DNA of 64,000 bases from Terriglobales bacterium (GTDB lineage: Bacteria > Acidobacteriota > Terriglobia > Terriglobales > Acidobacteriaceae), in assembly GCA_025936825.1 (NCBI GenBank), contig JAICSO010000001.1, positions 310,001 to 374,000 of the forward strand, given 5' to 3'. Below are positions 1 through 64,000 of the stretch, piece after piece. The position numbers and the translations under genes are program-made. Under the pieces are notes generated by a model. It saw nothing but the letters and a program-made list of their open reading frames with translations, was not told the DNA's origin and did not search any database. Each line of letters opens with the position of its first letter. Positions within the stretch are counted from its first letter, which is position 1.

Positions 1-1
1 T

Positions 2-1048
2 GGCGGCCCTCTTTCATCCACCGGTGGAGGTGCGAGCTCGGTATTTGGCAAACCTTCTTGGCAGACCGGAAGCGGTGTTCCAGCCGATGGCAAACGTGAC
101 GTGCCGGACATTGCGTTGAACGCGTCGCCCGCTCACGATCCATACTTAACCTGTGGTCCTGGGGACTGCACCAATGGATTCCGTGATGCCAGTAACAACT
201 ACGCTGCGGTTGGCGGCACCTCAGCCGGCGCGCCCACATTCGCCGGAATTCTCGCTCTAATCAATGAGGCGACGTCCTCCAGCGGGTTAGGGAATGTCAA
301 TCCTATGCTGTACAGCCTTGCCGCGAACAACAGTTCGAACCATGCTTTCCACGACATCCCCACCGGCGGCAACAACAAGGTACCTTGCACGAGCGGCTCT
401 ACGAATTGCCCAAGCGGAACGACTTCAATCGGCTTTAGCTCCGGTACTGATTACGATCAGACGACAGGGCTCGGCTCGCTAAACGTTGCCAACCTGATTA
501 CGGCATGGATGGGCGTCACTCCCTCAACAGATTTTTCTATTAGCGGCGCGAACTCTACAGTCGCCGCGGCGGGAGGCACCGGCACATCTACGATCACAAT
601 CACGGCGCTGAACGGCTTTACCGGAACTGTGAACCTGACGTGTTCGCCGAGTTCAGCTACTGCCCAGATCACGTGCTCTTTGAATCCGACGAGCCTCGAC
701 ATGAGCACTGGCACGACCAATGGGACGAAGACTGCCACGCTAAGCATGGTGACAGTTGCAGACCTGCAGATGCCCAGTCACTGGCAACGTCGTGGCACTT
801 GGTTCGGAGCCACCGGCGGGCTGTTTGCCGCGGTGCTGCTCGGCGGTGTTTCTTCTCGCCGTCGCTGGTTAGGATTGCTAGGATTCTTTGTCGTTGTAGT
901 GGTTTTGGTCGGCGTCGCATGCGGGGGTGGCGGTGGCTCTTCCGTGAAAAAGACGCAAGGCACGCCTGCAGGCTCGTACACCGTGACCGTCACGGCAACC
1001 AGCGGCTCGACCACCCACACCACGAACGTGAGTCTGACGGTTCAATAA
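2..1048 (+). CDS. S53 (sedolisin/kumamolisin) peptidase, 3' part, with Ig-like tail
   Basis: This reading frame is open from the window's left edge, so the start lies outside; 348 residues are visible. The catalytic serine motif GGTSAGAP, followed by FAGILALINEA, is the sedolisin signature, and DQTTGLGSLN near residue 160 fits the calcium-binding end of the catalytic domain. The catalytic Glu and Asp would lie upstream of the window. S53 enzymes are secreted acid endopeptidases. After the catalytic domain comes an Ig-like beta-sandwich (DFSISGANSTVAAAGGTGTS and on). It is interrupted by a basic stretch, a hydrophobic segment (LGLLGFFVVVVVLVGVAC) and a glycine run, then finishes as an Ig-like strand set. 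A GTG at 101 is only an internal codon. The hydrophobic insert followed by Cys looks like a membrane anchor or lipobox in an odd, internal place. Confidence 0.9.
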   Translation, partial: GGPLSSTGGGASSVFGKPSWQTGSGVPADGKRDVPDIALNASPAHDPYLTCGPGDCTNGFRDASNNYAAVGGTSAGAPTFAGILALINEATSSSGLGNVNPMLYSLAANNSSNHAFHDIPTGGNNKVPCTSGSTNCPSGTTSIGFSSGTDYDQTTGLGSLNVANLITAWMGVTPSTDFSISGANSTVAAAGGTGTSTITITALNGFTGTVNLTCSPSSATAQITCSLNPTSLDMSTGTTNGTKTATLSMVTVADLQMPSHWQRRGTWFGATGGLFAAVLLGGVSSRRRWLGLLGFFVVVVVLVGVACGGGGGSSVKKTQGTPAGSYTVTVTATSGSTTHTTNVSLTVQ

Positions 1049-1608
1049 AAATGGCGCACGGGTGGCTTTCCCTCAAAGTTTCCCGTGCACCAAAGGTTCA
1101 GTTCTCAAAGCATGATCGGTCCGCGTCGGGTTGCGCCGAGGAACGCGCATTCCAAAAGCACCTACAAAAACGTTATCGCCCCGCTGTCTATGCAGCACGC
1201 CGCGCGGCCCGATTGTGAAGTGCGTGGACGCCTCCGGGGCCTAAAATGCCCGGGCAGGTTTTCCCCGCGCGCCTTATCGATCCTGGAACTCGAATCAGTG
1301 ATTCAATCCTCCGATGATTCAATTCCACCCTACCCTTACCTTTGTGTAAAACTCAGGTAGTTACCGCTTGCAAAGCTGTGATGGGCGGGGGTACCATAAT
1401 CTTGTCTCAACGGCCATGCCCCCTTGGCAGGCCCTTCGCGCCGAATGGCTCCAGGCGCACAACAGACATAGATCAACTTAGATTCCAGCCGCGATGGGTT
1501 TCGTACGACACGTGCATCTGCGATCGAAGCCACCCAGGCGGAGTAAGCGTGAGCCACACAATCGGTCAGCCCCTTCGGGCCGACTCAATTAGGACTTAAG
1601 TAGACAAC
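1049..1608. other. Intergenic region without a recognisable gene
   Basis: There is no convincing coding frame in these 560 bases. A weak promoter-like pair (TTGCAA near 1368 and TACCAT about 18 bases further on) precedes a stretch with small hairpins, including GTCAGCC/GGCCGAC at about 1565-1585, just before the next gene. It could be a long leader or a small RNA, but I do not recognise a known RNA family in it. Confidence 0.4.
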
Positions 1609-2259
1609 ATGAATGCAGGACCAGGACGCCCCTCCGGTGGAGGAGGGAGAAACAGGCGGCGGCGTGGTCGTCGTCCGCGCGGCGGAAACCCAGGCGGACA
1701 ACGCGGTCGCGATCAACAACACAGCGGCATTTACACCGCACCCATGGACCACAGCTATCGCGCGGCATTAGCCGGGAACAACAATGGTGGCCGGCCCGGA
1801 CGTCAGCGGCCAGGCTTCGCGCCCAACTATCCCCAGGCGGATCCTGACCCATTGCCGGCGCGCGAGGATGCAAGTTCCCGCATCTTCGGCTTCGTTGACG
1901 ATCTCTTCTTCCAAGCCAAGATTCAGGAAACCGCTCGTAAACTCAACGTGAAAGTCGAGTTTGTGAAATCCGAGCAGGACCTGACCGACCGCATCAAGCA
2001 GAACGGCGAAGAGAAGCCTTCCCTGATCATCTTCGACCTGAACAGCAACAGCGTGAAGCCGATCTCACTCATCCCGAAACTCAAGAGCAAATTGAAGAAG
2101 ACCTCGGTGATCGGGTTCCTTTCGCACGTTCAGGGCGATTTGAAGCAGAAGGCTCACGAAGTCGGTTGCGACATGGTGCTGCCGCGCTCAGCGTTCTCAC
2201 AGAACCTGCCGCAGTTGTTGCGCAGACACGGAGCTGCGGACGAGGAAGTGTCAGGCTAA
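1609..2259 (+). CDS. Basic RG-rich tail plus receiver-like domain protein
   Basis: This is a 216-residue protein of unknown function. Residues 1-50 are very rich in Gly and Arg (RNRRRRGRRPRGGNPGGQRG), a composition typical of disordered nucleic-acid-binding tails. After a Pro/Gly-rich linker, residues about 85-205 look like a CheY-type alpha/beta fold (IFGFVDDLFFQAKIQETARK ... IIFDLNSNS ... VIGFLSHVQ ... GCDMVLPRSAF). An Asp lies at the usual phosphoacceptor strand (IIFDL), but the conserved acidic pair and Lys are not clear, so phosphorylation is uncertain. It stands alone, with no histidine kinase beside it, and shows no clear Shine-Dalgarno site at the ATG. The receiver-like assignment is by eye. 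Confidence 0.75.
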   Translation: MNAGPGRPSGGGGRNRRRRGRRPRGGNPGGQRGRDQQHSGIYTAPMDHSYRAALAGNNNGGRPGRQRPGFAPNYPQADPDPLPAREDASSRIFGFVDDLFFQAKIQETARKLNVKVEFVKSEQDLTDRIKQNGEEKPSLIIFDLNSNSVKPISLIPKLKSKLKKTSVIGFLSHVQGDLKQKAHEVGCDMVLPRSAFSQNLPQLLRRHGAADEEVSG

Positions 2260-2285
2260 GGCAGCTCTGCGGTTCGTGACCTGTT

Positions 2286-3545
2286 TCACATCTCGCACTG
2301 CCGCGCGCGTTCCAGCAGCAGCTCTCGCTCCCGGGAATTTTGCGTCATCGATGCAGCCCTCTCGAACTCTGTACGTGCTTCTTCTAGTCGACCCAGTTTC
2401 TTCAAAAAATCCGCGCGTGCGCTCGGCAGCAGGTGATAGCTGCTGAGCCTGGGATCACCCATCAGACTCTCGACTATAGCCAAAGCTTGCTGCGGCCCAG
2501 AAGCCATGGAAACCGCCACTGCCCGATTCAGTTCAATAATCGGTGACGGCATGATGTCGGCGAGTTCGCCGTACAGCGCCACAATCCTGTTCCAATCTGT
2601 TTGCTGAGGCTCTCGCGCTCGCGCGTGGCATGCGGCAATCTCTGCTTGCAGAGCATAAGGTCCCATGCCTCGCGCCAACTTTCGCGCATATTCCAGCGCT
2701 GCCAGTCCGCGCTGAATGAGAAGCTGGTCCCATTGGGCGCGGTTCTGGTTCATCAGAAGGATGGGCTCGCCATTCGGGCCGGTGCGGGCCCGCGACCGCG
2801 AAGCTTGAATTTCCATGAGGGCGACCAGACCATGGACCTCCGGTTCATTGGGAGCCAGTCCGGCCAAAATGCGTCCCAAACGCAAGGCTTCCTCACACAA
2901 TGCGGGACGCATCCAGTCATCGCCGGCGGTCGCGGTGTAGCCCTCGTTAAAGATCAGGTAAATGACTTCAAGCACTGAGGCGAGACGTTGATTGAGCTCT
3001 ACTCCGCGTGGGATTTCAAAGGGGATTTGCTTCTCGGAAAGCGTCCGCTTGGCGCGGACGATCCGCTGCGCGATGGTCGGCTCGCTGGAAACGAATGCCC
3101 GCGCAATTTCATCGGTGGTCAATCCGCCCAGCAGCCGCAATGTCAGCGCCAGACGCGATTCTTTCGGCAACACCGGGTGGGAGGCGATGAAGATGAGCCG
3201 CAGCAGGTCGTCGCCAATCGGGTCGTCAAGGCTGCTGTCGAGGTCGGGCATGCTCAACTCGCGGGCGGAGTAGTCCCGCCCAAGGTCCTCATGCTTGCGG
3301 TCCGCCATAGAATTACGACGGAACAGGTCGATGGCGCGGTGCTTGGCGGTGCTCATCAGCCAGGCGCCGGGATTCTCGGGAATGCCAGACTCAGGCCACT
3401 GCTCAAGTGCTGCAAGGAGGGCGTCGTGCGCGAGGTCTTCGGCAACACCGACGTCGCGGACGATTCGAGTCAGCCCCGCAATCACGCGTGCCGACTCGAT
3501 CCTCCAAACTGCTTCAATCGCGCGATGTGTCTCGGCAGTTACCAC
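2286..3545 (-). CDS. ECF42-type RNA polymerase sigma factor with C-terminal extension
   Basis: A 419-residue sigma factor. Residues about 8-75 match region 2 (VAEDLAHDALLAALEQWP, then PGAWLMSTAKHRAIDLFRR). Residues about 110-165 match region 4 (LTLRLLGGLTTDEIARAF, then IAQRIVRAKRTL). Residues about 190-419 form the long helical, TPR-like extension known for this family. The only usable start is a GTG at 3545, because an in-frame stop lies a few codons upstream. It follows the DGPF gene by 24 bases, and ECF42 factors are known to be linked to DGPF/YCII proteins. The C-terminal domain is known to be needed for activity in this family. No anti-sigma factor lies nearby, as expected. Confidence 0.93.
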   Translation of the reverse strand: MVTAETHRAIEAVWRIESARVIAGLTRIVRDVGVAEDLAHDALLAALEQWPESGIPENPGAWLMSTAKHRAIDLFRRNSMADRKHEDLGRDYSARELSMPDLDSSLDDPIGDDLLRLIFIASHPVLPKESRLALTLRLLGGLTTDEIARAFVSSEPTIAQRIVRAKRTLSEKQIPFEIPRGVELNQRLASVLEVIYLIFNEGYTATAGDDWMRPALCEEALRLGRILAGLAPNEPEVHGLVALMEIQASRSRARTGPNGEPILLMNQNRAQWDQLLIQRGLAALEYARKLARGMGPYALQAEIAACHARAREPQQTDWNRIVALYGELADIMPSPIIELNRAVAVSMASGPQQALAIVESLMGDPRLSSYHLLPSARADFLKKLGRLEEARTEFERAASMTQNSRERELLLERARQCEM

Positions 3546-3569
3546 CCACCGATCACATCATGTCCATGC

Positions 3570-3956
3570 CTAGGACGCAACCGGTACTCGCTCCACATGG
3601 TTCACGCAACTGGCATCGACGCCCTGCTCGTAAATCTGGCGCAGCTCGCATTCCCCTTCACCGGCCACTTGGAGAAAGTTCCTGGCCAGCTCGATCGCTT
3701 CCTGCTTCGAACTCACTCGGAGAATGGCGAATCCTCCGACCACTTCTTTCGTTTCCGTGAACGGCCCATCGGTGACCGTCAGATTGCTGCCGGAGCGCCG
3801 TACGCGAGCTCCCAGCGCTGTCGGCAGGCAGCCTTCGGTTGCAACCAGCCAGCCCGCCTTCATACCCTCTTCGATCAGTTTGCCCATGCGGGCCATCTCT
3901 TCCTGCGTGGGAGGGGTGCTGCGCTCAACCGACTTATAGATACTTAGAAATTTCAT
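3570..3956 (-). CDS. DGPF/YCII-related protein
   Basis: A 128-residue protein with the DGPF signature (LTVTDGPFTETKEVVGGFAI) and the alpha/beta ferredoxin-like YCII fold. The biochemical role of this family is unsettled; it is the usual partner and regulatory target of ECF42 sigma factors. The ATG at 3956 has a good Shine-Dalgarno site (AAAGGAGACAAC before the ATG). It is the first gene of a two-gene unit with the sigma factor and lies behind an ECF42-like promoter. Confidence 0.9.
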   Translation of the reverse strand: MKFLSIYKSVERSTPPTQEEMARMGKLIEEGMKAGWLVATEGCLPTALGARVRRSGSNLTVTDGPFTETKEVVGGFAILRVSSKQEAIELARNFLQVAGEGECELRQIYEQGVDASCVNHVERVPVAS

Positions 3957-4011
3957 GTTGTCTCCTTTTTCCTCTGCAAATAGGGGCTTTATCGGTCCCC
4001 TTCATCTATAC

Positions 4012-4038
4012 GTCGAACGGACGACGCCGAAATCGACA
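4012..4038 (-). promoter_or_regulatory. Candidate ECF42-dependent promoter
   Basis: On the minus strand TGTCGA (4033-4038) and CGAC (4012-4015) are separated by exactly 17 bases, about 55 bases before the DGPF start. From family knowledge, ECF42 factors recognise TGTCGA at -35 and CGA(T/C) at -10, so this is a likely autoregulated promoter for the DGPF-sigma pair. The rest of the gap, 4039-4261, shows nothing else that I recognise. Confidence 0.7.
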
Positions 4039-4261
4039 ATGGATTGAATATTTTCATGGTTGTAAGGCGATTGGGTAACTTAGCGTTTCTGGTTTGGATT
4101 GTCCACTGCAGAGGATGTTTTGGGGTGTAGGAGGCCGTGCAGACCCACTTCCGCGGGGAGCTTTCGTCATTGCGGATGTTTTGTGATGGAAAACTACAAA
4201 GCAGAGATTTGCGGCTACATTCCGCCCTCACAGCGAAGTGCCGCTTTGCCGGCCAAACAAC

Positions 4262-4555
4262 TTACTTCCACCACCTGTCGTGGAAGGCGATCAAAACGCT
4301 GATGGCCATGGAGATGATTGCATTCACCAGCCGGTCATAAACTCCGCGGCGCACGTCGTTGCGCTCCAAACGCTCGATCTTTTGTTCAGCGATTCGCATG
4401 CGCCCCGGCTGTGCGCCGCCGACCAGCATGTCCATTTTGGCTTCGAGACGCGCAAGTTTCTCCAGCACATCGCGCTGAAAATCATCGTCGGCTACACGCA
4501 CGACGAGCGGATGCTTGCCCGCTTCGATCAGGGTGTCTTCGCTTCTGTGTGTCAT
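4262..4555 (-). CDS. XhlA-like small phage protein (coiled coil plus membrane anchor)
   Basis: A 97-residue protein. Residues about 25-70 form an amphipathic coiled coil (FQRDVLEKLARLEAKMDMLV, then IAEQKIERLERNDVRRGVYD). They are followed by a C-terminal hydrophobic helix (LVNAIISMAISVLIAF) ending in a short basic/aromatic tail. This layout is that of haemolysin XhlA-type proteins, which in prophages sit next to holin and endolysin genes. Here no endolysin is visible on either side. It is the last gene of the leftward structural run and marks the left end of the element. The function is inferred from layout only. Confidence 0.65.
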   Translation of the reverse strand: MTHRSEDTLIEAGKHPLVVRVADDDFQRDVLEKLARLEAKMDMLVGGAQPGRMRIAEQKIERLERNDVRRGVYDRLVNAIISMAISVLIAFHDRWWK

Positions 4556-4679
4556 AAGAACCGGCTACTAGCCTCTAGCTACTAGCTCCTACCAAGCACC
4601 GGTGAGCAGCAAGGCGTGAGCTGCCGGCAACCAACGAGGAGAGCCTCGCCCCTCAAGTCAGCGCTCGCTGCTAGTCCGC
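4556..4679. repeat. TAGCTNC heptamer repeat spacer
   Basis: The spacer between the XhlA-like gene and the tail-hub gene begins with tandem heptamer-like units (CTACTAG, CCTCTAG, CTACTAG, CTCCTAC) around 4565-4592. An inverted partner occurs near the other end (GCTGCTAGTCCG at about 4668). No gene is present. Confidence 0.55.
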
Positions 4680-7013
4680 TTAGTAGGGATAATCCAGGTG
4701 CAATGCTGCAGTAAATCTCGAATATCTACGCGGATTAGATCCGTCGAACTGCCGCAGGTAGTAGTCCTGCGTCTTGCCTAGTCGCGGCAAGGTGAACGTT
4801 TGCGTGCTGAACCGTCCAGCGAGATTCTGATCATTGTTGGGCCCCCAGCCTGCATCCGTCCAGCGCACCTCAATTCCACCCCCGTTCGGAGGCGCCACCC
4901 CTACGTCGAGACTTGCTGTGGTGGAACTCACCTGTGTAATTGCGGCGCTGGTCAAATCGGCCAGACTCGTTGCGCCCACTTGTGAGTTCGTAATCGGCGG
5001 AACGTTGAGCGCGGCTGCGAACCTGGCGCTATCGGACTCGAATGACAGCATCTCGTTCGCGGAATCGACGAAACTGATCTGGTACTCGCAATGATCGCCT
5101 GCCAGATCTCTCACATTCACCACAATCTCGTTCACAATCGCTTGAAACCTTGCGTCTCGCGAGGGCAGATCGATGTCGAGTCCGTCGCCAGGAAAAATAT
5201 CCCGGGCGTCACCGGGGAGAAAGTCGCTCCATGTTCGATAGCAACCGTCGTAACCGGGAGCGGCCCCGTCGGTGACGATCGCCAGTGCCGCATTCTCGCA
5301 GTCAACGCTGGTACGAGCCGGCGGAGACACCACATGACGAATGACTCCCCGCACGCCGTCATCGTTCCCATGCTGTTCAGCGGCGATTCTCGCGGGGTCG
5401 GTAATTCTTGCCATTGAGCGCCCGCAGCCGCGATACCGAACTTCAATCAATTCGTTTGGCGCTGGTACATGCTGATTAAAGAAATCCAACGTGGACCCGG
5501 AGTATATGTTGCATTCACCGCCCGCAGAGAGTGGGCCGAGCAACCGTGTTCGATAGGGCTGCCCGGGCAAAGCGCTACGCACTTCAGCGTCAATGGCCTG
5601 CACAACCTTCGTGAAGGCAATCGCGCAATACAGCCCCGGCGAATTTACCAGCGAATAGGTGCAGAATGCAGGAGCACTGAAAACCAAACTGTCGTAGAGA
5701 ACGGTGGAGGGCGCAACCATGCTCGCCGCATCATTCGGATCGATATCATGCGCTTCCAGAACGAGTCGAACATCAGCACCGATCTGCCCGCCGCCGATGG
5801 CGTTCCCGGCAGGATGTGCTGCGCTGTGAAAGGCCTGCTGCCCGCGAAAAATCGTGGTCGAGTACACCCTCGTGCTCAAGACGTAATGATGGCCCGGCAC
5901 GGTAGTGAGAACTGGCCCGACGGGAACTCCGCAGATCAGCGCCTGGATGAACGAATTCGCTCCTGATGGCGAGAGTTGAAATCCCGCCACGCAGGTGGCC
6001 GTAGAGATTGCGCCGAGGTGCAGACCCCCGACGATACCTGACGATGGTGCGGTGAAAGTAAAATCCCCGTGCTGCAGAATCCACGCCGCACCGAGTTCCA
6101 CCTGCTCAACAAAATTAACTGTGGTGTCACCGTCAGCGCGATCGCCGCCGGAGACTTGCAGCTTCCCTCCGTTAATACTGATCGCGCCGCTCGGGTCCGA
6201 AAGCTTCCACCGTGCTGGGTCCAGTTGCGACGTCAGGTATTCTTCACTAAAGATCGTGCGATTGAATCCACTGAACGGATTCTGTGAAAGATGAAATCGA
6301 ATGGTTATACCGTCGCCTACGAAGTAATCGCGAACGTAATCCTGTGGCTCGGTCTCGCCGACTACGGTCACGTCGTTGGCGACGCCCCGACTCGATCTCA
6401 GTTTCAGGCCTTGTGGCGAAAAGTTCGGATCCGCCTCGCTCAGGGAGTAGGTGGCCGTTCCGAACGGCGCCAGAATCAGCGCTCCATCCATCGCGCGATA
6501 ACTGGCGCGCGCTCGGGTCCCGATCGCTGCCGCGTGCTTTGAAAACGGCACTTGCGGGTCCGGCACATAAACAGGCATGACATCGAGTTCCTGCACGGCG
6601 GAGGTGTCGAATGCTCCCGGCGACGCCGATTCCGCCAGCGCGCGAAGCGCATCACCCGCGCTTCGGGAGACGAAAGGGCTTCGCGATGGGAACCGTTTCT
6701 CGTCGAGCAGAGTTTCATCGCTGAGCGCAACGATATTGAAGCGATACTGCGGTCCTTGCTGCCCCCAACCCAGGAACTCATATTCAGGACTGGTTGTAAC
6801 GTACCCGGTAAATACGTCCTGCCCATTCGTCCGCCCCAGCAGCACGCGCGCTCCACGTCGTGGCACAACCAGGTCCGGGCCAAGAAGCAGACTGAAACGC
6901 AACTCGGACGGCTCGTTCAGTTTGCGCGTGATGCGAGGCGTGTTCGCGGCGTCAATCGCCGCCGTGTAGTCCCGCGGCCCAGCCCCATCGAGATTGTCGA
7001 TCTGAAGTTTCAT
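4680..7013 (-). CDS. Phage tail hub / host-recognition protein with lectin-like insert
   Basis: A 777-residue structural protein. Residues 1-210 resemble the hub domain of tail proteins (opening with KLNEPSELRFSLLL; later GRTNGQDVFTGYV and ALSDETLLDEKRF). Residues about 235-470 look like a jelly-roll, lectin-like insert (LTSQLDPARWKLSDPSGAIS and on). A second hub-like stretch follows, and residues about 690-777 are a fibronectin type III-like domain (ITQVSSTTASLDV ... IEVRWTDAGW ... YYLRQFD). The likely role is tail tip and host-surface binding. It follows the tail-tube-like gene by 175 bases. No tape-measure gene lies between them, which is unusual for a long-tailed phage. The assignment rests on pattern and position. 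Confidence 0.7.
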   Translation of the reverse strand: MKLQIDNLDGAGPRDYTAAIDAANTPRITRKLNEPSELRFSLLLGPDLVVPRRGARVLLGRTNGQDVFTGYVTTSPEYEFLGWGQQGPQYRFNIVALSDETLLDEKRFPSRSPFVSRSAGDALRALAESASPGAFDTSAVQELDVMPVYVPDPQVPFSKHAAAIGTRARASYRAMDGALILAPFGTATYSLSEADPNFSPQGLKLRSSRGVANDVTVVGETEPQDYVRDYFVGDGITIRFHLSQNPFSGFNRTIFSEEYLTSQLDPARWKLSDPSGAISINGGKLQVSGGDRADGDTTVNFVEQVELGAAWILQHGDFTFTAPSSGIVGGLHLGAISTATCVAGFQLSPSGANSFIQALICGVPVGPVLTTVPGHHYVLSTRVYSTTIFRGQQAFHSAAHPAGNAIGGGQIGADVRLVLEAHDIDPNDAASMVAPSTVLYDSLVFSAPAFCTYSLVNSPGLYCAIAFTKVVQAIDAEVRSALPGQPYRTRLLGPLSAGGECNIYSGSTLDFFNQHVPAPNELIEVRYRGCGRSMARITDPARIAAEQHGNDDGVRGVIRHVVSPPARTSVDCENAALAIVTDGAAPGYDGCYRTWSDFLPGDARDIFPGDGLDIDLPSRDARFQAIVNEIVVNVRDLAGDHCEYQISFVDSANEMLSFESDSARFAAALNVPPITNSQVGATSLADLTSAAITQVSSTTASLDVGVAPPNGGGIEVRWTDAGWGPNNDQNLAGRFSTQTFTLPRLGKTQDYYLRQFDGSNPRRYSRFTAALHLDYPY

Positions 7014-7188
7014 TACTTAGAGAATCTCTCAATTCTGGCAAGATGTGAGCCAGGATTTGTACGGTGTTTACCGTAAATAGAACCCACTGTGGATAGTCAC
7101 TGTGTTCCGTTTGCGGAACATTGGCTCCAATACTCATATCGTGAGGCAAATGCACCGGTCGTTGCCGACGACAACGATGAACGACGAT

Positions 7189-8196
7189 TTAATACAGCGC
7201 TGCCATCGCCGCCGGAAAGTAACTTCGATAACACAGCGCCGTATGACCGTCATTCTCATCGGTGTGCGGCATGGCGAGAAAAGCTGCATGCAGTGCTAAT
7301 GCGGAAATGGGCTTAGCAACTTCGACCCTGGTTTCGCGTTCCCCTGCGGACGACTGTGCAGATATCGTGCTGGATGTGGGGCTAAGCCGCGGATAGTAAA
7401 AGCAAATTCTTCCGCCTGCATCTTCCTCAACGACAAATAGTGCCGACCACTCCTGCAAGAACGTACCGCCTTCCCGATCCACGAAAGCGATCACCTTCTG
7501 CACTCCCCAGCCCGGCTGCGGCGATCCGGCGAGCAACGGTTGCGCCAGAAGCAGGGAAGTCGCGGTCAACTGGGCCACCCTCCCAACGTTGAATGTCACA
7601 CGTCGAACGTAATCGGGATCGCCATTGACAGCCGCGGGATCGGCCACATACCCGGCCGAGATTCCACTTCCGACGTAGCCTGTCTGCTGTTGATAATCCG
7701 CATCCACGGCGACAATGCCGCCTGGAGAAAACGCCACCACCGTTCCAGCTCCTACAATTACCTCGCCTGCCGACGATCCTGGCATCACTGCGACTGCGGG
7801 CATCGGCGCTCCGCCGGAAGGAATGGCAGTGGCATTCGGATCGGGCGCCAGCACGTTCATATGCTCCGAGCCCCCGGCGAGGGCCATCTGCAGTTTGCCC
7901 CAATCGCGAAAGTCCAGTTCGACCCGTGCGTCGAGAACTCCGCGAAACTGCACGGCCGCAGCACCTGCGGCGCCACTTCGAATCGCCTCTGTCGATGTAA
8001 GACTCATCCTCTGAAAGTTGTCGACCCATCCGAGATCAATCCATGGTGCTGGAGGCGCGTCGAGGGTAAACAGGCCGCTCGTGCCAGGGTCGAAGATGGC
8101 CGCGGTCCCGCTGGCCCGGTCTAGCGGCGCAAAGTACGCGCGAACACGCCGCCCGATCGGTACCATGGCGGCGCGATTGGCGAAATTCGTGGTCAT
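7189..8196 (-). CDS. Putative phage tail tube protein
   Basis: A 335-residue protein rich in short beta strands and small residues, lying where the major tail protein is expected (after head-tail connector genes, before the hub). Motifs such as DLGWVDNFQRMSLTSTEAIR at residues about 54-73 and VTFNVGRVAQLTATSLLLAQ are compatible with tail-tube proteins. The middle (residues 125-190) is an Ala/Gly/Val-rich beta region. I do not recognise a named family with certainty. Confidence 0.6.
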   Translation of the reverse strand: MTTNFANRAAMVPIGRRVRAYFAPLDRASGTAAIFDPGTSGLFTLDAPPAPWIDLGWVDNFQRMSLTSTEAIRSGAAGAAAVQFRGVLDARVELDFRDWGKLQMALAGGSEHMNVLAPDPNATAIPSGGAPMPAVAVMPGSSAGEVIVGAGTVVAFSPGGIVAVDADYQQQTGYVGSGISAGYVADPAAVNGDPDYVRRVTFNVGRVAQLTATSLLLAQPLLAGSPQPGWGVQKVIAFVDREGGTFLQEWSALFVVEEDAGGRICFYYPRLSPTSSTISAQSSAGERETRVEVAKPISALALHAAFLAMPHTDENDGHTALCYRSYFPAAMAALY

Positions 8197-8207
8197 TGAG
8201 GATTCCT

Positions 8208-8340
8208 TGATAGCAGTCAGCAGTCAGCAGTCAGCACTCAGCACTCAGTCAAAACCAACGCCATTGGTGATGTCATTCCGAACCGCTTCAGCGGTGAGGA
8301 ACCTGCTTTTTGCGTATGCCGACTGCTGACTGCGTGTTTA
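8208..8340. repeat. REP-like palindrome framed by heptamer arms (copy 1)
   Basis: Five tandem heptamers (AGCAGTC three times, AGCACTC twice, 8212-8246) are followed by a REP-like core. The core is TGTCATTCCGAACCGC, then the loop and GCGGTGAGGAACCTGCTTTT (8270-8311). An inverted heptamer arm (GACTGCTGACTGCG, about 8320-8333) closes the element. It fills the spacer between two phage genes. Confidence 0.8.
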
Positions 8341-8862
8341 CGGTTCCGGAAAGAAAAACACCTTCACGCTTGCCGTTCGCTCCAGCCGCACTCCTGCAGT
8401 CCCTCGTGGCAAGCCTTCGGTACGCGGAGCCTCGCTACCAACGACCTTGCCGAATTGCGGAGCGCTCCAGACGATGCTTGTTCCCATTGAGGTCGCGGGT
8501 GTGTGGCTGTAATCAAACTTCAGCGCAGTGCCTGGCTGGCAGATGCCGAGCAGTTCGGTATCAAGAGCAGCCAGGGAGCGGCCACGGTCCACGCCAGACT
8601 CCACACTCCCGAAGGTGTGATAAGAGATCACGCATTCCAGCGTGTAAATGGCGCGATCGCCGAGCTGCTGCGGCACCGGAGTCGCCGACCCCCATTCGAG
8701 GTAGAACGTGTCCGGCTGTGGCTTTACCGGGATCACAGCCTCATTTTCCGCAACGACCACTGCCGGACGCATAACTCCATTGAGCATGATCGTGCGCAGC
8801 GGATTCCGCGACGCTAGCCGGTCGCGCAAGGTGATGTAGAAAGTATCTTTTGTGAATTGCAT
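8338..8862 (-). CDS. Phage protein, possible tail completion/terminator
   Basis: A 174-residue protein placed between a connector-like gene and the tail-tube-like gene, which is the usual place for a tail terminator or neck protein. It is mostly beta-rich (TFYLEWGSATPVPQQLGDRA; IYTLECVISYHTFGS; then VRLERTASVKVFFFPEP at the C-terminus). I recognise no diagnostic motif. The last codons touch the heptamer arm of the neighbouring repeat. Confidence 0.55.
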   Translation of the reverse strand: MQFTKDTFYITLRDRLASRNPLRTIMLNGVMRPAVVVAENEAVIPVKPQPDTFYLEWGSATPVPQQLGDRAIYTLECVISYHTFGSVESGVDRGRSLAALDTELLGICQPGTALKFDYSHTPATSMGTSIVWSAPQFGKVVGSEAPRTEGLPRGTAGVRLERTASVKVFFFPEP

Positions 8863-8980
8863 AGTTAGCTCGCAGCCATCAGCTCATAGCTTGGAGTCGC
8901 TAGTGGCAAGCGGTGAGCGAGGAGCGGTGAGCAATATGGCGCATTTGCTCGCCGCTCGGGCGCACTGCTCGTTGCTTTTC

Positions 8981-9388
8981 TCACTCCACCACAATGACTC
9001 GATACAAATACGCGATACCGGCGAAGTAGTCCGTGCTTGTGCTCTCGACGCGAAACAGCGTGCCTTGATGTTCAATTCCGAGTGCTGCGTCGAACAACGC
9101 TTCTGCGGAAGCAATGCCTTGCTCTTCTACAGCGCCGGCCACGGACGAAACCGATACCAGCAATTCCAACCGCTGTGCTGGTCCTGAAGCGGGCGCAGGC
9201 AATGTGCGCACCACGACCGGAGCCAACCTCACTTGCTGTACTCCAGGATCGGCCAGGCCAATTTGCGACGAAATGTCGCTGGTTGACGCCGGAAGCGGCA
9301 GGACCAGCGTGACCTCATCTCCACCGAGAGCGCGCAGCATGGCATTTGCGGCGCGCATCAATGCAGTTCCTCCCATAGGCATGGTCAT
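8981..9388 (-). CDS. Phage protein, head-tail region
   Basis: A 135-residue protein whose start overlaps the stop of the upstream connector gene by four bases (ATGA), so the two are probably translationally coupled. The N-terminus is MTMPMGGTALMRAANAMLRA, followed by beta strands (EVTLVLPLPAS, VRLAPVVVRTLPA, RLELLVSVSSVAG). Its position and size fit a neck or head-closure protein, but no family motif was recognised. Confidence 0.6.
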   Translation of the reverse strand: MTMPMGGTALMRAANAMLRALGGDEVTLVLPLPASTSDISSQIGLADPGVQQVRLAPVVVRTLPAPASGPAQRLELLVSVSSVAGAVEEQGIASAEALFDAALGIEHQGTLFRVESTSTDYFAGIAYLYRVIVVE

Positions 9389-10011
9389 CCCGCTTTCTGC
9401 GCGACGAAGGGCGCGAGCAAGGAACGAACGCTGGCGTCGAGGAGGTCCGGCGCGAAGTAGTCAATGCGCATACGGTCGACGGTTCCCGATTTCACGTTCA
9501 CTGCGGGAGTTGCCTCCGCGTTTCGTACGATTTGGGCGCAAGCATATTTAATGGCATCCGGCGTCACCGCGAAACCAGCGGTATAGACGATTTCGAGTTC
9601 GCTGAACCAAAGGCCAATGACGCTTAGCGGGAGCGTCACTTCACCCGTTGCCGGATCGAAGTCGAGCGAGGCGGGATCGATGTCGGTCCATGATCCTGGC
9701 AGCCCGAAAGCGAGCGCCACAGCAGTGCGTAAATCGTCGAGGGGGCACTCGCCTCGCCGTGGCATCGAGTATCGGCCGCGCCCCGACAGAACGGGTGATG
9801 TGGCCGGAGCCATTGCGGCAAGTGGCAGATAGCTCAGCCGCAATGTGTTTCGGTCGGGCCTCATGCGGATGCGCTCCTCATATTGCGTGATCGCGAGGGA
9901 GGCCCGCCGGCAGTGTGCGTCGATCAGCGACGACGCCGCTCCCACCAGCGCGGGCACAGTCGTCGCATCCAGCCCATACAGTTGATATTCCGATGGAGAG
10001 AGATAGTTCAT
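9385..10011 (-). CDS. Head-tail connector-like protein
   Basis: A 208-residue protein directly downstream of the capsid gene. It starts with MNYLSPSEYQLYGLDATTVP, has an alpha-helical N-terminus, and its C-terminal half (FSELEIVYTAGFAVTPDAIK, YACAQIVRNAEA) resembles the gp6-like or DnaT-like connector fold, where YTAGF is a recurrent element. The likely role is to join capsid portal and tail. It overlaps the next gene by four bases. Confidence 0.65.
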   Translation of the reverse strand: MNYLSPSEYQLYGLDATTVPALVGAASSLIDAHCRRASLAITQYEERIRMRPDRNTLRLSYLPLAAMAPATSPVLSGRGRYSMPRRGECPLDDLRTAVALAFGLPGSWTDIDPASLDFDPATGEVTLPLSVIGLWFSELEIVYTAGFAVTPDAIKYACAQIVRNAEATPAVNVKSGTVDRMRIDYFAPDLLDASVRSLLAPFVAQKAG

Positions 10012-10164
10012 GAGAACCTCGGCGTCAGGCGTTGGGCGTCAGGCTTCAGGCGGTCACGCCAAGTGCTGCTCTGCGCGAGCCGAATTCCCCCCTGAGATTC
10101 GGGGAAACACGAGCTTGGCGAACAGAACCTGAAGGCTAGCGCCTGAAGCCTGAAGCCAATTTGC
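10012..10164. repeat. GCGTCAGGCTTCAGG-type inverted repeat spacer
   Basis: Left arm at about 10020-10050 (GGCGTCAGGCGTTGGGCGTC, then AGGCTTCAGGCGG) and right arm at about 10128-10155 (CTGAAGGCTAGCGCCTGAAG, then CCTGAAGCC) form imperfect inverted heptamer arms around a short centre. No gene is present. Confidence 0.6.
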
Positions 10165-11136
10165 TTACCGATTCACCTTCACTTCCGTGTGTGCATACGA
10201 CGCGCCCTTCACGACCAGGCCGCCGAACTTGACCACCACGTTCTGTGAGGCTAGCGATCCCGGCATCCCGAGCTGGAAGACCCGCGGATTGGGATCAGTG
10301 AGCCAGTGGTACTCAACCATGTCTTCGCTCACGATGTAGGCCGGCAATACCGCTGTGCCGCTGCCGGGCGTTCCGGTGTAGCTGATCGCCCATTCCGGAA
10401 TCAGCGGCAGTTCGCCCGCCTGCGTGCTCAGCGCCTTCACGCGCATTCCGCCCGTGATCTCGACCGTGTTGAGGACCACGTTGAACGCCGTCTTCATCTC
10501 GCGATCGATCAGGTCCAGGAGCACCGGGTTGGCATAGATCGCCGTCGGCCGAACTTCGTAGGAGGAGTTCGAAACCATTTCTGCGATGGTGGATTTGAGG
10601 CCGTCGACGATGCTCGCCGAGGTGCCGATCGTCGTAGTGTTGCCGCCCGCTGAGATCTGCCCAATCGCGCCGAAGTACTGCTGCGTGGTTGGCGTCGACA
10701 AGGAAGTGTCGTTGCCGTTCCACAACGCCACATCATGAGTACGCAGCAAGCCTTCGACCGCGTCGGTCAGGTCCTTCGCCTGCAGATATGCAAACTGGCT
10801 CTGCTGGTTGCCGACCTCCATGTCGAAAAGGTTGTAGTTGACCTGTGAGACCAGTGCTTTTAATGGGACACTGCGCTCAGCGCGGGTTGGAGACTGTGCG
10901 GTCGCGGAAATGTTCCGCGGATCGACGAAGGCTTGCGCCGCGGTGGGCGAGGGAATTGCCGTCTCTTCGAAGAACCGCGACGGATGCCCGGTTGCGGGCA
11001 CCTGCTTGATGCGCTGTCCAAAAGCTCCGCGGCGGCGCACGATGTCTGTGATTTCGTTCTGATAGCGATTGACTTCCACAGCACCCGGCCCAAGGTAGTC
11101 CGCGGCCGCGTGCAAATCGATGAATTGTGCTTTCAT
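10165..11136 (-). CDS. Phage major capsid protein
   Basis: A 323-residue protein, the expected size for a HK97-fold capsid without a long delta domain. Recognisable features are the N-terminal arm (RYQNEITDIVRRRGAFGQRI), an E-loop-like region (GHPSRFFEETAIPSPTAAQA), the spine-helix region (LKALVSQVNYNLFDMEVGNQ ... DLTDAVEGLLRTHDVALWNG), and P-domain strands in which RPTAIYANPVLLDLIDREM is a typical capsid sentence. It lies after the scaffold-like gene and before the connectors, in classical order. Particle formation by this element depends on this gene being intact, and it appears intact. Confidence 0.88.
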   Translation of the reverse strand: MKAQFIDLHAAADYLGPGAVEVNRYQNEITDIVRRRGAFGQRIKQVPATGHPSRFFEETAIPSPTAAQAFVDPRNISATAQSPTRAERSVPLKALVSQVNYNLFDMEVGNQQSQFAYLQAKDLTDAVEGLLRTHDVALWNGNDTSLSTPTTQQYFGAIGQISAGGNTTTIGTSASIVDGLKSTIAEMVSNSSYEVRPTAIYANPVLLDLIDREMKTAFNVVLNTVEITGGMRVKALSTQAGELPLIPEWAISYTGTPGSGTAVLPAYIVSEDMVEYHWLTDPNPRVFQLGMPGSLASQNVVVKFGGLVVKGASYAHTEVKVNR

Positions 11137-11159
11137 GGTTTCTCCTGGAGAAAGAATCA

Positions 11160-11415
11160 GTGGTCAACTGTCAGTCATCGGTCATCAGTCATCAGCCCTC
11201 AGTCGTCAGGAAAGACCCCGAAGAAAAAGGCATGTCATTCCAAATCGCTTTAGCGATGAGGAACCTGCTTAGCCCAGTCAATGCCAGTGGCGTTGCGATA
11301 AGCAGACTTCGCGGACCCGAAGGTCCTCGGAGACAAGTTGTTAAGTGAGGTTTGTCCTGACGGCTGATGGCTGTTCTTAGCCTGCCCTGAGCGGCAGGCG
11401 AAGGGGCTGATGGCC
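11160..11415. repeat. REP-like palindrome framed by heptamer arms (copy 2)
   Basis: Left heptamer arm at about 11163-11210 (GTCAGTCATCGGTCATCAGT and on). REP-like core TGTCATTCCAAATCGCTTTA with compensating GCGATGAGGAACCTGCTTAG at 11232-11271; both half-stems differ from copy 1 but still pair, AATCGC with GCGATG. Right arm at about 11355-11415 (CCTGACGGCTGATGGCTG and on). It fills the spacer between scaffold and capsid genes. Confidence 0.75.
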
Positions 11416-11418
11416 GTG

Positions 11419-11844
11419 TTACTCGATCATTCCTGCCCGCGCCATCTCCGCTTTCACGGCGATGCGCTGCTCGACGCTCAGAGCCTGCAGCGTCTTGTCG
11501 ATTGCGGAGGATTCGATCCGCTCGCCTTCCGCACCGCTCTTTACCAGCAGTGCCGAAACGAACGGTGACAAAGTCTTGCGCGTGAGCCGCGCCGCCTGCG
11601 CTTTAAGTTCGGTGTTCACCTTCTCGAGCTCCGCAACCCGCTGTTCGAGTTCGTGCGGGATGTCAGGATCGGAGTCGGCTTCGACCTCACATTCCTCAAC
11701 CGCCGCAACGATTCGGTCCACCTTCGCGTTCAGCGCTTCCTGTTGTGCGTCCAGCTTGCCCAGGACGCGGTCCAATGTTTCAGCAGCAGCCGCAAGTCGG
11801 TCCGCAGCTGCGGTCAGTTGGTCGATCATTTCGGTGTGTTCCAT
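11419..11844 (-). CDS. Scaffold-like coiled-coil phage protein
   Basis: A 141-residue, acidic, almost wholly helical protein. Residues 1-50 (LTAAADRLAAAAETLDRVLG and on) and 65-95 (LEQRVAELEKVNTELKAQAA) are coiled coils, and the C-terminal third (VEQRIAVKAEMARAGMIE) is a short helical cap. Its position immediately before the capsid gene and its composition suggest a capsid assembly scaffold. No sequence motif proves this. Confidence 0.65.
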   Translation of the reverse strand: MEHTEMIDQLTAAADRLAAAAETLDRVLGKLDAQQEALNAKVDRIVAAVEECEVEADSDPDIPHELEQRVAELEKVNTELKAQAARLTRKTLSPFVSALLVKSGAEGERIESSAIDKTLQALSVEQRIAVKAEMARAGMIE

Positions 11845-11854
11845 GGGACTCCTT

Positions 11855-12065
11855 ATAGCTCTCAGCCGTCAGCCGTCAGCCATCAGAAAAACACCCCTAT
11901 CGTGATGTCATTCCGAGGACCTCTAGGTCCGAGGAACCTGCTTTTCGCCGGCAGCACTGGCACCGCGCAGAAACAGCAGGTTCCTCTCCCCGATAAATCG
12001 GGGTTCGGAATGACATTCGAATAAAAGTGCTTCTACTGACGGCTGACGGCTGAAGGCTGAAGACT
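11855..12065. repeat. REP-like inverted pair framed by heptamer arms (copy 3)
   Basis: Left arm CAGCCGTCAGCCGTCAGCCA (about 11864-11883). Two REP-like cores in opposite orientation follow at 11903-11945 and 11971-12019 (TGTCATTCCGAGGACC and its inverted relative ending GGAATGACATTCG), each with its own inner stem of different sequence. The right arm CTGACGGCTGACGGCTGAAG runs at about 12037-12060. The pair resembles a BIME-type arrangement. Confidence 0.8.
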
Positions 12066-12068
12066 CGC

Positions 12069-12599
12069 TCACTCCAACTCAATCCACGTCTCCCGATACG
12101 CAGCCTTGTCTCGCCTGAGAATTGCCGCGCCGGTGAACGTTACGCGCGTAAGTGTCCAGATTTTGTCGCGGACATCGGAGACACTCGCATCAGAAATTTC
12201 GTAGGACATCCCGAGCGGACTTGCCGGTCGCCGTCTTGGCGCAGTACTCGCGTGGATTACGCCTTTCTCGATCTGCTCGACAATCTCGGGGAAGTCCTTC
12301 GCGAACAAATATCCGCTGAGTTCGATTGCTCTGCCGACAATTTCCGCGCTGGTGATCACGCCGACTTTCCGTCGGACATCGTGCCGATCGAGCATCGGCG
12401 AATAGTCGAGCGCCATACCGAGCAATGACGGCAAAGCGCGCTCAGCCGCCACTCGCGTTAGGATCACGCGATGTCCACGCGAGCCCGCTGGCGGCTTGTC
12501 GGACGGTGTGTCCACCAGCGTCAGCACGCCACGAAAAGGTTCCCGGTTCGGATGCCCGTGAAACGCGGGCAGTTCAATCGCCATCGATTCAAGGTTCAT
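12069..12599 (-). CDS. Putative prohead protease-like protein
   Basis: A 176-residue protein between the portal and the scaffold/capsid genes, where HK97-type prohead proteases sit. The central part (AIELSGYLFAKDFPEIVEQI, then EKGVIHASTAP, then LGMSYEISDASVSD) follows the protease pattern of a helix, then a strand ending in a Ser/Gly turn. IWTLTRVTFTGAAILRRDKA matches the usual L-x-E-V/T-x-x-T-x-P-A strand near the end. The catalytic His/Ser are not certain by eye, and a basic/Pro stretch (PRRRPASP) interrupts the usual core. The call rests mainly on order, size and partial pattern. Confidence 0.6.
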   Translation of the reverse strand: MNLESMAIELPAFHGHPNREPFRGVLTLVDTPSDKPPAGSRGHRVILTRVAAERALPSLLGMALDYSPMLDRHDVRRKVGVITSAEIVGRAIELSGYLFAKDFPEIVEQIEKGVIHASTAPRRRPASPLGMSYEISDASVSDVRDKIWTLTRVTFTGAAILRRDKAAYRETWIELE

Positions 12600-12858
12600 A
12601 AATCAGCTCTTAGCTCCTAGCTTTTAGCTGTGAGCGACGATCAGTGAGCAGTGAGTAGCGAGCGTCTGGCCGATCACACGTGACCGCTCACCGCTCACTG
12701 CTTCTCCGGCTTCGCTCCTGCTACTACTGCAAAAGCAATGTCATTCCGAACCGCTTTAGCGGTGAGGAACCTGCTTTTCCGATACACCAGCAATGACCTT
12801 TGCAGAAAAGCAGGTCCCTCGGAATGACATTATTTGAGTGTTTTGGTTTTGCTGACGG
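12600..12858. repeat. Composite repeat spacer with REP-like inverted pair (copy 4)
   Basis: TAGCT-type heptamers at about 12603-12630, an inverted set (AGTGAGCAGTGAGTAGCGAG at about 12641 against CGCTCACCGCTCACTGC at about 12685), and a REP-like pair follow one another. The pair is ATGTCATTCCGAACCGCTTT at 12738-12778 and AAAAGCAGGTCCCTCGGAAT at 12806-12831. A short right arm (CTGACGGCTAA) ends at the portal stop. No gene is present. Confidence 0.75.
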
Positions 12859-14110
12859 CTAAACTGGTGCCAGCCCTCTCATGCGCCTGACTTCATTCAC
12901 CGTCAACACGCCCGTCCGAATCAGGATTTGCTGGATTTGCGCTTCTTCCATTGGGTTCGCGGCGGCGTCGACGTCCGTGAAAACGAATTCGAGATCGTGC
13001 CAGCCAAGCTTTTTCCCGATGGCGTCGCGCGTCAGGTATTCGGCAAACAGCCGCGCCGTGGGCACGATGGCCTGGCGAAACGCCTGGTCACTCATTTCGG
13101 CAGCGGTCGAGCGGTTCACATCGCGCTCCAGTCCGAGTGACTGTGGAGGCAGATCGAATGCGTCGGCAATGATTCGGAGTAAGAACTCCTGCCACTGCAG
13201 TCGAAGATCGGCGTCCGTTCCATTGCCGAAGCGCAGCACTTCCGCGCTTGTTTTCAACCGAAAGAATCGGCACGCGACCCGTGCCTTCAATTTCATCCTG
13301 CCACCATCGGATCAGTCGCTCGTGCTGCTCGGGCGTAGCATTCTGCAGCCAGAGCGCATACTCCACCACCGAGTTCGACGCCAGTCGTCCTGCATATCGA
13401 TGCGCACCCAGGAAAGCATTGATCGCTTCGAACGCAACTTCCAGCCGCCCCAGCCCGAATGGTGTATGTGTTCGCGGATTCAGTCTCATATAAATGAGCT
13501 CGTCATCCGCGAGCAGGATGTTTGCATCCGGCCCGACTCTGCCGGTCACCTGTTCGTAGCGGACCGAACTTGGTAGGCCATCCCAATCGGCTCGCATTCG
13601 GATAGTCGCCCCGTCGACGGGGAATAGCGATAGGGGATGATTCGCATCTCCCATTGCTTCAACCTCCAGCGCGCCATAACCGCCGACGATCAGGTCTTCC
13701 AGCACCTGCTCGGCCATCGAACGGAAGGAATCATCCGGATTGGGAGAATCGAAGCTGCGCGTGAGAATCGCAATCCGCGCGAGCGCATTCGGCAGCTCTT
13801 GCGTCCCAGCTTTCGCCTGGACTCGCCACCGCATACCGGCGATGCGGTCTTTGATCGTATTGATCGCGCGCCGCGCAACCGGCGTCTCCGAAAAGCGCCG
13901 TAGGTTCATGGGCGTAGGCTTCGGCATCGGCTGCGGCCGGGGCCCGTAGGTGTTGAGAATCGACGGGAGCGGCACGGTGCGGCGCTTGCCGTTTGCCGCG
14001 GCTTCACTTGCAGCTGAAGCCCACAGACCCGAGCGCACCGCCAGCCTGTTCACGAAGGACACTCCCGCAATCCGGCGCATTGCGCCGCGCAACGTACTTT
14101 TAATGTTCAT
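12859..14110 (-). CDS. Phage portal protein, interrupted by a +1 frameshift
   Basis: The portal gene is split into two frames. The first frame (from ATG 14110) carries MNIKSTLRGAMRRIAGVSFV, the conserved LRRFSETPVARRAINTIKDR block and PFGLGRLEVAFEAINAFLGA, and stays sensible up to about GTGRVPILSVENK (near 13250). Beyond that it turns into an Arg-rich tail. The second frame (to 12859) carries the expected continuation: AEVLRFGNGTDADLRLQWQE, IADAFDLPPQSLGLERDVNR, then the C-terminus. Reading one extra base near AACAAGCGCGG joins them into about 416 residues, normal for this portal family. It could be a real loss of function or a one-base sequencing error. Portal forms the DNA entry ring of the capsid. 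Confidence 0.85.
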
Positions 14111-14202
14111 GGGATTGAAACGAGCTTCTAGCTGTTAGCTACTAGCTCTTAGCTTTCGATTGATCACGAAATTGTGGTTCTTTATCCATATCTCTAAGCC
14201 TG
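14111..14202. repeat. TAGCTNT heptamers and start of a TCATCCTGAG repeat
   Basis: Heptamer units AGCTTCT, AGCTGTT, AGCTACT, AGCTCTT occur at about 14129-14156 directly upstream of the portal start. A TCATCCTGAG-type repeat follows (see 14200-14231). No gene is present. Confidence 0.55.
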
Positions 14203-14231
14203 TCATCCTGAGCGCAGCGAAGGACCTATGC
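14200..14231. repeat. TCATCCTGAG palindromic repeat, copy at the 3' end of the GIY-YIG gene
   Basis: TGTCATCCTGAGCGCAGCG, then AAGGACCTATG. It overlaps the stop codon and last codons of the nuclease gene. Confidence 0.85.
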
Positions 14232-14556
14232 AATTCTCCGGCTGCCACTGATACCGCTCGTAACAACCATCACTCAGATCGTGCCAAGCCGGATTTCGCG
14301 ACACGATCAAAGCAATTTTCTTGGTTCGAAGCCAGCCCTTGATTTCTTTCTCCCGTCCAATCGCTCGAGGCACATCTTCGTAGCGCTCATAGTAGACCAG
14401 GCGATCAATCTTGTACTTCGAGGTGAACGCACCGCCTTCGCCGCGCTTGTGCTGTGCTACGCGCCGCATCAGGCTGTGGGTCACGCCCGTGTACAGCGTC
14501 TTTGAGCGATTGCTCATGATGTAGACGAAATACGATCTCTTCAGGATCAAATACAT
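14203..14556 (-). CDS. GIY-YIG nuclease, UPF0213-like, ending in a repeat
   Basis: A single-domain GIY-YIG protein of about 117 residues. YFVYIMSNRSKTLYTGVTH is the GIY-YIG core (VYI and LYTG), followed by LMRRVAQHKRGEGGAFTSKY, the catalytic Arg region, then VYYERYEDVPRAIGREKEIK with the metal-binding Glu, and GWLRTKKIALI. Family members are small endonuclease-like proteins of uncertain job. The ATG at 14574 lies inside a TCATCCTGAG repeat, so the ATG at 14556 is preferred. The last residues (IGPSLRSG) are encoded by another copy of the same repeat. The gene is therefore bracketed by the repeat and probably was inserted as a unit between the portal and the DUF3037 gene. Confidence 0.85.
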   Translation of the reverse strand: MYLILKRSYFVYIMSNRSKTLYTGVTHSLMRRVAQHKRGEGGAFTSKYKIDRLVYYERYEDVPRAIGREKEIKGWLRTKKIALIVSRNPAWHDLSDGCYERYQWQPENCIGPSLRSG

Positions 14557-14570
14557 ACTATTTACTTCTG

Positions 14571-14666
14571 GCATCCTGAGGGCCTTCAGGCCCGAAGGAC
14601 CTATGTATTTGCCTTGAATCTGCGAAAGCGCAAATGCATAGGTCCTTCGCTTCGCTCAGGATGACA
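14571..14666. repeat. TCATCCTGAG palindromic repeat, inverted pair at the 5' side of the GIY-YIG gene
   Basis: Two copies face each other: GCATCCTGAGGGCCTTCAGG and on (14571-14607), and its inverted relative GCATAGGTCCTTCGCTTCGC, then TCAGGATGACAGG (14635-14666). The first has a different inner hairpin (GGGCCT/AGGCCC) from the others, a compensated change that keeps the stem. Confidence 0.85.
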
Positions 14667-14676
14667 GGGTTAAAAA

Positions 14677-15492
14677 TTACAGCTTCAGTTCCGCCCTAAT
14701 CCCCTGCGCGATCCCCGGCATCTCCGCTGCGGGCACGACCACGATCCCGCTCTCCTGCATCATCTCCAACGCGAACTTGACTTCATCTCGATCGCGATCG
14801 AGGTCGTCATCAACAACTGCCGTCAACCACGCTTTCAAGCCGCGCTTGGCCTGTACTCCAGCGGCGATCTGCGGAAACTCGAGTGCCAGCACTCTTGCAC
14901 GATCCGTTCCGTGCCCCAGCGAAACCGCATGCAAGAACTTCCAGTCGTGCGCCGGCGCATAAGCAAAGTCGAACTTCAGCGAATCGCCCAACTTCATGTA
15001 CTCACCTATGGGCACATTCCTCTGCATCAACTCCAGCACACCCGCCTTTTCAAGCTCATCCTGCATTACTCTCAAAATCCGCTGCCGCCCGGTGAGCGGT
15101 CGCGGTTCGGAAATTGTTGGTGTCTCCAGGTACATCGCGCTCAGGCGCTGCAATTCGAGAGCAGGAGATAAGTACGTCTGGCAACCCTGTAAGGCCGTGA
15201 CTTGCACGCTGTTTGACCATGAATCGTTCATCCGCTTCCGCAACTCGGCACGTTGCGTGGAATCCTGCAGGTCGCGCACAAGATCGCGCTCAATCGCCTG
15301 CAGTTCTTCGACGTCCACCAAAGGATCGAAGCAATGCAGCCGTCGCCAGTTTCGGGTGAAACGTACGTCGGCAAAGCCAGTCTTGTCATCTTCCGGAGCA
15401 AGCGCCACCACCCCCAGGTTGATGGACTCACCCTTGGTGATGTCCCCTGCATAGCGCAGCAGGAAAAATTCGAGATGTTCAAAGTCAGCCAT
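14677..15492 (-). CDS. DUF3037-family protein, partner of HipA-like kinase
   Basis: A 271-residue cytoplasmic protein. The opening (FEHLEFFLLRYAGDITKGES, then INLGVVAL) and the early FTRNWRRLHCF block match DUF3037. This family of unknown function is often encoded beside HipA-like kinases, as it is here, though a four-helix-bundle gene now lies between them. The chosen ATG at 15492 lies inside a run of TCAGCCA heptamers. Each heptamer contains an ATG in a shifted frame, and only this one opens the DUF3037 frame directly, so the native leader has evidently been replaced by repeat sequence. Confidence 0.8.
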   Translation of the reverse strand: MADFEHLEFFLLRYAGDITKGESINLGVVALAPEDDKTGFADVRFTRNWRRLHCFDPLVDVEELQAIERDLVRDLQDSTQRAELRKRMNDSWSNSVQVTALQGCQTYLSPALELQRLSAMYLETPTISEPRPLTGRQRILRVMQDELEKAGVLELMQRNVPIGEYMKLGDSLKFDFAYAPAHDWKFLHAVSLGHGTDRARVLALEFPQIAAGVQAKRGLKAWLTAVVDDDLDRDRDEVKFALEMMQESGIVVVPAAEMPGIAQGIRAELKL

Positions 15493-15531
15493 CAGCCATC
15501 AGCCATCAGCCGTCAGCCATCAGCCATCAGG
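15484..15531. repeat. TCAGCCA heptamer array, left arm
   Basis: Six or more tandem heptamers (TCAGCCA with one TCAGCCG variant). The array overlaps the start codon of the DUF3037 gene and lies just beyond the 3' end of the four-helix-bundle gene. Its inverted partner is at 15951-15982. Confidence 0.9.
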
Positions 15532-15538
15532 AAAACCT

Positions 15539-15913
15539 TCAACCTGCGGTTCCCGTTCGGCTGACGCTCAGATATTGAATAAATCCCGTCAACATCCGTT
15601 TGACTTCAACAACCGACGTAGCCAGTTCGTCGTAGCCCTTCTGGTCCAGATAGCGGAGATCGCGTGCAAGTAGGAGTTCATACTCAACTTCGCTCGCGGA
15701 ACCTAGTGCGATTTGAAGATAACGTGCGAAATCGGGACGGGAGTTCTTGCCCGCGCCTTCCGAAATATTTGCGGAAATTGAGACTGAGGCTCGACGCAAT
15801 TGCGCTGTCAATCCGTACAACTCTACTCGTGGAAAGCAGGCGGTTCCCTTGTATACAGAAAGGGTCAGTTCATGCGCCTTCTGCCAAACCTTCAATTCCC
15901 GAAAGTCTCGCAT
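15539..15913 (-). CDS. Four-helix-bundle (S23 / intervening-sequence-type) protein
   Basis: A 124-residue protein with the family pattern: FRELKVWQKAHELTLSVYK at the start, then LYGLTAQLRRASVSISANIS and EGAGKNS, then FARYLQIALGSASEVEYELL and LARDLRYLD. The family is named for proteins found in 23S rRNA intervening sequences; relatives act as accessory proteins in diversity-generating retroelements, but no reverse transcriptase or variable repeat is seen here. Its function is therefore unknown. It is bracketed by inverted heptamer arrays (15484-15531 and 15951-15982) and splits the DUF3037/HipA pair, which suggests insertion as a repeat-flanked unit. Confidence 0.85.
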   Translation of the reverse strand: MRDFRELKVWQKAHELTLSVYKGTACFPRVELYGLTAQLRRASVSISANISEGAGKNSRPDFARYLQIALGSASEVEYELLLARDLRYLDQKGYDELATSVVEVKRMLTGFIQYLSVSRTGTAG

Positions 15914-15950
15914 TATGCTCTCAGCTTTCAGCCCTCCGTCACCGGGTTTC

Positions 15951-15982
15951 CCTGATGGCTGACGGCTGATGGCTGATGGCTA
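15951..15982. repeat. TGGCTGA heptamer array, right arm
   Basis: Four heptamers (CTGATGG, CTGACGG, CTGATGG, CTGATGG), the inverted counterpart of the array at 15484-15531. A few related units (TCTCAGCTTTCAGCCC) lie at 15919-15935. The array runs into the stop codon region of the HipA-like gene. Confidence 0.85.
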
Positions 15983-16768
15983 GTTTTCCATCCACTTCGG
16001 AAACGGCCGCCTCACGGAAATGCGGAAACAAGCAATGAGTTCGCGTACTCGGGTGCGTCGCTCAATGAGTGCTCGGCTCAACTCTTCCAGCGCGCCCCAA
16101 TCGCTTCCGTACCACTCCGGCGGAATTTCTCCCGCAATTTCCCAGATCTCGTCCGGGTCGATGTTCTCGATTCTCGAAAGCCATGGCTCGAACGACTCCC
16201 AGCCTTTCACCCACTCGTAGGCTTCATTCCTTGCGAATACCCCGCGCAGCGGATAATCCGGGAAGGTCCACTCGCCGGCGTTGAAGCAGTAGCCCTGATC
16301 GATGAATGTGGCCGTGTATTTCCGCTCGCGCCCTTTGCGCCAGAATGCCGCCTGGCGACCGTTGGCGTTTCCGGTCCATTTGTCGAGCGCCAGCATGCCG
16401 GCGAACGTTTCAATGTTTCGAAGTCGGTCAAACAACTCCATCGGCAACCAGTCGAGCACGCGCCCTTCAATCGGATTCACTACGTATCGCGATCCGAAGT
16501 GGAGCCCCGGCTCGCACTGGATCGTATTACCCGCGAGTTGAATGTTCAGCTCCGGCGAGTGCTGGACTAGCCACGGGTTGACTTCGACCACTTCCGTCAC
16601 CGGCACCGGCAACCCGACACGTTCCGCCAGCCGCGTCGCTAACAACTCATTTGCCAGCACCCGCACATGCTGCGGGTTGTTGCGAAACTTTACGACGTAG
16701 AAGTTCTCGTCGGAGCAGCGCATCAAGTGACTCTGCGCCCCGCCTCGCATCCTGCGCACGTGTTGGAC
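15980..16768 (-). CDS. HipA-family kinase-like protein, short N-terminus
   Basis: A protein of about 262 residues. VRRMRGGAQSHLMRCSDEN is the glycine-rich phosphate loop seen in HipA-like kinases, YVVKFRNNPQH carries the ATP-binding Lys, LALDKWTGNANGRQAAFW holds the catalytic Asp/Asn segment, and ATFIDQGYCFNAGEWTF the metal-binding DxG-like element. The family is related to the HipA toxin kinase; most stand-alone members pair with DUF3037 and have unproven targets. The frame has no ATG before 16759, and the glycine loop begins at that residue, so the GTG at 16768 is preferred. Only repeat sequence and an in-frame stop lie further upstream, so the natural N-terminus may have been trimmed by a repeat insertion. 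Confidence 0.75.
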   Translation of the reverse strand, partial: VQHVRRMRGGAQSHLMRCSDENFYVVKFRNNPQHVRVLANELLATRLAERVGLPVPVTEVVEVNPWLVQHSPELNIQLAGNTIQCEPGLHFGSRYVVNPIEGRVLDWLPMELFDRLRNIETFAGMLALDKWTGNANGRQAAFWRKGRERKYTATFIDQGYCFNAGEWTFPDYPLRGVFARNEAYEWVKGWESFEPWLSRIENIDPDEIWEIAGEIPPEWYGSDWGALEELSRALIERRTRVRELIACFRISVRRPFPKWMEN

Positions 16769-16992
16769 GGCAGCTAGCGACAGCTTCTGGCTCCTAGCCT
16801 CTAGCCACTAGCAGTCCAGCCCCGGTTCTTGATTGCTAGAAGCTAGGAGCTAGTAGCAGAACCACCCACGGTAAGCCGATCTCACAGGCATCCGATGTGA
16901 CGGATGAACATCCCACCTGTGATTCTGGTCGGTCTTCTTTGCGCACGTTGCGTGCTTTGCGGTTGTAAGCTTTTCTGACGCCTAACGCCTGC
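16769..16992. repeat. TAGCC/TAGGAG heptamer spacer
   Basis: Heptamer-like units CTCCTAG, CCTCTAG, CCACTAG at about 16792-16812 face inverted units (GCTAGAAGCTAGGAGCTAGT, about 16832-16851). The remainder, to the terminase stop, holds no recognisable gene. Confidence 0.6.
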
Positions 16993-18534
16993 CTACCTCC
17001 CTGCCACTGCCTCTCTTCCCGCCAGCGCGATCGCCATCGCCATCACACAGTCGTCATGGCTGCCCGAAGCCCCGCCGGAACCGCCATCTGCGCGTCGAAT
17101 GAATGTTCTGCACTCGGTCAGCAGCTTCGTGCTCTGGAACAGTTGTGGCTTGATTGCCAATATCGCCGCCAGGTTCTCGATCATTGCCGGCTTCGTTACA
17201 GCCGATGTCAGCCACCCATCCTGCGCTCCATCCCGATAGACCTGCTGATATCCAACCGCCCGCAAGTTTGCCAGCACTCCATGTCCGTGGTTGTTTCGCT
17301 CCACCACCAAGACGGCGCTGTTGTACATTCGCCCAAGCTCAATCAGCTTCAGTGCCAGCTCGCGTGGAGAATAATGACCATGCAGCTCCGCGCACTGCAT
17401 CGCGGTCTGCCGATCAATCACTTCGGCGCATGCATAATCGCCTTCCGTGCCGCCGCCGGCCGGATCGACTCCGATGATGTAACTTCGTCCATACCGCGGC
17501 TCAAACCAGACTGTCAGATGCCCGTTCTCGCGCGTTGATGTCGGCTGCCCCTGCGCTTCCAGCGCCCGCTCAATTGCCTCCAACTCGAATATGCATTCGC
17601 CTGATGCGCGAAAGCATGACACCGGATCTTCCGCGTACTCCTGGGCCGCAAGTCCGCGCAGTTGTGCGCGATTGGTTCGACGCCACGCGATCTGTGCGTC
17701 GCTCAATGCGGCACGCTGGACCAACTCTTCTTCTTCAGGGCTCAGTGGATGAACATCGACCAGTCCCGTCTTGTCGCGATACTCATCGTCGTACCACCAA
17801 GGAAAGAAATGTCGTGTGTATCCCGTTTCAGTCGCGTGTTGCCACTCGTTGTAAAACACGCCCCCGGCTCCGTTCGGTGTAGATTCCAAAATGATGTCGC
17901 CATCGACCGGGACCGCGGCGCGCAACGAGGCCAATGCCTCCTCCGGTTCGCGCAGCCAGCGGGCAACCTCCGAACAGTGCAGGTTGTGCACGGTTATCCC
18001 GCGGCCGGCGTTAACGTCTGCAGCAGTGGCAACCCGGTATTCACAATCGATGTGGGGGAACACCATCTGGCGCACGTTGGCGCGTGACCTGGTCAGCGCG
18101 CCGCGTTTCATCGTCTCGGGCAGGTTCTCCCAGAAGCGATGGACAATCTTGAAAATCTCCTCTGCCGACTCCTGATCATGTGCCACCTGTACGGTCATCG
18201 TGCCGGGACGCGTGATGGTCTGGACAAAGAAACGCGCGGCCACATAGGTCGTGATCCCCATCTGCCGCGCCTTCAGAACAATGTTGCGATGCGTACAGCT
18301 GGCCGAAAATTCTCGCTGTGCCCGGTTGGGCACCAAAGGAACTAGGCCACGCGCCTTAGTCCGGATCTTCAGCAAGCTGCGGATTACAAAATCGCGAACG
18401 GTTTCGTGCGGCACGGAGTGGTTTGCGGTTGACGCTGCTGGCCGCGCGTGCTTTAAAGTATTTTTCGACTCAGGAACATAAATTCTGTCCAGGATTTCTC
18501 CCAGCCGTTGCAGCAGAACAATGTCGTCGCTCAA
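16993..18534 (-). CDS. Phage terminase large subunit
   Basis: A 513-residue ATPase-nuclease that pumps DNA into capsids. Residues about 80-100 (NIVLKARQMGITTYVAARF) form the variant Walker A of this terminase group, and residues about 185-225 (LHCSEVARWLREPEEALASL ... GDIILESTPNG) carry the Walker B and coupling motif. The RNase H-like nuclease domain has its first Asp in YIIGVDPAGGGTEGDYACAE, an acidic residue in VLVVERNNHGHG, and the last Asp in SHDDCVMAMAIAL. All key residues are visible. No separate small terminase gene was recognised. It is followed, towards the left, by the HipA/DUF3037 insert rather than directly by the portal. Confidence 0.93.
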   Translation of the reverse strand: MSDDIVLLQRLGEILDRIYVPESKNTLKHARPAASTANHSVPHETVRDFVIRSLLKIRTKARGLVPLVPNRAQREFSASCTHRNIVLKARQMGITTYVAARFFVQTITRPGTMTVQVAHDQESAEEIFKIVHRFWENLPETMKRGALTRSRANVRQMVFPHIDCEYRVATAADVNAGRGITVHNLHCSEVARWLREPEEALASLRAAVPVDGDIILESTPNGAGGVFYNEWQHATETGYTRHFFPWWYDDEYRDKTGLVDVHPLSPEEEELVQRAALSDAQIAWRRTNRAQLRGLAAQEYAEDPVSCFRASGECIFELEAIERALEAQGQPTSTRENGHLTVWFEPRYGRSYIIGVDPAGGGTEGDYACAEVIDRQTAMQCAELHGHYSPRELALKLIELGRMYNSAVLVVERNNHGHGVLANLRAVGYQQVYRDGAQDGWLTSAVTKPAMIENLAAILAIKPQLFQSTKLLTECRTFIRRADGGSGGASGSHDDCVMAMAIALAGREAVAGR

Positions 18535-18596
18535 TGACTACACCAGGATTAGCTGTCCACCGAACCGATGATCCGACAGTTCAGTGATCTAATCTG

Positions 18597-20894
18597 CTAT
18601 TGCCGTATTCCCGCAATTTTCGTGAGCAGTGTGGGTATATCTACGCCCACATCATTGCCATCCGACGCTGCGTTATGCAGCGGGCTGGTGCTGAGCAACT
18701 GGTAATTCGCCGGACTAAACCCGCTGTCGCCAGTTCCATAGCTTGCAAACTGCGGCGTCGACGATCCCGTGTAAAACCAGTTTCCCGCGCCGCTGCCGTT
18801 CGTGGGAAAGCCTGCCCCCAGCGTCGAGCCGGAGTTCGCCGTATCCCAGTTGAAATTCGCGTTGTGGTCGAACGTCCAGGTATGGGTCGTCCCATTCACG
18901 CAATTGTTCAAGACCGTATAAAGCTTCTGACCCGGCTGATCGCAACCGCCGCCAGTGCCAGGAAGAGAACCATAGTGGCCCAGCGACATCAGGTTGTCCT
19001 GAAACGCGATTCGGTCAAGCTGGCCGGTAGCACTGGCTCCGAGAAAGTACGCAGAGCGGAAGGAATTCACACAGGTGTTGTGCCGCACGGAAACGTCGGT
19101 GATCGGTCCGGCGGTTGCCATGAACTCGGTGCAATCAAAGCCCGTCAGCGTCAGTTGACCTCGGTTCATCTTGTCGCCGACCAGGTTGTCGTGAATCGAC
19201 CCGCGCCGCCCTAACGTTTGCCCGCAGCCAGCACATCCCCCGACATAGCTCGTTGTATATAAGGCCAGGTACGGCCCCGGATAGTTGTATCCGTAGTTGT
19301 AACGAGCGACAAAATCTTGCACCAGGCACGACGGGCAACGTCCTGGGTCATTGGCCGTGTACATCTGGTTCTTTGGCGCGAAGTCGATCACATAGCAATA
19401 CGGCTGCGAGTTGTACCAGCAGTTCTCGAATACATTTCCCTCAACGAAAACGTAAGCTCCCGTCTTCAGTTCGATCCCATTCTTTCGATTGGGCCATCCC
19501 GTTGTCACCACTGAAGTGGTATTTCCATTCCAGCTGTTCGGCGCAAAGAAATAGTTACTGCGTACTTCAATGTTGCTAGGAACATCCAAGTTGCAGTTCG
19601 TCCCCAACGTGCATCCTGCCGGCGAAAGTGCCGGACCTACGTCGCCGCCAAGAATGAATCCCTCACTCCCGCCTTCACAATGATTGTTGACGAATTTGTA
19701 GACGCCCCACCCCGAGTTCTGCACGCTTCCCACCCCGCCGCCAACGCACTGGGAGTCGGTGTTGCCGTTCGACGCGGTCGCACCGTTGTCGTAAATATCC
19801 GAGATGTAGCTGTCAATCACTGCCACATGATTCGACTGGGCGGGGAACACCGCGCGCGTCGTGCTGGTGTCTGTAGCGGGAGTTTGGGGAAAATTCCCGT
19901 CCTGGTTGATCCCATGCATCCATACCCGATCAAAGATGATGTGGTTCGTCTGCGTCGCTCCGGCCGCGCTCAGATCCACCAGGCTATAGATCAAAGCGCC
20001 AGGCGTGCTCACCCGCGTAAACTCGATTCCGACGAAACGCAAGTGATCGGCGCCATTTAGCACCACCGCGCTATTGCTCGAGGTCGCAACGAATTGTGCA
20101 GTCAGCAGTGACGGCGAAGAACACGGATAACTCGGCCGGTTCGGCAGCGATGCCACGTTGCTCATGCATGGCGTCGCCCGCGCGCCTTCGGCTGGGAAGT
20201 TTGCGTTCGCAATTCCCGTGCTCTCAATTGTGATGTAGTGGTGGTCGTCACAATTCTTGCCCGTTAGAGTCACAGGCCCGGTGAACGATGACGCTGCTGC
20301 GATTTGAATCGTGTCTCCACATGCGGCCGCCGCATACGCCGAGTTGAATGCAGTTACTGTACTGACCGGGCCGCGCACCGTCCCAGGTGACGGCGTTCCG
20401 CCTTGCGCGGTGTAGTAACAAGCTGTCGGCAGACTCGCCGGACGATCCGTGGTTGGCCCAATCCATGTCCCGGAAGGAGTGCAGTACGCGTTGCCACCTG
20501 AACCTACCGGGGCCGTGCAGGTCAGGCTGGCAGTCCCGCTAATGGTTCCTACCGTTGCCCGGATTGTGCTGGTGCCCGCTGAGGAACAGTTGAACCCCTG
20601 CGTAGTGGAAGTTGTGCCTAACGTCGCGACGACGCTATTCCCGCTCGACCATGTGGCCGCTGTTGTCAGGTTCTGCGCCGACCCGTCGCTGTAAGTTCCG
20701 GTCGCGCCAAATGCGGCAGCCGATCCGTTCTGCTGCGTCGCGGTTGAGGGCGTTACCGCCAGCGAAGCCAGGCTCGGTGCGGGGGGTGATTGCACGCCTT
20801 GGCCACTGCCGCCAGTTAGTGTCCAAGTGCCGCCAGCGGCGGACTGAGCCACGGCCGAGGCGGCCAGCAAAATGATGAAGCCTATCGTTCTCAT
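18597..20894 (-). CDS. Secreted Ig-like plus right-handed beta-helix protein
   Basis: A 765-residue protein with a signal peptide (MRTIGFIILLAASAVAQSA). Residues about 40-130 form a BIG2-like Ig domain (LASLAVTPSTATQQNGSAAA). Residues about 180-700 look like a pectate-lyase-type parallel beta-helix (DTIQIAAASSFTGPVTLTGK; HHYITIESTG; HLRFVGIEFTRVS; NHIIFDRVWMHG; HVAVIDSYISDI; FVNNHCEGGSEG). Such helices occur in polysaccharide lyases and phage tailspikes. It lies inside the phage gene run, directly before terminase in transcription order, but carries a Sec signal, which is not usual for a virion part. Substrate unknown. Confidence 0.75.
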   Translation of the reverse strand: MRTIGFIILLAASAVAQSAAGGTWTLTGGSGQGVQSPPAPSLASLAVTPSTATQQNGSAAAFGATGTYSDGSAQNLTTAATWSSGNSVVATLGTTSTTQGFNCSSAGTSTIRATVGTISGTASLTCTAPVGSGGNAYCTPSGTWIGPTTDRPASLPTACYYTAQGGTPSPGTVRGPVSTVTAFNSAYAAAACGDTIQIAAASSFTGPVTLTGKNCDDHHYITIESTGIANANFPAEGARATPCMSNVASLPNRPSYPCSSPSLLTAQFVATSSNSAVVLNGADHLRFVGIEFTRVSTPGALIYSLVDLSAAGATQTNHIIFDRVWMHGINQDGNFPQTPATDTSTTRAVFPAQSNHVAVIDSYISDIYDNGATASNGNTDSQCVGGGVGSVQNSGWGVYKFVNNHCEGGSEGFILGGDVGPALSPAGCTLGTNCNLDVPSNIEVRSNYFFAPNSWNGNTTSVVTTGWPNRKNGIELKTGAYVFVEGNVFENCWYNSQPYCYVIDFAPKNQMYTANDPGRCPSCLVQDFVARYNYGYNYPGPYLALYTTSYVGGCAGCGQTLGRRGSIHDNLVGDKMNRGQLTLTGFDCTEFMATAGPITDVSVRHNTCVNSFRSAYFLGASATGQLDRIAFQDNLMSLGHYGSLPGTGGGCDQPGQKLYTVLNNCVNGTTHTWTFDHNANFNWDTANSGSTLGAGFPTNGSGAGNWFYTGSSTPQFASYGTGDSGFSPANYQLLSTSPLHNAASDGNDVGVDIPTLLTKIAGIRQ

Positions 20895-20946
20895 TGTTTC
20901 TCCCGCGCACTTCTACTCACACTCAGAATCAATGATCAGCCGCCAT

Positions 20947-23211
20947 TCATTTGGCGTTCCCGGCCGTCTCGGGCACGTATTCATACGTGCCTTTACTCCA
21001 GCCAAACAACGTCCTATCTGCCCCCATCAAGTCGTACTTGAATTCGGTTGTGAGTACTGTGCCCGCATTCATTGACGTTGAAGCCCCGACCGGGCGGAGA
21101 TCCACCGGCTTCCCGCTGACCGAATCCACATAATAGGTCGTGCCGATTTCCTGCTGCGTCGTCAAAAGATAGTTGACGAGCTGGGTATTGGTCATCAATG
21201 TAGCGCCCGAAGTTTTCAGCGTATCCAGGATGACAGAAGCCTGGTGTTCTGACAGTTCATTCATGTGAAAGAAGATTCCAAATGGCACGCCCCAAACGCC
21301 CGACTTGAACACCAGCGCTCGAATCTTGTTGGCGAGCTGGCCATCGTCAGTGACCTGAAAATTCGGAGCGACTCCCTGACTGAGAATGTTCTGAATGTTA
21401 ATACCCGTACCGAGGACGGTAGATGCATTTGGGGAAGGCTGCATCGTACCCGAGCCGCGCGCCCCAGCATATCCAGCACTGACAGCGATGCCTTCCGTGG
21501 TCGCATCTTCATAACTGCCGGGATAGACGTACACGCGATTGGTGGGCAGCCCAGTCAGATTCGCATTCATCCACGCCAGCGTCCAACCTAGCTCGTCGGT
21601 CATCAGGCGCGACTTGTCCATTTGAAGCGTATACGGCGCGCTCTTAATGTCCTGCGAAACCACGTCGGCCAGGTCCTCGCTCTTGACGACGGTTTTTAGA
21701 TTTGGGTCCTGTGTGGCAATGAACACGCCGCGCTGATTGAGCGTGTAAACCATTGCGCCGATTGTGTCGAGTCCGGTCGGCACGAGGTCGGTGCCGGAGG
21801 AACTCAGGTCCCAATTCACCTGCGCGTTGGGATCTCCGGGCGCGGTGATCGTCAAGTGTTTGTTCGCGATCGCCAGTGTCACGCTCGACGCCGCTGTGCC
21901 TGTGTACTGCAACGTGAAGGCATTCGGATAAATGAAATACTGATGCGAAACCGAATGCGCATTAACATCCCAGCCTGCGTTAATCCACGACTGGAATGTC
22001 GGCACCAACTGCTGCGACAACGCATATCCGGTCACGATCGCGATACTCAGCGGGATACTTTTCCTCTGAAACAGTGGCAGCAGCGATTGAATGTATTGAT
22101 GTGAACCGTCCACCAAGCCGGGATCGTCATACGTTAGGGTAATCCGCGCCGGATATTGCAGAAATCCCCGGATGTTCGGCAGCATATCGGCAGCAATATT
22201 GTTTCCGCCATTGATCGGACCAGGAGTTCCCGTCACGTCGGTTGAAACGCCCGTCGCCAGGTTGTTCGCATAAAAGTGGCAGTACGAGTAAGTCACTGCC
22301 CCGGTGTTATCCATCAGTCCATACGTACGGTTCGCGTATGCGCGGCAGTTCTTCAACTCGATCGCGCTCGGCGCGCCATCAAAGCGATAACCAACATAGT
22401 TGCGGTGCGCATCCGTGTTGTAAAGATGAATGTCCGCTGCCGGCCCATCGGGATGGACGTAAAACCCAATCGGTACTGTCGCGTTGGGCACCTGGCTGTC
22501 TGTGCTGATATTTGCCAGCCAAACGTGGTCGCTCGTGCCTTGGACCTGCACGCCGTATCCGTCGTACCAATCAAGTTGAATGTGCTGGATCTGGACATGA
22601 TTAACATTGTTGATGTTAATTAGCGATTGCCCGCTCAGAATAATCGGCGTCACGGAACGGTAAATATTCACCGGATTTGCGGAAGAGTAGACGTATAGAT
22701 TCTGTGTCGCACTGTCATAGAACCAGTCCCGGCTATGGGCCAGCGACGCCTGCGATGCCTGCACGTTACCCCAAATGGTTCCGAACTGCACGAATCGCAA
22801 CTGTGGAATGGGCTGGGTTGCAGTCAAAGTAATCTGCCACACGTTGCCGGACACGTTGCTCCATTGTGCATTGGACGTTGTGTATCGGCCGGTGAATTCC
22901 GGCGGTCTGCCGTTGCCGTAGGCGTCGAATTTAATCAGGTTGCCGGGACTTCCGCTCGAGGGAGGCGTGAGCCATTCGTTCCAGACTCCGTCACGTTTAA
23001 AGAGGATTACGTCGCCTGGCTGAAACGTCGAAATGCCTACCTTGAGTAGGGTGCGCCACGGCGTCTGCGGACTCAGGCCATCGTTCCCGTTGGAACCGGC
23101 TGGATCCACGTAGTACGTCGCGGCGCTCGCCCCTGCGCAGCAAAGTAACAGTTGAAGCGCACACACGACGACGAAGCGCGCTCTAGTCGCGTTAACTTTC
23201 ATCGACACCAC
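20947..23211 (-). CDS. Secreted beta-helix / polysaccharide-deacetylase-like fusion
   Basis: A 754-residue protein. A signal peptide covers residues about 10-31 (VVVCALQLLLCCAGASA). Then YYVDPAGSNGNDGLSPQTPW is the standard opening of secreted beta-helix proteins, followed by helix turns (ININNVNHVQIQHIQLDWYD; IHLYNTDAHRNYVGYRFDG; IELKNCRAYANRTYGLMDN). From residue about 355 the fold changes to a NodB-like domain: ARITLTYDDPGLVDG carries the metal Asp pattern, and INAGWDVNAHSVSHQYF an H-x-x-S-H metal pair. The protein may act on an extracellular polysaccharide, cutting and deacetylating it. It follows the fibre-like gene and is followed by another beta-helix gene. Confidence 0.75.
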   Translation of the reverse strand: MVSMKVNATRARFVVVCALQLLLCCAGASAATYYVDPAGSNGNDGLSPQTPWRTLLKVGISTFQPGDVILFKRDGVWNEWLTPPSSGSPGNLIKFDAYGNGRPPEFTGRYTTSNAQWSNVSGNVWQITLTATQPIPQLRFVQFGTIWGNVQASQASLAHSRDWFYDSATQNLYVYSSANPVNIYRSVTPIILSGQSLININNVNHVQIQHIQLDWYDGYGVQVQGTSDHVWLANISTDSQVPNATVPIGFYVHPDGPAADIHLYNTDAHRNYVGYRFDGAPSAIELKNCRAYANRTYGLMDNTGAVTYSYCHFYANNLATGVSTDVTGTPGPINGGNNIAADMLPNIRGFLQYPARITLTYDDPGLVDGSHQYIQSLLPLFQRKSIPLSIAIVTGYALSQQLVPTFQSWINAGWDVNAHSVSHQYFIYPNAFTLQYTGTAASSVTLAIANKHLTITAPGDPNAQVNWDLSSSGTDLVPTGLDTIGAMVYTLNQRGVFIATQDPNLKTVVKSEDLADVVSQDIKSAPYTLQMDKSRLMTDELGWTLAWMNANLTGLPTNRVYVYPGSYEDATTEGIAVSAGYAGARGSGTMQPSPNASTVLGTGINIQNILSQGVAPNFQVTDDGQLANKIRALVFKSGVWGVPFGIFFHMNELSEHQASVILDTLKTSGATLMTNTQLVNYLLTTQQEIGTTYYVDSVSGKPVDLRPVGASTSMNAGTVLTTEFKYDLMGADRTLFGWSKGTYEYVPETAGNAK

Positions 23212-23302
23212 TCCCTTGCACCCTCAGCGGTTTCAGCCGCAAAGGACTTGTCTTTCGTTTTAGTTTTCGACTTGGGTTCGGTTTTGGTAACGGCTGACGG
23301 CT

Positions 23303-26300
23303 CTACTGCAGTCTTCGGTAAGTTATGTAAAGCGCGTAAGTGCCAGTTCCCGTCGTGCAGCCAGTGTAGTTTGTCGAGTACGTCAGGTTATTGCTCGTCG
23401 AGTTGTTCCAGAGCGTCACAACCGCTTGTCCAAAGTTCGCCAAGGAGCCCAGCGCAACCGTTCCATTTGTGACTCCAGAGCCCTGCAGCGGAACGGTCAT
23501 GGTTCGCGCTCCGGTTCGATCCCCCCAACCGAGCACTGCCGATACTGTCGCTGACCCTGGCGTGGTGCAACTGGCATCGGACTCGAGATAGACGCTCACT
23601 TGATATTGGCCGACCGCCGCTCCTGTCAACATATTCGTCGTCGCAATCGCTGCGGTTTGCGAAATCAAGTTCACTGGGCCGCCAGAACTGTTTGCGGCTC
23701 CCTGCAAAAGCAACGCTGGAGAGTAGATCGCAGTGCCAAAATAGCCGGTCGCTGGGCGCAAAGTCGTCGAACCCAGGGAGAATTGGTTGTCCGCAAACGG
23801 CTTCAGGTTCGACGCTGTATCTATCGCCCAACGCACGTTCGAACCGATCCAGAATCCGATCCCGCGTTGGCTGCCGCTACCGGCGTTTTCGGCCTTCAGC
23901 ACAAAGTAGCTGTCAGACTGGTCCCAGCCCAAACCAAAGCGCTCCCAATTTGTTGCATTGGTCCACGTTCCGTAAACTCGAAAAGCTTGGGGATTTGTCC
24001 CGTTTACCTGTTCCAGCGTGTTCGCTGGATTCGTCCCGTTGGAGTCCTGATTAAAAATGTTAGTGAGGCCGAGTTGCACCGGCTGCCCGTTATTGGAAAT
24101 CACCTTCGGGCAATGGCAACTCAAATCGAACCAGAAGATCCCGTAATTCGGAATGCCTGTCGGCTGGCTCGTCTCGGCCAATTGAATCTGGGAAGCTGTG
24201 CTGCAGTTTGCGTTTCCGTTTGCCTGAACGCCGGTGGCGAAACTTCCGGAGCATTGCGTCGGCGTTTGTGCCAATGCGACCGCCGTTGCAACGTTCCCAT
24301 TGGAATCGAGTTTTGCGACTTCCTGCAGTGCCGCACCGTTTTCAGAAACTTGCAGCTTTCCATTGGTTCCGAATCCGACTAAAGACTGTCCCGCCGGCGC
24401 CTGCGTCAATGTGCCGAAATTTCCCTGAAGACTCCACGGACCGGTTCCAGTCGAGACGAAAGAATTGGCTTGGACCGAGCCCAAGACCGTGAGCCCCTGG
24501 TTCATTTTCACGTTGGTCTTAAATTCTTTTAGGGTGCTAGTGAGCCGCTCCAGCCAGGACGATCCATCTCCGGCGTTGCCAATGTAGTTCGATAACGACC
24601 GCGGTGCGCCGAAACTGATTCCGATTTGCGTCGGATCTCCGTTGCCCTGGTCATATCCGATGAAGGCATCATTGGGATCGCTGTCAGGCCGGTTGTTCTG
24701 CGTTGCAATAGTTTTCTGGAAATTCGAATCCGAAAGGGTGATGATGTGTCCCGGCGCAGTTCCGAGGGTGGTGAAATTCAGCCTTCCTTTCAGGTTCAAG
24801 CTTCTATTCGCGTCCGCGTTGGGTTTCACCGCCAGCAACATCGCTCCCTGTTGATGGAACGTTTGTGGCGCCATCGCGGAAAAGCAGCTCAACCAGATCG
24901 GAGTCCAATATCCGAGAGCGTCGCAGTTAATGGAAAACGCAGAAGGTTGCGCCGTTCCAGAAACCGATGCGATTCCGCTCGACATGTTTTCCAGCCACGC
25001 GCGCGCTCCCGCGAGTGGACTGCCCGAGTCGCTGGCGGCACCCAACACGATGCTCGCCGGCCAGTAGGTGAGCAAGGGGAAGTAAGTCGAAGCTGCCACG
25101 GTATAGCTTTGCAGCGGCGCCTGCGTGTCGGTGAACGTGCACACGCCATTCGAGCACGCTGAAGCCCGGCTCACGTTTGTGACGACCGCAAAGCTTCCCG
25201 TTCCGTACGGCGCTTGTTCCATTCCATTCGGAGTGACTCGCAACAGATCGAAGCTGCTGGCTCCCGCAATGTCTGGGGTGGTAACAATGATGCTGCTGGT
25301 GCCATCACTCATTGCACTCCCGGCATACAGCGGATTACTTACCCCAATCGGATTGTGAGCAATGACGTAATAGCGGTAATCGTTCGTGCCATTATTCGCA
25401 AATCGTGGGATGTTGCCCGACGGTCCGACGCCGCCGTTGTACACGACGCTTTTGCCTTGCGCGATGACTCCGGCCTGCCCAATATTGCCCAGAGGGTTCG
25501 TGCACCCGCCAACTTCCTCGTACACATTTTCAAGTGACATTCCTGCATATCCGCCGCGTCGAGTGCCTCCACGAACCCCGTATTGCGCGTAGCCCTGGAT
25601 CACGCTGTCGGTGATTCGCAAACTGTTTCCGCTTTCCCAGTCCACACCGTTGCCGTTGCATTGCAGCGAGATGTTCAAGTTTTTAAGCCAGCCTACAGCC
25701 GAGTAAGTATTGAACGGCCCTGGAGCATAAATCGCGGGGCTACATGCCGTAGCATCACAGCGAAGCCCTTGACCCAAAGACGTATCCAGTCCGTCCAACA
25801 GAAACGCCTGATCGTCATCAATCTGGACATAGCTACCAAACGTGCCGCCGGCAACCCCGGTGCGCGTCGACACATTGAGGACTCTCGTCTTTTGCGCGTT
25901 TACTTCGATGAAGGGCTGCAAGCCTCCGGACACGGTCGGCCGTCCGCGCGGGTTGATCAGAGTAATGTCCTCGAAAGCGGTAGAAATCGTGGGATCGCCG
26001 GCAAAGATGCAAGGTGTGTTGGTCCAGCACTCGATGATGGAGCCGGAAAAATCCACAGTGATGTTCGAAGCGCGAATCGCGACCGTCGCGTACACCTTGA
26101 ACTCCCCGGGGGGCACGATCACTTTGCCAGCTTGCGAGAACGTTGGTGGGTTAGTCGGAGTGAATCTGGCCGCGATCAAAGTTTCCTGAAGACCACCGGA
26201 AGCGCTGCTGATCGTGTATCCGGCTGGATGCGCGTTGACGGTTGTAAACTGCAATGTGCCGCCTTGGCCATCTCCCGCACAGGTTCCACCCGTGACTTTC

Positions 26301-27319
26301 GCCGCTTCGGACGTCCCTGTTCCGGAAATGTAGATGTAAAATTGCGGCTCCGTACCGCTAACCCCGCCCGGACAGGTCGTGAGTGTGAGGGTTTTGGTTC
26401 CAGGATTACTTAAATCAGCGTTGTTGCCTTGCGACCAGTTGAAGTCCGTGGCGTACTTGATCGCTTGCACGCCGGCGCTGCCGCTACCGCATCCTCCCCA
26501 GGTCGAATCCCCATGCAGACAAGAGCTGTTGTTCGCGATGCCGCTTCCGAGTTGAGTTGTAGGAACCACGCCGTTGATCAGGTCCGGCTTGTTCGCGGCG
26601 CTCAGGTCGACATATTGCTTGGTGCTCGCCTGCATCGGCGCCGCGGGATTCGCAGGAAGCGTCAGCGGACCGGTCATTGTGTCACCGGATTTCAGAACGA
26701 AGTTGCCGACCGTGCCGCCCCCACTGTTCGCGACAGAAGCATCAACATAGGCTTTATTTACGGCCTGACCGGCTTGTGTAGGCGATGGCAGAATCGGCGC
26801 GACGGCAAACTGTTTCGCACCCGTGATGGTTTCGTTGCCGCTCAGGTGCACCACATTGGCCAATGCGGCATTCACATACTGCTGAGTCGCAAGTTGGCCA
26901 ACCGGCGTGCCCGTGCCGAGGATCGTGCGAACCTGAGCCACCGTTTCCGGAGAGATTGTTCCCACTGCCCAGTATTCCGTCTTCACCGTTCCGTCGCTCA
27001 ATTGATATACGACGGTGTAAGTGATTCCTGTGGGCGTACTCCCCACATTTGGCGCAAGTTGGACGGAAAAAGTTCCAGTGGAGGACAGCGCGATGCTCCT
27101 GGTTCCAGCCGCAACCGCATGCCCATCGGAGGTCGTGAACGCCGGCCAGGAAATCAGTAACGTGCCTGTGGCGGGGCTGCCGTCCGCACGAAAAACCGTG
27201 TCATTAACGGTAGTCAACGCAGGGCCTTGCGCCAGTAGGGCCGCAGCGCTGGTACAGATCACCACCAATAAGAAAAGCCGCCTTGCTCGGCGGCTTATGT
27301 GCAACATACGATCCTCCAA
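23303..27319 (-). CDS. Giant fibre-like protein with a signal peptide
   Basis: A 1338-residue protein. It begins with a basic stretch and a hydrophobic signal (LFLLVVICTSAAALLAQ), then a beta domain (NDTVFRADGSPATGTLLISW) with YQLSDGTVKTEYWAVG. Next come three repeats typical of phage tail fibres: LATQQYVNAALANV, AVNKAYVDASVANS and ASTKQYVDLSAANK, with GDTMTGPLTLPANPAAPMQA between the last two. A beta-helix-like middle (ITVDFSGSIIECWTNTPC and on) and a long beta-rich C-terminus follow. The fibre repeats argue for host binding, while the signal argues for export by the cell. It heads the group of three secreted giants between the phosphatase and terminase genes. Confidence 0.75.
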   Translation of the reverse strand: MEDRMLHISRRARRLFLLVVICTSAAALLAQGPALTTVNDTVFRADGSPATGTLLISWPAFTTSDGHAVAAGTRSIALSSTGTFSVQLAPNVGSTPTGITYTVVYQLSDGTVKTEYWAVGTISPETVAQVRTILGTGTPVGQLATQQYVNAALANVVHLSGNETITGAKQFAVAPILPSPTQAGQAVNKAYVDASVANSGGGTVGNFVLKSGDTMTGPLTLPANPAAPMQASTKQYVDLSAANKPDLINGVVPTTQLGSGIANNSSCLHGDSTWGGCGSGSAGVQAIKYATDFNWSQGNNADLSNPGTKTLTLTTCPGGVSGTEPQFYIYISGTGTSEAAKVTGGTCAGDGQGGTLQFTTVNAHPAGYTISSASGGLQETLIAARFTPTNPPTFSQAGKVIVPPGEFKVYATVAIRASNITVDFSGSIIECWTNTPCIFAGDPTISTAFEDITLINPRGRPTVSGGLQPFIEVNAQKTRVLNVSTRTGVAGGTFGSYVQIDDDQAFLLDGLDTSLGQGLRCDATACSPAIYAPGPFNTYSAVGWLKNLNISLQCNGNGVDWESGNSLRITDSVIQGYAQYGVRGGTRRGGYAGMSLENVYEEVGGCTNPLGNIGQAGVIAQGKSVVYNGGVGPSGNIPRFANNGTNDYRYYVIAHNPIGVSNPLYAGSAMSDGTSSIIVTTPDIAGASSFDLLRVTPNGMEQAPYGTGSFAVVTNVSRASACSNGVCTFTDTQAPLQSYTVAASTYFPLLTYWPASIVLGAASDSGSPLAGARAWLENMSSGIASVSGTAQPSAFSINCDALGYWTPIWLSCFSAMAPQTFHQQGAMLLAVKPNADANRSLNLKGRLNFTTLGTAPGHIITLSDSNFQKTIATQNNRPDSDPNDAFIGYDQGNGDPTQIGISFGAPRSLSNYIGNAGDGSSWLERLTSTLKEFKTNVKMNQGLTVLGSVQANSFVSTGTGPWSLQGNFGTLTQAPAGQSLVGFGTNGKLQVSENGAALQEVAKLDSNGNVATAVALAQTPTQCSGSFATGVQANGNANCSTASQIQLAETSQPTGIPNYGIFWFDLSCHCPKVISNNGQPVQLGLTNIFNQDSNGTNPANTLEQVNGTNPQAFRVYGTWTNATNWERFGLGWDQSDSYFVLKAENAGSGSQRGIGFWIGSNVRWAIDTASNLKPFADNQFSLGSTTLRPATGYFGTAIYSPALLLQGAANSSGGPVNLISQTAAIATTNMLTGAAVGQYQVSVYLESDASCTTPGSATVSAVLGWGDRTGARTMTVPLQGSGVTNGTVALGSLANFGQAVVTLWNNSTSNNLTYSTNYTGCTTGTGTYALYITYRRLQ

Positions 27320-27340
27320 AACTGATCTGATTGTGACTAG

Positions 27341-27907
27341 TTAGTCTGGAACTCGCTCCCCCAGGAAACGCTCGACGCTCTCGACGTAAACGTCGGCGAA
27401 GTCGACTACCGGACGCCGCGACACAATGGTGCGCATGGCATCCTGCATCTCCCACCCATCGGAACACAGAATAGCGAGCGTCATCATGGCCGCGCGGTGG
27501 ACACCGGCTGCGCAGTGGACAAACAGGCGTGCCCCGTCATCCTTCAAGGCGCGTTCGGCAAATTCGACGCCTCGCTGAAACAGTTCAGGAGGCTTCGGCT
27601 GGAAATCGTCGTCGGTCGGGTTCCAAAGAACGTCGATTCCGTGCGGCTTGGCCAACGGTGTGTCGTCGAACTCGATCTGCATGTCGATGACGTGAGTGAT
27701 GCCCGCCCGCGCCAGCGCTGCCATGTTTTCTGGGTTCCAAATTCCACCGCCGATTGCGAGCCGGCCGGTGATCCACGTCATGTCCATCCCAAAATTCCCA
27801 TATCTGAGATTTGCCAGCAAACTTCTGCCGGTTGGAGATGAACCGGCCATGCGCGCCTGCCATTGCTGGCAAGGCCGCAGCGGCGCGAATACCATCTCCA
27901 CCTTCAT
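27341..27907 (-). CDS. Dual-specificity / tyrosine-type protein phosphatase
   Basis: A 188-residue phosphatase. The signature HCAAGVHRA (H-C-x5-R) near residue 133 gives the catalytic Cys and Arg; ITGRLAIGGGIWNPENMAAL and HGIDVLWNPTDDD are typical of the dual-specificity fold, the latter with a plausible general-acid Asp. The substrate could be phosphoprotein, RNA 5' phosphate or a phospholipid. The ATG at 27907 follows the corrected stop of the preceding gene by one base (TAG A ATG), so it is favoured over the internal ATG at 27787. It sits between the regulatory region and the secreted fibre genes of the element. Confidence 0.85.
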   Translation of the reverse strand: MKVEMVFAPLRPCQQWQARMAGSSPTGRSLLANLRYGNFGMDMTWITGRLAIGGGIWNPENMAALARAGITHVIDMQIEFDDTPLAKPHGIDVLWNPTDDDFQPKPPELFQRGVEFAERALKDDGARLFVHCAAGVHRAAMMTLAILCSDGWEMQDAMRTIVSRRPVVDFADVYVESVERFLGERVPD

Positions 27908-27908
27908 T

Positions 27909-28224
27909 CTACGGGATGAACTTGGATTTCACGGCCGGAGCCGGATTCATTGGGGATTTGCTTTCGTCAACTCCGAGATGCCGAAGAAGAACTTTCGACA
28001 GGGTGTCTTCCGGAGCATCGTCTTCTCCGACGGTTGCCGGATAAGATTCCAACCATCTCGAACAGATACTTAATTGCCTGGTACTGGCCTTCTTCCATCA
28101 CGCCGTCAATGGCGCACTGCACCATGGCGACGGCGTTTTGTGCCACGAGATCTGTGAGTTTCTGGCGCAATTCGGGCAGGGTAGTGCCTGCTTCGGAAGT
28201 CCTGCGCGCCATGAGTGTGCCCAT
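27909..28224 (-). CDS. Small conserved-looking phage protein, frameshifted
   Basis: This gene opens with MGTLMARRTSEAGTTLPELR, continues as a helical region (LTDLVAQNAVAMVQCAIDGV, MEEGQYQAIKYLFEMVGI), and then breaks. The present frame becomes an Arg/Ser tail, whereas the next frame reads PATVGEDDAPEDTLSKVLLR and on to a TAG at 27909, one base before the phosphatase start. One extra T in ATCTTATCC explains the break. About 104 residues are expected if it is corrected. Three possible starts exist (GTG 28239, ATG 28224, ATG 28212), none with a clear ribosome site; the first lies inside a terminator hairpin. Function unknown. Confidence 0.7.
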
Positions 28225-28226
28225 GT

Positions 28227-28256
28227 AAAAAGAGCGCACCGTTTGGGGCGCGCTCT
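28227..28256 (-). terminator. Intrinsic terminator or leader hairpin before the late genes
   Basis: On the minus strand AGAGCGC and GCGCTCT form a perfect 7-bp stem, extended by three further pairs around a CCAAAC loop and followed at once by a run of T. It lies downstream of the promoter at 28280-28285 and directly upstream of the start of the small gene. It may therefore stop both read-through from the upstream gene and initiation from that promoter unless it is overcome. Confidence 0.8.
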
Positions 28257-28279
28257 ATCTTTTCTCGATTGTTAATTTC

Positions 28280-28318
28280 ATTATAGCATATAGTTAAGCA
28301 AAGTGTGCCACACTTTGC
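28280..28318 (-). promoter_or_regulatory. Extended -10 promoter with 21-bp palindromic operator
   Basis: The minus strand has TGCTATAAT, a perfect TATAAT with an extended -10 TG (TATAAT at 28280-28285). The -35 region is covered by a perfect palindrome with arms GCAAAGTGTG and CACACTTTGC around one central base (28298-28318). The surrounding bases are unusually AT-rich for this genome. The probable start of transcription is near 28273. This looks like the controlled promoter of the long leftward late run. Confidence 0.75.
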
Positions 28319-28324
28319 AGAAAT

Positions 28325-28870
28325 TTATTCTGCTTGTTTCCAGTCACTTGACGAAAAACGGCCCTCTTCGCCCTCTTGACAAAGTTTTCCACAGGTCGGG
28401 TCTGGCAGGCGGTTCAATAGCCCGCCAGCGAGGAACAGTTCGCTCACACGGTCGAGAGCCAGCGAAAATTCCCGGCACACGGTTCGTCGACCGCAGTGCA
28501 GGACATCTGCAGCCTCGTCCCGTGTGTAGTCGTGGAAGATGATGATTGAGATCATCTGTTTCGCAAAGTCGCTCAATTGCTCGAGAACGTGTTCCACATC
28601 GTGCACGAAAATGACACCATCTTCAAAACTCGACATATGGTAGGCAGTCACTTTTGAGCGGAAGAGTTCGCGGCCCAGGAGTGAGGGCAGACGCCCGATT
28701 TCGATTGAGCTTTGCAGGTAACGCCTTAATAGAGCTACGGTTCGTTCACGGTAGAGCCAGAGATCCGGGTCAAAATTCAGGTCAGTTTCCGATTGGAAGT
28801 CGTCCCAGTAGTTGGGGCGTTCATCGGACTGCACAGCCGCTTCGCGGGAAATGTAGGGATAGCCGCTCAT
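28325..28870 (-). CDS. Sigma-70 region 4-like regulator
   Basis: A 181-residue protein. Residues about 105-160 (LEQLSDFAKQMISIIIFHDY, then TRDEAADVLHCGRRTVCREF) match the helix-turn-helix of sigma region 4; the region before is helical but does not show a clear region 2. It could be an alternative sigma factor with a divergent first half, or a phage activator using a region 4-like domain. The ATG at 28870 has an excellent ribosome site (GGAGGGAACGC) and overlaps the stop of the zinc-ribbon gene by ATGA, so a longer upstream frame is not used. It lies immediately before the palindromic promoter of the late genes, a good place for their regulator. Confidence 0.75.
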   Translation of the reverse strand: MSGYPYISREAAVQSDERPNYWDDFQSETDLNFDPDLWLYRERTVALLRRYLQSSIEIGRLPSLLGRELFRSKVTAYHMSSFEDGVIFVHDVEHVLEQLSDFAKQMISIIIFHDYTRDEAADVLHCGRRTVCREFSLALDRVSELFLAGGLLNRLPDPTCGKLCQEGEEGRFSSSDWKQAE

Positions 28871-29094
28871 GCGTTCCCTCCTTCGGCCCAAAAGGCGCTG
28901 TGGACGGGCGCAGCGTTCGCGCCTTTCAGGTCGCTGGAGTGGTCCGTGCCTCGCCAGCCTGGCAGCCCGGCCAGTGCTCTGGCACAAGACCTGCAAATGA
29001 CAACTTCCGACCCCCGAAGACGGAGCCACAACGTTCCACAACGTTCGCAGTATTTCAGTTCTAGCTCTAGAAGCTTTCTTTCTTGTGTTTCCAT
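28867..29094 (-). CDS. Small zinc-ribbon protein
   Basis: A 75-residue protein with two Cys pairs, CERC near residue 16 and CRSC near residue 34, spaced like a zinc ribbon. A helix (LLELELKY) precedes them and a low-complexity tail follows. The start is supported by GGAGGAAAC before the ATG. It overlaps the region 4-like gene by four bases and both are probably translated together. It may bind DNA, RNA or RNA polymerase, but this is unproven. Confidence 0.75.
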   Translation of the reverse strand: METQERKLLELELKYCERCGTLWLRLRGSEVVICRSCARALAGLPGWRGTDHSSDLKGANAAPVHSAFWAEGGNA

Positions 29095-29117
29095 GTTTCC
29101 TCCGCTGCTTCCAACAC

Positions 29118-29154
29118 AAAAACCCTGCCGCGGGTCTAACCCGGCGACAGGGTT
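29118..29154 (-). terminator. Intrinsic terminator after the first early gene
   Basis: On the minus strand AACCCTG pairs with CAGGGTT, with an inner GGGT/ACCC stem, and is followed by TTTTTG. It lies between the small basic gene (ending at 29186) and the zinc-ribbon gene (starting at 29094), so transcription from the early promoter must pass it to reach the regulator genes. Confidence 0.85.
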
Positions 29155-29185
29155 CGTTTCTGTTACGAGTGGCCTGTTTTGCTAT

Positions 29186-29422
29186 TTATTTGTGTTTGTG
29201 GCGATCAATGCTGCCTTCACGGATCACTCGGGTTTCGGAAATATCCTTCCTCGTAGCTGACTTGAGAACCCGTCCGTTGCTCACCACTACGCTCAATTTG
29301 CCGCTAAAGCGCAATTGCGCCAGCAGGCGCTCCATAGCCGCGGAGAGGACCTCAGCAGCCCGCACCTTGCGGCGAAACTCCAGGAAGCCCGTTTCGTCCG
29401 GTTCGCGCAACCCTTGTGTCAT
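29186..29422 (-). CDS. Small basic early protein
   Basis: A protein of about 78 residues (MTQGLREPDETGFLEFRRKV; AAEVLSAAMERLLAQLRFSG; then VVVSNGRVLKSATRKDISET), with charged helices and a basic C-terminus. No family recognised. A TTG at 29452 is an alternative start. It is the first gene downstream of the early promoter and is followed by a terminator; an antiterminator or regulatory role would fit but is a guess. Confidence 0.65.
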   Translation of the reverse strand: MTQGLREPDETGFLEFRRKVRAAEVLSAAMERLLAQLRFSGKLSVVVSNGRVLKSATRKDISETRVIREGSIDRHKHK

Positions 29423-29481
29423 GCCCCATTCTCTTTCTCCCCTCAATCCCAATATCCTTATGGGTTATAAGTGCTAGTTTG

Positions 29482-29511
29482 TTGTATAGCTACAAGAAAA
29501 AAGCAAGTCAA
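29482..29511 (-). promoter_or_regulatory. Early promoter with overlapping operator-like palindrome
   Basis: The minus strand has TTGACT (29506-29511), 17 bases, then TATACA (29483-29488), a near-consensus housekeeping promoter. The -10 is covered by TTGTATAGCTACAA (29482-29495), palindromic in its outer five bases. It contains the half-site GTATAGC that also forms the palindrome before the repressor gene, so the repressor probably shuts this promoter. Confidence 0.8.
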
Positions 29512-29677
29512 GGGACAACCGCATCCTGTTCTGAGTGTGACGGTTGGAACGCTTCAATCCGTTCTTTCGCCGCATGGAACTCGCAGATTGCCTGTGGAAA
29601 ACCTTGTTCCGTTCCGAAACCAGAACAGCAAAGTTCCTTCATCCGGCTCTCAATTCACACAAATGGATTGGGCGAGT

Positions 29678-29703
29678 GTATAGCTATTCGCTATACTCCA
29701 GAT
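29678..29703 (+). promoter_or_regulatory. Repressor promoter with GTATAGC operator; leaderless start
   Basis: GTATAGC (29678-29684) and GCTATAC (29690-29696) form a perfect palindrome with a 5-base spacer. The right arm overlaps TATACT (29692-29697), a good -10, with a weak TTGGGC 18 bases upstream. Transcription would begin about 29704, exactly at the repressor's ATG, and no ribosome site precedes it. So the mRNA is probably leaderless. Confidence 0.7.
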
Positions 29704-30417
29704 ATGAAATTCAAGAGCTTGCAGGAGAATCTGCGCAGAACTTTGCTCGAACGAATTGGCGATGGTGAGCTTACGGGTTTGCGATTGGCCGATCAGATCG
29801 GCTTTAAGCAGGCTCACATTTCCAATTTTCTCAACCGTAAACGCGGGCTGAGCCTCGAAGCCATGGACAAAGTGCTGAACGTGCAGCATCTCTCGGTGCT
29901 CGATCTGCTTGACCCCGCGGAAATCAACAAGCGCGCCAGCATTCCACCACCCAGCGAGGACGAATTCGACAACGTCCTCGTAGTAGAGGGCCCGGTGGCT
30001 GCCATGCAGCCGCTCATCATGAGCATGAAAGTGCGCGACATTCAGAAGTTCAAACGCGGTTTTTTGCGCAAACTGCGCGCGGATGTCCAGGGGAAACGTC
30101 GGGATTGGGAGCGTTTCGTCGCTATTCGCGCCGAGGCTGATGCCATCAGCATGTATCCACGACTGTTGCCCGGCGCGACGGTGCTTATTGACCGCCACTA
30201 CACGTCTTTGCAGCCTTATCGCCGCGGCGAGTCCAATATTTATGCTGTCTTTGTGAACGGCCTTTGCAAAATTCGATACGTCGAGGCTGCAGGGGACAAC
30301 CTCGTGTTCCGGCCTCACAACCAGAGCTACAGTGTCGAAATTGTGCCCTTGGAGAAGGGGCAGACTGCTGCCGAGTATTTGATAGGAAGAGTTTGCTATG
30401 TAGGCATGGAAATGTAG
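29704..30417 (+). CDS. CI/LexA-like phage repressor (HTH plus S24 peptidase domain)
   Basis: A 237-residue repressor. Residues about 18-60 form the helix-turn-helix (LTGLRLADQIGFKQAHISNF, then LNRKRGLSLEAM). The C-terminal domain has the S24 pattern: SMYPRLLPGATVLIDRHY with the nucleophile Ser in SMYP, and the Lys of GLCKIRYVEAAGDNL as its base. These predict self-cleavage under DNA damage, although no clear Ala-Gly cleavage site is seen in the linker (VEGPVAAMQP is the closest). A much longer upstream frame is not used: the ATG at 29704 coincides with the promoter's expected start point. It is the right-most gene of the element and converges on ddl 30 bases away. Confidence 0.88.
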   Translation: MKFKSLQENLRRTLLERIGDGELTGLRLADQIGFKQAHISNFLNRKRGLSLEAMDKVLNVQHLSVLDLLDPAEINKRASIPPPSEDEFDNVLVVEGPVAAMQPLIMSMKVRDIQKFKRGFLRKLRADVQGKRRDWERFVAIRAEADAISMYPRLLPGATVLIDRHYTSLQPYRRGESNIYAVFVNGLCKIRYVEAAGDNLVFRPHNQSYSVEIVPLEKGQTAAEYLIGRVCYVGMEM

Positions 30418-30446
30418 ACCGGTGGAAGGCCCCGGCATCACACTAC

Positions 30447-31628
30447 TCAGCGGCTATATTGATTTCTTTTCTTATCCGCGTGGCGGTCGAGGCCGAGTTG
30501 GATCAGCCGCTCGATTAACTCCGGATACGATACTCCAGAAGCGGCCCACAGCTTGGGATACATACTGATCGAAGTAAAGCCCGGCATGGTGTTGATCTCG
30601 TTGAGGTAGATTTTGCGCGACTTCGGATCCATCAGGAAATCCACCCGCGAAAGCCCAGAACAATCCACCGCACGAAAGGCCGCGATCGCCAACTGCTGCA
30701 CTTGCTTCATCTCTGATTTGCTCAGCTTCGCCGGAATGATGAGCTGTGACCCTTCATCCAGGTACTTCGCAGAGTAGTCGTAGAACTCGGCGCTGGGAAC
30801 GATTTCGCCAGCAACCGACGCTTCGGGGTTGTCGTTGCCCAGCACCGCGCACTCGATTTCGCGGGCCTTGTGCTTCTTCCCGCCCACGCCTTCTTCGATC
30901 ACGATCTTGCGATCAAACTTGGCGGCCTCGTCGATCGCAGGGCCGAGTTCCTTGCGATCGTGCGCCTTCGAAATTCCTACTGATGAGCCAAGGTTTGCCG
31001 GCTTCACGAAGACTGGATACTTCAGCTTGCTTTCAACCAGCTTCTGTACTTTTTTTGCATTTGCTTCCCACTGGCTGCGAAGCACCGTTACGTGTTTCAC
31101 GATCGGCAGGCCTGCCGCGCGAAACAGGGACTTCATGACATCTTTGTCCATGCCCGCAGCGGAGCCCAGTACGCCGCCGCCGACGTAGGCGATGTCCGCA
31201 AGTTCCAGGAGGCCTTGCACGGTGCCGTCTTCGCCAAACGTTCCGTGGAGCACGGGAAAGATCACGTCGACATTGATCGCGCGATCGGATGCGCGACGCG
31301 CGAGAGCATCGGTTTGAAATGGCTGCATGCCCGCGCCATGAGGCTCGGGAGGCATGACGAACGCTTCGCCGTTTTGCAGAACCGCAGCAGAAGGCGTGGC
31401 TTCAGGATCGCCCGCCCGCAGGTGCCGCTCTTCATGGGGAGGCTTGCCGGAAAGCAGTCGCTCCGCTTCGCCGGAAGTGACCCAGCGGCCTTCCTTGGTG
31501 ATCCCGATCGGAACAACTTCGAACTTCTCTTTATCTATGGCTTTGAAGACCGAGGCAGCCGAGAGCAGCGAAATTTCGTGCTCGCCGCTGCGCCCCCCAA
31601 AAAGAATGCCTACCCGCAACTTTTTCAT
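30447..31628 (-). CDS. ddl: D-alanine--D-alanine ligase
   Basis: A 393-residue ATP-grasp enzyme that makes the D-Ala-D-Ala dipeptide of peptidoglycan. The N-terminus LRVGILFGGRSGEHEISLLS is diagnostic, YVGGGVLGSAAGMDKDVMKS carries the conserved Ser and Lys, PVFVKPANLGSSVGISKAHD is the ATP-binding loop, and YLNEINTMPGFTSISMYPKL holds the magnesium ligands Glu/Asn and the C-terminal loop. It is longer than average because of an insertion around residues 60-105. It faces the repressor gene tail to tail and marks the right edge of the prophage-like element. Confidence 0.95.
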   Translation of the reverse strand: MKKLRVGILFGGRSGEHEISLLSAASVFKAIDKEKFEVVPIGITKEGRWVTSGEAERLLSGKPPHEERHLRAGDPEATPSAAVLQNGEAFVMPPEPHGAGMQPFQTDALARRASDRAINVDVIFPVLHGTFGEDGTVQGLLELADIAYVGGGVLGSAAGMDKDVMKSLFRAAGLPIVKHVTVLRSQWEANAKKVQKLVESKLKYPVFVKPANLGSSVGISKAHDRKELGPAIDEAAKFDRKIVIEEGVGGKKHKAREIECAVLGNDNPEASVAGEIVPSAEFYDYSAKYLDEGSQLIIPAKLSKSEMKQVQQLAIAAFRAVDCSGLSRVDFLMDPKSRKIYLNEINTMPGFTSISMYPKLWAASGVSYPELIERLIQLGLDRHADKKRNQYSR

Positions 31629-31686
31629 GACGTTTCAGTGTGGAGCGTAGACCAGGGTTCGTCAATCGCTGCGCAGATTCCGGTGA

Positions 31687-34197
31687 TTACTGTCGTTCGC
31701 GAGTAAGTTCCACATAGTCCAGCGGTGCGGGTTCGTCCCCATCTGGATTACCAATGATCTTGATGTTGCTTCCAGGTTTCAGTTCAACTCCGACTATGAT
31801 GTGGCGCGTCGAGGTGTGGCCGTTCATCTTGTCGGATGGCAAATGGTCATCGGCCGCCCACGAGTCTTTGACTGTATCGTCAACCAGCAGTTCGTAATGC
31901 GATACGCCTTTGTTCTGATCGAAGTACTGAATCGAGATCTTGTAACTTCCGGCCTCACGATCAAATTTGACACTCGCTGAACACGAACTCTGGCGGTTGC
32001 AAGCGACGGCTTTCCCGCCGGACGCGGTCTCCCACGGCGTAACGTCCACGGGCGTGTAGCCGGAAAGCTGCATATCTTCGGCTTCGATGCGGTCCGGATC
32101 GTGTCCCACTCGGTGTTGCGCGTCTTCAATACCCGACACTTTATGAAAATAATTAACTACGGCATCGCGCCACACGATCGCATGTCCCGCCTGGTATTGC
32201 TGGCGCTTCAGCACTTCGGAATAGCGCGCGTCATCGATTAGGCCGTGAAGCGATGTCCACTCCTTTACCAGGGTCGCTGCCTCTTCGGCGCCCGAATAGT
32301 GTGAGTCGTAGAGATACTGGATTACCGTCTTCCCGGAATGCAGTACAAACGTGTACGGCACGTGATGCATGAACAGCAGCAGGTCATCCGGACACTTGTC
32401 GACCGGTTCATAGGCTTTCTGCACCTCCGGCGAATACTGCCCGATGTAGCCGGTTCCGGTGGCGATCGTGCGATCCATGCCAACTCCCTTGGCATCGGCG
32501 CGGTGCCATTGCCCCCAGCCGTTGTTTTCGGAGGATTCTATATTCGGACCATAATGCGGACCGGTGATATCGGTGAGAGTCTGCAACCCGAGCGGGCCGG
32601 TGTAGTTCTCGTACATGCGCCAGGACGGGAGCAACATGCGCATGATGGTGTCAACGACTTTGGGGTTTGTGTCGAATGTCAGTTCCGTCCATTCCTTGGC
32701 GATCTGCGCCGCACTCAAGTCGGGATTCCATGCCAGACGCCCATAGCCGTACAGATTGGCCATCGCGAGCGGATGGCCCAGCCAGTACTGATCGAGACCG
32801 ACATTGACCACGGCGTTGTAACCGCCAAGGTTTCGCCCCCAAACTTTTCCTGACACAATATCTTTCACCGGCGTCACGCCCTTCACGTGCATGTCGAAGT
32901 CGAGCGTGGTCTCCTTCCACATTGGCAGTAGGAAGACGAGGTGCCGTTGCTGGCCAAAGTATTCCTGCGTGATCTGCAGCTCGATGGCTTCGCTTGTCTG
33001 CTTCATTGCGCCAAACAGCGGCGACGCCGGCTCTCGCACCTGAAAATCGATGGGACCGTGCTTGATTTGCACGACAACGTTATCTTCGAATTTGCCGTCG
33101 AGCGGATAGAAGTAGTCATATGCAGCGCGGGCGCGGTCTGCCTTGGGATCGTTCCAGTTAAGATGATGGTTATAGACGAACGCGCGGTAGAGCATGATCC
33201 CGCCGTGCCGCTTCAGCGCGCGGGCAATTACATTGGCGGCGTCGGCTGCATTGCGTCCGTACTGCGAAGGCCCCGATCGCCCTTCGGAGTCAGCCTTGAT
33301 CACGAAGCCCGCGAAATCGGGAATTTGCGAATAAATTCCATCCACCGTCTTCTTCCACCACGCCGCGACTCGCGGATCAAGCGGGTCGAAGGTGCTCAGA
33401 CCGCCCACGCTTTTCGGAGCACTTAGATCCACCGAAATCGCCAGCCGAACCCCCCAGGGGCGAAACGTCTCCGCTACTCGGGCAAGCTGCGGAAGGAAGT
33501 CGGCGCCCAAAATCCTGGGATCGGCATTCACGTTATTAATGGAGCAGGCGTCGATCCCAACGGACGCCAATAGCCGTGCGTATTCACTAACGCGTGTAAG
33601 GTCAGTGCGAACCTTGCCTCCATCGAAAAAGATGGATCGACCTGCATAGCCTCGTTCGATACTGCCGTCGAGGTTGTCCCATTCGCTGGCCCAGCGGATT
33701 GGGGCGGAGGGGCTCTCCATCACGTCCAGGGATGAGACATCCTGCTTCTGGACAAGCCTTCTCAGCAGTGTGAACGTTCCGTACAGAACTCCGCGGTCAT
33801 TCGCTCCGGCGATCAGCCAGTACTTGCGCCCATTCCGCTGCACCGTCTTGAGCCAGAACCCGTCTGGGCCGAGAGGATGCGAAGGCTTCAGGGTGGGAAA
33901 ATATGGTCGCACGTCTTTCAGCGTGCCAAGGAAGAAAGCATCTTTGGCCGGCAGAGATGTGGCGCGGCCGTGTTGAGCTGGACGGGTGCCCAGCGCGCGA
34001 ACCAACTCCTGCCCAGCACTGAAAAGCACGGGACTGCGCCCGACAATCGCAATCAGGTTCGGAGTACCAGTCGCCGATTTCTTGAGGCCTTCGTAACGCA
34101 GCCACGCTGGGTCAGCAGTTTGGGCCGCAGAAGCCGTCGTCAGGACGAAGGGCGAAAACATTGCAGCGAATAAAAGCGATCGTGAGAGCGTTTTCAT
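31687..34197 (-). CDS. Alpha-glucuronidase, GH67, with C-terminal carbohydrate-binding region
   Basis: A secreted enzyme of about 836 residues that removes 4-O-methylglucuronic acid from xylan fragments. A signal peptide (MKTLSRSLLFAAMFSPFVLT) supports the start at 34197 instead of 34263. The GH67 core has NDRGVLYGTFTLLRRL, IRWASEWDNLDGSIERGYAG, FVIKADSEGRSGPS with the acid Glu, and the general base region with KHGPIDFQVREP. The last 130 residues (DRIEAEDMQLSGYTPVDV and on) are a beta-sandwich like a CBM35 or CBM6 module. It stands alone without other hemicellulase genes in view. Confidence 0.92.
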   Translation of the reverse strand: MKTLSRSLLFAAMFSPFVLTTASAAQTADPAWLRYEGLKKSATGTPNLIAIVGRSPVLFSAGQELVRALGTRPAQHGRATSLPAKDAFFLGTLKDVRPYFPTLKPSHPLGPDGFWLKTVQRNGRKYWLIAGANDRGVLYGTFTLLRRLVQKQDVSSLDVMESPSAPIRWASEWDNLDGSIERGYAGRSIFFDGGKVRTDLTRVSEYARLLASVGIDACSINNVNADPRILGADFLPQLARVAETFRPWGVRLAISVDLSAPKSVGGLSTFDPLDPRVAAWWKKTVDGIYSQIPDFAGFVIKADSEGRSGPSQYGRNAADAANVIARALKRHGGIMLYRAFVYNHHLNWNDPKADRARAAYDYFYPLDGKFEDNVVVQIKHGPIDFQVREPASPLFGAMKQTSEAIELQITQEYFGQQRHLVFLLPMWKETTLDFDMHVKGVTPVKDIVSGKVWGRNLGGYNAVVNVGLDQYWLGHPLAMANLYGYGRLAWNPDLSAAQIAKEWTELTFDTNPKVVDTIMRMLLPSWRMYENYTGPLGLQTLTDITGPHYGPNIESSENNGWGQWHRADAKGVGMDRTIATGTGYIGQYSPEVQKAYEPVDKCPDDLLLFMHHVPYTFVLHSGKTVIQYLYDSHYSGAEEAATLVKEWTSLHGLIDDARYSEVLKRQQYQAGHAIVWRDAVVNYFHKVSGIEDAQHRVGHDPDRIEAEDMQLSGYTPVDVTPWETASGGKAVACNRQSSCSASVKFDREAGSYKISIQYFDQNKGVSHYELLVDDTVKDSWAADDHLPSDKMNGHTSTRHIIVGVELKPGSNIKIIGNPDGDEPAPLDYVELTRERQ

Positions 34198-34326
34198 GAA
34201 CACGGGATTTAGTTTGACCCTCGAACTTGCTTCCGTCAATCTGTTCTGGAAACCGAAAACCATCTTCCCAGCCCGTTTCAGCGCCGGTTTCGCGGTAGAC
34301 TCGACAGTTCAACATCACTATCCTGC

Positions 34327-35697
34327 ATGCGACGTCCGCCCGGCCCGAAACCGCATTTCTTGATTGGCAACATGCCGCTCGCCAGCAGCGACTCGCTGCA
34401 AACCTTCCTGCGCTGGTCGCAGATGTTTGGCGACGTTTTCTATTACCGCGCTATCTGGCTCCATGTCTATTTCCTTAATGACCCTGACCTGATTGAGTGG
34501 GTGCTGATTCGTAATTCGCAAAATTTTCTAAAAGACCGCGTCGTCCAGAATAGCCGCTGGTTCTTCGGGAAGGGTTTGCTGACGAATGAAGGAGACTCCT
34601 GGCTGCGCCAGCGGCGACTGTCGCAGCCGGCGTTTCATCGTGAGAGAGTGGCTTCTTATGCGCGCGTGATGACAGCCTATACCGAGGAGATGCTGCAGTC
34701 GTGGCGACCGGGCGAGACCCGCGACATTCATCAGGACATGATGCAACTCACGCTGCGCGTCGTGGTTCGCTGCCTCTTCAATGTGGAGGCGGAGAAAACC
34801 GACATCATTTCTTCGGCAATGAATCTTCTGATGCACAACGCCACGGGAGCGCGCATGCTGCTGCCGCCCATAGCGCGGTACCTGCCAACCCCCTCGATGA
34901 TTGCCCTTCGCCATGCGGTTGGACAGCTTGAACAAACGGTGTATGACATCATCGCTGCCCGGCGAGCTAGTAGCGCCGACTCGGGTGACCTGCTCTCCAT
35001 GCTGATGAATGTGCGCGACGATGACGGCAGCGGAATGTCGGACAAGCAGCTGCGCGACGAGGTGCTGACATTTTTGCTGGCCGGACATGAGACTACGGCC
35101 CTGGCGCTTTCCTGGACCTGGTATTTGCTATCGGAGCATCCGGAGATCGAACAAAAACTTCATGCGGAATTGCATAGGGTATTAGGAGGACGATCTCTCG
35201 AATTCGCGGATTTGTCCGCACTCGCGTATACCGACCGCGTGATCAAGGAGTCGATGCGTTTGTATCCGCCCGCATGGAGCCTGGCACGCACCGCGATTGA
35301 AGATTTCGAATTGCGCGGGTACAAGATTCCGGCCGGCGCCAACATCGTGATGAGCCAGTGGATCATGCATCGTAATCCGAAGTATTTTCCAGATCCGGAG
35401 AAGTTCAATCCGGACCGCTGGCTGGATCCGGCGATGCAGAAGCTGCCCCGTTTTGTTTATTTCCCCTTTGGCGGGGGGCCGAGGCAGTGCGTCGGAAATA
35501 TGTTTGCCATGATGGAGACCACGCTGCTCCTGGCCACCATGGCGCAACGCTTTCAGCTTCGCATGGTTCCTGATCACCCCGTCATTCCGGTACCCAGCTT
35601 CACTCTACGGCCGAAACATGGAATGAAGATGACCCTGACAGCACCCGCCAGCGCTGGCGCACAAGCTGCAGCCGTACGTTCGACCAACGTCGGTTGA
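34327..35697 (+). CDS. Cytochrome P450
   Basis: A 456-residue monooxygenase. Clear marks are the I-helix LAGHETTALALSW, the K-helix KESMRLYPPAW (E-x-x-R), the FNPDRWLDP block and the haem loop FPFGGGPRQCVGN with the ligand Cys. It is soluble, of the bacterial type resembling fatty-acid or terpenoid hydroxylases (CYP102/CYP110-like); substrate and redox partners are unknown. It is followed 86 bases later by an oxidoreductase in the same direction. Confidence 0.95.
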   Translation: MRRPPGPKPHFLIGNMPLASSDSLQTFLRWSQMFGDVFYYRAIWLHVYFLNDPDLIEWVLIRNSQNFLKDRVVQNSRWFFGKGLLTNEGDSWLRQRRLSQPAFHRERVASYARVMTAYTEEMLQSWRPGETRDIHQDMMQLTLRVVVRCLFNVEAEKTDIISSAMNLLMHNATGARMLLPPIARYLPTPSMIALRHAVGQLEQTVYDIIAARRASSADSGDLLSMLMNVRDDDGSGMSDKQLRDEVLTFLLAGHETTALALSWTWYLLSEHPEIEQKLHAELHRVLGGRSLEFADLSALAYTDRVIKESMRLYPPAWSLARTAIEDFELRGYKIPAGANIVMSQWIMHRNPKYFPDPEKFNPDRWLDPAMQKLPRFVYFPFGGGPRQCVGNMFAMMETTLLLATMAQRFQLRMVPDHPVIPVPSFTLRPKHGMKMTLTAPASAGAQAAAVRSTNVG

Positions 35698-35783
35698 ATC
35701 TTTTTTCGCGGCTTGTCGCGCCCAAACATTGCCTGAAATTCGCATTTATCATAGTCAACGCAATAATTGTCCGAGAGGAACGT

Positions 35784-36788
35784 ATGCCGAATAAAGTTCG
35801 TTGGGGAGTTCTCAGCACTTCGCAGTTTGCGTTGAAGCTTGCGGTCCCAGCCATGCAGAAGAGCGAGTGGTGCGACATTCGCGCCATCGCCTCTCGTGAC
35901 CGTAAAAAGGCCGAGGAGGCCGCGCGCGCAATGGGAATTCCCAAAGCTTATGGTTCGTACGAAGAACTGTTGCGCGATCCGGAGATTGAGGCAATCTACA
36001 ACCCGATGCCCAACCACATGCACGTGCCCTGGTCGATCAAGGCCGCGGAAGCCGGCAAGCACGTGCTTTGCGAAAAGCCCTTGAGTGTGACTGTTGCCGA
36101 AGCACGTGAACTCCAGCGCGTGCAAGAAAAGACCGGCATGAAAATCGGCGAAGCGTTCATGGTGCGGACGCATCCGCAGTGGCTGCGCGCGCGCGAACTG
36201 GTGCGCTCCGGCCGCATCGGGCAACTGCGTTCGATCACAGGCTACTTCAGCTACTTCAATCGCGATGCGGCCAACATCCGAAACAATCCGGATATCGGCG
36301 GCGGCGGCCTGCTTGACATCGGCTGCTATCCGATTACGACTTCACGGCTCATTTACGAAGAAGAACCAACCCGAGTGGTTTCACTCATCGAGCGCGATCC
36401 AGAGATGAAGGTCGATCGATTGACGTCGGTGATTCTTGACTTCCCTTCAGGCCACGCGATTTTCACATGCAGCACGCAGCTTGTGCCCTATCAGCGAATG
36501 AACCTCGTCGGGACCAAAGGCCGCATCGAAATTGAGATTCCTTTCAATGCGCCCAACGATCGCCCATGCCGGATTTTCATCGACGATGGTGGCGACCTCT
36601 CCGGAAAAACCATCAGCACCGAGACATTCCCGGTATGCGATCAGTACACCCTGCAAGGCGACTTATTCTCGCGCGCAATTCGGGAAAACCACGAGGTGCC
36701 GGTTCCAGTGAACGATGGCATAAAGAACATGGCGGTGATTGAGGCGGCGTTCCGCTCCGCCGAGTCAGGCCGTTGGGAACGGCCTTGA
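35784..36788 (+). CDS. Gfo/Idh/MocA-family oxidoreductase
   Basis: A 334-residue NAD(P)-dependent sugar or polyol dehydrogenase. The Rossmann start VRWGVLSTSQFALKLAVPAM, the block YNPMPNHMHVPWSIKAAEAG and the catalytic segment KHVLCEKPLSVTVAEARE (E-K-P) are all present; GGGGLLDIGCYPITTSRLIY carries the usual substrate-site residues. The ATG at 35784 is preceded by GAGAGGAACGT, so the longer upstream frame to 35694 is rejected. Substrate unknown. Confidence 0.93.
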   Translation: MPNKVRWGVLSTSQFALKLAVPAMQKSEWCDIRAIASRDRKKAEEAARAMGIPKAYGSYEELLRDPEIEAIYNPMPNHMHVPWSIKAAEAGKHVLCEKPLSVTVAEARELQRVQEKTGMKIGEAFMVRTHPQWLRARELVRSGRIGQLRSITGYFSYFNRDAANIRNNPDIGGGGLLDIGCYPITTSRLIYEEEPTRVVSLIERDPEMKVDRLTSVILDFPSGHAIFTCSTQLVPYQRMNLVGTKGRIEIEIPFNAPNDRPCRIFIDDGGDLSGKTISTETFPVCDQYTLQGDLFSRAIRENHEVPVPVNDGIKNMAVIEAAFRSAESGRWERP

Positions 36789-36863
36789 GCCGCAGCTATC
36801 TTCTCTGCAAGCCAGAGCAGCGGACAAGTTCACCCGAACTTGTTGTAACCTGATGTGAAAGCC

Positions 36864-37439
36864 ATGGTTTTTGTCCTCGACAACTACGACTCGTTTACCT
36901 ACAACCTCGTCCAATACTTGGGGGAGCTTGGGGCTGACATCGTGGTCCGCCGTAACGACCAGATCACGGTCGGAGAAGTCGAGGCTATGCATCCCGAGCG
37001 TATTCTTATTTCCCCCGGCCCTTGTACTCCCCAGGAAGCCGGCATCAGCATGGAGCTATTTCGGCATTTCAGCGGAAAATTGCCGATTTTGGGCGTCTGC
37101 CTGGGACATCAGGCCCTTGGTGCGGCGTTTGGTGGGAAGGTGATCCGCGCCCCTCACCTGATGCACGGAAAAACCAGCCAGGTCACGCACGACGGTAAGA
37201 CAGTCTTCAATAACCTGAAATCTCCCTTCACTGCCACGCGCTATCACTCCCTCATCGTGGAAGAGAAAACCCTGCCTTCCGATCTCGAAGTCAGCGCCTG
37301 GACCACCGAGTCCGATGGCACAAAAACCATCATGGGCTTGCGGCACAGAAACTGCCCAGTGGAAGGGGTTCAGTTTCACCCAGAGAGCGTCCTGACCGGA
37401 GAGGGGAAAAAGCTGATCGCCAACTTCATGGCGATGTAG
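36864..37439 (+). CDS. trpG: Anthranilate/aminodeoxychorismate synthase glutamine amidotransferase
   Basis: A class I glutamine amidotransferase of about 191 residues. It frees ammonia from glutamine for TrpE. MVFVLDNYDSFTYNLVQYLG is the standard first line of the family, GVCLGHQALGAAFGG holds the nucleophile Cys, and QFHPESVLTGEG the catalytic His and Glu. The ATG at 36864 fits the family's first residue better than the GTG at 36855. It may serve both tryptophan and folate pathways, as PabA/TrpG proteins often do. The matching TrpE is encoded nearby on the opposite strand rather than in one operon. Confidence 0.93.
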   Translation: MVFVLDNYDSFTYNLVQYLGELGADIVVRRNDQITVGEVEAMHPERILISPGPCTPQEAGISMELFRHFSGKLPILGVCLGHQALGAAFGGKVIRAPHLMHGKTSQVTHDGKTVFNNLKSPFTATRYHSLIVEEKTLPSDLEVSAWTTESDGTKTIMGLRHRNCPVEGVQFHPESVLTGEGKKLIANFMAM

Positions 37440-37682
37440 CAATCCGACCGGCCGCCATTTTCTCAAGTCGCTCCGTCGCCTGCGTGCTCATTCTGCCTCT
37501 GCTTCGAATCACCCAGAAAAACGCCAGAAGTTTTAGTATTTGCCGACGCGTGACCCGGGTCACTGCCACGCTTCTCGCTTCTTGTCAGTATGAGCAGGCG
37601 CAACCGAGGCCAAAAATACAAAAAGCCGAATATGTGAGTCGATTTCTGTCGGTTGATTGCGGATCTGGAGAGGAGGTGCCTT

Positions 37683-38312
37683 GTGGGCACGAACAAAGGT
37701 TTACTGAGAGTTATTGCTTCAATGTTTGTCTTGGCAGTCTTGTCTGTTACCCCAACGTTAGCCTCTGCCCATTGCGATGGTGTAGACGGTCCGGTAGTGA
37801 AGGCGGCACAGAATGCATTGGCCAGCGCCGATGTGAATCTGGTCCTAATCTGGGTGAAACCCAATGATGAGCCGGAAGTGCGACAGGCGTTCCGAAAGAC
37901 ACTGGCTGTCCGAAAATTGTCCACCGACTCGAGGGAATTGGCAGATCAGTACTTCTTCGAAACTTTGGTCCGACTGCATCGCGCAGGCGAAGGAGCGCCG
38001 TATACGGGGTTGAAGCCCGCAGGGCGTGACTTGGGACCCGCGATTCCTGCTGCGGACCGCGCTCTCGATCAAGACTCGCTGGGACCGTTGCTCAAATTAA
38101 TGGAAACAGCCGTGAACGATGGCGTCCAGAAACAATTCAAGAAGGCGGCTGAGAAGCGGAAATTCCCCACGGATGACGTTGCTGCCGGCAGAGAATACGT
38201 TCGCGCCTACGTCGAGTATGTCCACTACGTCGAGGGGCTATATAGAGCAGCTAAGACTTCGCCCCAGCAACATGATGAAGAGAACACCGAACGAGTGGAC
38301 GGCCACCGCTAA
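37683..38312 (+). CDS. DUF6448-like exported protein
   Basis: A protein of about 209 residues with a signal peptide (LRVIASMFVLAVLSVTPTLA, cut near ASAHC). The mature part is helical, begins with HCDGVDGPVVKAAQNALASA, and has FFETLVRLHRAGEGAPYTGL and YVRAYVEYVHYVEGLYRAA, features I associate with the DUF6448 family of unknown function; conserved His residues hint at metal binding. A GTG at 37683 behind GGAGAGGAGGTGCCTT is the clear start. It faces trpE tail to tail. Confidence 0.7.
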   Translation: MGTNKGLLRVIASMFVLAVLSVTPTLASAHCDGVDGPVVKAAQNALASADVNLVLIWVKPNDEPEVRQAFRKTLAVRKLSTDSRELADQYFFETLVRLHRAGEGAPYTGLKPAGRDLGPAIPAADRALDQDSLGPLLKLMETAVNDGVQKQFKKAAEKRKFPTDDVAAGREYVRAYVEYVHYVEGLYRAAKTSPQQHDEENTERVDGHR

Positions 38313-38371
38313 GTTTTGCGCGGCCATTTTGCAGGATCTGTACTGGTAAGCGAGAACAGTCGGTCTAGCAA

Positions 38372-39850
38372 TTACCGGCTTCCTCTCGCTCCCTCTACAG
38401 CTCTCAGCACCGCACCAGCCTTGTTCATTGATTCCTGGTATTCGGTAGCCGGGTCGGAATCCGCAACAATACCAGCTCCCGCCTGCAGGTACGCCTTTTT
38501 GCCCTTCATCAGCATGGTGCGGATCGCAATGCACGAATCCAGATTCCCGGCGAAATCTGCGTAAAGCACGGACCCGCCGTAGATCGCGCGGCGCGTGGGT
38601 TCGAGCTCTTCGATGATCTGCATAGCCCGTACCTTCGGCGCTCCGCTTAAAGTGCCTGCGGGGAAGCACGCGGCGAATGCGTCCAAAGCATGAAGCTCCG
38701 GTCGCAACTTCCCTTCGAGCGCGGAGACGATATGCATCACGTGCGAGTAACGTTCCACGTACATCAGATCTTTCACTTCGACCGACCCGTACTCGCTGAC
38801 CCGGCCAAGATCATTGCGCCCGAGATCCACGAGCATGACGTGCTCGGCACGTTCCTTCTCATCGCCAAGCATTTTCTCTTCGAGTTGGCGATCTTCGGCT
38901 TCGTCTTTGCCGCGAGGATGCGTGCCGGCAATCGGCCGGTATTCGAGCTTGCGCCCGGTGACGCGGACCAGCATCTCCGGCGACGAGCCAATGATGTGCG
39001 TGTCGCCCATCTTGAAGAAATACATGTAGGGCGACGGATTCACGGCGCGCAGCGAACGGTAAATATCGAATGGCGGCACGTCAGGCGTGAAGGTCAGGCG
39101 TTGCGAGAGCACGACCTGGAAGATGTCGCCTGCCGCGATGTATTCCTTCCCGCTGCGGACGGACGCTTCATAGTCCTTCTGCCGCATGTTGGCGTCGACC
39201 TTGAGCTTGCCTTTTGGTTTGCCGTTGGCGCGCTGCCACTGCCCGGGACGGATGGCCGCCAGCTTTTTCTCGATCGCGGCGATGTCGGCGAGGGCGCGAT
39301 CGTACGCCTTGCGAGGGCTCTCAGTGCGAACATCAGCAGCGGCGATGATGTGGATTTGATGGCGGAGGTGATCGAACGCCAGCAGGCGGTTGAAGAACAT
39401 CAGCGTGCAATCGGGCAGGTGCAGGTCGTCTTTCGTATCGTCGCCAATGTTCTCCAGTTGGCGAACGATGTCGTACGAACAGAAACCTACCGCTCCTGAC
39501 AAAAACGGCGGCAACCCTGGAATGTGCGCCGGCTTGTGCTCTTGCAGGAGTTCTTTCGCGACCTGAAAAATGCTGCCGCTGCGTTTTTCGCTCTTGCGGC
39601 CCCGTTCAATCGATATCTTCCCGCCCGAGGAGCGCAGTTGCAAGTAAGGCCGTGCGCCGAGAAATGTGTAGCGTCCAATCTGTTCCCCGCGCTCGACTGA
39701 CTCCAGCAAGAACGCATCTTGCTCGCCGCGCGAAATTGCCAAAAATGCGGACACTGGCGTCAGCAGGTCTGCCATGACGGACTTCACCACGGGCACGAGC
39801 GTGGATTCCTCGGCCAGCCGAGCAAATTGCTTGTAGTCGGGACGAAGCAT
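38372..39850 (-). CDS. trpE: Anthranilate synthase component I
   Basis: A 492-residue enzyme that converts chorismate to anthranilate with TrpG. The N-terminal regulatory part has FLLESVERGEQIGRYTFLGA. The C-terminal chorismate domain has SPYMYFFKMGDTHIIGSSPE, RPIAGTHPRGKDEAEDR, VDLGRNDLGRVSEYGSVEVK and FPAGTLSGAPKVRAMQIIEE, all diagnostic. The start is at ATG 39850, and a nonamer-type repeat lies just upstream. No leader peptide or attenuator was seen. Confidence 0.95.
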   Translation of the reverse strand: MLRPDYKQFARLAEESTLVPVVKSVMADLLTPVSAFLAISRGEQDAFLLESVERGEQIGRYTFLGARPYLQLRSSGGKISIERGRKSEKRSGSIFQVAKELLQEHKPAHIPGLPPFLSGAVGFCSYDIVRQLENIGDDTKDDLHLPDCTLMFFNRLLAFDHLRHQIHIIAAADVRTESPRKAYDRALADIAAIEKKLAAIRPGQWQRANGKPKGKLKVDANMRQKDYEASVRSGKEYIAAGDIFQVVLSQRLTFTPDVPPFDIYRSLRAVNPSPYMYFFKMGDTHIIGSSPEMLVRVTGRKLEYRPIAGTHPRGKDEAEDRQLEEKMLGDEKERAEHVMLVDLGRNDLGRVSEYGSVEVKDLMYVERYSHVMHIVSALEGKLRPELHALDAFAACFPAGTLSGAPKVRAMQIIEELEPTRRAIYGGSVLYADFAGNLDSCIAIRTMLMKGKKAYLQAGAGIVADSDPATEYQESMNKAGAVLRAVEGARGSR

Positions 39851-39860
39851 GAAAACCGTT

Positions 39861-39990
39861 TAACCGCAGAGCACGCAGAGATCGCCGAGAAAGCAGGGCG
39901 AAACCACTTACGGGTATCTGGCGGGTTAGAGATTTTGTATCACAGAGTAGATGTTGGCGTTGTCTCGGCGTACTCTGCGATCTCGGCGGT
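39861..39990. repeat. CGCCGAG nonamer inverted-repeat element (copy 1)
   Basis: Left arm has 9-base units ACCGCAGAG, CACGCAGAG, ATCGCCGAG (from about 39863). The right arm (39963-39990) reads TCTCGGCG, TACTCTGCG, ATCTCGGCGGT in the inverse sense. The element lies between trpE and the arginase gene. Confidence 0.8.
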
Positions 39991-39998
39991 GCAATGCT

Positions 39999-40934
39999 TT
40001 ACAGGATCTTCTTTCCGAACGCGGACAGCGCTAGTTCCACGGCCAGTTCCGCCGTGCGATTATGCTCGTCAATGACGGGATTTACCTCGACGATCTCGAA
40101 GCTGAGCATGCGGCCGTGGTCGGCGATGATTTCCATTGCGAGGTGCGCCTCGCGATAGGTGGCGCCCCCGCGAACCGGTGTGCCGACGCCAGGAGCATCT
40201 TCGGGATCGACCCAATCCATGTCGAGCGACACATGATAACCGGCAGTCCCTTTCCCAGCCATGCGCAACGCTTCTTCCATTACCGTGCGCATGCCGCGCT
40301 CGTCGATATCACGCATGGTGAGAACACCAATTCCAGCGCGACGGACATTCTCTTTCTCAATGGCGTCAATGTCGCGCACCCCGACCAGTACGCAGTTCTC
40401 GGGAGCCACTTTAGGCGAGAACCCATAAATATTGCCAAGATCCGCAGGCCCGAGTCCCATCAGCGCGCCTAGCGGCATGCCATGCACGTTACCGCTCGGC
40501 GAACTGTCAGGCGTATTGATGTCCGTATGCGCATCAATCCAGATCAAGCCGATCTTCTGCCCTTGGCGGCGATAGAACTCTGCAACGCCGCTAACAGTTC
40601 CCGCTCCGACTGAATGATCTCCACCCAGGACCAACGGCACTTTACCTGCTTCGAGCGTCTTTAGGACGAGATCCGCCTCCTTGGTGCAGGTCGCGGTGAT
40701 TTCCTTCAGATACTTGGCGTGGGGATCGCCGGTCTTCTTCTGTTCGGCGATTGCGACGGCTACGTTGCCGGCATCCTCGACGACGTGGCCGAGTTCTTCG
40801 AGCCGTGCTTCAAGACCGGCGACACGGACGGCGGAAGGACCCATGTCCACCCCGCGCCGCGACTGGCCGAGATCGAGGGGCACGCCAATCACGCGAATCT
40901 TTTTGGGAGCAATGCTGGTGTCAGGAATCGTCAT
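39999..40934 (-). CDS. rocF: Arginase
   Basis: A 311-residue manganese enzyme that hydrolyses arginine to ornithine and urea. The metal ligands are visible in LVLGGDHSVGAGTVSG, IWIDAHTDINTPDSSPSG and SLDMDWVDPEDAPGVGTPVR, and the family's GNVHGMPLGALMG follows the second. SFEIVEVNPVIDEHNRTAEL closes the active-site half. The start at 40934 has octamer repeats directly upstream instead of a ribosome site. Confidence 0.95.
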   Translation of the reverse strand: MTIPDTSIAPKKIRVIGVPLDLGQSRRGVDMGPSAVRVAGLEARLEELGHVVEDAGNVAVAIAEQKKTGDPHAKYLKEITATCTKEADLVLKTLEAGKVPLVLGGDHSVGAGTVSGVAEFYRRQGQKIGLIWIDAHTDINTPDSSPSGNVHGMPLGALMGLGPADLGNIYGFSPKVAPENCVLVGVRDIDAIEKENVRRAGIGVLTMRDIDERGMRTVMEEALRMAGKGTAGYHVSLDMDWVDPEDAPGVGTPVRGGATYREAHLAMEIIADHGRMLSFEIVEVNPVIDEHNRTAELAVELALSAFGKKIL

Positions 40935-41057
40935 TATTGAATCATTGAATCATTGAGGGATTGAATCATTGAAACCCAAGAAAGCCTGCACCTGTGAAAG
41001 CCTCACCTGTGGTTTGCAATGATTCAATGATCCGATGACTCAATGATTCAATTCCTC
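40935..41057. repeat. ATTGAATC octamer inverted-repeat element (copy 1)
   Basis: Tandem 8-base units ATTGAATC, ATTGAGGG, ATTGAATC, ATTGAAAC run from the arginase start. An inverted set (AATGATTC, AATGATCC, GATGACTC, AATGATTC) begins at about 41018. It fills the gap between arginase and asnS. Confidence 0.85.
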
Positions 41058-41067
41058 GTTCTTCGCA

Positions 41068-42393
41068 CTACGGATAAAGCCTATGCAGCGTCCTCGCAAA
41101 TGGAATCGTCTCCCGCACGTGTTCCAGGCCGCAGATCCACGCCACGGCGCGTTCGATTCCCATGCCAAACCCTCCGTGGGGAACGCCGCCATACTTGCGT
41201 AGATCCAAATACCACTTGAACGCCTCTTCCGGCAGTCCGTGCTCGTGAATGCGCTTGAGCAGGAGTTCGTGCGACGCCATGCGCTGCGAGCCGCCGATGA
41301 TTTCGCCGTAACCTTCCGGCGCCAGCACATCCACGCACAATGCCAGCTCGGGCCGCTGTGGGTCGGGCTCCATGTAGAACGCTTTGATCTGGGCCGGGTA
41401 CCGATTCACCATCACCGGCTTGTCGAATTGCGACGAAATGTAGGTTTCGTCTGGAGATCCGAAGTCGCCGCCCCACTCGAATTTCGCTTCGACTGCACCC
41501 TTCGCGTGTCCCTCCTGCAGGATCTTGACCGCATCGTCGTAGGTGATCCGCGGAAACGGAGGCTTCACATTCTCCAGCTTGCTGACGTCTCGGCCAATCG
41601 TCTGCAGATCCGCGCGGCGCTTCTCCAGGCACCGCTGCACCAGAAAGCTGATCAGTCCCTCGGCGAGATCCATCAGATCGTCCAGAGTCGCATATGCGAC
41701 TTCCGGTTCGACCATCCAGAACTCGGTCAGATGGCGGCGCGTTTTGGATTTCTCCGCGCGGAACGTGGGTCCGAAGGAATAAACCTTGCCCAGCGCCATC
41801 GCTGTAGCTTCGATATAGAGCTGTCCAGACTGCGTGAGATAAGCCTTCTCGTCAAAATAATCGACGGGGAAAAGAGTGGTCGTACCTTCGCACGCCGCAG
41901 GCGTCAGAATGGGAGGATCCGTCAGCGTGAACCCACGATCGTCGAAATAATCACGAGCCGCTTTGATGATTTCTGCGCGCACTCGCAGGATCGCGGCCTG
42001 CCTCGGGGTTCGCACCCACAGGTGGCGGTGGTCCATTAGGAAGTCAACGCCATGTTCCTTCAGCGAGATCGGAAATGGGTCGTCTTCCGGGACGCGCTGC
42101 AGCACCTGCACGTTCGACACATCGAGTTCGAACCCGCCCGGCGCCCGCTTGTCGGCCCGCACCTTGCCTTCAACAATGACGCTGGACTCCTGCGTCAAGC
42201 CCTTGATCGCATCGAAGACTTCGGGCGGCACAGCATTCTTCGGCACCACGCCCTGAATCACGCCGCTGCCGTCGCGAAATATAGGGAACAGGAGCTTCCC
42301 GCTCTCGCGCAGGTTATAAAGCCATCCGCGAACGGTGACCGTCTGGCCATCGTGCTCGCCAATTTCAGAAATGGTTGTGATGGGAGAATTCAT
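41068..42393 (-). CDS. asnS: Asparagine--tRNA ligase
   Basis: A 441-residue class IIb synthetase. Residues 1-110 are the OB-fold anticodon domain ([20 protein letters not shown]). The catalytic core has motif 1 with [19 protein letters not shown], motif 2 with [20 protein letters not shown] and WMVEPEVAY, and motif 3 with [38 protein letters not shown] is typical of AsnRS rather than AspRS. Its presence means that Asn-tRNA can be charged directly. Confidence 0.95.
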
Positions 42394-42406
42394 TCCTAAA
42401 CCATTT

Positions 42407-42476
42407 CACCGCCGAGAACGCCGAGCTCGCCGAGAAACGTTCAGGACCTCTGCGAACTCTGCGATCTCGGCGGTGA
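42407..42476. repeat. CGCCGAG nonamer inverted-repeat element (copy 2)
   Basis: Left units ACCGCCGAG, AACGCCGAG, CTCGCCGAG, then AAACGTTCAGG; right units CTCTGCGAA, CTCTGCGAT, CTCGGCGGT in inverse sense. The element lies in the gap between asnS and the TIM-barrel gene. Confidence 0.85.
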
Positions 42477-42490
42477 TTTCTTTGCAGCCG

Positions 42491-43312
42491 TTAAGCTGAC
42501 ACTAGCTGTCCGAAAATCTCGTTGATCTTCTCTACAGGATTGACCTTCTCGTCTCCCTCGATCTCCAGCAGCAGCGGAGGACGATGCGGCGCAGTACTCA
42601 GCAATTCCAGGGCTTCCTTCCAGTTGATCGTGCCCGCACCCGGCCACAGATGGGAATCGCGGTCCTTGGTGTTGTCGTGGACGTGCGTCGAGTGAATGTG
42701 ACCCTTCAGCGATTCGAAAGCTTCCGGCACGCTGCCCATCATGTGGGCATGGCCGGTATCGAAGCACACCCCCACGTCGTCGAAATGGGTGGTGCGAATG
42801 AACTCAATCAACCGGTCCGGCGTGGAGAGCTCATTCGGAATATTCTCCACCAGCACTCGCACGCCCAGCGGCTTGGCGAATGCCCGCAGATGCTCCACCG
42901 ATGTCATGGCCGCCTCAAACTTGCGCTCGTTGTAACTTTCGTTGGGCAGTCCAATGTGCTGGATTAGGAATCGGAACGGGATCTGCTCGGCGAGTTCAAT
43001 GGCGCGCTTAATTTCGTCCATGGCCTCGATTCGCGCCGCACGGTCGGTCGACGCAATGTTGATGGGCGGCGATCCCGTGCGACCCCATTCGTAGTCGGCG
43101 TAAAGTGGCGCATGCACCGAATGTAAGGGGACGCCGCTGGTGCGGAACCAGTCGGCAAGCTCGCGAACATGCTGCTTGCGGTTGGCGTAATCGACATGCT
43201 GCCGGGCGCCAAAAATCTCGATTGCTTGCGCCCCTCCGCTGACAAGCTTGTCCAGCAGCCCTGGGTGCAGCCGCTCTTTGACGTAGATGTAGGTGGAAAT
43301 CGCTTTCAGCAT
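42491..43312 (-). CDS. TIM-barrel sugar-phosphate isomerase/epimerase-like protein
   Basis: A 273-residue AP-endonuclease-2 type barrel. LHPGLLDKLVSGGAQAIEIF, RTSGVPLHSVHAPLYADYEW, RVLVENIPNELSTPDRLIEF with a metal Glu, VGVCFDTGHAHMMG with Asp/His ligands, STHVHDNTKDRDSHLWPGAG and LLLEIEGDEKVN with the last Glu supply the usual metal site. Members are sugar isomerases or epimerases; the substrate is unknown. Octamer repeats begin immediately upstream of the start. Confidence 0.85.
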   Translation of the reverse strand: MLKAISTYIYVKERLHPGLLDKLVSGGAQAIEIFGARQHVDYANRKQHVRELADWFRTSGVPLHSVHAPLYADYEWGRTGSPPINIASTDRAARIEAMDEIKRAIELAEQIPFRFLIQHIGLPNESYNERKFEAAMTSVEHLRAFAKPLGVRVLVENIPNELSTPDRLIEFIRTTHFDDVGVCFDTGHAHMMGSVPEAFESLKGHIHSTHVHDNTKDRDSHLWPGAGTINWKEALELLSTAPHRPPLLLEIEGDEKVNPVEKINEIFGQLVSA

Positions 43313-43544
43313 GATTGAAGGTTATTGAATCATTGAATCATCGGATCATTGAAGCATTGAAAACCATCAACGACGCGAGCCCTTGTTCCAGGGATTCAGT
43401 CGCTCAATGATTCAATGATTCAACGGCGGTGTCAAATCATAAGACGATTGAATCACCGGATCATTGAATCATTGAACACCACGAGCCTCCAACCATTGGT
43501 GGTTTAAATGATGCAATCCCACAATGATTCAATGATTCAATTCT
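43313..43544. repeat. ATTGAATC octamer inverted-repeat elements (copies 2 and 3)
   Basis: Two consecutive elements: octamers ATTGAATC/ATCGGATC/ATTGAAGC at about 43323-43362 with inverse units at about 43402-43425, then another set ATTGAATC/ACCGGATC at about 43447-43478 with inverse units at about 43520-43542. No gene is present. Confidence 0.85.
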
Positions 43545-44678
43545 TTACACCTGCTGCCGGGCTTCTCCCAGCGTAACCTGGACATCCATCTTGCGCTTAC
43601 CGCGATAAATCGTGATTTTCACGGTATCCCCCGCGCGGTGGCTATTCATGATGTGCGACAGTTCCTGCTGGTCCTGCACATCTTGGCCGTCAATTCCCAC
43701 GATCAGGTCGCCGCCAATGGTGATCGGGATGTTTCCCAGGTAGGCCCGCTCGGTTCCGCCTTTAAGTCCGGCACGCGCGGCCGCCCCACCGGGCAGAACC
43801 TGCACAACCAGCAAGCCGTAGTCCGCCGCCAGGCCTAATTGATCGGCGATATCCGGGCTGATGGGAATCGTCACCACACCCAAGGCCGGCCGGCGTACAC
43901 GTCCCAGCGTCAACAGATCATTCAAAACGGCCTTCGCAGTATTAACAGGGATCGCAAACCCGATGCCGGCGTTCTGGCCAACGTTGGACGCAATCATTGT
44001 GTTAATGCCGATGACCTCGCCATGCGAATTCAGCAATGGCCCGCCGGAATTTCCCGGATTGATGGCTGCATCCGTCTGGATAGCCTCGTCAATGGTGACG
44101 CCATCGGGTTCCTGGACCTGGCGGATGGAACTGACAATTCCGCTGGTCAGGGTTCCTGCCAACCCGAACGGATTGCCGATGGCATAGACCTTCTGCCCCA
44201 CCTGTAGGTTGCGGGAATCGCCCATCACCATGGGATTTAAATCAGCAGCCTTAATCTGGATGATCGCAAGGTCATGCGACCGATCAGTTCCCACCACGGA
44301 AGCTCGATACTTTTTGCGATTGTGTAGGGTGACCTCAATCTGTCGCGCATCCGCAATCACGTGGTAATTAGTCAGAATGTGGCCATCGTGGTCAATGATG
44401 AATCCAGAACCCTGTCCTTCCTGGGGCACCAAGCCGTAGAAGAAGTCCAGGGTGACCGCGCGCGAGGTAATGTTCACAACCGATCCGATGTTCTTGCGAT
44501 AAACAGAAATGTTGTTCTGCTCTTCGCCATCGAGTGGTTCGTTACTGGCAGCCTCGGTGATCTCCACCTTCGGCGCAGGCGAGTTCACCAGCCGGAAGGT
44601 TCCCGAGCGATAGGTCGTGAAGTAAAAGAAAGCACCGACAATCAGGACTGCGATGGCAATCGGTCGTACCAATTTCAT
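43545..44678 (-). CDS. HtrA/DegP-like trypsin-type protease with PDZ domain
   Basis: A 377-residue envelope serine protease. An N-terminal membrane anchor (PIAIAVLIVGAFFYFTT) is followed by the protease domain with His in LTNYHVIADARQ, Asp in DRSHDLAIIQIKAADL and Ser in AAINPGNSGGPLLNSHGEVI. Residues about 275-370 are a single PDZ domain (GLLVVQVLPGGAAARAGLKG, then GDLIVGIDGQDVQDQQELSH). It probably degrades or senses misfolded periplasmic proteins. It is followed by octamer repeats. Confidence 0.93.
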   Translation of the reverse strand: MKLVRPIAIAVLIVGAFFYFTTYRSGTFRLVNSPAPKVEITEAASNEPLDGEEQNNISVYRKNIGSVVNITSRAVTLDFFYGLVPQEGQGSGFIIDHDGHILTNYHVIADARQIEVTLHNRKKYRASVVGTDRSHDLAIIQIKAADLNPMVMGDSRNLQVGQKVYAIGNPFGLAGTLTSGIVSSIRQVQEPDGVTIDEAIQTDAAINPGNSGGPLLNSHGEVIGINTMIASNVGQNAGIGFAIPVNTAKAVLNDLLTLGRVRRPALGVVTIPISPDIADQLGLAADYGLLVVQVLPGGAAARAGLKGGTERAYLGNIPITIGGDLIVGIDGQDVQDQQELSHIMNSHRAGDTVKITIYRGKRKMDVQVTLGEARQQV

Positions 44679-44723
44679 GCAACGTCACCTAAACGATATC
44701 TGGGCACTTCGCAAGATCTTATT

Positions 44724-46220
44724 CTACTGTTCCACGGGCTTCGCGCTCTCTGGTACACGGCAGACATACAGCCCCGAGTTCTCCTCCGGGCAATCCATGC
44801 CTGCGGTTTGCATTTTCTGGAGCACAAACCAGTTCACGCCAAAACGATCTCGAAGTTTCTCAAAATCCGGCAGCCTGAACTCTTTCCAACCCCGCTGGGC
44901 GTCGACCTGTTCCTGCCAGGTTCCGGCCAAGGCAGGAAACATGGTGACGGCGCCACTGTCCTTGACGTTGTCGGCTAACATCGAGCGCTCTGCGACGGCA
45001 CGAAAGCCGTGCTGGTCCTCTCCGGGCATCCGCATGTGATCAGGATCCAAGGCAAAATACGCATTCGTGGGCGTATTGTCCCTGATCCACAAGAACGTCT
45101 GGACCCATCCGTTTTCAGGCTGTCGCCCCGGGAGTTCGAGCATGTGCGTCGCGAAGAAGAGTTGGCGTTGTGCATAAAACATACCTGCCCCGATAGGAAG
45201 GAACAGCACGAGCCATCGCCACACCTTGGCTTTCAAGACGTACTCGGCCAGCAATCCGCCGCCAGCCACAAACAAGAAGACATAAACCAGCAGCAACCCG
45301 CGCATAGGCTGTAATTCGACAAAACGCATCAGCGGCGCTGGGATCGTGACAACCAACGCTGCCGCCAGGCACAAGAAGCAAAAAACAATGCTCACCAGGC
45401 AGAGTTGCCGCAAGGCGTCCAATTCGCGTCGTTGAGCCCAGGACTTAAATACCCACAAGATCGCAATCGGTCCGAAAATGCCTAGCCACTCGAACCATTG
45501 CCACCGCAAAATGAAGAAGTACGAGCGCGAATCGAGCGCGCGAAGGTACGCAGGCGTTACAGGAGGGAACAGCATCGCCGCCGCCAGAATGCCGGAGGAT
45601 TTTGCTGAGACCCGAATCCCTTTCTCGATCGCCATCAGCAGAATGAATCCCAAGCTGAAGACCGCCATCAACGGATGAACAAGCGCGGTCAGCACCACCC
45701 ACAGTGTCGCGCGAAAATATTTCTGCTCCAGTGCCGAGGCTACGATCCAAGCCGCCGTTGCGGTCGAAAACGAGCGTGGATTCAGGTACTGATCCATGAT
45801 GTAAAGAGCGGTGCCCGCCACCGGAATGGTGAGCAGGCTCGCGACCAGTACCGAGCCGCCCCATGCGGCTCGCGGAGAGTGGAAGCATATGCTGCCGAGT
45901 TTCCAGCAGCCGGCGAGGAGCACAAAAATGCTGGCGAAGAACCAGATCAACAAGACCCATTCCAGGGGAAGATGGGTGATTCGCACAGACCAGGCAATCA
46001 GATTGGGATACAACGTCATGCTCGCGTGCGATGCGAAAAACCCTTGATTGCTCGGATAGAGCTGCGGGTTTAGCAGCTTCTTGATCCCGGGGACATAGAT
46101 TTCAGCGTCTTCCACGAACGGGTGGTAGCCGTGAACAAGCACTGCACCAGCGGTGAGCAGGCAAAGAAAACCTGCTCTTGACCATGTCAGTTCGGATTCT
46201 GGTGACTGGTTGGAGTTCAA
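44724..46220 (-). CDS. Multi-pass membrane protein, glycosyltransferase-associated
   Basis: A protein of about 498 residues with about ten hydrophobic segments ([77 protein letters not shown]). The C-terminal soluble part ([20 protein letters not shown] and on) resembles the periplasmic end of membrane glycosyltransferases. The TTG at 46220 overlaps the stop of the upstream glycosyltransferase (TTGA), and the longer 582-residue frame is only a shadow of that gene. No catalytic motif is certain. Confidence 0.75.
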
Positions 46221-47032
46221 GTTGGTATGTCTTGCTGGGTATCGGCAAGCCCACGCGAGTAGTAGTACGACTTGCCGATTTCTAATTTCTTGCCGTCGAC
46301 GGCAAAGATCTTCGACTTGCCTAGGCCCCATTTCTGCAACGCGAATTGAATGGTGGTGGCGAGGACTCCCAAGCCGTAGGTCACGCTGCGCCGAAAATTG
46401 ATCGAGGACGCTTCCGGGAAATACTTGGTTGGGCAGGAAACCTCGCCGATGCGGAAACCAAAGAACGCGCACTGTGCCAGCATCTGATTGTCGAAAACGA
46501 AGTCATCCGAATTCTCCAGTAGCGGAAGCTTCGTGAGCACCTCGCGGCTGAACGCTCGATATCCAGTGTGATATTCGGAGACCTTAATGCCGAGGAATAG
46601 ATTCTCGAATGCAGTCAGCATGCGATTGAAAACGTACTTGTAGAGCGGCATGCCGCCACGCAGCGCTTGCCCACCAATGATCCTGGATCCCAGCACGACG
46701 TCATAAATCCCGTACGCCACCATGCTCGCCATCGCCGTAACCAACAGCGGCGTGTACTGATAATCAGGGTGCAGCATGATGACTACGTCCGCGCCTTCCG
46801 CCAGAGCTTCCGTATAGCAAGTCTGCTGATTCCGTCCGTAACCGTAGTTGCGATCGTGTACAAAGTGAACCAGGCCAAGTTCCCGCGCAACTTCCACGGT
46901 CCGGTCAGAACTGTGATCATCCACCAGAATGCGAATATCAACGGTCTCAGGCAATTCGCGAACTGTCGTCTGCAGTGTCTTCTCCGCGTTGTACGCGGGC
47001 ATAACGACGGCAATGCGTTTGCCATTGAGCAT
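46217..47032 (-). CDS. Family 2 glycosyltransferase
   Basis: A GT-A enzyme of about 271 residues. [20 protein letters not shown], then [20 protein letters not shown] with the nucleotide-binding [22 protein letters not shown] (D-x-D-like acidic region) and [20 protein letters not shown] match dolichyl-phosphate-mannose-synthase-like enzymes. It probably hands a sugar to a lipid carrier for the adjoining membrane protein. The frame continues far upstream, over the divergent MFS start, but the ATG at 47032 fits the family start. Confidence 0.88.
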
Positions 47033-47144
47033 GTGGCAGTGAGCGGCGAGCAGGAAGCGGAGAGCAGAAGCAGGCTGCCTTCTCGAAGGCCTGCCCGCTG
47101 CTCGCGGCTCAATGCTTGCCGCTAATTTACACTCATCATAAATC

Positions 47145-48398
47145 ATGAATTCTGGCCCACCGCGAAGAGGAAAATTTCCTATCACGACCACCGGTACGGT
47201 TCTTCTGCACATCGATTTCCTGCTGACCGGAGTCGTTATGACCTTCCTGGGGCCAATGCTGCCGAGTCTCTCGGTACGCTGGTCACTCAACGACACGCAA
47301 TCCGGATCATTGATCTTTGCTGAATTCTTCAGTTCTCTTTTCGGCATGCTGCTCTCGTCCTTGTCTGTACAGCGCCTCGGCTATCGCAAGACTCTGATCA
47401 TCGGCCTGGCCCTGATGCCACTTGGCGTCGCTTTGCTGGCGTTCGGTCCGTGGCTGTGGGGCCTCGCTTGCATTTGCATTTTCGGCATTGGCTACGGAAT
47501 TACCACCCCCGCCGGTAATCTGCGCACCGCGGAAATCAACCCCCGGCGTAGCGCAGCGGCGCTCAGCGTGATTAACGCGGTTTGGGGGATCGGCGCAATG
47601 GGTTCGCCGTTCCTGGTGGATCTCGCGTTGCGGGCGCATCAGCCCAGGCTGTTCTTCTTCGGCACTGCTGCCTCGCTGGTGGTCCTTCTCGGGGCGCTGG
47701 CGCTCACCCGATTTGTTCCTGACACCCACATCGAGGAGTCGGAGTCCGCCGGAAAAGTCCAAAACATCTGGCAGATTCGCATTCTGCCCGTGATCTGCGG
47801 GTTGTTCTTCGTCTACGTTGGTTCGGAAACGTGTTTTGGGAACTGGGTCGCGATGTACGCGCGCCGTGTAGCGCCCGCCGACCATTCGTTTGCCACCCGT
47901 ATGCCGGCGTTCTTCTGGGGGGCACTGCTGGCCGGCCGCGCCTTGGCGCCGCTCGCGCTCAAATTCACGCGTGAGACCTCTGTTGCCAGGATCGGCTTGT
48001 TTCTTGCCTTGCTCGGCGGAGTCGCGCTGGTCGTGGCTCGGGGAACCACCCTCATCGCGATAGGATCGCTTCTCGCGGGCGTGGGCCTGGCTTCCATCTA
48101 TCCCATCAGCGTCTCTCTTCTCGCAAGCTGGTTTGGGAAGGCATCACGTCGGGTAAGTGGCGCTGTGTTCGGCAGCGGCAACGTCGGTGGTGCGCTGATG
48201 CCGCTGATGGTCGGAACCGTCTCTACTGTTGCCGGGGGCCTCCGTTTCGGATTCCTCGTGCCGCTGGCTGGGGTCGTTTTCATGCTGGGTTTTTACTCTT
48301 TGGAGCAGGCCAAGATCAAAACCTTCACCACAGAGGGCACGGAGTTCCACGGAGGAAGACTCGCCGAGGAAAACCTTGACGATCGGATGAACCCATAA
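47145..48398 (+). CDS. MFS transporter, C-terminus extended by a repeat
   Basis: A 417-residue, 12-helix transporter. Helices begin at [20 protein letters not shown], the loop after helix 2 has [20 protein letters not shown] (MFS motif A-like), and [19 protein letters not shown] follows. It resembles fucose/glucose-type permeases. From residue about 390 ([20 protein letters not shown] and on) the reading frame enters a CACAGAGG-type nonamer repeat and ends in it, so the last 25 or so residues are repeat-encoded. Substrate unknown. Confidence 0.85.
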
Positions 48399-48466
48399 GA
48401 TTCTTTTGATAGCTCAAGGTGTTTTCTGTGGCGTTCCTCTGCGTAAATCTGTGCCCCCTGTGGTGA
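48326..48466. repeat. CACAGAGG nonamer inverted-repeat element (copy 3)
   Basis: Left units ACCACAGAG, GGCACGGAG, TTCCACGGA (48328-48354) lie inside the MFS coding end. The inverse arm GTTCCTCTGCGTAAATCTGT and on, to CCCCCTGTGGTGAG, lies at about 48432-48467. Confidence 0.8.
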
Positions 48467-48538
48467 GGCTTTACGTGGCGTCAGCCGCAGCCGCCCCCAC
48501 CCAGCAGGCTTCCAAATTGCTAAAATAATGGTTTATCC

Positions 48539-49939
48539 ATGTCACGCACACTCTTCGAAAAAGTCTGGGACAACCACGTCGTTACCGCGCCCTCGGGACA
48601 GGCGCCGCTACTTTACGTTGACCTGCACCTCGTGCACGAAGTCACTTCACCGCAGGCCTTCGACGGCCTCCGCGCCGCCGGTCGCAAGGTTCGGGCGCCC
48701 GAGCGCACTATCTCAACGGTGGATCACAACATTCCGACGGAGCCCCGGGGCACACCGATTCTCGATCCCATCGCCCGCAAGCAGATCGAGACCCTGCAGA
48801 AAAATTGCCGCGAGTTCGGCGTCCGCCTGTTCGACACGGACTCGCCGGAGCAGGGCATCGTCCACGTCATCGGCCCGGAGCTCGGATTCACGCAGCCGGG
48901 GATGATTATCGTGTGCGGTGACAGTCACACCAGCACCCACGGCGCATTCGGCGCGTTAGCGTTTGGCATCGGGACCTCGGAAGTCGAACATGTGCTTGCC
49001 ACGCAGTGCCTGCCGCAGCGCAAGCCGAAAACCATGCTGATCCAGGTCAACGGCAAACTAGGAGAGGGTGTTTCTGCGAAAGATCTCGCCTTGGGAATCA
49101 TTGGCCGCATCGGCACAGATGGCGCCACCGGTCATGTAATTGAATACGGCGGCGAAGCCGTACGCGCGCTTTCTATGGAAGGCCGCATGACGCTCTGCAA
49201 CATGAGCATCGAAGCGGGCGCCCGCGCCGGCATGATTGCACCCGACGAGACGACATTCGCGTACGTGAAAGGCCGAAGGTTTGCGCCGCAAGGGAAGGAT
49301 TGGGACGAGGCGGTCGCGCGCTGGCGCACCCTCCCAAGCGATCCCGGCGCGAAGTACGACACGGTTGTCGAAATTAACGCTGCCGATCTCGCCCCCTTCG
49401 TCACCTGGGGAACCAGCCCTGGAATGGTTGTTCCTATCACCGCTCGTGTTCCCGATCTGCCCGCCAATGGCTCTGACCGTGCGAATGCTGAGCGCATGCT
49501 GGAGTACATGGGGCTTCAGCCCGGCACGCCCATGGAGCAGATCACAGTAGAACGCGTGTTCATCGGGTCCTGCACCAATTCGCGGATCGAAGACTTGCGC
49601 GCCGCCGCGAAGGTCGCTAAGGGACATAAGGTGGCGCCCGGAGTCCGGGCAATGGTTGTTCCTGGTTCGCAGCGGATCAAGCAGGTGGCTGAGCAGGAAG
49701 GCTTGAATAAGATTTTTCAGGAAGCAGGCTTTGAGTGGCGCGAGTCAGGATGCTCAATGTGCCTGGGGATGAATCCCGACACCCTGAACCCGGGCGAGCG
49801 CTGCGCCTCGACCAGCAATCGCAATTTTGAAGGGCGCCAGGGGCGCGGCGGGCGAACGCACTTGGTCAGCCCAATGATGGCAGCCGCCGCCGCAGTGACC
49901 GGCCATTTCACTGACATTAGGAACTGGGATTTCCAGTGA
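48539..49939 (+). CDS. leuC: 3-isopropylmalate dehydratase large subunit
   Basis: A 466-residue aconitase-family protein that isomerises isopropylmalate in leucine synthesis. The Fe-S cluster Cys residues are in [15 protein letters not shown] and [20 protein letters not shown], and [11 protein letters not shown] and [20 protein letters not shown] are family blocks. It is followed by a small membrane-protein gene and then leuD. Confidence 0.96.
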
Positions 49940-50214
49940 ACGGAACCCGTTTCTCGTCGATATTCGCGGTTATCTTGATAGCAATGTTCGGCTGTACCCT
50001 CGCTTATGGTTCGATCTTACGAGAAGTCAATCTGGGCCGAGATCGTTCCGAGCGAATTAGCTTTACCGACCGAGCAAGATTCTTTGAGGTCCTGGAGCTA
50101 CACGGCAAGGAATACCCTGACAGCAAGAAGCGCATGGTGCTCTGGCTCCTGACAGGAGTGTTCCCGTTAGGTTTGGCCGCAGTGGTGGCGATCCAATATT
50201 TTCATCTGAACTGA
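49936..50214 (+). CDS. Small two-helix membrane protein between leuC and leuD
   Basis: A 92-residue protein with two hydrophobic helices ([20 protein letters not shown] and [20 protein letters not shown]) and a charged loop between them. The GTG start overlaps the leuC stop (GTGA), so it is probably translationally coupled to leuC. I know no family; its presence in the leucine operon may be fortuitous. Confidence 0.7.
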
Positions 50215-50243
50215 CCTAACTGAGACTGGACGATCAATAAACT

Positions 50244-50849
50244 ATGCAACCATTTCGCAAACATTCCGGCAAAGTCGCGCCGCTCTATCGCGCGAACATC
50301 GACACTGATCAGATCATCCCCAAGCAATTTTTGAAGCGAATCGAGAAGACCGGCTTCGGCGAATTCCTTTTTAATGACTGGCGCCGCTCACCTTCGGGAT
50401 CTCCCGAGCCTAACTTCGTCCTGAACCAGCCGCAGTACGCGGATGCCAGCATTCTGGTTGGCGGCAAAAACTTCGGTTGTGGATCATCCCGCGAACACGC
50501 GGTTTGGGCGCTTGCCGACTATGGTTTCCGCGCAGTCATCGCTTCTTCTTTTGCCGATATTTTTGCCAACAATTGCGTCAAGAACGGCGTGCTCACCGTC
50601 ATTCTGACCGAGGACGAAGCGGCAGAACTAGCTCGCAAGGCTGAGACTCCCGGTTATCAACTCACGGTTGATCTCGAAAGCTGCACCGTTCGCGATGACC
50701 AGGGATCCAGCGCAAAATTCAAAATCGATGAATTCACGCGCCATTGCCTGCTCGAAGGTCTAGACGACATCGGCCTCACCATGCAGCACGAAGCCGAGAT
50801 TTCAAAATACGAGTCGAAACACCCCGCTCCAGCCGCCTGGAGGGCCTAG
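50244..50849 (+). CDS. leuD: 3-isopropylmalate dehydratase small subunit
   Basis: A 201-residue swivel domain that completes LeuC. IDTDQIIPKQFLKRIEKTGF and GGKNFGCGSSREHAVWALAD are the diagnostic blocks (G-S-S-R-E substrate loop), then YGFRAVIASSFADIFANNCV. The length is normal. It is followed six bases later by the YjbQ-like gene. Confidence 0.96.
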   Translation: MQPFRKHSGKVAPLYRANIDTDQIIPKQFLKRIEKTGFGEFLFNDWRRSPSGSPEPNFVLNQPQYADASILVGGKNFGCGSSREHAVWALADYGFRAVIASSFADIFANNCVKNGVLTVILTEDEAAELARKAETPGYQLTVDLESCTVRDDQGSSAKFKIDEFTRHCLLEGLDDIGLTMQHEAEISKYESKHPAPAAWRA

Positions 50850-50855
50850 CCTCTC

Positions 50856-51251
50856 ATGCAGCATTTCTCTGTGAAGACCCGCAAGAAGCGCGAGGTCATC
50901 GACATCACGGATCAGGTCGAGGAACTCATTGGGGGCAAGAAGCTCACCGGAGCCTGCAGGGTATTCATTCTGCACACCACGGCCGCGTTGACCACCGCTG
51001 ATCTTGATCCTGGTACCGACCTCGACATGCTTGATGCTTTTGAAGCGATGGTGCCGAAGTTGCGCTATCGCCATCCGCACAATCCCGCACACGTCGGCGA
51101 CCACATTCTTTCGGCGCTGATTGGAACTTCGGTTTCGTTGCCAGTAGAGAATGGCAGACTTCTGCTCGGGACCTGGCAGCGCGTGATCCTGCTGGAGTTC
51201 GACGGCCCTCGCCAACGAGAACTGGCGCTCAGTCTGTCTTCGGAAACGTAG
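50856..51251 (+). CDS. YjbQ/UPF0047-family protein
   Basis: A 131-residue protein of the YjbQ family, for which a thiamine-phosphate synthase-like side activity has been reported. ACRVFILHTTAALTTADLD, LRYRHPHNPAHVGDHILSAL and LGTWQRVILLEFDGPRQREL are the conserved blocks, with His residues for metal. It closes the leucine operon. Confidence 0.88.
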   Translation: MQHFSVKTRKKREVIDITDQVEELIGGKKLTGACRVFILHTTAALTTADLDPGTDLDMLDAFEAMVPKLRYRHPHNPAHVGDHILSALIGTSVSLPVENGRLLLGTWQRVILLEFDGPRQRELALSLSSET

Positions 51252-51488
51252 TCTTAGGACGGCATGTCTTGGCTGTGCGGACAGCACGCCTGGCAAAGCG
51301 CGTGCATGAGAACCCGTGCCGTCCCTCCAGGACGCATGTCGATATAATTCTTTTTCCAGGACTTCCGTCCTGGGCTAATCTGTTTCGCCCCTCCGGGGCT
51401 GTTATCGGCCTCTGCTCCACACGGCGTGCGGCTCTCACAAACTTTGGAAAGCCGCGTCCACTCAAGCTGGATCAGCGGGAGTGATGAT
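51252..51488. repeat. Hairpin-rich intergenic repeat
   Basis: Arms GGACGGCA (51257-51264) and TGCCGTCC (51317-51324) are inverted, and two compact hairpins follow: CCAGGAC/GTCCTGG (51356-51373) and GCCCC/GGGGC (51387-51399). No gene is present; it may also act as the terminator between the convergent yjbQ and cytochrome genes. Confidence 0.6.
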
Positions 51489-52040
51489 CTACTTTTTCGT
51501 CTTGGCGGGGCTCTGCGGCTCCATCGGCGCCGGCATAGGAGGCGGTGCCAGTTGCTGTTTCACCGCGTCTGAAATTTTGTCCGCATTTGCCAGCAGCAGG
51601 CTCACCTGCCACATCTGCGTATCGCTCAGGTTGCCTTTGAATCCGGGCATGCCGGTCAAGCGAATTCCATTCGCAACCTTCCAGTAGGTTTCACCCGGCG
51701 GATCATCGGTCACGCCCTTGCCGCGAAAAAGATGCGGAGGTTTGGGAAACATTCCTTTCGCTATCGCGCTCTGTTGCAGGCCCGGCGCTCCGTGGCAGAC
51801 TTCGCAGTTCTCGCGATAGATTCCGGCTCCGGCCATATATGCCGCTTCATCGGCCGCGATGGGCACGCTCCTGGGCATCTCCTTGTCGATTCGTGCATGG
51901 AGCGCCTTGTTGGCCATCATTGCTTCAAACGGCATTGTGTTGTCAGTCGTTGCAACCGGTGCGCTTCCGGTCGCGAAATAGAAATAACCTGCAAGCGCCA
52001 CCAGAATGATTCCAACCACTATGCCTAAGATGAATTTCAA
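51489..52040 (-). CDS. Membrane-anchored class I cytochrome c
   Basis: A 183-residue protein with an N-terminal anchor (FILGIVVGIILVALAGYFYF), one haem-binding CEVCH motif and a likely distal Met ligand in IRLTGMPGFKG, ending in a Pro-rich tail. It should shuttle electrons at the outer face of the membrane. The start is a TTG at 52040 with a ribosome site (AAAGGAGAAAAGCAAC). Confidence 0.88.
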   Translation of the reverse strand: MKFILGIVVGIILVALAGYFYFATGSAPVATTDNTMPFEAMMANKALHARIDKEMPRSVPIAADEAAYMAGAGIYRENCEVCHGAPGLQQSAIAKGMFPKPPHLFRGKGVTDDPPGETYWKVANGIRLTGMPGFKGNLSDTQMWQVSLLLANADKISDAVKQQLAPPPMPAPMEPQSPAKTKK

Positions 52041-52094
52041 GTTGCTTTTCTCCTTTCACCTACTGCCTGAGAAGCGCAAATTATAATCCCTGGA

Positions 52095-52895
52095 ATGCGG
52101 AATTTTCTAAGACTGCTATGGATGGCCTTGCTTCTGATCACCGTTGCCTTGGTTTCCGCACTTCTGACTATGCGTATCGCGTTGCATGCCCGCGAAGTGA
52201 AAGTGCCCGATCTGCACGCGCGCACACCCGCCGAAGCGCGGCGTCTCGCCGAGCAAGACGGCTTAACCGCGCAGGTTGATCGCCAGTACTACAGTGCTGC
52301 GGTGCCAGAGGGCAGAATCATCTCCCAAACACCCGCTGCCGGATCGATCGTCAGGCGCGGATGGAACCTTCGCTTTGCCGTGAGTCTCGGTCCGCAGCGC
52401 GTCACCATTCCCCATGTGGTCGGGCAAAGTCAGAGGGCTGCAGGAATCACGCTGCAACAACGTGGGCTCGATATCGCGGTTTCAGAAGTCGATGTGCCGG
52501 GCGCAACTGCGGGCCAAGTACTCGCGCAGGATCCCCCAGCCAATGCAACGGACGTTGCCGCACCCAAGGTGAATCTGCTCGTGGCCAGCGATGCCGCACC
52601 CAACGCTTACGTGATGCCCAGCTTCCTCGGACGCCCGCTAGGATCGGTGGCGCTTGCGATCAAAAGCGCGGGGTTCACGCTGGGGAAAGTAACTACCGCT
52701 GACCAGGCGGCCTCGACAACTTCGCCGACAGCTGTGGCAGCGCCCGGCCAGACGCCCCAACCGACTCCAGTCCCGCCAGCGTCGGCTCCTGCGACCCCGA
52801 ACGCTTCATCTCCCGCCGCCATTATCGTTGGCCAGCAGCCTCTTCCCGGGCAACGCATCTTGGCAGGAGCAGAGATTCGATTCCTTGTCCGGTAG
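52095..52895 (+). CDS. PASTA-domain membrane protein
   Basis: A 266-residue protein: an N-terminal membrane helix (LWMALLLITVALVSALLTM) and three PASTA units (VPDLHARTPAEARRLAEQDG; IPHVVGQSQRAAGITLQQRG; MPSFLGRPLGSVALAIKSAG), then a Pro/Ala-rich linker and a final VGQQPLPGQRILAGAEIRFL piece. PASTA domains bind peptidoglycan fragments in kinases and PBPs; no kinase domain is attached here. It is divergent from the cytochrome gene. Confidence 0.88.
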   Translation: MRNFLRLLWMALLLITVALVSALLTMRIALHAREVKVPDLHARTPAEARRLAEQDGLTAQVDRQYYSAAVPEGRIISQTPAAGSIVRRGWNLRFAVSLGPQRVTIPHVVGQSQRAAGITLQQRGLDIAVSEVDVPGATAGQVLAQDPPANATDVAAPKVNLLVASDAAPNAYVMPSFLGRPLGSVALAIKSAGFTLGKVTTADQAASTTSPTAVAAPGQTPQPTPVPPASAPATPNASSPAAIIVGQQPLPGQRILAGAEIRFLVR

Positions 52896-53009
52896 CACCT
52901 GGCGATCCGGAGGCTTTGGCCGCCCTGGTATCACTGCCTGATAATCGGAAGACCCCCCAGTGCCCAGGATGTCATGCTCCATTTTCTCCAGGACGGCTAG
53001 AATTGCGCC

Positions 53010-53537
53010 ATGAACGCTGCTCCCTCGCGTGTGGGACTTAGGCTGGTCGCGAGCGGCTACGCGGCAGTAACCGTAGTTTCCGCTGCCCTGATCTTTATGC
53101 GCTACTTGCAGTATGCGCGGCACCCAGATGATGTCGCGGCGTACGGCGGGATGTACGCGGGTGGCGACTTGATGTTAGAGCTGATGATCGGCTGCATGTT
53201 GCTCGTGCCGACCGCTGTGCTGGTTTTCGTCATCCGTAACCATGAAGCCGCTTATACGACCTACTCCAAGGTCCTGCTGGGGCTGAGCATCACCTGCCCC
53301 TTCAGCGTTGGGATTATCAGTATTCCGGCAGTCGCTCAGGGCACCTCGATTTTGGGCTGGGTTTGTATGTTTCGGCTATTCGGTTCACCTCTGGTGCTGG
53401 TCGCACTGGTCTCGAGCCTTCTGCTCGCACGTTTTCGTCGCTCCAGACTCTTGATCGCCTCCGCTGTTTGCGTCGAGTTCTTGACGCTCGTCGTGCTGAT
53501 GGCCTTGCTTATGTCGTCTGGAAAGCACCACGGCTAA
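53010..53537 (+). CDS. Small integral membrane protein of unknown function
   Basis: A 175-residue protein with about five hydrophobic helices (ASGYAAVTVVSAALIFMRYL; LMLELMIGCMLLVPTAVLVF; ITCPFSVGIISIPAVAQGT; PLVLVALVSSLLLARF; LLIASAVCVEFLTLVVLMAL). No family recognised. The region after it, 53538-53819, has no recognisable gene. Confidence 0.7.
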   Translation: MNAAPSRVGLRLVASGYAAVTVVSAALIFMRYLQYARHPDDVAAYGGMYAGGDLMLELMIGCMLLVPTAVLVFVIRNHEAAYTTYSKVLLGLSITCPFSVGIISIPAVAQGTSILGWVCMFRLFGSPLVLVALVSSLLLARFRRSRLLIASAVCVEFLTLVVLMALLMSSGKHHG

Positions 53538-53819
53538 CAAAACAAGCCGCCTGGCGGAATCCGCACAGTACTGAAGGGAAAAGGATTTCCTATCCTGTTC
53601 TTCGATTTTGCGTTCCTTGACGGCGGCGGAATCAGATCTGGCCAGCAATCAGAGGGCTGACAAGTGGCAACTGTATTGCAATCGTTTTTGCAGGTGGGTT
53701 GTGTCTCTCCCTTTGCTGGGACTCTCCGTATTTCCTGTGGGTCTTTGTAACGGAGCGGTTTAAGGTCATCGCGCGTTGAGAAACTCGCCCCGCCAACTCA
53801 CTTGACGAGCATCCCAGAC

Positions 53820-55577
53820 ATGACGCCCTACGCCGAGAGCGCTGTTAGTCCGCAGACTGCAAAAAAACAACCCACACTTGAGCTCTTAAGCCGCAAACCA
53901 AGCCAGGTTTCACTTGTCCCATTTCGAGTTGCGTTTTGGAGCGTCGGAATCCTGCTGGCTTCAATTCAGGCCTGGATCTTCCGCTATGAGGTTTCGGCCG
54001 ATTCCATCTCCTACTTCGATATGAGCGATGGGGTCCTCCACGGCCAAGACTGGCACCGGCTGATCAATGGGATGTACAGTGCGCTCTACCCGTTCCTCCT
54101 GGGGGTTTTTCGTCGAACCTTCCATATCTCGCCCGGCAATGAGATTGCCGCGGCACATCTTTTTGGCGTGGTGCTCTTTGTGTTCGCTTTCGCCTGCTTC
54201 GAGTTCTTCCTGGCGTCAGCAGTTCGCGAGCTTGACTCTAAGGCCCAGATCCTGGGCGGAAAACTGGCATCGGTTCCTCTGCCCAAGTGGGCATTCGTTT
54301 CAATCGCCTATTGCGTGTTCTTGTGGTCGGCGATCCAGCACATTTCCCTCGAAATTCCGCGAGCCGACATGCTCCTGTCCGGCTTCATTTTCCTGGCTGC
54401 GGGCTTCCTGTTGCGCATGAGTCATCAGCCGGCTCGCTGGAAGAGCTATCTGGTGTTCGGAGGGATCCTTGGAGTGGGGATTCTGGCCAAAGAGGCCATG
54501 CTTCCGATTGGGCTTCTGATGCTGGCATCGACCTTGTTGATCGTGGAGGATTGGCGGCCGGCTCTTAAGATGGTGCCGGTTGCCGCCGCCCTCATGTTCC
54601 TGATCGGATGCTTATACTTTGTTCCGCTGTCTCTTCAGACAGGGCACTTCACGTTAGGGGAGGCTGGGAGGTCCGTTTATACGGTGAACGTCGATCAAGC
54701 CAGCCCGCACTGGTATCTGCAGACCCTTGGTAGTGCCAAGGGTTCGTTCTTGCACCCACCGCAAAAGATATTTTCTGGTCCTCCGGCTTACGCATTCCCG
54801 TTCCCATTTCGTGTGACTGAGCCGCTCCGTTACGATCAGTCCTATTGGCTGGCCGGAGTTCGACCACATCTTGCCTTAGATCGTGAAGCCGCGGCGATCA
54901 AACTGAGCATCCGCACTTTTGCCAAATTATTTCGCGAACTCGCTGGTGTGCTGGGCACGATATTGGTTCTCGCATTTCTGTGCAGCAGCAAAGACGAGGT
55001 TCAGGCTGCACTACTGCGAGCATGGCCAATCTGGTTGATAGGGCTCGTGGGATGCGTCATGTATGCAGTGATCGTGGTCGAACCGCGCTACGTAACGGCC
55101 TTTTTGACTTTGTTCTGCATCGGGATACTAGTTGGCCTGCCTGTTCCTGCGGAGTTGGGTCGCAAGATTGCGCAGCTCGCGGTTATCGCAACAGTCGCTC
55201 TGCTTGTCGTTCCCGCCGCTCACCGTGTTTATGCGGCTCACGCTCCGCAGACCAACGAATCTTTCGAAGCCGCTCAAGCACTTCAGAGGCTTGGCATCAA
55301 GGCCGAGGATCCCGTCGCTCGCATCGGGGTCGGTAATGCCGACCTCACTGTAGAGAGACTCCTTCGCACCGAGATCGTGGCAGAAGTCGACAAAGACCGC
55401 GGTGCCGAATTCTGGAAGGCTCCGCTTGCCACGCAACATGCGTTGCTCAATGTGTTTGCGGCGCAAGGCGTGAAAGCAGTGATTGCCACATCTCCGGTAT
55501 TGAATGCGGCGAACCAGTCAGAGTGGATCCATCTGGGGTCAACCCAATACTGGGCGTGGATTCCGGCCACGCAGTAA
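53820..55577 (+). CDS. Membrane glycosyltransferase-like protein (GT39/ArnT-like)
   Basis: A protein of about 585 residues with ten or more membrane helices. The first external loop, FRYEVSADSISYFDMSDGVL, followed by NGMYSALYPFLLGVFRR, resembles the acidic loop of ArnT/PMT-type lipid-linked sugar transferases. A soluble C-terminal domain (EAAQALQRLGIKAEDPVARI) ends the protein. The ATG at 53820 is preferred to the TTG at 53802, though neither has a good ribosome site. It precedes the exopolysaccharide genes but is separated from them by a convergent regulator. Confidence 0.75.
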   Translation: MTPYAESAVSPQTAKKQPTLELLSRKPSQVSLVPFRVAFWSVGILLASIQAWIFRYEVSADSISYFDMSDGVLHGQDWHRLINGMYSALYPFLLGVFRRTFHISPGNEIAAAHLFGVVLFVFAFACFEFFLASAVRELDSKAQILGGKLASVPLPKWAFVSIAYCVFLWSAIQHISLEIPRADMLLSGFIFLAAGFLLRMSHQPARWKSYLVFGGILGVGILAKEAMLPIGLLMLASTLLIVEDWRPALKMVPVAAALMFLIGCLYFVPLSLQTGHFTLGEAGRSVYTVNVDQASPHWYLQTLGSAKGSFLHPPQKIFSGPPAYAFPFPFRVTEPLRYDQSYWLAGVRPHLALDREAAAIKLSIRTFAKLFRELAGVLGTILVLAFLCSSKDEVQAALLRAWPIWLIGLVGCVMYAVIVVEPRYVTAFLTLFCIGILVGLPVPAELGRKIAQLAVIATVALLVVPAAHRVYAAHAPQTNESFEAAQALQRLGIKAEDPVARIGVGNADLTVERLLRTEIVAEVDKDRGAEFWKAPLATQHALLNVFAAQGVKAVIATSPVLNAANQSEWIHLGSTQYWAWIPATQ

Positions 55578-55630
55578 CCGAACTGTGAAGTTGAGTGCGG
55601 TTGCTGGCGATGAAATCTGAGCTTTGAATT

Positions 55631-56329
55631 CTACGCCGTTGCCACCCAGGTCCTATGCGCTGGTTCGCTGTGATGCACGGCGTACAGCACCAGTTCCACC
55701 CGGTTTGAAATTCCCAGCTTCTCAAAGATTCGGAACAGGTACTTCTTCACCGTATGCTCGCTCAGGCCCAATTCGCTGGCGATATTGCGATTACTGAGTC
55801 CGTCCGTTACAAGTGCGACCACCTGCTCCTCGCGCGAGGTCAAGAGTCTATCTCCTGAGTTCGTCAACACCTGCAAAGTGGGCGTCTGGCACACCGAGTC
55901 GAGCAGATATCCCAGGTGCCGGCTGGACGCCCAAATCTCTCCTCTATATACGCGCTGGAGGCACTCGCAAAGCGAGGCAAACGAGGAATCTGCGAGCGAG
56001 AAGACGCCCCGCGCTCCCGACCGAAATGCCTGCACCACGACATCGCGATCGTCGCAATCAAGCAGAGCAATTTTCGGCAGGCGCGGCGTGGTCAAGTGGA
56101 CGGTCCTCAAAGGGGAAACATCTCGCGAATTCTGTGGCGTGCTCACCACAAGGACATCGCAGGCTTCCCCTTCGAGCACTTGCAGTACCGCCCCTACATC
56201 TCCCGGACATTGATGTACGCTGAATCCCTGCTCCCGCAAAGCTTGTGCGAGGAGTTGACTCTGCATGCAGCGGGAGTCTGCAAGAACTATGCGGAGATTT
56301 GAAGACCGGCCATTTCTTTCATCGCTCAT
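55631..56329 (-). CDS. NarL/LuxR-type regulator with altered receiver domain
   Basis: A 232-residue response-regulator-like protein. Residues about 12-130 have a receiver fold (LRIVLADSRCMQSQLLAQAL), but the strand that should end in the phosphorylated Asp reads ACDVLVVSTPQ, with Ser in its place. Residues about 165-225 are a LuxR-type helix-turn-helix (LTSREEQVVALVTDGLSNRN, then IASELGLSEHTVKKYLF). It may respond to something other than phosphorylation, or dimerise constitutively. It is divergent from the exopolysaccharide operon and is its likely regulator. Confidence 0.85.
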   Translation of the reverse strand: MSDERNGRSSNLRIVLADSRCMQSQLLAQALREQGFSVHQCPGDVGAVLQVLEGEACDVLVVSTPQNSRDVSPLRTVHLTTPRLPKIALLDCDDRDVVVQAFRSGARGVFSLADSSFASLCECLQRVYRGEIWASSRHLGYLLDSVCQTPTLQVLTNSGDRLLTSREEQVVALVTDGLSNRNIASELGLSEHTVKKYLFRIFEKLGISNRVELVLYAVHHSEPAHRTWVATA

Positions 56330-56662
56330 ACGATTGCCATGAGGCGATCTGCATGGATGGACCTACTGTAGCTTGCTCGACCGGCAAATGTTTGTGACAA
56401 GAGAACAGTGTGATCGATATTTGTTTGTGGAATTCCCGTTGTGGGAGCAGATGCGACCAAGGTGTCCCAATTGTTTCCAAAATGGAACTGCCGACGGCGC
56501 GCCCAAACTACGGCGCCTGAGTCTGTTTCCTGAACTTACAACTTAGGTCGTACATGAGGCGACCGCCAACTTTTGCCTACCCCACTTTGCGCGGCTTGTG
56601 ACGACTCCGGCAAAGCGCTAAGTTGCTCAGTCCTTAAAGTTCTCTTATCAAATGCTGGGGCC
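56330..56662. promoter_or_regulatory. Divergent control region of the exopolysaccharide genes
   Basis: 333 bases between the regulator and the export gene hold no recognisable gene. An interrupted inverted repeat, GTTTCCA/TGGAAC with 3 bases between the core arms TTCCA and TGGAA (56473-56488), is a possible operator. No promoter could be assigned with confidence. Confidence 0.4.
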
Positions 56663-57373
56663 GTGAAAACGATTCTCATCCACGCGCTTTTGCTCGTTGT
56701 GTCGATTCCGTCTGTTTTCGCGTGTGACGCGCAAACAACTGCAAGTTCGCCAGGCGGTACAGCGGGCGGCAAAACGATTCAAATCACGAATCCAGCCCTG
56801 ACGGGGGCACGCCATCTGCCGTACCGACTGCGAAAAAGTGATGTTATCGAGATTCATTTCACCTTTGCTCCTGAGTACGATCAAAGTCTCACCATTGCAC
56901 CGGACGGGTTCATCACTTTAAAAGGTGCAGGAGATATATCTGCTGAGGGCCTAACCGTGCCAGAACTCACCTCTGCCGTTTCAAGGGCCTATTCCTTTAT
57001 GCGAGATCCGGAAATCAGCGTCGTGCTCAAAGACTTTGAAAGACCTTTCTTTCTTGCTGGAGGACAAGTCGGCCGCCCCGGCAAACACGAATTGCGTTCT
57101 CCGACCACTGTCACCGAGGCCATTGCGATTGCCGGTGGCCTGACCGAACAGGCCAAGCATTCGCAAGTGGTGCTGTTTCGGAAAGTGCGCGATGGTTGGG
57201 TCGAGTCGTATGTGCTGAATGTGAAAGCGATGTTGTCATCGCACAAACTTGTTGAGGATTTTGAACTCAGAACCGGCGACATGATTTTTGTGCCGCAGAA
57301 CCGAATCTCCAAGATCAAGAAATTCTCACCGGTCGCATCCTTGAGCACGTTTTTTACGCCGGCACAGTTCTAG
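56663..57373 (+). CDS. Polysaccharide export protein, Wza-like
   Basis: A protein of about 236 residues with a signal sequence (TILIHALLLVVSIPSVFACD). The Poly_export block LPYRLRKSDVIEIHFTFAPE and the following ITIAPDGFITLKGAGDIS-like strand (LTIAPDGFITLKGAGDISAE in this copy), then a SLBB domain (FFLAGGQVGRPGKHELRSPT), match outer-membrane export proteins. The GTG at 56663 is the likely start; the frame extends further upstream without a reason to do so. First gene of the operon. Confidence 0.9.
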   Translation: MKTILIHALLLVVSIPSVFACDAQTTASSPGGTAGGKTIQITNPALTGARHLPYRLRKSDVIEIHFTFAPEYDQSLTIAPDGFITLKGAGDISAEGLTVPELTSAVSRAYSFMRDPEISVVLKDFERPFFLAGGQVGRPGKHELRSPTTVTEAIAIAGGLTEQAKHSQVVLFRKVRDGWVESYVLNVKAMLSSHKLVEDFELRTGDMIFVPQNRISKIKKFSPVASLSTFFTPAQF

Positions 57374-57377
57374 GGTT

Positions 57378-58883
57378 ATGCATGGGGAACTCCAACTCGC
57401 GCACAGGCCGGTCGAGGCGCTCTTCACGCTACGCGATCTGGCGGCGGTGTTCTTTCGCCGTAAGCGAATTTTCGCAGTGACATTCGGCCTGGTATTTGGG
57501 GTTGGTGTCCTGTATGGGTTCTTGACCACGTCTTATGTCGCTCAAATGAAATTCCTGGTTCGGCGCGGACGCATTGATCCCGTCGTGAGCCCAACGCAGA
57601 CCGTCGCGCCCTTGTTGCAAAGTTCTGGAGTGAGCGAAGAGGAATTGAACTCCGCTGCAGCGTTGTTCCGGGATGAGGATGTGCTGCGCGAAGTCATCAC
57701 TCGAAGTGGGTTGGTAAAAAACCGTTCGTGGATTTCTTGGCTTGAGCGCGAGTCCGAGCAGGAACAAAACCAACGTGCACTGTACAGGCTTTCGAAGCGA
57801 CTCGATGTTCAACCGCTCCGCAAGTCACAGCTGATAAGTGTCTCGTATCGCTCTGATGATCCCAAGCTCGCCACCGCGGTCCTGGAGAGTCTGGGGGATG
57901 CCTACTTAGGAAGACAAATGCAAACGCAGCGGCCGCGAGGCCAGTCGGCATTTTTCGAAGAGCAGGTCAGCATATCCCGCAGCGAACTGCAGCGTGCGCA
58001 GGAAGAATATGAGCAGTTCACGCGTAGCAAAGGAGTGGTCTCGGCTGCACTGGAACGCGATCTAACTCTACAGAGACTCAGCGAAGCTCAGGCCGGCGAT
58101 TTCGCTTTGCAGGCGTCCATAGCCGAGACTCAAGGCAGATTGCAATCTCTTGGCGAGAAACTCCAGCAACTGCCGGCTCGCCGGGTGACCCAGGTGCGAA
58201 ATTCCGACAATTCCCAACTCCAGGAAAAACTGAAGTCAAAGCTGCTTGAGCTAGAGCTTCGCCGTACCCAACTGCTTACCAAGTTCCAATCCTCGTATCG
58301 CCTGGTTCAGGAGGTTGATCAACAGATCGCCCAGACGAAGACAACACTCGGAGCTGAGAATTTCACCCCATTGCGCGATGAAGTAACCGAAGACAATCCC
58401 GATTTCGTGTGGGCAAATTCAGAACACGTCAAGGCGGGAGTGGAACTGCAGGCGTTGCGAAGCAGAGAGATAGTTGCCCGGCAGCAGCTGGCTAAGTATC
58501 AGACGAAGGCGCAACAGCTGACGAGCAGCGCCATTAAACAGGGCATCCTTGAGCGGAAGCTTAAGGCGGCTCAAGATAAATACCTTCTTTATGTCGGTAA
58601 ACACGAGGAAGCCCGCATCGGCGATGCGCTCGACCAGACCGGAATTCTAAACGTAGCCATTGCACAACCGCCCTATGAACCAGCTCTCCCATCAACGTCC
58701 TTGTGGGTGACCGCATGCCTTTCGTTTCTCGCGGCTAGCGTCATCAGCACCGGGGCGGTCTGCGTTGTCGACTACTTTGATCCCTCACTGCGCACTGCTG
58801 CCGAGATAACTGCCTTGTTGGACGTACCAGTCCTGGCTTCTTTACCGGTGACCGCCGTCCAGGCGAAGTTGAGGGCTGTATGA
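57378..58883 (+). CDS. Chain-length/Wzz-GumC-type protein
   Basis: A 501-residue inner-membrane protein. Membrane helices at residues about 35-55 (AVTFGLVFGVGVLYGFLTT) and 435-460 (LWVTACLSFLAASVISTGAV) enclose a large coiled-coil region (SEEQVSISRSELQRAQEEYE-like, then LQEKLKSKLLELELRRTQLL). This is the polysaccharide co-polymerase layout. The fused kinase domain of Wzc proteins is missing; the next gene, overlapping by four bases, encodes its degenerate relative. Confidence 0.9.
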   Translation: MHGELQLAHRPVEALFTLRDLAAVFFRRKRIFAVTFGLVFGVGVLYGFLTTSYVAQMKFLVRRGRIDPVVSPTQTVAPLLQSSGVSEEELNSAAALFRDEDVLREVITRSGLVKNRSWISWLERESEQEQNQRALYRLSKRLDVQPLRKSQLISVSYRSDDPKLATAVLESLGDAYLGRQMQTQRPRGQSAFFEEQVSISRSELQRAQEEYEQFTRSKGVVSAALERDLTLQRLSEAQAGDFALQASIAETQGRLQSLGEKLQQLPARRVTQVRNSDNSQLQEKLKSKLLELELRRTQLLTKFQSSYRLVQEVDQQIAQTKTTLGAENFTPLRDEVTEDNPDFVWANSEHVKAGVELQALRSREIVARQQLAKYQTKAQQLTSSAIKQGILERKLKAAQDKYLLYVGKHEEARIGDALDQTGILNVAIAQPPYEPALPSTSLWVTACLSFLAASVISTGAVCVVDYFDPSLRTAAEITALLDVPVLASLPVTAVQAKLRAV

Positions 58884-59509
58884 GTACGGGAACTGGAGTT
58901 TGGCGACAGACCATTGCGCGGGTTGCAGATCTGCGCGCGAGAAGCCTTGGCGCCGCGACTCGGGAATTAGCCACTGCCGAGGCGCCGAACACCCCTGCTA
59001 TGAGTTTAGTGCGTCAAATCTTCTTTAGTCGCGTTCCGCGCACGCGCGTCCTCTTCGCGAGCGCCGATAACCTGACAAACATGCCGGATTTTTGTGCACG
59101 AATTGGGAGAGCCGTGGCGGGGATTTCCCATGGCACGGTGGGTCTCGTCGCACGCAACTCCGGGTCCGCGTTTCTGTCCGAGACTGTTTGGGAGGAGGGT
59201 GAACCAGGCGGGAGCCTTTGGCGCATACCGTTCAAGCTATATGAAACGCATTGCGCGGATGGAAACGTTGCTGTGGACCTCCCGCGCTTCGATTACTTGA
59301 TTTTTGGCGCGAGCATCGGCGACAGTGCGGCACCACTGTTCTGCAAGGCGAGCGCCGGGGCAGTGCTGGTCATCACGGCGAACCACACGCGCCGCGAGGC
59401 TGCGCTGCGCGCAAAAGAAATCCTTCTCAGCTGGAATGTGGAACTACTCGGCGCTGTACTCGATCGCCGGACTTTTCCTGTCCCCCAGTCGATTTATTCC
59501 CGACTCTGA
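58880..59509 (+). CDS. BY-kinase-like protein lacking the P-loop
   Basis: A 209-residue protein in the place of a bacterial tyrosine kinase (CpsD/Wzc domain). The fold can be followed: RTRVLFASADNLTNMPDFCA stands where a Walker A (G-E-G-K-T) is expected, FDYLIFGASIGDSAAPLF where Walker B is, then GAVLVITANHTRREAALRAK and VELLGAVLDRR match the usual end. The Walker A Lys and the Tyr-rich tail are absent. So it probably has no kinase activity and may be a structural partner. It overlaps the Wzz-like gene by ATGA. Confidence 0.75.
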   Translation: MSTGTGVWRQTIARVADLRARSLGAATRELATAEAPNTPAMSLVRQIFFSRVPRTRVLFASADNLTNMPDFCARIGRAVAGISHGTVGLVARNSGSAFLSETVWEEGEPGGSLWRIPFKLYETHCADGNVAVDLPRFDYLIFGASIGDSAAPLFCKASAGAVLVITANHTRREAALRAKEILLSWNVELLGAVLDRRTFPVPQSIYSRL

Positions 59510-59520
59510 AGCTGAACACT

Positions 59521-60240
59521 ATGGGACAAACCGCTGCGATTCCGGAACCTGAAAGCATCGGTACTGAGAACCTCCTGACGCACGGTCTCGCGTTAGTGTT
59601 CTCCCGCGCCGCGAGACCCGAGAGCCAACGCAACTCCAAATCCCAGCAACTCGCAGTCAAACGCGCGATCGATGTCTTTCTCGGAAGCTTTGCCATCATT
59701 GCTCTTTTGCCACTGATCGCTGCAATCGCGGTCGCGATCAAACTGGACTCGCTTGGTCCCATTCTGTACGCATCACCGCGCGTCGGGCGCCAGGGGCTGG
59801 TTTTCACTTGCTACAAGTTTCGGACTATGTGCCGGGACGCCGACCTCTTTAAGCCGAACTTGCGCTTACGAAATGAGCGCGCCGGCGCATTCTTCAAGTT
59901 GCACGACGATCCCCGGGTGACGCGCCTCGGTCATTGGCTCCGACGCTACAGTCTGGACGAACTGCCCCAACTTTGGAATGTTTTGCGCGGTGAAATGAGC
60001 CTGGTGGGGCCGCGGCCGCATCCGCTCGACGATGTCGCACGCTATGAGCCTGGAGACTTCCATCGTCTGGACTGCACCCCAGGCTTGACAGGCTTGTGGC
60101 AAGTGACCGCACGTAGGGACCCCTCGTTTCGGCGCTGTGTTGCTCTCGATCTCGACTACATCCATCGCTGGAACTTGCTTCTTGATTTTCAGATATTGGC
60201 AAGGACCCTGCCGGCGGTCGTGCGCGGGAGCGGTGAATGA
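59521..60240 (+). CDS. Initiating sugar-phosphate transferase (WbaP/ExoY-like)
   Basis: A protein of about 239 residues that transfers the first sugar-phosphate to undecaprenyl phosphate. One membrane helix (FLGSFAIIALLPLIAAIAVA) is followed by the PGT core: FTCYKFRTMCRDAD, TRLGHWLRRYSLDELPQLWN with the catalytic D-E, LVGPRPHPLDDVARYEPGDF, and CTPGLTGLWQVTARRDPSF. The ATG at 59521 is preferred; the longer frame is a shadow. It overlaps the next gene by ATGA. Confidence 0.93.
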   Translation: MGQTAAIPEPESIGTENLLTHGLALVFSRAARPESQRNSKSQQLAVKRAIDVFLGSFAIIALLPLIAAIAVAIKLDSLGPILYASPRVGRQGLVFTCYKFRTMCRDADLFKPNLRLRNERAGAFFKLHDDPRVTRLGHWLRRYSLDELPQLWNVLRGEMSLVGPRPHPLDDVARYEPGDFHRLDCTPGLTGLWQVTARRDPSFRRCVALDLDYIHRWNLLLDFQILARTLPAVVRGSGE

Positions 60241-61580
60241 GTGCCGAGGCCATTGCCGTAGATTCTCGCGCCCGCGTGGGAACGCGGCTGCTGGGCTTCC
60301 CATTCAAGGTTCTGTATTTGCTGCTGCTCGCACCGGAGCATGTGTTTCTTCTCGCGCTTACGGCAATGCTGTTTTGTCCTCCCGATCTGCAGGTTTTTCC
60401 CGCCGATCGGTTAGTTTTCGCTCTTCTCGTAGCAGGTGCCTGCCTGCGATTTCTGCTGCGCTGCGACCGATTTCGGATGTACGCCGCGAGTTGGCCGATG
60501 CTGGTGCTCTTGATTTTAGGGTTGTGTGGGACCGTGTTCCAGCCTTACGACAGCAAAGCGTGGAGCGTGCTCGCCGCTCAATGGATCGTTCCTGTCGCGA
60601 TGTTTCATCTCAGCGGAACCGTCTTCAGCACCGCCGAGTCTCGACGAAAGCTTGAGTGGTTCTCAATCGCGGTACTGCTGTATTTATCTTTGATTCCTGT
60701 CTTTTGGCTGCTGGATATCAAATCGCTCATCTTCCCCCGATACATCCTCGACGAGTCAATCGGCATTCACGCCGACCGGGCGCGCGGACCGTTTCTTCAG
60801 GCGGTCGCTAATGGCATGTGCTTGAATATGCTCGCGATCGTCGCACTGCACGCATTCGACCGCCGCCCGGCAACAATTCCAAACCCTAGGCGATTTTCAA
60901 GGGCCGCATCTCTGGCGACACTGCTCCTGGTCGTCACCCCTGTTGCACTGCTTGCCACTAAGACTCGCGCCGTGTGGCTCGGTGCTGCTTTATCAGGCGC
61001 GCTCATCGTCCTTTTCGCTCGCGGCCGTCGCTCGCGTGTGGTGGTTGTCGCTGTCGTTCTGCTTGCCGCAGTAGTGATGTCGTATGCATGGCTTCTGCAA
61101 CCCGGACCCGGTGAACTGATCGAGAGATTGCAGGATCGTTCTCCGATTGAGTTTCGTGTCGACATGTACCGCGCTGGTTGGCAGATGTTCACGGAGAAGC
61201 GGCTACTCGGGTGGGGCAGCGATGCCAATATTCAACCTGAAGTCGAGCGGCGCGTCAGCAGCTTCCGTCCCGAATACTACATTTTTCACAACACGTACCT
61301 CCAGCTTGCGGTTCAACACGGGGTGGTAGGAGTTGCGCTCTATATCTGGATGTTCATTGCCTTTTTTCGTCTCGGCACCCTGTCGAGTTTCAATCATGCC
61401 GCGCGTGAATGCCCGTTCGGGCCGGGATTCGGCCTTATGTGGAGAATCATGCTCTGCGTGTATCTGCTGAATGCGACTGTGGTGGTCATGAACTACCAAT
61501 TCCTAAACGGATACATGTTTACGATCGCTGGAATCCTGGCTGCCCATCAGAAGGACGAAGGACTCAGAGGTCGACCATGA
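60237..61580 (+). CDS. Wzy/O-antigen ligase-like membrane protein
   Basis: A 447-residue protein with about ten membrane helices. The large external loop near residues 290-360 contains FRVDMYRAGWQMFTEKRLLG, followed by HNTYLQLAVQHGVVGVALYI, the pattern of the Wzy_C / O-antigen ligase family. It probably polymerises the polysaccharide repeat units. It overlaps both neighbours by four bases. Confidence 0.88.
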   Translation: MSAEAIAVDSRARVGTRLLGFPFKVLYLLLLAPEHVFLLALTAMLFCPPDLQVFPADRLVFALLVAGACLRFLLRCDRFRMYAASWPMLVLLILGLCGTVFQPYDSKAWSVLAAQWIVPVAMFHLSGTVFSTAESRRKLEWFSIAVLLYLSLIPVFWLLDIKSLIFPRYILDESIGIHADRARGPFLQAVANGMCLNMLAIVALHAFDRRPATIPNPRRFSRAASLATLLLVVTPVALLATKTRAVWLGAALSGALIVLFARGRRSRVVVVAVVLLAAVVMSYAWLLQPGPGELIERLQDRSPIEFRVDMYRAGWQMFTEKRLLGWGSDANIQPEVERRVSSFRPEYYIFHNTYLQLAVQHGVVGVALYIWMFIAFFRLGTLSSFNHAARECPFGPGFGLMWRIMLCVYLLNATVVVMNYQFLNGYMFTIAGILAAHQKDEGLRGRP

Positions 61581-62821
61581 ACATCGCTTATCTCTGCAAC
61601 AGCTTTCCAGAATCGAGCGAATCCTATGTGGGCGAGGAGATGGAAGAACTGCGAAGTTACGCCGTGGAGGTGGCCACATACAGCGTACGGCGTCCGTCCA
61701 CTCCGGCCCGGTCCAGTCCCATTGCGGTCTACCTGCTTCCCTTGCATTTCTTTCAGTGTCTCGCTGCGACTTGCCTTCTGCTTCGGCGATTTCCTCGAAT
61801 TCGGGATCTTTTTGTCCAAGTTCTCCACGGCCCGGAACCGATGTCGCGGCGCATCCGAGCATTCGCGCACACCTGGCTGGGCGCTTACTACGCGACGATA
61901 CTCAAGGATGATCCTCCTGGCCACGTCCACATCCATCACGGATACTTCGCGTCGTGGGTGGGAATGGTCGCTGCGCGCCTCCTCGGCATCAGCTTCAGCA
62001 TCACTCTGCACGGCTCAGATCTTCTAGTGCGCGCGGATTATCTGGACGTGAAACTGCAGGCGTGCAAATTCTGCTTCACGGTTGCCGAATTCAATCGCCG
62101 CTACATTCTGGAGCACTATCCATCGGTGACCCCGGACAAGATTGTTGTGCAGCATTTGGGTGTGGATCCAAGCTTCTGGAAACCGTTGGAGACGCGAGTG
62201 CACGACAGCGGTTTTTACATCGTCAGCGTGGGACGTCTTCATGCTGTCAAGAACCATTCGTTTCTGCTTTTGGCCTGCCACACTCTGAAGTCAGCAGGTG
62301 TGGACGTTCGCTGCACGATCGCGGGTGATGGCCCGGAGAGAGCCGCCCTTGAGCGATTGATCGCCATGCTGCAGTTGCAGGAAGAGGTCACGCTTGCCGG
62401 ACACATCCCGCGAGCCGACCTTCCGAATCTCTACGCGCGCTCCGATGTCGTGGTCCTGACCAGCCACAGCGAGGGAATTCCAGTCACGCTCATGGAAGCG
62501 ATGGCGATGGAGTGTGTGGTGATCGCACCAGCGATTACAGGCATCCCGGAGCTTGTGTTGCACGGCAAAACAGGCTTTCTGTACCAGCCGGGATCGATGG
62601 AAGACCTGCTGATCCAGCTACGAACCGTTCTACATGGCGGACGGCTGCTGAACAAAATGAAAAGAGCAGCTCGCGAACACGTCCTGCGAAATTTCAACAG
62701 CCACACCAACCTGTCGCGGTTGGCGAAGACCTTCTTGTCGCGGGTGGAAACTGAACCGCAAGCAGCGTCTGCGGCTGTACAGGAGCAAGCTCATGAGAAT
62801 CCTGTACTGCAACAAATATAA
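61577..62821 (+). CDS. Family 4 glycosyltransferase
   Basis: A GT-B enzyme of about 414 residues. The start MNIAYLCNSFPESSESYVGE, the acceptor side with HIHHGYFASWVGMVAARLLG and SITLHGSDLLVRADYLDVK, and the donor side with VSVGRLHAVKNHSFLLLACH, IAGDGPERAALERLI and SHSEGIPVTLMEAMAMECVV (E-x7-E) are all present. The ATG at 61577 overlaps the preceding stop. Donor sugar unknown. Confidence 0.92.
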   Translation: MNIAYLCNSFPESSESYVGEEMEELRSYAVEVATYSVRRPSTPARSSPIAVYLLPLHFFQCLAATCLLLRRFPRIRDLFVQVLHGPEPMSRRIRAFAHTWLGAYYATILKDDPPGHVHIHHGYFASWVGMVAARLLGISFSITLHGSDLLVRADYLDVKLQACKFCFTVAEFNRRYILEHYPSVTPDKIVVQHLGVDPSFWKPLETRVHDSGFYIVSVGRLHAVKNHSFLLLACHTLKSAGVDVRCTIAGDGPERAALERLIAMLQLQEEVTLAGHIPRADLPNLYARSDVVVLTSHSEGIPVTLMEAMAMECVVIAPAITGIPELVLHGKTGFLYQPGSMEDLLIQLRTVLHGGRLLNKMKRAAREHVLRNFNSHTNLSRLAKTFLSRVETEPQAASAAVQEQAHENPVLQQI

Positions 62822-64000
62822 CTTCGCCTTCAGCGGCACTGAGGGATATCTCTTTTCCGCCATGAACATGATGCGGCAGCGAGGACATGAAACCGCGTTG
62901 TTCTCGATGGCCGACCCGCGAGGCGATCCCACTCCTTACGATCGTTACTTTGTAGCTAGCCGGGATTTCCAGCGCGCAAAGGGCTTTGTTAGCCGTGCCC
63001 GCCTCGCTGCGCACGCCATTTATTCCTTTGAGGCCCGACGCAAACTTAGAGCACTGATACAGGACTTCCGCCCCGATGTCGCGCACGTTCGCAATGTTTA
63101 TCACCATTTGTCACCCTCCATCTTTTGGGAACTCAAAGCACAAAGAGTACCGATCGTTTATCACCTGAATGATTTTCAGCTTTTGTGTCCCAGCTACAAC
63201 ATGGTTTCGAAGGGGCGAGCCTGCGAACGCTGCAAAGGCGGAACCTTTCTAAATGCGGTGTACGAGAGATGCTATTCGGGCGGATCTGCAAAGTCTGTTG
63301 TGCTGGCGACGGAAGCCTATGTACACCGCTGGCTCGGCACCTACGACAAGTGTGTCGATCTGTTCCTGGCTCCAAGCGAGTTCGTCAAAAACAAATTGAT
63401 TGAGCACGGATGGACTGCAGATCGCATTACAGTACTGCCCCATTTCCAGGAAGCGTCTGCAAGTCCCGAGCCCCCAGTCTCGACTGGAACAGCGCTGTAC
63501 TTTGGGCGCCTCTCTGCAGAGAAGGGCGTCGAGGACCTGCTCCAAGCGGCAGCGGAGGTTCCGTACCTCGACATTGTGCTTGCGGGCGACGGACCTGATC
63601 GAGACAAGCTTGAGACGCTCGCATCGCTCCTCAGCCTGCGCAACGTAAGCTTCACCGGTCATGTCACTGGATCAGCACTGCAAAGCCTGATTGCGCAATC
63701 GCAATTCACGGTCTTTCCCTCTCACGCGTACGAGACGTTCGGCAAAAGTATTCTTGAGTCCTATGCGCAAGCTCGTCCGGTCATCGCCTCCGACTTGGGC
63801 TCGCGCCGCGAACTCGTGTGCCACGGTGAAACTGGAATTCTTTATCATCCCGGAGACTCTGCTCAACTCGCGGCTGCCATGAAATATTTGAGCGCCAGGC
63901 CGGAGTTGTCCCGCGACATGGGCAAAAATGCATTTCGACTCGTTCGCACTCGCTACTCACCGGAGCGTCACTGCGACGCACTGATAAAAATTTACGAATC
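62793..64000 (+). CDS. Family 4 glycosyltransferase, 3' end outside the window
   Basis: An open frame starts with ATG at 62793, overlapping the previous gene by 29 bases, and is still open at the window's right end; 402 codons are visible. MRILYCNKYNFAFSGTEGYL opens the acceptor domain. It continues with DVAHVRNVYHHLSPSIFWEL, VYHLNDFQLLCPSYNMVSKG and a Cys-rich segment (CERCKGG), typical of one GT4 subgroup. The donor domain has YFGRLSAEKGVEDLLQAAAE, LAGDGPDRDKLETLASLL and PSHAYETFGKSILESYAQAR. It belongs to the same operon. Confidence 0.9.
   Translation, partial: MRILYCNKYNFAFSGTEGYLFSAMNMMRQRGHETALFSMADPRGDPTPYDRYFVASRDFQRAKGFVSRARLAAHAIYSFEARRKLRALIQDFRPDVAHVRNVYHHLSPSIFWELKAQRVPIVYHLNDFQLLCPSYNMVSKGRACERCKGGTFLNAVYERCYSGGSAKSVVLATEAYVHRWLGTYDKCVDLFLAPSEFVKNKLIEHGWTADRITVLPHFQEASASPEPPVSTGTALYFGRLSAEKGVEDLLQAAAEVPYLDIVLAGDGPDRDKLETLASLLSLRNVSFTGHVTGSALQSLIAQSQFTVFPSHAYETFGKSILESYAQARPVIASDLGSRRELVCHGETGILYHPGDSAQLAAAMKYLSARPELSRDMGKNAFRLVRTRYSPERHCDALIKIYE

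Follow-up and report, generated by a model that had tools for sequence, protein, structure and literature searches.

A GIY-YIG nuclease gene between inverted TGTC-tagged repeats: a candidate REPtron-like mobile unit

Introduction

Why does a small nuclease gene stand between inverted copies of a tagged palindromic repeat, with its own last codons written in that repeat, and could its product be the enzyme that spreads the repeat? The question is raised by a locus in a stretch of 64,000 nucleotides (hereafter the window) from a Terriglobales bacterium (assembly GCA_025936825.1, contig JAICSO010000001.1, positions 310,001 to 374,000), whose genome comprises 6.54 Mb in 141 contigs. The original prediction, made from the letters of this stretch, held that copies of one palindrome flank the gene and code for its tail, that the repeat should be enriched around such genes, and that the nuclease might move or maintain the repeat much as RAYT transposases do for REP sequences.

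The known precedent is the REPtron, in which TnpAREP/RAYT, a HuH enzyme of IS200/IS605-like type, accompanies GTAG-tagged REPs and REPINs, as described in the cited parts of two sources (PMC6006769, PMC3733652). The CGTC REP superfamily, defined by Di Nocera et al. (2013), is one of two large superfamilies of bacterial short palindromic repeats; according to the sections cited here, its tag variants are TGTC and CCTC, HH (tag-outward) dimers predominate, and its members include Neisseria dRS3 (equal to CGTC-1) and the Rickettsia palindromic elements, or RPEs (PMC3733652). In those sections the superfamily is said to "apparently lack a dedicated transposase", and no associated transposase gene is reported (PMC3733652). 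As far as our searches show, within the literature searched, a REP-bracketed nuclease gene is a known kind of object, while the enzyme class found here and the answer that it suggests are new.

Results

The whole unit occupies window positions 14201 to 14666, limits given by the inverted match and by the boundaries seen in relatives. It consists of a GIY-YIG nuclease gene (PF01541; 14203 to 14574, minus strand; longest frame 123 aa) bounded by inverted tagged repeats. On the 3′ side of the gene, the outer repeat (TGTCATCCTGAGCGCAGCGAAGGACCTATGCAATT; 14201 to 14235, plus strand) supplies the stop codon and the last residues, and its inverted partner lies at the 5′ end (14632 to 14666, minus strand); the TGTCAT tags of both point outward, and 38 of 41 bases are identical between them. 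A third, divergent copy, with a longer internal hairpin and the degenerate tag TGGC, is also found at the 5′ end (14570 to 14606, plus strand). The three copies thus stand where they had been placed from the sequence, to within 1–2 bases. The real start of the nuclease may be Met7, at about 14556. Folded as single-stranded DNA, the two right-hand copies form a strong 96-nt inverted pair resembling a REPIN or HH dimer (14571 to 14666; −31.7 kcal/mol, z −7.1), while the two outer repeats folded singly do no better than shuffled sequences (z 0.54 and 0.05).

The final codons of the nuclease fall inside the 14201–14235 copy and its TGA stop inside the tag of that copy (..CGC TCA GGA TGA CA), so the repeat does code for the C-terminal residues. 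Repeat-coded tails were also said to occur in other genomes, and they do: of the cross-phylum relatives, 13 of 78 have their stop inside such a tag, as do 2 of 20 closer ones. As to the surroundings, a phage portal-like gene (PF04860; window 13088 to 14110) directly adjoins the unit, which may therefore lie in or beside a prophage remnant, and a short-unit array (TAGCTGTTAGCTACTAGCTCTTAGCT) is found just outside the left repeat, at 14122 to 14158.

The domain assignment of the protein is clear (PF01541, 46.7 bits against a cut-off of 22.6, E 4e-12), and five residues, Y18, Y28, R38, E75 and N94, are invariant among 15 aligned sequences. We presume these residues to be catalytic, taking their roles from UvrC and I-TevI. 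Ratios of dN/dS are about 0.05–0.24 in four pairs, two of which give rough values because dS exceeds 1.5 there, and they indicate that the gene is under purifying selection. In an AlphaFold2 model (mean pLDDT 83) the best fold match is to UPF0213 (1zg2, E 7e-5), followed by Slx1 chains (E 0.01–0.12, probability 0.98–1.00). The substrate of Slx1 is branched DNA, according to the titles of the structure entries, so a hairpin or cruciform substrate would suit the nuclease. The protein had been called UPF0213-type: the kinship holds, in that 1zg2 is the closest solved structure, but the formal assignment does not, in that no NCBIfam model matches the window protein. A role in anti-phage defence was considered and rejected on the absence of any PADLOC match.

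To quantify the bracketing, we compared the two 300-bp flanks of each gene and scored their best ungapped inverted match, with a threshold of 14; nuclease genes were delimited by the limits of the protein match rather than of the ORF, and mechanically called ORFs of at least 80 aa served as controls. Protein matches were found in 32 of 61 related genomes, the home genome counted. We took 20 regions, each no longer than 20 kb, whose contigs left enough room; the choice was made once first scores had been seen. In them 18 of 20 nuclease genes reach the threshold, compared with 0 of 282 other ORFs in the same regions; among short control ORFs there the count is 0 of 112. The unselected set comprises 46 loci, drawn from 52 matches (E≤1e-14) outside the home genome after one at a contig end (L186) and five others were left out: 36 reach 14, 10 fall below, and 29 carry an outward tag on both sides. 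An initial scoring of the best match per genome, with 400-bp flanks, had given 22 of 30 at 14 or above by our own count, in which two loci (L022, L030) were mis-cut at contig ends.

Different genomes carry different repeat sequences (TGTCATCCCGAGC.., TGTCATTCCGAAC.., TGTCATCCTGAGC..), while the left and right copies agree within a locus. The pairing is thus between a gene family and a type of tagged repeat, with no single fixed sequence; of the notion that one palindrome flanks the gene, the bracketing by tagged repeats stands and the constancy of the palindrome does not. At a few loci (for example L060) the highest-scoring inverted repeat does not look like a tagged one. Co-occurrence of the exact core and the gene across the 61 genomes is suggestive of the pairing; we do not rely on it, because it is confounded by relatedness and by the variety of repeats, and some genomes carry exact cores without a gene match (14 in G017, 11 in G036, 5 in G020).

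Within the home genome the repeat is sparse. We counted 7 exact copies of its 18-bp core across the 6.54 Mb, or 10 when up to one mismatch is allowed, and none of a reversed control pattern. Two of the 7 exact copies flank the nuclease gene, a placement with a random probability of the order of 1e-7 by our own arithmetic; replication in other genomes weighs more than this figure, because the gene was chosen for its repeats. Two decayed copies of the nuclease gene, with their tagged repeats retained, are also present. A genome search with a single perfect inverted-pair pattern gave no matches, because real pairs are imperfect. The abundance of TCATCCTGAG was discarded as an argument: 5 occurrences in the 64-kb window with one mismatch allowed, compared with 3.8 expected, are unremarkable.

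The association extends well beyond the Acidobacteriota. A scan of genome contigs for this subfamily, which has the motif IxREK[QE][IL]KxW, provided 576 relatives, many of the closest being acidobacterial records; we took the best 80 and scored 76, four (L067, L108, L116, L136) being dropped at contig ends. Among these best-ranking relatives 45 of 76 reach 14 and 31 fall below, compared with 19 of 686 control ORFs, or 6 of 314 when the controls are short; two of the 19 (L074, L119) are tagged repeats around other genes. Outward [TC]GTCAT[TC] tags occur on each side, no more than 250 bp away, at 40 of 76 relatives vs 9 of 711 controls, while both tags point inward at 12 of 76 vs 14 of 711. The outward pair is present in 11 of 21 Acidobacteriota and 29 of 55 others, the latter including records titled Verrucomicrobia, Planctomycetes, Patescibacteria, Gemmatimonadetes, Bacteroidetes, Alphaproteobacteria, Myxococcales, Clostridiales and others; no tag pair was found in the Chloroflexi-type (0 of 4) or Ignavibacteria (0 of 3) records.

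Plasmid-collection records give the same picture. A relative occurs in 40 of them, and 11 of the 12 inspected have tagged palindromes on both sides, their flanks being read by eye. The tag is CGTC in Azospirillum lipoferum, Neisseria gonorrhoeae, Aeromonas caviae, Novosphingobium, Sphingobium, Shinella and Rhizobium CIAT894, CCTC in two Sinorhizobium records, and TGTC in Planktothrix and Spirosoma; no bracketing repeats were seen in the flanks read for the Rhizobium tumorigenes gene. When 12 repeats were folded singly, those from Neisseria, Azospirillum, Bacteroidetes and Sphingobium formed clean hairpins (z −2.6 to −3.9), as did one long copy from the home genome (z −4.1); the remaining 7, both outer window repeats included, were not clearly above shuffled sequences. 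The repeats are therefore enriched around such genes as predicted, and both the association of gene and repeat and its geometry are strongly supported.

A second gene in the window has a comparable setting. A PF05635 gene (23S rRNA IVP / four-helix bundle; 15539 to 15913, minus strand) lies between inverted arrays of ∼7-bp units (CAGCCATCAGCCATCAGCC; 15486 to 15983). With this locus counted, 19 of 26 scorable PF05635 loci in 21 genomes reach 14, 4 of 30 loci having been left out as short, and most have short-unit arrays on both sides. It is apparently a second gene-repeat pair, with another kind of repeat.

Does the unit move? The most direct evidence comes from one genome (G004), in which it occupies up to seven separate places. 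Two of these copies share 77% identity across a 392-bp alignment that runs from ATGTCATCCC on the left to GGATGA on the right, and their flanks are unrelated. Among the eight pairs aligned over at least 300 bp, this pair alone has both edges at tags; two others (L057/L187 and L066/L173) have one edge at a tag, and the remaining ones stop at other points or have surroundings in common. Presence at fixed sites is scattered as well. The A. lipoferum gene lies between sufB and sufC, a site where it is absent from A. ramasamyi, A. oryzae and A. sp. B510 (94.7–95.5% identical), and sister plasmids have sites without the gene. Upstream of carB, the gene is present in 5 of 29 genomes, each time with adjacent tag-type repeats, and absent from 24 (30 loci were taken from 56 genomes with a match, and carB was unreadable in one). 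In one relative (G014; L032 900–1391) a tagged repeat is inserted in frame in a variable loop of carB and is absent from 14 aligned relatives. At the Azospirillum and Sphingobium sites, where the sequence between the genes is too diverged, we saw no target-site duplication and no empty counterpart that matches a gene-bearing unit to the base. Comparison of these genomes gives good support to the view that the unit moves.

Two further observations concern the sufB-sufC gap. In Sphingomonas parapaucimobilis (L167 1813–2223) it holds a DUF559 gene, and in Shinella PSBB067 a GIY-YIG match falls in it by coordinates.

How, then, would it move? The reading we favour, and consider probable, is that the unit is a REPtron-like mobile pair of gene and repeat whose enzyme is a GIY-YIG nuclease rather than a HuH/Y1 transposase and would nick the tagged hairpin. 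A different route would be that of a free-standing homing-type endonuclease, which cuts alleles or repeat sites that lack the gene and is copied in by repair through repeat homology, the repeats themselves having spread by other means. GIY-YIG domains are frequent in homing enzymes, and TIGR01453 (group I intron endonuclease) gives weak matches, far below the cut-off, in three relatives, though none in the window protein. The exchange of gene and empty repeat that homing would produce may be visible in Sphingobium: in strain TomMM7A the unit is flanked by fnrL and a response regulator, and at the same spot TomTYG64 has a solitary palindrome, CGTCACCCCGGG-TCAAG-CCCGGGGTGACG, with a near-identical one in TomTYG74 and neither unit nor palindrome in TomTYG72 and TomTYG65. 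However, the TomTYG64 palindrome is equally the product expected of gene loss between two ACCCCGGG direct repeats, so that the exchange can be read in either direction. Moreover, the sites of the gene are diverse, and the 24 of 29 carB loci that lack it also lack an outward tag pair. We therefore regard homing as unlikely.

Less likely again is that the nuclease gene is a passenger, either incidental cargo of repeats that a RAYT or host recombination mobilises, or a gene that happens to sit where repeats gather. REPs do accumulate between genes, and the two control ORFs noted above also stand between tagged repeats; but one gene subfamily is found between repeats in many phyla, and neighbouring ORFs, short ones included (0 of 112 and 6 of 314), rarely are. 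The RAYT-type Y1 transposases of the home genome (eight matches at seven loci) provide a direct comparison. Scored with 500-bp flanks, against 300 in the main tests, 7 of the 8 matches (6 of 7 loci) reach 14, but the repeats are of other kinds, and an outward TGTCAT pair is found around 0 of 8. Thus our scoring recovers the known REPtron geometry, and in this respect the proposed analogy with RAYTs is a good one, while the RAYTs of this genome are not tied to TGTCAT repeats. One of the eight Y1_Tnp matches (L254 flanks) has, within its repeats, a single related but untagged core (GCCTGCCCTGAGC...GTCGAAGGG), a point in favour of the passenger reading; with this exception Y1 genes carry other repeats, and we do not place a RAYT first as mobiliser. 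Nor is bracketing a property of GIY-YIG genes at large: in the home genome UvrC and a 347-aa GIY-YIG protein score 10 and 9, below the threshold, and lack the tag as well as the repeat.

Finally, a host-maintenance nuclease that processes or removes repeat hairpins in the manner of SbcCD or Slx1, and adjoins them for regulation without spreading them, is very improbable: the Slx1-like predicted fold and the purifying selection agree with it, but the tag-to-tag edges of one pair, the up to seven places in G004 and the scattered presence at fixed sites look mobile.

Discussion

Our comparisons make the nuclease the most likely agent of spread, and the original suggestion that it moves or maintains the repeat a plausible one. 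In the REPtron-like reading, the tagged hairpin would be exposed when the region becomes single-stranded, as on the lagging strand, or is extruded as a cruciform. The nuclease would recognise the hairpin and nick at or next to the tag, and the freed end would be repaired or copied, so that a repeat, a repeat pair or the whole unit reaches a new site; solitary repeats and repeat dimers would then be non-autonomous offspring of the unit. We infer that the nuclease cuts the repeat hairpin and that this cutting causes the spread. GIY-YIG enzymes are hydrolytic, so that strand joining would need host functions.

To our knowledge, and in the literature searched, the GIY-YIG class is not known to transpose anything in bacteria. 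Among the titles and abstracts listed from the open-licence literature, preprints aside, we found none that links GIY-YIG or UPF0213 genes with REPs, and such a report may exist in print elsewhere. A gene found between CGTC-type repeats in many phyla is a specific candidate for the missing mobilising enzyme of these repeats. A broader proposal, which we advance tentatively and with slightly less than even confidence, is that this nuclease is the dedicated mobiliser of CGTC/TGTC-tagged REPs across much of bacteria, Neisseria dRS3 and the Rickettsia palindromic elements included; it would be a transposition-like system resting on that enzyme class, and it could explain how dRS3 arrays and in-frame protein insertions of the RPE type arise.

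Comparison with known systems places the unit near, but not within, several of them. It resembles an insertion sequence or MITE in having terminal inverted repeats around a gene (38 of 41 bases) and in the existence of gene-less inverted pairs (in G034 the 45 copies listed include 7 such pairs spaced 44–50 bp); it differs in its lack of a known transposase domain, its size of ∼470 bp, and the absence of a visible target-site duplication in flanks that are too diverged. UPF0213 proteins (1zg2, BH0048; 1ywl, EF2693) and Slx1 share the GIY-YIG fold and are the closest solved structures, but we found no repeat association described for them.

The likeness to REPtrons is threefold: a small nuclease gene lies between inverted tagged REP-type repeats, as in the window unit, repeat copies and inverted pairs occur elsewhere in the genome, and the variety of repeat changes from genome to genome. 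The differences are in the enzyme, which is GIY-YIG with PF01541 as the sole domain found and HuH/Y1 absent, and in the tag, TGTC/CGTC instead of GTAG.

On the side of the repeat, the nearest relative is the CGTC superfamily, whose members are described, in the part of the source cited here, as having an 8–9 bp stem that opens with paired AT, a loop of 4–5 bases and a tail near CCA (PMC3733652). Both outer window copies carry TGTC, and the inner copy the degenerate TGGC; the tag-outward (HH) layout is seen in the 14571–14666 pair and in the whole unit. The gene-side repeats of Neisseria, Azospirillum and Sphingobium combine the CGTC tag with an 8-bp stem and a 4–5-base loop, and those of Bacteroidetes share the stem and loop length. 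In contrast, the stem of the window copies is short and interrupted (TCCT/AGGA around GC-GAA-GC), or they fold as other weak hairpins, and their tail is CTATGCA. With a TGTC tag and HH layout but no 8–9-bp stem, we call the window repeat CGTC/TGTC-type, outside the published four families. The superfamily also has an intragenic side: RPEs are described in the cited parts of two sources as in-frame palindromic insertions in Rickettsia proteins (PMC10969869, PMC3733652), and the in-frame carB copy of G014 is an RPE-like insertion outside Rickettsia.
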